Assembly (NCBI GenBank): GCA_021779695.1 | Contig: JAJYAE010000054.1 | Location: 1 to 18,150, forward strand | Direction: 5' to 3' | DNA from: Acidobacteriota bacterium | Lineage (GTDB): Bacteria > Acidobacteriota > Terriglobia > Terriglobales > Acidobacteriaceae | Length of the DNA: 18,150 bases | Shown here: piece by piece, positions 1-18,150 of the stretch | Layout: each line of letters starts with the position of its first letter | How positions within the stretch are numbered: position 1 is the first letter of the stretch | Position numbers and translations under genes: made by a program | Notes under the pieces: model-generated | Databases searched by the model: none | What the model saw: the letters and a program-made list of their open reading frames with translations, nothing else | What the model was told of the DNA's origin: nothing

Positions 1-1672
1 GATCCTCAAACGTGACGATGGCTGCAACTTTCTGCGCGTAATGCTGCAACATTTCACGATCGAGCGGCTTCACAAAACGGGGATTGATTAACGCCGCCGA
101 GAAGCCCTCACGCTCCAGTCTTGCGGTGAGATCCCGGGCGAGCGCCATCATCGGTCCGAGCCCGAGGATAGCCACATCAGAGCCATCGGCGATCACTTCG
201 GCTTTGCCCACCGTCAGCGACTGCGGCTCAGCCTTGCGAGCCACTCCTTCAACTGCCCCGCGCGGATAGCGAATGGCGCTTGGACCGGGCAGGCTCAACG
301 CGGTCTTCATCATGTCCGCAAGTTCGTCCTCATCCTTCGGCGCCATCAACACGATGTCTGGTACACCGCGGAGGTAGGCGATGTCGAAGAGGCCGTGGTG
401 TGTCGGTCCGTCATCGCCGGAGAGACCGGCGCGATCCATGCAAAAGACGACGGGCAGCTTCTGCAAGCACACATCATGGACGATGGGATCAAATGCGCGT
501 TGCAGGAAAGTAGAGTAGATGGCGCATACAGGCCTGTAACCACGCGTTGCCATCCCTGCGGCAAAGATCACGGCATGCTCCTCTGCGATGCCGACGTCGA
601 AGTACCGCCGCGGATGATGAGGCCGGAAGAGATCAAGCCCTGTTCCGTTAGGCATTGCAGCCGTGATCGCGACGACCCGCTGGTCGTGGTTGGCGAGCTC
701 CACCAAAGTAGAAGCAAACACCTCAGAGTATGTGGGCTGCCCCGACGGCGTCGTCTTACCGGTTTCGGGATCGTAGGGTCCAAGGCCGTGAAACTTTTTC
801 TGCCCGTCCAGCGCGGGCTGGTAGCCTCGGCCCTTTTGGGTCAGCACGTGCAACAATACAGGGCGGTTCTCGGCCTTGAGGAATTGGAAGGTCTCAATCA
901 GCAGCGGGATGTTGTGCCCGTCAATCGGGCCAAAGTATTGCAGGCCAAACTCTTCAAAGAGAATGGAAGGCCAGAGCATGCTTTTGGCAGCCTCTTCGGC
1001 GCGGCGGACGACGTTGACGGCCGTCTTTCCACCGAACCGCTCCACAAGCCGAGCAGCCGATTCATGAAAGCTGCGATAGTGCTCGTTGGTGACGATGCGA
1101 TGAAAGTGGCGAGCGATAGCCCCCACGTTGCGATCAATGGACCATTCATTGTCATTAAGCACCACGATAAGCCGCTTGGTCTGCTCGGCGATATTGTTCA
1201 GCGCCTCGAAAGTGATGCCGTTGGTGAAAGCTGCGTCTCCTGCGACGGTGATAATGTGCTCGGCGCCTCCGGCCAAATCACGGGCAACTGCCATGCCAAG
1301 AGCTGCTGAGAGCGCGGTTCCTGCGTGACCTGCCCCATAGCAGTCATGCTCGCTTTCGGTGCGAAGCATGAAACCGTTGAGGCCTCCGGGTTGACGGATC
1401 GTAGCAAATCGATCGAGGCGCCCCGTAACAATCTTGTGGACATAGGCCTGGTGACTCACATCAAAGAGAATCTTGTCCTGCGGTGTGTCAAAAACAGCGT
1501 GCAGTGCAAGCGTCAACTCGACCACACCGAGATTCGGGCCGAGATGTCCCCCAGTTTTGGATAGAGTCTGAATCAGAAAGGCGCGAATCTCATCAGCCAG
1601 CTCGCCCATTTGCGTATGGCTCAGGCGCTTGACGTCGGCCGGCGAATGAATCGACTCCAACAATGCTCCCAT
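1..1672 (-). CDS. dxs: 1-deoxy-D-xylulose-5-phosphate synthase, C-terminal end cut by window edge
   Basis: This enzyme makes 1-deoxy-D-xylulose 5-phosphate from pyruvate and glyceraldehyde 3-phosphate, using thiamine diphosphate. It is the first step of the MEP isoprenoid pathway and acts in the cytosol. I translated the minus strand from ATG 1670-1672 and it stays open to the window edge, giving about 557 residues of a usual 620-640. Visible motifs include the N-terminal KTGGHLGPNLGVVELT segment (about 39-54), SHQAYVHKIVTGR with the proton-shuttling His (about 73-85), the ThDP/metal segment GDAAFTNGITFEALNN (about 145-160) followed by NDN, and GIAEEHAV of the pyrimidine domain, which carries the ThDP-activating Glu. 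The usual GDG reads GDA here, but the metal-ligand Asp is kept. A GAGGG Shine-Dalgarno 6 bases upstream supports the start. The missing part is the transketolase C-terminal domain. Confidence 0.97.
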   Translation of the reverse strand, partial: MGALLESIHSPADVKRLSHTQMGELADEIRAFLIQTLSKTGGHLGPNLGVVELTLALHAVFDTPQDKILFDVSHQAYVHKIVTGRLDRFATIRQPGGLNGFMLRTESEHDCYGAGHAGTALSAALGMAVARDLAGGAEHIITVAGDAAFTNGITFEALNNIAEQTKRLIVVLNDNEWSIDRNVGAIARHFHRIVTNEHYRSFHESAARLVERFGGKTAVNVVRRAEEAAKSMLWPSILFEEFGLQYFGPIDGHNIPLLIETFQFLKAENRPVLLHVLTQKGRGYQPALDGQKKFHGLGPYDPETGKTTPSGQPTYSEVFASTLVELANHDQRVVAITAAMPNGTGLDLFRPHHPRRYFDVGIAEEHAVIFAAGMATRGYRPVCAIYSTFLQRAFDPIVHDVCLQKLPVVFCMDRAGLSGDDGPTHHGLFDIAYLRGVPDIVLMAPKDEDELADMMKTALSLPGPSAIRYPRGAVEGVARKAEPQSLTVGKAEVIADGSDVAILGLGPMMALARDLTARLEREGFSAALINPRFVKPLDREMLQHYAQKVAAIVTFED

Positions 1673-1730
1673 GTTGTGCCCTCTCCCGGGAAAGCCGGGC
1701 CTCCAGGAGGCTATCCCACCTGCCCCGCGG

Positions 1731-1760
1731 AGTATCTTCCCATGCAGTATCTACCCGTGC
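1731..1760. repeat. 15-base imperfect tandem repeat in the dxs leader
   Basis: Bases 1731-1745 (agtatcttcccatgc) and 1746-1760 (agtatctacccgtgc) agree at 13 of 15 positions and sit head to tail about 60-90 bases upstream of the dxs start codon. An inverted repeat (gattct/agaatc flanking a C run) follows at about 1764-1780. The repeat could be a regulator-binding pair or simple slippage; the sequence alone does not decide. Confidence 0.5.
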
Positions 1761-1841
1761 GGGGATTCTCCCCCAGAATCTATTTGCCGACGATCTGTGA
1801 GGCCTGTTTCAAACCGCGCAATTGTGCCACTTAAGTATAAC

Positions 1842-1959
1842 AATCTGCAAGTTAACGGCCTGCCGCAGTTTTGACGCCACAGAACTGCGTCAGTCAACGC
1901 GGCGCAAGCTGATCAGCGCTATTCTCTGCTCTCAAGCCGCTGCAGTCGCGGCGTTTTTA
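1842..1959 (+). ncRNA. candidate small structured RNA ending in an intrinsic terminator
   Basis: Three hairpins follow one another on the plus strand. The first has arms cgcagtt (1864-1870) and aactgcg (1883-1889). The second is centred on the palindrome gctgatcagc (1908-1917), extendable with gcgc arms at 1902-1905 and 1916-1919. The third is gccgc/gcggc (1936-1940 and 1948-1952), immediately followed by gttttta. The last resembles a short Rho-independent terminator for plus-strand transcription, yet no plus-strand protein gene precedes it. A TATAAC hexamer at 1836-1841 could be a -10 box, but no matching -35 is seen 17 bases upstream, so the 5' end is a guess. The RNA belongs to no family I recognise. 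Confidence 0.3.
1936..1959 (+). terminator. short hairpin plus T-tract, orphan plus-strand terminator candidate
   Basis: The stem is five G/C pairs, gccgc (1936-1940) with gcggc (1948-1952), and the loop is seven bases. It is followed by g and five T residues, then att. It points in the plus direction with no protein gene before it. The stem is short, so this could be coincidence. Confidence 0.4.
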
Positions 1960-2364
1960 TTGAGTTGATGATCCTGCAATGATCAGTGCTTACGAGGAAG
2001 GATCTGTTTGATTGCCGATATGCCGAAGAGAATCTGCAGGGCAGCCGATTGTTGGGGTCCAGGATGGGCTTTAAGCAGGAAGGGCCAACCGCGTGCATTG
2101 GAAAGCATGGCCAGCTAGAACGGCTCGCCCGCCCGGGATTGCCGCAAGTCGGCGCAGACCGAAGATGAAGGGGATCCCTCAGGGTGCGGCTCTTCTTCTA
2201 GGTGGGGGGGAAACGATAGTCTATGTGTACCAGTTGAAAACCCCGGGGCGCTCACGGGAAGAAGTTTGACGCGTCTACCGGAAGACGATCTAGCCCAAGG
2301 CTGGCGACCCGCATCGCGGATCAAGCGTCATCTGGCTGAGCCAGTGGTATGTCCGCAGAGGATT

Positions 2365-2370
2365 GAGGAG
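2365..2370 (+). promoter_or_regulatory. ribosome-binding site that fixes a TTG start
   Basis: GAGGAG lies 9 bases upstream of the TTG at 2380-2382. It is the only good Shine-Dalgarno near the N-terminus of the following gene and places the start exactly where a signal peptide begins. That is why TTG is preferred over the upstream in-frame start at 2266 and the ATG at 2401. Confidence 0.7.
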
Positions 2371-2379
2371 AGTTTGGCA

Positions 2380-2982
2380 TTGAAAAGAACGTTTTTGTTA
2401 ATGATGTTGGCCGCCACATGTGCGGTATTTTCGCCTCGATCCGCAGGCGCCCAGATTGCCCCCGAAAAGCCCCACGTCCGGGATACAGGTCCAACCTACA
2501 AATACACCGCCTTCGCGGGATGGGGTTACACCAGCATCAACCAGGTGAACCAATCACGAAGTGGTCTGCAGGGTTTTTCCGTTTCGCTGACGCGTAACTG
2601 GGGAAAGTATTTTGGTCTCAGCGCGGACGGCGGCCATTATGCATGGCAGACGACCGCGTCTAACGCCGTGACAGGGACGCCCAGCGTGGATTATTACCTT
2701 GGCGGGCCAGAACTCCACGCCAACCTTTACGGGCCAACCGATATCTTCGTCCATGCCCTGCTCGGCATCGCTCATACAGGAGGCGTGAGCATTGCACCCT
2801 CTGCGTCGCCGGCCGGTGGCGTGGGAGTGGGTATGGACTACAAGTTCACTCCGCGTGTCGCACTTCGCCTTTCCGGCGACGATGTCTTCTCGGATTTCAC
2901 TGTAGTCCCTTATCAGCACGGAGACTCCCCACATATCCGATGGAATGCGCGTGCCTCGCTGGGGCTGGTGTACAAGTTCTAG
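2380..2982 (+). CDS. secreted outer-membrane beta-barrel protein, OmpA/OmpX-like N-terminal barrel type
   Basis: Starting at TTG 2380, the product is 200 residues. It opens with a classic Sec signal peptide: MKRTF, then a hydrophobic stretch LLMMLAATCAVF, then SPRSAGA before a likely cleavage in front of QIAPEK (about residue 24). The rest alternates polar and aromatic or hydrophobic residues in strand-like segments (YKYTAFAGWGYTSI, GFSVSLTRNWGKYFGLSADGG, VDYYLGGPELHANL, VGMDYKFTPRVALRLSGDDVF). It ends in VYKF, the C-terminal aromatic typical of BAM-inserted barrels. These features suggest a small eight-strand barrel in the outer membrane. The family is known for structural and adhesion roles; no enzymatic role is implied and the exact function is unknown. 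The gene stands alone between a divergent and a convergent neighbour. The first 38 codons of the longest ORF (from 2266) are not part of the gene, because they carry no signal sequence. Confidence 0.8.
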   Translation: MKRTFLLMMLAATCAVFSPRSAGAQIAPEKPHVRDTGPTYKYTAFAGWGYTSINQVNQSRSGLQGFSVSLTRNWGKYFGLSADGGHYAWQTTASNAVTGTPSVDYYLGGPELHANLYGPTDIFVHALLGIAHTGGVSIAPSASPAGGVGVGMDYKFTPRVALRLSGDDVFSDFTVVPYQHGDSPHIRWNARASLGLVYKF

Positions 2983-2993
2983 CATCGGACGAA

Positions 2994-3020
2994 TTCGCAT
3001 CCGGCGACGCCGGGTGCGAA
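2994..3020. terminator. strong hairpin between convergent genes, probable bidirectional terminator
   Basis: A 12-base-pair stem with one G-T wobble and a 3-base loop (2994-3005 against 3009-3020) lies 11 bases after the stop of the outer-membrane protein gene and about 50 bases past the end of acs on the other strand. Neither side has a long T-tract, so it may only slow the polymerase or protect 3' ends. Its position between convergent stops supports a termination role. Confidence 0.55.
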
Positions 3021-3069
3021 GTACCGACGCTTTCGGCCGCCATCAATAAATCGCTGACAGAGTGCTCCG

Positions 3070-5064
<1,995 letters not shown>

Positions 5065-5070
5065 CGGAAT

Positions 5071-5076
5071 TTCCTT
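5071..5076 (-). promoter_or_regulatory. ribosome-binding site of acs
   Basis: On the minus strand AAGGAA lies 6 bases upstream of the ATG at 5064, and no comparable site precedes the longer ORF start at 5151. It therefore decides the start of acs. Confidence 0.7.
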
Positions 5077-5325
5077 AAGGAGAATGAGTCCACACAAGGC
5101 GCCGCGGGGACTTTGCCGAGCCACTCCGCCACGGACCTTGCGTCTCGACACACTCTAATGGCACAGATGCAAGGGAATCAAGTAACCAGGGATTTGGATG
5201 GCATCGATCTCGCCTCTGCACATGTTCTGGCCAGGAATCCTTGCTCTGCGAGCGACTTCAGATCAACGCAGCGAAATGGTGACCACGAATTCGGTTTCAA
5301 GCAATGGATCAGAAGAGCAAGTGCA

Positions 5326-6573
5326 TCAATTCAGGCTGGATTCGGGCTCATGCGGCCGCAAATCACGATCGCGGACGCCTAGCAAATAAAGAAGCCCGTC
5401 CAGCCCGAGACTGGAAATAGATTGATCTGCACTTTGCCGAACAAGCGGCTTGGCTCGGTAAGCGATGCCCATTCCAGCAAGATTCAGCATGGGAATATCG
5501 TTTGCGCCATCCCCGACTGCCACCACCTGTTCCAGGGAGATGCCTTCTCTTTGTGCAATTTCTCGAAGCAATGCGGCTTTGCGTTCGCCATTGATGATGG
5601 GAGGAACTACGCGACCAGTTACCAGGCCACTGGCAATCTCCAGTTCGTTGGAGTGATACTCGTCGATCCCGAGCCTCTGTTGCAGGGAGCGGGCAAAGAA
5701 ATTGAAGCCGCCTGAAAGAATGACTGTTTTATAGCCCAGAAGTTTGAGCGTGCGAATCAAGCGCTCTGCACCCTCGGCCAGAGGAATGGCGTTGAGGAGG
5801 CTATTGACCTTTTCAACAGGAAGCCCTCTCAGCAATCCAACGCGCCGTGTGAAGCTTTCGTCAAAATTAAGCTCTCCGCGCATAGCGGCTTCCGTAATCC
5901 GCGCGACATCTGCCCCCACGCCTGCCAGTTTGGCAAGTTCGTCAATGACCTCGCCCTGAATGAGTGTCGAATCCATGTCAAAGGCAAAAAGCCTGCGGTT
6001 GCGGCGGAAGATGCTTTCGCGCTGAAAGGCGATGTCGATGGAAAGGTCCTGCGCAATATGCAGAAATGCAGCGCGCATGCTCGCTTCGCGCAGGGCGTCG
6101 CCGCAAATTGCGAATTCGACGCACGCATTGACCGGGGCGTTGCAATGAGACAGTTGTCCCGAAAGGCGATCGATACGCTCGATGTTCATGCTATGGGCCG
6201 AAATGGTCGCGCTCACCTGGGCAAGCTGTGAAGCAGTAATAGCGCGGCCCAGCAGCGTGACGATGAAGTGGCGCTGCCCCAGCGCATGCAGCCAATGCTG
6301 CAAAGCCTCTCGTGGAATGGAGCGAAACCGAGCTTGCAGTTCCAGTTCGGTGGCGCGGGCCTGCAGCGCGCCTTTTAACGGTGTAAAGTCCTCGCCAGCC
6401 GGCAATTCAATCAGGATTCCAAGCGCAAGATGCTCGTGAACAACCGCTTGGCCGATATCGAGAATCGCTACGTTATAGGTCGCCAGGATGCCCGTCAATT
6501 GTGCGGTAAGACCTGGTTTGTCAGGTCCGGAAAAGTGCAGGAGTATGGCTTTGCTTCTTGCCGCGATGGTCAT
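5326..6573 (-). CDS. serB: phosphoserine phosphatase with N-terminal ACT-like region
   Basis: SerB removes phosphate from O-phospho-L-serine, the last step of serine synthesis, in the cytosol. The 415-residue product has an N-terminal part (about 1-185) resembling two ACT-type regulatory units; the first opens with ILLHFSGPDKPGLTAQLTGIL (9-30), and a second begins near HFIVTLLGR (about 102). A HAD phosphatase domain follows: the nucleophile motif FDMDSTL (D199 and D201), the SGGF motif (S287) for phosphate binding, K332, and GDGANDIPML with D355 and D359 for Mg2+. This length and layout match the long SerB form. Serine also leads to glycine, the predicted substrate of the adjacent NRPS, but that link is only suggestive. 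The start ATG has a modest GAGAG site, and a TATAGT hexamer lies 12 bases upstream without a clear -35. Confidence 0.95.
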   Translation of the reverse strand: MTIAARSKAILLHFSGPDKPGLTAQLTGILATYNVAILDIGQAVVHEHLALGILIELPAGEDFTPLKGALQARATELELQARFRSIPREALQHWLHALGQRHFIVTLLGRAITASQLAQVSATISAHSMNIERIDRLSGQLSHCNAPVNACVEFAICGDALREASMRAAFLHIAQDLSIDIAFQRESIFRRNRRLFAFDMDSTLIQGEVIDELAKLAGVGADVARITEAAMRGELNFDESFTRRVGLLRGLPVEKVNSLLNAIPLAEGAERLIRTLKLLGYKTVILSGGFNFFARSLQQRLGIDEYHSNELEIASGLVTGRVVPPIINGERKAALLREIAQREGISLEQVVAVGDGANDIPMLNLAGMGIAYRAKPLVRQSADQSISSLGLDGLLYLLGVRDRDLRPHEPESSLN

Positions 6574-6625
6574 GCCTGACTCTCACTATACCGGAGTGAG
6601 GGGGCCCGCCTCATGCGGATCAAGG

Positions 6626-6662
6626 CCGCTGCGTTCGTCGCAGTCGTGAGCGAACGCTGCGG
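6626..6662 (-). terminator. hairpin directly after the PKS stop, candidate terminator or 3' end stabiliser
   Basis: Arms 6626-6637 and 6651-6662 pair at 11 of 12 positions around a 13-base loop. The hairpin starts 3 bases after the TAG of the PKS gene on the minus strand. No T-tract follows, so it is not a canonical intrinsic terminator. It may end or protect the biosynthetic transcript before serB. Confidence 0.45.
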
Positions 6663-6665
6663 TCG

Positions 6666-9600
6666 CTATTTCAAGGGAGTGGCTTGCTGGGAATGCCGCA
6701 AAGCCGCCTGCGCGAGCAAGCGAGCCACCTCGTGCACATTTGGTTCAAGAAGCATATTGAGGTGATTCGCAGGAACATCGCAGATATCGAGCTTGCCAAG
6801 AATAAGCTTTCCCCATCCGAGCGTGGGATCTTCAATTTCGCTCAAGCTCGTGACACCTTCATACCCACGATTTGCGGCTCGAAGGAGCATGATGCTACCT
6901 GAGTACGGCTTGAACTCATGGTGGGCAATCGCCCTCACATGCGCATCTTCGATCTGGGCATAGCGCAAATTGGCAGGCGCCTTGCCGTTTTTGTGGTTAT
7001 GGCGTGAGGCCATCAGCAACTGCGCCTGATGCACGATCTTCCTGGTCAAGTACTTCCGCTTTAGCCGCGCCTTGCGCAGAAGGTACATCGATCCGTCGCG
7101 GCGCAGATTGTCAAACAGCGCCGATACCTGGTCCCGAACGCCCAAACGCTTCGAGCTACCTGGGACAGATGCGTCCATTACCGCAACGAGAGTGGGCTCG
7201 ACGCCCTGCGCAACCAGCTCGCGCGCCATCTCGACAGCCACAAGCCCGCCATAGGAAAGCCCCCCGATCAGATACGGACCGTTCGGAAGCATTGCTCGCA
7301 TTTCTTTGACGTAGGCGGCAGCCATCTCTGTGAGGGTAACTGCGGGCCCTCCTTGATGAACGCTGAGATAAGGGCGGAAAGCGTAGACGGGCTGATCATT
7401 GCCGAGAGCACTGGCGAGAGGCTGATAGAAGAGCACTTCTCCACCCACGGCATGTACAAAGAACATGGGGACACGATTGCCACTTGGCTGAATCGGAACC
7501 AGATAAGACCATTTGGAGGGCTCAGTCCTGCTGGCGGCCAAAGCAGTGGTGACCGGCGTGGCTGAATTTGGAACTAGTTCTGCAAGTTGGCGCACTGTGC
7601 GGGCCTGAAACAGGGTGGCCAATTCCAAGTCGACCTTAAAGCGATTCTTCATCTTGGCAAAAAGCCGGATGCCGACGAGTGAGTGGCCGCCAAGGGAAAA
7701 GAAGTCGTCATCCGGGCCGACCTTTTCAACGCCGAGGAGTTCTTCAAACCAGCCTGCAATCGTGTCCTCAACAGAGGAATCCGCTGCCGGCTCCCGCGTT
7801 GAAGCAGCCGTCGCGGGTGAACTGTTTGCCTTTTCGATCTCCACTGGCTGAGCTGTCACAACCAGGTTTACGGGGGCATCGCACTGGAGGATGCGCGTCA
7901 GTATCTCCACACCGTCTGCAGCGCGGATACCGATGATCGGCGTCGCATCAAATAACTCCGCGGCGCGGCGAGTGTCGCCTGACTGAACCCAATTCGAATC
8001 CCACACTGCCTTTGAGGCCTCTTCAATGCGCCGCATGGCAAAGCCTTCAATGTCGGCGACGGTCTCTCCGGTTTGGTCGTATACAGTGATGTCGAATCGT
8101 TCGAACTCGCCGTGCACGATATTGTCCGAGTGGGGCCGAATATGGCTGAACACTCGAGGTGGAAGCGGACGAAAGAGCCGAATTTTCTTATAGGAGACTG
8201 GAAAGTAGAGTTCATTCGACCCCTGATATTGTTCTGTCAGGTAGAGCGCACATCCAGTCACCATATCCATCAACGCAGGGTGCAGATGAAGCGTTGACGT
8301 TTCCGCCGCAAAGGCTGGATCCAATTCAAGCTCCGCCCATCCTTCCCCGTCTCCAATCCCAATGGACTTGAGCGAGCGCCAGCGGGCGCCGAAGGTAAAG
8401 TAGCGCTCCTGCTCGGTCCGGTGCTGTTCGTCAAATGTGATCTGGCGCCGGCCGCAGCGAGCAGCGATGGCCTGTATATCTGCGCGAAGGTGCTCGGGTG
8501 GCCTACCAACAGCAATTCTGCCCGTGCAATGCTCTCTCCATGCTTCTCCACTCGCCACCACCGAAAAGTCAAAGGAAACCTGGGAGGCAAGGCCGACTTC
8601 GGAGCGCTTCAACTGTACACGCACTTCCCTGCTCTGATCTTTGTCAAAGGTGAGCGGCGCAAGAAAGTAGACATCCTGCAACTCGACAGGAAGCTCGATT
8701 GAACCCCTGGCGAAGGCTCCCGTCACCAGTTCAAGATATCCGGTGCCCGGCACAAGACAACGCCCTGATTTGAAGGCATGCTCAGCCACCACCCAGTTCT
8801 TCGCTCGAGACATCTCAGATGCAAACACAATGGCTTGCGGCGTATCCAGCAAGCGGCGTTCAAGCCATGGATGAGGCGAGACTGATCGCGCACCCATCCC
8901 TCCATCAATCCAAGCGCCCCAGTTGATTGCCGTGACCACGCCGCGTCGACTTGCTGCAAATGCATCGAGAAAAGCATTCGCAGCGGCGTAGTCGATTTGT
9001 CCGGCAGGAGGAAGGATCGCGCTGATGGAAGAGAAGAGAACCAAGCAATCCAGGTCCTCTGTCCGCAACGCATCCTCCAGCACGAGCGTTCCTCGCACCT
9101 TGGGATCAAGGACGCGAAGAGCGGACTCTTTGGACTTCAGCATCAACGGGCCGTCGTCCAAGACTCCTGCAGCATGAAAGACGCCATCAATCTTTCCAAA
9201 GCGTGTTTTCGCCTCGGCCACAACGCGTCGCATCTCGGTTGGGTTCAAGACGTCGGCTGTCTCCAGGAGCAATCCACCGGCAGCCTTCCGAATCGAAATC
9301 AGTCTGCGGATCCGATCCTTTTCCTGCTCAAATAAAGCAGGGTCGTCCAATGACTCTTGCCATTGCGTCTCTGCGACCACCCCTGCTCTTCCGACCAGGA
9401 TCAGGCGCGCTGCAAATGTGCGAGCCAAGTGCTCTGCCAGAGCCAGTCCAAGCGCCCCAAACCCGCCAGTGATCAGGTAAACACCGTTGTGACGTAATTT
9501 CCTTCGTTCCGTTCTGGTAGCTAAATTGAAAGGTTCAAGGGCCTCCGCGAATCGCTCGCCATTGCGATAAACTGCATTTCGTTTGTCCTCGACCAATGCC

Positions 9601-12600
9601 TCGGCGATCAGCAATCGCGCGGCTTGGGCCGCATCTCGATCCTCATGCCCCAAATCGATGGCGCGACAAGTGATTGAGGGAATTTCCCTGGTCACAACGC
9701 GCGCCGGGCCCATCAAGACGGCTCGCTCAGGATGATGGATTGCCTCGCCCCCTACCTGCTGCAAGCGATTCGAGACCAGCAAGATTTCGAGATCAGGAAT
9801 GTCGCGATTCGCAAAGGCCTGCGCCAGAAAGAGTGGCGTGAAAAAGCTGCGGTCAAGCAACTCTTCTGTCGTCACTCGGTCACTTTCGAGCAGGATCGAC
9901 CACAGGTAGAGGATTCGACACTTTTCAAACCCTGCATCGACCAAGTGATCCACCAGGCGGACAGAGTCCTCGCGGGAGCCAGGAGCCATTGTGAAATGGG
10001 CTTGCTTCGTCGAACGGAAGCCCTTCCCTATGTCAACCGTTGCAACGCGATGTCCCGCAGCAGTAAGTTGCTTCGCGACCTCATCGCTAATCTTGAGGGA
10101 GTCCCGGAAAATTACCCACGAGCCGCGTTGTGACGACTCCGCTGCGGTTGGGGGCGCCAACTTCCATGCGGATTGATAGGTCCACAGTGAACCTTCCTTT
10201 TGGGCTGGCCTTTCAGAGGCAGGAGCAGGAGACTCGAAACGAGGATCGGGCTCAATCCAGAATTTTTGATGCTCAAAAGGATAGGTTGGCAATGGAACCC
10301 GTTGAACTGAGTCAGGTGCATGCATCGCACGCCAGTCCAAGGTGGCACCAATTGCCCATATTTGTCCGGCCGTATGGAGTGCGCAGCGAAGACTCGACAT
10401 CTTTTCGCGCGGGTGCGGCAGAGTCTGAAATGCCTTTGCCCCGGCGCCACCCATCTGCCGCGCATGCGATGTCAAGACGTTGCCAGGACCAGCTTCGATG
10501 AGAAGTTGGTCAGGCGTCTTCAGCAACTCCGCAAGACAATCAGAGAAACGCACAGTGCTGCGAATGTGGCGTGCCCAGTAGGCTGGGTCAGTCGCTTCTT
10601 CCGACTTGATCCAGGATCCAGTGACATTGGACAGATAGGGAATTGCCGGTGACTTCAGAGCGGTGCGACGCACCTCGGCCTCAAATGGAGCAAGCACCGG
10701 GTCCATCATGGCGGAATGAAAAGCATGTGAGGTCAACAGGCGCCGACACTCCACCCCACGGGCCGTCATCTCCGATTCGAAGGCGGCAATTTCATCCGAA
10801 GGACCGGAAACGACGCACGTATTTGGATTATTGATGGCCGCGACTGTAACCGTACCTGCTAACTCAACCTCGCTTGCTGGAAGTTGGATCGCCAGCATGG
10901 CACCGGGGGGAAGATCGAAAATCATCCGCCCGCGCAGCGCAACCAATCGCAATGCGTCTTCCAGAGAGAAGACGCCGGCAAGGCTCGCCGCGACGTACTC
11001 ACCGATGCTGTGACCGACCATGGCAGAGGGCTGAATGCCGAGATTCTTCCACCAGCAAGCCGCAGCGTATTCCACCGCAAACAATGCAGGCTGCGTCAGC
11101 CAAGTTTCCTGAAGTCTTTGTGCTGCGGCTTCGCGCTGGTTTTCGGCTGGGTAAATTACATCCACAAGGTCGATACCGAGATATGGACGCAGAACCTCAG
11201 CGCATCTGCGAAGCGCATTCCTGAAGACCGGCTCGTGCCGATCATGGTCCAAACCCATTTCAACGTATTGCGAGCCCTGCCCCGGAAACAGGAAGGCGAC
11301 CGCGGGTGAAGTTCGGTTCGCAGTTCCGGATATCGGTGCCTTGGAAACCGGCCCGGGTGTAACTGCATATCCCTCAGAACCCGCCTCAACGACGCAAGCA
11401 CGACGATGCGAAAAGGCCTGCCGCCCGATTTGGCAAGTCCAAGCGATGTCAGCCAGATGCAAGTCTGGATGTTCATGAATATGTGCGCTGAGTCGAGTCC
11501 ATGCCTGATCCGCAGCGACTTGGGACTTGCCGGATGTCATCACCAATTCATAAGGCTTGCTCGTCCGCTGCAAGCGCCGTTCCGGCGCTTCTTCAAGGAC
11601 AAGATGCGCATTGGTGCCGCCAATGCCGAGGGCGGTCACGCCCGCTCGGCGGGGCTTGTCTTTACGGTCCCATGGCGTCAACTGACTCGCTATAAGAAAG
11701 GGACTCGCGTCGAGTTCGATATGCGGATTGATGGATTTGAAATGGAGAGTAGGAGGAATCTCAGCGTGCTCCAAGGCGAGCGCAGCCTTCATTAATCCGC
11801 CCACCCCTGCGGCTGCATCCAAATGGCCGAGATTCGATTTGAGAGATCCGAGCGCGCAGAATCGGGAACGTTGGGTCGTCCTGCGAAACGCCTGGGTCAG
11901 CGCCCGCACTTCGATCGGATCGCCCACCTTCGTCCCGGTACCATGAGCCTCGACGTAGTCAATATCGTCTGCAGAGACTCCAGAGAAATCGAGGGCTTCA
12001 GCGATGACCTCTGCCTGACCATCGACGCTGGGTGCAAGGTAGCCGACTTTGCGGCCGCCGTCGTTATTGATTGCGGACCCTAGAATTACGGCGCGAATAT
12101 GATCGCGGTCTTGAATCGCATCTTCCAGGCGCCTTAATACGACGATTCCCAGTCCGCTGGCGAAGACGGTTCCGCTGGAGGAGACGTCAAATGCCCGGCA
12201 ATGTCCATCGCGCGAAAGGATCTCGCCTTCGCGGTATAGATAGCCCAGGCCGTGCGGCACCTCAATCGTGACGCCACCCGCCAGCGCCATATCGCATTCA
12301 AAGTTCAGCAAGCTCTGGCACGCCAGATGCACCGCGACGAGCGATGTTGAACATGCGGTTTGCACGTTGATGCTCGGTCCGCGCAGATCCAACTGATAGG
12401 AGACACGTGTCGCCAGCACATCCTTGTCGTTGCCAGTCTGCTTGAGCTGGAAGAGTCCGGCAGACTCGACAAGCCGGCGATTTGCCAGGAGGTTGTGAAT
12501 CAGGTAGCTATTCAGTCCGGACCCGGCGAAGACTCCAATCGAGCCAGGAAATCGCTGGGGTGGGCACGCCGCGTCCTCCAGCGCCTCCCATGCGCACTCG

Positions 12601-12881
12601 AGGAAATGCCGGTGTTGCGGATCCATGATGGCCGCATCCCGAGGGCTGAAGCCAAAGAATGACGCATCGAAGAGAGCGACGTCATCCAAGATGGCTGCGC
12701 GCTTGACGTAATTAGCCAGAGACACTTCTTCAGGTGTCGCTCCGGCTTGCAGCAACTCTTCATCAGTCAAATCGCGAATCGATTCAACACCATTCCGAAG
12801 GTTGCGCCAGAACTCTTCGACATTGCGCGCGCCGGGAAAACGCCCAGCCATACCGACAATGGCGATCGCGGAGGATTTCAT
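6666..12881 (-). CDS. type I polyketide synthase, single module KS-AT-KR-DH-ACP-TE
   Basis: This 2071-residue protein is one complete extension and release module. KS is about 5-430 with Cys177 (TACSTS), His313 (EAHGTGT) and His353 (NLGHLDAA). AT is about 528-830 with Ser625 (GHSIGEY) and HAFH at 719-722, the malonyl-type motif. KR is about 897-1330, including its non-catalytic half: NADPH motif TGGFGALG (1138-1145), LDD (1241-1243) and K1261, S1285, Y1298, N1302, so it should be active and B-type. DH is about 1340-1620 with His1368 and Asp1539. The carrier domain is about 1703-1770, with Ser1734 in a PCP-like LGGHSL. The thioesterase is about 1795-2065, with Ser1876 (GLSYGG), Asp1903 and His2040. 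KR precedes DH, the reverse of the usual order. There is no N-terminal docking helix; the KS begins at residue 4. The ATG lies 9 bases after the NRPS stop. The KS probably accepts glycyl-PCP from that NRPS. Confidence 0.95.
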   Translation of the reverse strand: MKSSAIAIVGMAGRFPGARNVEEFWRNLRNGVESIRDLTDEELLQAGATPEEVSLANYVKRAAILDDVALFDASFFGFSPRDAAIMDPQHRHFLECAWEALEDAACPPQRFPGSIGVFAGSGLNSYLIHNLLANRRLVESAGLFQLKQTGNDKDVLATRVSYQLDLRGPSINVQTACSTSLVAVHLACQSLLNFECDMALAGGVTIEVPHGLGYLYREGEILSRDGHCRAFDVSSSGTVFASGLGIVVLRRLEDAIQDRDHIRAVILGSAINNDGGRKVGYLAPSVDGQAEVIAEALDFSGVSADDIDYVEAHGTGTKVGDPIEVRALTQAFRRTTQRSRFCALGSLKSNLGHLDAAAGVGGLMKAALALEHAEIPPTLHFKSINPHIELDASPFLIASQLTPWDRKDKPRRAGVTALGIGGTNAHLVLEEAPERRLQRTSKPYELVMTSGKSQVAADQAWTRLSAHIHEHPDLHLADIAWTCQIGRQAFSHRRACVVEAGSEGYAVTPGPVSKAPISGTANRTSPAVAFLFPGQGSQYVEMGLDHDRHEPVFRNALRRCAEVLRPYLGIDLVDVIYPAENQREAAAQRLQETWLTQPALFAVEYAAACWWKNLGIQPSAMVGHSIGEYVAASLAGVFSLEDALRLVALRGRMIFDLPPGAMLAIQLPASEVELAGTVTVAAINNPNTCVVSGPSDEIAAFESEMTARGVECRRLLTSHAFHSAMMDPVLAPFEAEVRRTALKSPAIPYLSNVTGSWIKSEEATDPAYWARHIRSTVRFSDCLAELLKTPDQLLIEAGPGNVLTSHARQMGGAGAKAFQTLPHPREKMSSLRCALHTAGQIWAIGATLDWRAMHAPDSVQRVPLPTYPFEHQKFWIEPDPRFESPAPASERPAQKEGSLWTYQSAWKLAPPTAAESSQRGSWVIFRDSLKISDEVAKQLTAAGHRVATVDIGKGFRSTKQAHFTMAPGSREDSVRLVDHLVDAGFEKCRILYLWSILLESDRVTTEELLDRSFFTPLFLAQAFANRDIPDLEILLVSNRLQQVGGEAIHHPERAVLMGPARVVTREIPSITCRAIDLGHEDRDAAQAARLLIAEALVEDKRNAVYRNGERFAEALEPFNLATRTERRKLRHNGVYLITGGFGALGLALAEHLARTFAARLILVGRAGVVAETQWQESLDDPALFEQEKDRIRRLISIRKAAGGLLLETADVLNPTEMRRVVAEAKTRFGKIDGVFHAAGVLDDGPLMLKSKESALRVLDPKVRGTLVLEDALRTEDLDCLVLFSSISAILPPAGQIDYAAANAFLDAFAASRRGVVTAINWGAWIDGGMGARSVSPHPWLERRLLDTPQAIVFASEMSRAKNWVVAEHAFKSGRCLVPGTGYLELVTGAFARGSIELPVELQDVYFLAPLTFDKDQSREVRVQLKRSEVGLASQVSFDFSVVASGEAWREHCTGRIAVGRPPEHLRADIQAIAARCGRRQITFDEQHRTEQERYFTFGARWRSLKSIGIGDGEGWAELELDPAFAAETSTLHLHPALMDMVTGCALYLTEQYQGSNELYFPVSYKKIRLFRPLPPRVFSHIRPHSDNIVHGEFERFDITVYDQTGETVADIEGFAMRRIEEASKAVWDSNWVQSGDTRRAAELFDATPIIGIRAADGVEILTRILQCDAPVNLVVTAQPVEIEKANSSPATAASTREPAADSSVEDTIAGWFEELLGVEKVGPDDDFFSLGGHSLVGIRLFAKMKNRFKVDLELATLFQARTVRQLAELVPNSATPVTTALAASRTEPSKWSYLVPIQPSGNRVPMFFVHAVGGEVLFYQPLASALGNDQPVYAFRPYLSVHQGGPAVTLTEMAAAYVKEMRAMLPNGPYLIGGLSYGGLVAVEMARELVAQGVEPTLVAVMDASVPGSSKRLGVRDQVSALFDNLRRDGSMYLLRKARLKRKYLTRKIVHQAQLLMASRHNHKNGKAPANLRYAQIEDAHVRAIAHHEFKPYSGSIMLLRAANRGYEGVTSLSEIEDPTLGWGKLILGKLDICDVPANHLNMLLEPNVHEVARLLAQAALRHSQQATPLK

Positions 12882-12890
12882 GGAATCTCT

Positions 12891-14741
12891 CTAGCGTTGG
12901 CGAGCCAGCCGACGACGCTGCGCTCGATCTGAACTTCCCCCATTCACGGCAGCCCCTTCCAGATGCGCGGCAAGCGCGTTGATCGTGGGAAACTGAAACA
13001 AATCGACAAGTGAAATCTCCCGACTTAGCTCCTCCTGCAGTCTGGAATGGACCTCTGCAACCGTCAATGAGTGTGCGCCAAGGTCGAAGAAATTCTCATC
13101 GTAAGAAAATGCGCCGACGCCGAGCGCATCCTGCCAGGTGCGTGCGACCAATTCAGCCAGTTCATGGCGCGGCTCTGTCGAATGCCCGGCGTGATCAACC
13201 GTAGCCGCCTGCGGCGGCGGCATGTTCAGCAAAGCTTTACGGTCAATTTTTCCATTGTCCGTCATTGGAAGGCGCGGCAAAAGCACGATGGCGGACGGGA
13301 CCATGAATTCCGGAAGACGCTCAGCGAGCGCAGTTCGAAGGCTGGCCCCATGGACTTGCACCGATGCCTCGGGAACGACATACGCAACGAGGCGCGGATC
13401 GCCTTCCCGGTCTTCGCGCAGAACGATAACAGCCTGACGGATTCCGGACATCTGCTCCAGCACCGCCTCTATCTCGCCGGGCTCAATGCGGTGCCCGCGC
13501 AATTTGATCTGGTAATCATTCCTTCCGAGGAAGTCCAAGCCCCCATCCGGGCGAAACCTTGCCAGGTCTCCCGTGCGGTACACACGACGCCCTTCGCAAA
13601 CGGGCGGGTTGAGAAATCGTTCCGCTGTCAACTCCGGCTGGTTTAGATATCCCCGCGCAACTCCATCTCCACCAATGAACAGTTCACCAGGCTCTCCATG
13701 CGGAACCGGCTGCAATGCAGCGTCCAAGAGATAGACCTGAGTGTTTGCAATCGGTGTTCCGATTGAAACAGTGGTTCCGGACTCTTCCACGCGGCCGCAG
13801 GTTGACCATACGGTTGTCTCTGTCGGGCCATACATGTTGAGAATCTCGCTGTGAAAGACCTGACGCAGCACTCGAATCAGGGAAGAAGGGACCGCTTCGC
13901 CACCGAGAAGCATCTTACTGAGCCCTCCAAGAGAGGCGAAAGCTCGCGTATCCAATATCATCAGCCTCGCGAGGGACGGTGTCATCTGCAGATGTGTGAC
14001 ACCGTGAAGCTGGATCTCATCTGCAACCCCGGACCAACCATCTTCACCATGCAGAACGACGGTAAAGCCACGGGTCAGCGTCCACAAGAGCTCCAGAACT
14101 GAAATGTCGAACGAGATGCTGGTAACCGCGAGCCAAACACCGGGTGATGTGCCCAGAATCTGGTCCATCGCGGCAAAGAAGTTCAGCACATTGCGATGCT
14201 CGATCATGACACCTTTGGGCTTGCCGGTGGAGCCCGACGTATAGATGACATAGGCCAGATCCGTGGAAGAGCCCCTCGCATCCATCGATTCAAGCTGCCC
14301 GCGGGGTTCATCTGCCAGGACCACGGCCGGGCCGCTCGGCAGACTCGAGAGTTGGTCTTGCGTGTGAGACGTGGCGAGCAAGACTTTCATGGCGGAGTCT
14401 TCGATGATCCACGCGAGGCGATCCTGCGGGTAGGAGGGGTCGAGTGGTACATAGGCGCCGCCCGCTTTCAGGATGCCCAGCATGGCTACCATGAGATCGA
14501 TATTCCGCTCCACAGCAAGTCCCACCAACGAACCTGGGCCTACTCCCTGCTGCTTCAAGCATGCCGCCAGCACCCCCGAACGGGCATCCAGATCCCGATA
14601 GCAGAGGCTGGTCGTACCGGCCACGACTGCGACCGCATCCGGAGTCCGCGCAGCCTGTTGAATGAAGGCTTCGGCCACTGTGGTATCGCGCGGATAGTCG
14701 ACTACCTGGCCGTATCGCTCATGCTCCGCAACGGCTGACAT
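12891..14741 (-). CDS. NRPS loading protein A-PCP, predicted glycine-specific
   Basis: The 616-residue protein has one adenylation domain (about 15-510) and one peptidyl carrier domain (about 525-595), with no condensation domain. This is the layout of a loading protein that activates an amino acid with ATP and holds it as a thioester. Motifs are A3 YTSGSTGKPKG (167-177), A4 FDISVLE (211-217), A5 MYGPTETT (303-310), A7 YRTGDLARF (from 388), A8 GRNDYQIKLRGHRIEPGEIE (406-425), A10 NGKIDRKAL (496-504, with K498), and PCP FFDLGAHSL with Ser558. Aligned by eye to GrsA, the specificity residues are D212, I213, L216, Q252, L278, G280, M303, V311, W312 and K498. This differs from the published glycine code only by L to M and I to V. 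The ATG at 14741 is chosen over the longer ORF because GGAGG lies 6 bases upstream. It overlaps the carbamoyltransferase end by 23 bases. The C-terminus is a short basic tail (RRRLARQR) that might help docking to the PKS. Confidence 0.95.
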   Translation of the reverse strand: MSAVAEHERYGQVVDYPRDTTVAEAFIQQAARTPDAVAVVAGTTSLCYRDLDARSGVLAACLKQQGVGPGSLVGLAVERNIDLMVAMLGILKAGGAYVPLDPSYPQDRLAWIIEDSAMKVLLATSHTQDQLSSLPSGPAVVLADEPRGQLESMDARGSSTDLAYVIYTSGSTGKPKGVMIEHRNVLNFFAAMDQILGTSPGVWLAVTSISFDISVLELLWTLTRGFTVVLHGEDGWSGVADEIQLHGVTHLQMTPSLARLMILDTRAFASLGGLSKMLLGGEAVPSSLIRVLRQVFHSEILNMYGPTETTVWSTCGRVEESGTTVSIGTPIANTQVYLLDAALQPVPHGEPGELFIGGDGVARGYLNQPELTAERFLNPPVCEGRRVYRTGDLARFRPDGGLDFLGRNDYQIKLRGHRIEPGEIEAVLEQMSGIRQAVIVLREDREGDPRLVAYVVPEASVQVHGASLRTALAERLPEFMVPSAIVLLPRLPMTDNGKIDRKALLNMPPPQAATVDHAGHSTEPRHELAELVARTWQDALGVGAFSYDENFFDLGAHSLTVAEVHSRLQEELSREISLVDLFQFPTINALAAHLEGAAVNGGSSDRAQRRRLARQR

Positions 14742-16479
14742 AGTAGTCCTCCAGGAACAAATCTTCGATACCGGTGCCGAGGAACGTCTCAATGGCTTCT
14801 TCTGGCGTATTCACGATGGGCTGTCCTTTAACGTTGAAACTTGTATTCAACACCATCTGGCATCCAGTTACTTCTCCGACGGCACGCAACAGCGAATGAA
14901 AATCCGGATTGTCTTCCGCCGAGACAGTCTGCAGTCTTGCCGAGCCGTTGACGTGCGTGATGGCCGGGAACGATGCGCGAAACTCCGGGCGCACATCCAC
15001 GATCGAAATCATGTAGGGCAAATCGGTATTGGGAGCGACTTCGAACCAGCGATGCGCCTCTTCAATCGCGCAGGCGGGTGCAAATGGCCGGAATGCCTCG
15101 CGCTTCTTCACCATGGCGTTGATGCGGTCACGCATCTCCGGGTGGCTAGGGTCTGCAAGAATGCTTCGTCCTCCCAGAGCCCGTGGACCATACTCCATTC
15201 TCCCGCGGAACCAGGCGATCACACGTCCCGCGGCGATCAACCGAGCCGCTGCGGCAAAAGTGGCGACTGGCGAATCCAGCTTCTTCCATTCGATTCTGCC
15301 ATCGAAATGACGAAGCGCCGCTTGAATATCAGCGTCTCCATACGCGGGTCCCAGCAGTGGAACGGGCATCCTGATCTGGGGTAATGGATCGTGCAGAGAA
15401 GCGCGATAGAGCGCCGCGCCCAGCGCCGTGCCATCATCACCCGCCACCGGCTGAATGAACACTTCATCGAATAGGCGGGACCGGACGAGCTTACCGTTTG
15501 CGGTGCAGTTCAATGCGACACCGCCGGCCAGCGCAACGCGACGCATCCCTGTCTGTCTGCCGAAATGCTCGCAGACATGCATCACGACACGCTCCAGACA
15601 TTCCTGCAGCGCGGCGGCCACATCCTCGTGCACACTATTGACGGACTGGTTCACCTGGCGGCGGGGAACCAGATTCTCGTCGAGCCAGGCTCGCGTCGCG
15701 AGATAGCTTTCCCGCTCTGCTCGCGTCTGGTTCATCTTCAGAATCGGAATTCGAATGGTTCCATCCTCGCGAAGCTCCACAATCTTCTCAAAGAATGAAC
15801 GATATCTTGCCGGATTACCATAAGGCGCTAGCCCCATGATTTTGTACTCATCGGAGTTGAAATCGAATCCCAAATGTAAGGTCACGAGCGAGTACAAAAC
15901 GCCGATCGAGTCATTCGCGCCGACCGTGCGAAGCTTCTTCAGGGTACCGTTGGTGAAGGTATAGACACTGAGACTTTCTACTTCGCCCATTGCATCGTTG
16001 ACGACCACAAGGCATTCATCCCAACCGGAAACAAAAGCCGCGCTGGCGGCGTGCGCCAGGTGGTGTCCTACCGAGACGACTCTCTCTTCCGGAAAACCGG
16101 GCAGCTCGCGTCTTACCTGCGCAATGAGGGCTTCCCGTGAAAAGACCGCCTGATACAACTCCTCAGACACAGGATCCTGCGTATAAAGGGAGCGATAGGG
16201 TGCGTAGTCGAACCCGTGCGCGATCTCGTCGATCTCGCCAATCGAGATGCCCGCCTTTTGCAAGCAGAAGTGAATTGCGTCGATTGGAAAGCTACCCGTG
16301 TGCTTCTTCCCCGAAAACCGCTCCTGTTCAGCAGCCGCGACAATTCGTCCATCTACGATCAGTGCGGCTGCAGCATCCATCCCTTGGGCAATACGGTATT
16401 CTCGCTCTTCCAGTCCAGGCCATTTTGCCATCTTGAAGGTGACGGCGTTCTCTAAGCCACTGATGCCAATAATTTTCAT
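14719..16479 (-). CDS. O-carbamoyltransferase of the NodU/CmcH/TobZ family
   Basis: Enzymes of this family use carbamoyl phosphate and ATP to form carbamoyl-adenylate and pass the carbamoyl group to a hydroxyl of a small metabolite. The product is 586 residues, a typical length. The N-terminal Kae1-like domain shows GHHLAHAASA (138-147), with the metal-binding His residues, and NDAMGE (161-166) in place of the usual DGxGE. It also has the nucleotide-binding LAGGVALNCTANGKL (317-331) and GDDGTALGA (347-355). The C-terminal domain has YGPRALGGRSILADP (430-444), KKREAFRPFAP (458-468) and LNTSFNVKGQPIVNTPEEAI (544-563). The ATG at 16479 is chosen because GGAAGG lies 6 bases upstream and MKIIGISG is a normal family start; the 55 extra codons of the longer ORF look non-coding. 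It is the first gene of the tight three-gene unit, so it probably modifies the NRPS-PKS product or a bound intermediate. The acceptor cannot be read from the sequence. Confidence 0.93.
   Translation of the reverse strand: MKIIGISGLENAVTFKMAKWPGLEEREYRIAQGMDAAAALIVDGRIVAAAEQERFSGKKHTGSFPIDAIHFCLQKAGISIGEIDEIAHGFDYAPYRSLYTQDPVSEELYQAVFSREALIAQVRRELPGFPEERVVSVGHHLAHAASAAFVSGWDECLVVVNDAMGEVESLSVYTFTNGTLKKLRTVGANDSIGVLYSLVTLHLGFDFNSDEYKIMGLAPYGNPARYRSFFEKIVELREDGTIRIPILKMNQTRAERESYLATRAWLDENLVPRRQVNQSVNSVHEDVAAALQECLERVVMHVCEHFGRQTGMRRVALAGGVALNCTANGKLVRSRLFDEVFIQPVAGDDGTALGAALYRASLHDPLPQIRMPVPLLGPAYGDADIQAALRHFDGRIEWKKLDSPVATFAAAARLIAAGRVIAWFRGRMEYGPRALGGRSILADPSHPEMRDRINAMVKKREAFRPFAPACAIEEAHRWFEVAPNTDLPYMISIVDVRPEFRASFPAITHVNGSARLQTVSAEDNPDFHSLLRAVGEVTGCQMVLNTSFNVKGQPIVNTPEEAIETFLGTGIEDLFLEDYYVSRCGA
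14748..14752 (-). promoter_or_regulatory. ribosome-binding site of the A-PCP gene, inside the carbamoyltransferase coding end
   Basis: GGAGG on the minus strand sits 6 bases upstream of the ATG at 14741 and lies within the last codons of the carbamoyltransferase gene. It fixes the NRPS start and suggests translational coupling between the two genes. Confidence 0.75.
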
Positions 16480-16485
16480 TGCTAA

Positions 16486-16491
16486 CCTTCC
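16486..16491 (-). promoter_or_regulatory. ribosome-binding site of the carbamoyltransferase gene
   Basis: GGAAGG on the minus strand lies 6 bases upstream of the ATG at 16479. It selects this start over the ORF start at 16644. Confidence 0.7.
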
Positions 16492-16564
16492 AAGGCAAAC
16501 GGGTGGAACTCTAAACCTACGCGGGCCACGAGGCGACTCGGGAAACGGAACCCAGCATAGCTCA

Positions 16565-16580
16565 AATGTAGTCTTACATT
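16565..16580. promoter_or_regulatory. 16-base inverted repeat, candidate operator upstream of the carbamoyltransferase gene
   Basis: aatgta (16565-16570), four bases, then tacatt (16575-16580) form a perfect 6+6 inverted repeat 85 bases upstream of the carbamoyltransferase ATG. It lies just upstream of a possible minus-strand -10 (TATGCT). Such AT-rich dyads are typical binding sites for small dimeric repressors, but the regulator is unknown and is not encoded in the window. Confidence 0.4.
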
Positions 16581-16612
16581 CACAGACATGCAGTGACCTT
16601 ATCACTTTCGTG

Positions 16613-16702
16613 TCATAGGCTTTCGACCGTTGCCCATGCCGCAAAGGAAAGCTCGTGCGCTTTGAATGACGATTGAACGCCCGCTCGCATGGGGCTAGCC
16701 AT
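16613..16702 (-). CDS. candidate 29-residue small ORF in the cluster leader
   Basis: ATG 16700-16702 opens a 29-codon frame ending in TGA at 16613. The product begins MASPMRAGVQSSFKAHEL and ends WATVESL. Its best evidence is an AGGAAGG Shine-Dalgarno 4 bases upstream, better than that of several real genes here. It has no homologue I recognise. It is neither strongly hydrophobic nor Cys-rich. It lies between the tandem repeat and the carbamoyltransferase start, so it could be a leader peptide or a small protein made with the cluster. Chance is a serious alternative at this length. Confidence 0.3.
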   Translation of the reverse strand: MASPMRAGVQSSFKAHELSFAAWATVESL

Positions 16703-16750
16703 TTTGCCTTCCTCTCCGAGGCTCCAAAATCTCCTTCAAACCTCAGATGC

Positions 16751-16778
16751 TGCGAGTCCTACTATGCGAGTCCTACTA
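16751..16778. repeat. perfect 14-base tandem direct repeat in the cluster leader
   Basis: The unit tgcgagtcctacta occurs at 16751-16764 and again, without a gap or mismatch, at 16765-16778. The 14-base period is not a whole number of helical turns. It could be a pair of regulator half-sites or a recent slippage duplication. It lies 49 bases upstream of the small ORF and about 270 bases upstream of the carbamoyltransferase. Confidence 0.8.
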
Positions 16779-16866
16779 AAATTCAGATTCGACGGATCAA
16801 GTAACTACGCGCCGCTTGCCGCAGTGGCTGAAGGAAGCCCTTTGCAGATCTGCCGAGTCCTTTGAC

Positions 16867-17484
16867 CTATTTTTCTTGCCGCTTGCGTTCTTTCACCTTC
16901 GTGGCCGGAATGCCGGCATATACTCCCCATGCCTCCAGATCACGGGTTGCGACCGACGCGAGTCCCAGCACCGCACCCTCCCCAACATTGACTCCTGGAC
17001 TCACACACGCCCTTGCGCAGATCCAAGCATAGGCCCCAACATCCATCGAGTATGCCAGCAGTGGAAACGCGGGGTCATCAAAATCATGTGTCGCCCCACA
17101 GAGATACGCGCCTTGCGACACGATGGCGTGGCTGCCGAGTCGCATTGGAGCGGGATTGTAGATTTCAGCACCATCTCCTGCCGTCACCTGATCAGCGCAG
17201 ATGAGATTCCAGGGAGCCCAAACCCGAGATCCGGGATAGAAATGGCAATTTGGCCCCATTTGCGCACCAAAGAGCCGGAGCAGCATCGTGCGCCAACCGT
17301 GCATGGGACGTGGGGAGATTCGATAGAGCAATAACCAGGCCACGTTCCAGACCAAGCGGAGAAGGCGATTCATTCGTGAAAACGCCGGTCTTAGATACGG
17401 ATCCTTTGCCGTCTCAGGAGAGATGTGATGTGCGGCATGATATTGCAATTGCTTCGCCATGATCCTGATCGCACTCCCATTCAT
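16867..17484 (-). CDS. WcaF-like acyltransferase with left-handed beta-helix
   Basis: The protein resembles the putative colanic-acid acetyltransferase WcaF family (CysE/LacA/NodL superfamily), which transfers acetyl or other acyl groups from CoA to hydroxyls. From ATG 17484 it has 205 residues. The N-terminal part shows the family signature DPYLRPAFSRMNRLLRLVWN and a hydrophobic stretch WNVAWLLLYRIS (about 46-57) that may touch the membrane, then WRTMLLRLFGA. Hexapeptide repeats follow (IVSQGAYLC, PGVNVGEGAVLGLASVATRD). The likely catalytic His is H133 in GATHDF. Start choice is uncertain: GTG 17526 has no ribosome-binding site, ATG 17484 has a weak AAGAAG, and ATG 17460 is equally compatible with homologue length. 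The family usually acts in exopolysaccharide loci, but no glycosyltransferase is nearby. It lies upstream of the carbamoyltransferase in the same direction, so a tailoring role is possible but unproven. Confidence 0.88.
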   Translation of the reverse strand: MNGSAIRIMAKQLQYHAAHHISPETAKDPYLRPAFSRMNRLLRLVWNVAWLLLYRISPRPMHGWRTMLLRLFGAQMGPNCHFYPGSRVWAPWNLICADQVTAGDGAEIYNPAPMRLGSHAIVSQGAYLCGATHDFDDPAFPLLAYSMDVGAYAWICARACVSPGVNVGEGAVLGLASVATRDLEAWGVYAGIPATKVKERKRQEK

Positions 17485-17631
17485 GCGAGCTTCTTTTTGC
17501 CGGTTGTGAACAGACGAAGGGGTCACTTATCGCGGCGGATCGGAAATCCACGAGAGTGCATGATCATCGTAGCCGATTCGACCACGCAATGCTGCTCTGT
17601 TCCGTTTCCGATTTCAACAGGCAGTTGGCCC

Positions 17632-17666
17632 AAAAGAATAGGGCCGCGTACAGAAGTACGCGGCCC
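17632..17666 (-). terminator. intrinsic terminator of fba
   Basis: A perfect 11-base-pair stem (17641-17651 with 17656-17666) and a 4-base loop lie 24 bases beyond the fba stop. On the minus strand they are followed by tattctttt. This is a strong Rho-independent terminator and separates fba transcription from the acyltransferase gene. Confidence 0.9.
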
Positions 17667-17690
17667 AGTCATTTCCAATCTGAGTTTCTG

Positions 17691-18150
17691 TTATTTGGAC
17701 ACCAGCGGACGAGTGCTTAGCGAGCCGTCCTTGTATCCCTTGGCAATCATTTCGATCGAGACTGGCTTGTAGTCGCCTGCGTGGCCAGCCTGGCCGAACT
17801 CGCGCATGCGCTCGGCAACCACCTTAGCCATCGCCTCGCGGGCCGGCTTCAGGTAATCCCGCGGGTCGAACTTCTCGGGCGTCTCTGCAAAGACCTTGCG
17901 AATGGCGCCGGTGATGGCAAGGCGGTTGTCCGTGTCAACATTGACTTTGCGGACGCCGTTCTTGATGCCAAGCTGAATCTCTTCCACCGGCACACCCCAG
18001 GTAGGCTTCAGCTTGCCGCCGTACTGATTGACGATGTCCTGCAATTCCTTCGGTACCGACGAGCTGCCGTGCATCACAAGGTGGGTCTTAGGCAGCATCT
18101 TGTGAATCTTGATCAGGATATCCATCTTAAGAACGGAGCCATCCGGCTTC
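17691..18150 (-). CDS. fba: class II fructose-bisphosphate aldolase, C-terminal part only
   Basis: The reading frame is open from the window edge to TAA at 17691, giving the last 153 residues of a protein usually about 340-360 long. The start lies beyond base 18150; the in-frame ATG at 18125 is internal. Class II aldolases cleave fructose 1,6-bisphosphate into dihydroxyacetone phosphate and glyceraldehyde 3-phosphate with a divalent metal, in glycolysis and gluconeogenesis. Visible features are MHGSSSVPKEL with a metal-binding His, GVPVEEIQLGIKNGVRKVNVDTD with the phosphate- and substrate-binding NVDTD, and RLAITGAIRKVF. The HGSSSVP form and the FDPRDYLKPAREAM tail resemble the Calvin-cycle-type subgroup, which also occurs in heterotrophs. 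Confidence 0.95.
   Translation of the reverse strand, partial: KPDGSVLKMDILIKIHKMLPKTHLVMHGSSSVPKELQDIVNQYGGKLKPTWGVPVEEIQLGIKNGVRKVNVDTDNRLAITGAIRKVFAETPEKFDPRDYLKPAREAMAKVVAERMREFGQAGHAGDYKPVSIEMIAKGYKDGSLSTRPLVSK

What the first reader, a model, noticed from the sequence alone, without database searches (positions are those of the whole stretch)
6666..17484. Minimal glycine-plus-one-malonate assembly line with a built-in carbamoyltransferase
Seen: carbamoyltransferase, A-PCP and KS-AT-KR-DH-ACP-TE genes in one direction, overlapping or 9 bases apart, with all key catalytic residues of KS, AT, KR, carrier and TE present. Known: an A-PCP loader can hand an aminoacyl group directly to a hybrid KS, and the HAFH motif marks malonyl-specific ATs. 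Inference: the line makes a four-carbon amino acid, either 4-amino-3-hydroxybutanoate or 4-aminocrotonate (GABA analogues), or their five-membered lactams, carrying a carbamate. I know of no characterised cluster with this exact gene set.
Basis: partly seen in the sequence, partly recalled or inferred. Interest (0 to 1): 0.82.

Follow-up and report, generated by a model that had tools for sequence, protein, structure and literature searches.

The report
Conserved glycine–malonate–carbamoyl assembly cassette
Soil acidobacteria carry a compact three-gene enzyme line that most likely joins glycine to one two-carbon unit and adds a carbamoyl group; the product is unknown, but the genes recur together as a unit in related species.

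Summary
In detail: a carbamoyltransferase (CarbT), an A-PCP and a KS-AT-KR-DH-ACP-TE synthase lie on the minus strand, overlapping or 9 bases apart, with catalytic residues present. It is not unique: 20 other loci carry the three genes in the same order. In 300 genomes of one family the synthase occurs in 12, CarbT in 14, both in 11; the exception is a truncated remnant. Flanks differ, so it is an autonomous cassette; a PPTase is the one neighbour that often recurs. The A-domain code is glycine-type: 12 of 21 loci have a published Gly code exactly, the others near variants. A sister clade of the synthase in Alphaproteobacteria also pairs with a Gly-type A-PCP, but there the loader carries an N-formyltransferase and a monooxygenase, and no CarbT was found nearby (0 of 10). 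I therefore favour CarbT capping the glycyl amine over an O-carbamate; the invariant DH dyad also argues against a surviving hydroxyl. Product, carbamoyl position and single use of the module are unproven. Ten searches of an open-access paper library showed no characterised counterpart. The WcaF-like gene in the finding's span is not part of the cassette.

The parts
14719..16479 (-). carbamoyltransferase (CarbT; open frame runs to TTG 16644, likely start ATG 16479)
   Evidence: Pfam Carbam_trans_N/C; PDB relatives NovN, GdmN, TobZ; homologue lengths; ATG
12891..14741 (-). A-PCP loading protein, glycine-type code DILQLGMVWK (likely start ATG 14741; open frame to TTG 14792)
   Evidence: Pfam; code; Gly assignment of the near-identical DILQLGMIWK; start
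13248..14660 (-). adenylation domain with AMP-binding_C
   Evidence: residues 45-515 of the TTG frame
12960..13151 (-). peptidyl carrier domain
   Evidence: residues 548-611
6666..12881 (-). type I PKS, order KS-AT-KR-DH-ACP-TE, 2071 aa
11592..12869 (-). KS domain (Cys177, His313, His353)
10446..11294 (-). AT domain (GHSIG, HAFH malonyl-type motif)
8907..10115 (-). structural plus catalytic KR (LDD, Ser1285, Tyr1298, Asn1302)
8013..8873 (-). DH domain (His1368, Asp1539; Gly in place of Gln/His at Asp+4)
7572..7754 (-). ACP (Ser1734)
6720..7469 (-). TE (Ser1876, Asp1903, His2040)
16867..17484 (-). WcaF-like hexapeptide acetyltransferase; neighbour, not part of the conserved cassette
   Evidence: best NCBIfam hit WcaF family, below its cut-off; seen only in the closest relatives

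Best explanation
A self-contained assembly line. The A-PCP activates glycine and carries it as a thioester. The carbamoyltransferase most likely caps the PCP-bound glycyl amine, giving an N-carbamoylglycyl (ureidoacetyl) starter. The KS condenses this with one malonate, the B-type KR reduces the ketone, the DH dehydrates, and the TE releases a carbamoylated four-carbon amino acid such as 4-ureidocrotonate, or a cyclic form of it. In longer variants a C-A-PCP unit adds one more amino acid before the TE. Shown by sequence: gene order, domains, active sites, glycine-type code, conservation as a unit. Inferred: substrate hand-over, single elongation, active DH, N position of the carbamoyl group, product. 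My odds: 0.65 for 'Gly plus one malonate plus carbamoyl'; 0.5 if the DH must also act (the confidence given below); about 0.33 with the carbamoyl on nitrogen.
For: Unbiased linkage: in 300 genomes of one family, synthase in 12, CarbT in 14, both in 11 (chance of at least 11: 1e-16); in 10 of the 11 the two matches lie 5.9-6.4 kb apart on one contig, and the eleventh is split between two contig ends. Order and strand kept in 20 loci plus the window (these loci were fetched with CarbT, so CarbT's presence there is by construction). Distances of the three proteins correlate at r 0.92-0.96 over 20 loci including the window. Gly-type code. Active sites. A-PCP fused to KS beside CarbT in B. glumae, A code DIAQVGVVWK. 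Alphaproteobacterial sister clade (KS tree of 43 sequences, joint clade support 0.94), fetched by the synthase: Gly-type loader with a formyltransferase domain in 9 of 10 loci, CarbT in 0 of 10; no formyltransferase in the flanks held of the 21 acidobacterial loci. In 31 of 57 non-cassette CarbT loci an A-domain gene of one other code lies near, in 22 of these 31 with a small carrier ORF within 1.5 kb.
Against: The solved relatives (NovN, GdmN, TobZ) and NodU are O-carbamoyltransferases (substrates recalled), so N-carbamoylation would be unusual. The DH lacks the usual Gln/His at Asp+4 (Gly in 136 of 141), so it may be weak and a hydroxyl could survive. The formyl domain of the alphaproteobacterial loaders comes with a monooxygenase that the cassette lacks, and their AT motif differs, so the comparison is not one for one. 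Several of the 10 alphaproteobacterial records are close kin (three Paracoccus, two Ruegeria, two Aminobacter). L014 has a 73% CarbT without A-PCP or synthase in the 10 kb downstream; G596 also has CarbT without them on a 12.6 kb contig.
Confidence: 0.5

Rival explanations
1. O-carbamate route: KR forms the 3-hydroxyl, the DH is inactive or by-passed, and CarbT carbamoylates that hydroxyl on the ACP or after release, giving 3-O-carbamoyl-4-amino-3-hydroxybutanoate or its lactam.
For: The solved relatives of this CarbT act on hydroxyls (chemistry recalled). DH has Gly at Asp+4 in 136 of 141 sequences, whereas CurF keeps Gln there in the alignment.
Against: DH His and Asp are kept in 141 of 141 synthases, which is hard to explain if dehydration is not needed. 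The amine would stay free and could attack the thioester.
Confidence: 0.3
2. Iterative use: the single KS-AT-KR-DH-ACP module acts several times and makes a glycine-primed polyene acid.
For: Single KR-DH module with its own TE and no other module in the cassette; iterative reducing type I PKSs exist (recalled).
Against: The related bimodular protein P0012 has a KR-DH module as one of two modules. Longer variants add a C-A-PCP to the same chain, typical of modular logic. Neither excludes iteration here.
Confidence: 0.12
3. The product is not a free small molecule but an acyl group passed on to a glycan (compatible with either carbamoyl position).
For: 7 of the 10 alphaproteobacterial loci looked at lie among exopolysaccharide, exosortase or glycosyltransferase genes (Ruegeria, Paracoccus, Parasedimentitalea, Tateyamaria), and a GT2 gene lies between synthase and loader in five. 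L043, a CarbT relative outside the cassette, sits among glycosyltransferases. The window has a WcaF-like neighbour.
Against: Beside the acidobacterial cassette only the PPTase family recurs often: 10 of 21 loci, every other flanking family in at most 3. A TE ends the line. The two Aminobacter loci show only a nearby glycosyltransferase.
Confidence: 0.2

Closest known systems
Alphaproteobacterial formyltransferase-A(LLM)-PCP plus KS-AT-KR-DH-ACP-TE pairs (annotated MupA/Atu3671 family LLM and type I PKS; Ruegeria, Paracoccus, Aminobacter, Shinella, Parasedimentitalea)
   Same: same synthase order; same extra residue in the DH motif, DxATG motif and Gly-type A code in the three pairs read; sister KS clade
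   Different: formyltransferase and inserted monooxygenase on the loader (Pfam of one; phmmer in 9 of 10 loci), no CarbT found, AT motif DIAAHS instead of SHAFHS. I know of no characterised product
Burkholderia glumae plasmid cluster (CP045091, L118)
   Same: CarbT (45.6%) directly upstream of a Gly-like A-PCP followed by KS-AT with DH and KR
   Different: A-PCP fused to the KS, DH before KR, followed by a further PKS gene, with tailoring genes upstream; KS outside the cassette clade
LgrA (linear gramicidin) and the solved A-domain protein 5u89
   Same: LgrA has the highest summed score to the A-PCP (two stretches, best 376.5 bits) and 5u89 the highest single stretch shown (454 bits). LgrA starts with an N-formylated amino acid on a carrier, and 5u89 is, as I recall, the glycine module of DhbF
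   Different: LgrA: formyl not carbamoyl, peptide not polyketide extension; 5u89: peptide line
NovN, GdmN, TobZ carbamoyltransferases
   Same: same family, 274-379 bits
   Different: they tailor antibiotics at hydroxyls (recalled); this one is in an operon with a loader and a synthase

Membership tests
NRPS-PKS hybrid assembly line | A-PCP loader with adenylation and carrier domains | tested here: met
   Pfam A, A_C, PP-binding; 10-residue code read in all 21 cassette loci
NRPS-PKS hybrid assembly line | complete PKS module with catalytic residues | tested here: met
   of 141: KS Cys/His/His 140 each, AT Ser 139 (rest gaps), KR Ser/Tyr/Asn 141/141/140, DH His/Asp 141/141, ACP Ser 141, TE Ser/Asp/His 141/141/140
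NRPS-PKS hybrid assembly line | transfer of the aminoacyl group from PCP to KS | not testable with these tools
   only indirect: A-PCP fused to KS in L118
Carbamoyltransferase (NodU/TobZ type) | Carbam_trans_N and Carbam_trans_C domains | tested here: met
   above gathering scores
Carbamoyltransferase (NodU/TobZ type) | acts on a hydroxyl | not testable with these tools
   needs an assay
NodU (NCBIfam equivalog NF041651) | score above curated cut-off | tested here: not met
   162 bits against a cut-off of 1000
Glycine-activating A domain | published Gly code | tested here: met
   DILQLGMIWK in 12 of 21 cassette loci; the window and 8 others differ at one or two positions; named Gly-activating in PMC12283262 (passage). 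The window's own code differs by Ile to Val at one position
PKS dehydratase | catalytic His and Asp | tested here: met
   141 of 141
PKS dehydratase | Gln/His at Asp+4 (motif recalled; Gln in CurF) | tested here: not met
   Gly in 136 of 141, window included

The most novel reading that the evidence does not exclude
A carbamoyltransferase of the NodU/TobZ family works at the start of an assembly line. It N-carbamoylates PCP-bound glycine to make a ureidoacetyl starter for a polyketide synthase, in place of the N-formyl cap of the sister lines of Alphaproteobacteria. After dehydration the ureido nitrogen may close on the enoyl carbon, giving a cyclic urea (2-oxoimidazolidine-4-acetate).
Probability: 0.3. 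Interest if true: 0.75.

Novelty: new variant of a known kind. Interest (0 to 1): 0.58.

Why it matters
It is a very small, recurrent and apparently uncharacterised hybrid line in a major soil phylum, small enough to rebuild in a laboratory strain with three genes and a PPTase. It makes a clear question testable: does a carbamoyltransferase act on a carrier-bound amine as a starter cap? The sister clade suggests that formyl and carbamoyl caps have been exchanged on one glycine-primed synthase family.

Tried and rejected
Own genome: none is held, so genome-wide context of the window strain could not be read. Viral contigs: no relative. Paper searches: 22, 23, 43, 44 and 54 returned nothing; one returned one unrelated paper; one gave the Gly-code paper; the listings of 53, 61 and 62 showed no title or abstract start describing such a cluster, and most of those papers I did not open. 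In PMC12283262, PMC7298704 and PMC11245096 I saw passages only; 'carbamoyl' occurs 0 times in the main text of the last two. antiSMASH and MIBiG were not available.

Rejected: the WcaF-like gene and serB as cassette parts (only in the closest relatives); the upstream 1,453-aa protein of L003 as an assembly-line part (outer membrane beta-barrel); the second carbamoyltransferase group as the same system (different A code, no synthase).

Own errors: the label 'C' stands for KS, because the piece taken from P0013 was its KS; later calls use a real C domain.

Full report
WHAT IS THERE. All core genes are on the minus strand. The synthase (6666-12881) carries, in this order, KS, AT, KR (with its structural half), DH, ACP and TE. 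Nine bases upstream ends an A-PCP gene, which overlaps the end of a carbamoyltransferase gene. Outside this set lie serB, an acetyl-CoA synthetase, an outer membrane barrel and dxs on one side, and a WcaF-like acetyltransferase and a class II aldolase on the other. Pfam shows no condensation domain in the ten window proteins scanned, and ARAGORN no tRNA gene.

IT RECURS. A search of the genome collection with a CarbT alignment gave 80 loci, the cap; 85 stretches had matched. Of the 80, 20 carry CarbT, A-PCP and the synthase in the same order and strand; with the window that makes 21. In L015 the synthase is split over two open frames. Of the 21 loci matched at 68% or more (L001-L018, L036, L063, L066), 18 have all three genes, L005 and L013 run off the contig within the A domain, and L014 has CarbT but no A-PCP or synthase in the 10 kb downstream; the other two full cassettes are L030 and L054, at 62-63%. 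Because the loci were fetched with CarbT, CarbT's presence in them is by construction. One neighbour family, a PPTase, recurs in 10 of 21 loci; the member tested is closest to HetI, below that model's cut-off. Every other flanking family occurs in at most 3 of 21; flanks held differ in length, so these are lower bounds. The cassette appears autonomous.

HOW COMMON. In 300 genomes drawn from one family, the synthase (DH-ACP-TE query, E up to 1e-60) is in 12 and CarbT (E up to 1e-150) in 14, with 11 shared; the chance of at least 11 shared is 1e-16. These searches score at most three or four candidates a genome, so misses are possible. In 10 of the 11 the two matches lie on one contig, 5.9-6.4 kb apart; in G575 they sit at the ends of two contigs. 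G606, synthase without CarbT, keeps only a 689-residue 3' part of the synthase next to serB and acs, as in the window, so it is a truncated cassette or an assembly fault. CarbT without synthase: G557 (the 5 kb contig ends just after the gene), G596 (12.6 kb contig, none found) and G601 (partial CarbT). In 399 genomes of the class, 19 have a CarbT hit (E up to 1e-150) and 7 of those 19 loci show an A domain directly downstream; the loci reach only about 1.5 kb beyond CarbT. So the cassette is sporadic, about 4% of that family's sample, but tightly linked. Pairwise distances of the three proteins correlate at 0.92-0.96 over 20 loci, the window included and L015 left out; CarbT is the most conserved (median identity 75%, against 59% for A-PCP and 56% for the synthase).

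SUBSTRATES. The A code in the window is DILQLGMVWK. Of 21 cassette loci, 12 read DILQLGMIWK, 3 DILQFGMIWK, 3 DILQLGMVWK (window included), and one each DILQMGMIWK, DIMQLGMVWK and DILQLGVIWK. PMC12283262 reports four Gly-activating domains with a monooxygenase that share DILQLGMIWK (passages seen). The AT has the malonyl-type HAFH motif, each position kept in 138 or 139 of 141. The KR has the LDD motif of B-type reductases (Asp1242: Asp in 118, Glu in 17; Asp1243: 138 of 141); the stereochemical meaning is recalled. DH His and Asp are invariant in the 141 synthases (139 distinct), but the residue at Asp+4 is Gly in 136; the best-scoring solved DH is CurF. One extra residue lies between the DH His and the Pro of its motif, compared with P0012.

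LONGER VARIANTS. Of the 10 proteins above 3,000 aa among the 120 best hits, 9 read KS-AT-KR-DH-ACP-C-A-PCP-TE. Their second A code is DVWHFSLVDK in 5 (Ser-like, recalled), DILQ-GLIWK in 2 (Gly-like, one position not aligned) and DI[AM]Q-TLIWK in 2 (undetermined). G131 shows such a variant together with CarbT, A-PCP and a PPTase. The four tested (P0013, P0014, P0015 and G131's, L128) branch inside the cassette clade in a KS tree of 43 sequences. For G131 at least, CarbT is thus kept when a residue is added, which fits a CarbT that serves the glycine-malonate part.

SISTER CLADE. In the plasmid collection 55 records match the synthase's DH-ACP-TE part; 12 were listed and I looked at 10 of these 12, leaving out H17 and H19. 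Three are Paracoccus, two Ruegeria and two Aminobacter, so they are not independent. Pfam of the one Ruegeria pair tested shows the same synthase order and a loader made of formyltransferase, A with an inserted luciferase-like monooxygenase, and PCP. Codes of three such loaders are DILQMGMIWK, DILQLGMIWK and DILQAGMIWK. Formyltransferase and monooxygenase occur in 9 of 10 loci; the tenth, L136, is cut by the record end, and in L132 the loader gene is broken into pieces. CarbT was found in none of the 10, and neither formyltransferase nor monooxygenase in the flanks held of the 21 acidobacterial loci. The fair contrast is between searches with the synthase: CarbT in 11 of 12 acidobacterial genomes against 0 of 10 alphaproteobacterial loci. 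KS sequences of the two groups form one clade with support 0.94, leaving out P0012, the B. glumae KSs and the second L054 synthase. Seven of the 10 loci lie among exopolysaccharide, exosortase or glycosyltransferase genes; the two Aminobacter loci do not clearly, and the Shinella record has no annotation. Their AT motif DIAAHS (three read) differs from SHAFHS, so their extender may differ.

FUSION EVIDENCE. On a B. glumae plasmid a CarbT (45.6% identical) precedes a gene reading A-PCP-KS-AT-DH-KR, with A code DIAQVGVVWK. This supports direct hand-over from a Gly-type PCP to a KS, and a link between CarbT and a glycine starter. This KS is outside the cassette clade, so the likeness is one of logic, not of close descent. 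Among 57 CarbT loci without the synthase, 31 hold an A-domain gene of one other, unassigned code, DL[FSHLM]F[LIV]C[LIV]IAK; 22 of these 31 have a small carrier ORF within 1.5 kb, and a monooxygenase family is in 20 of the 57, 19 of them in the 31.

MECHANISM. The simplest reading that uses every conserved residue is: glycine loading, carbamoyl cap on the amine, one malonate, ketoreduction, dehydration, release. The cap would stop the amine from attacking the thioester, as the formyl group may do in the sister lines. The rival, an O-carbamate on the KR-made hydroxyl, fits the habit of the enzyme family but leaves the invariant DH dyad unexplained. The evidence does not settle this.

NOVELTY. 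Each enzyme family is known; the set and its spread did not show up in ten searches of an open-access library. Most subscription journals are not held there, and MIBiG was not searched. I file it as a new variant of NRPS-PKS hybrid lines.

Noticed in passing
L019-L077, non-cassette CarbT loci (for example L043:7079-11791): A second CarbT group in several phyla (Bradyrhizobium, Nitrospira, Gemmatimonadetes, Acidobacteria and others): 31 of 57 loci hold a free A-domain gene with an almost constant, unassigned code DL[FSHLM]F[LIV]C[LIV]IAK, 22 of the 31 a small carrier ORF close by, and 20 of the 57 a luciferase-like monooxygenase. Five spellings of the code gave no paper.
   Followed up: partly
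L120, L121, L122, L123, L131-L136: Formyltransferase-A(LLM)-PCP plus KS-AT-KR-DH-ACP-TE pairs on plasmids of Alphaproteobacteria, seven of ten among exopolysaccharide, exosortase or glycosyltransferase genes; perhaps a glycan-linked hybrid line.
   Followed up: partly
L124:5933-8002: Truncated synthase remnant in the same acs-serB setting as the window: cassette loss or an assembly fault.
   Followed up: partly
L054:1-8617: A second, divergently placed A-PCP (code DAFWLGGTFK) and a long PKS/NRPS frame beside a cassette of the usual kind.
   Followed up: no
L118:9495-29752: B. glumae plasmid cluster with CarbT, a gene annotated bioB, oxidoreductases and an A-PCP-fused PKS; its product is unknown to me.
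   Followed up: no
L132:13139-17415: The loader gene of a Paracoccus marcusii pair is broken into many short open frames, while two other Paracoccus records keep it whole.
   Followed up: no
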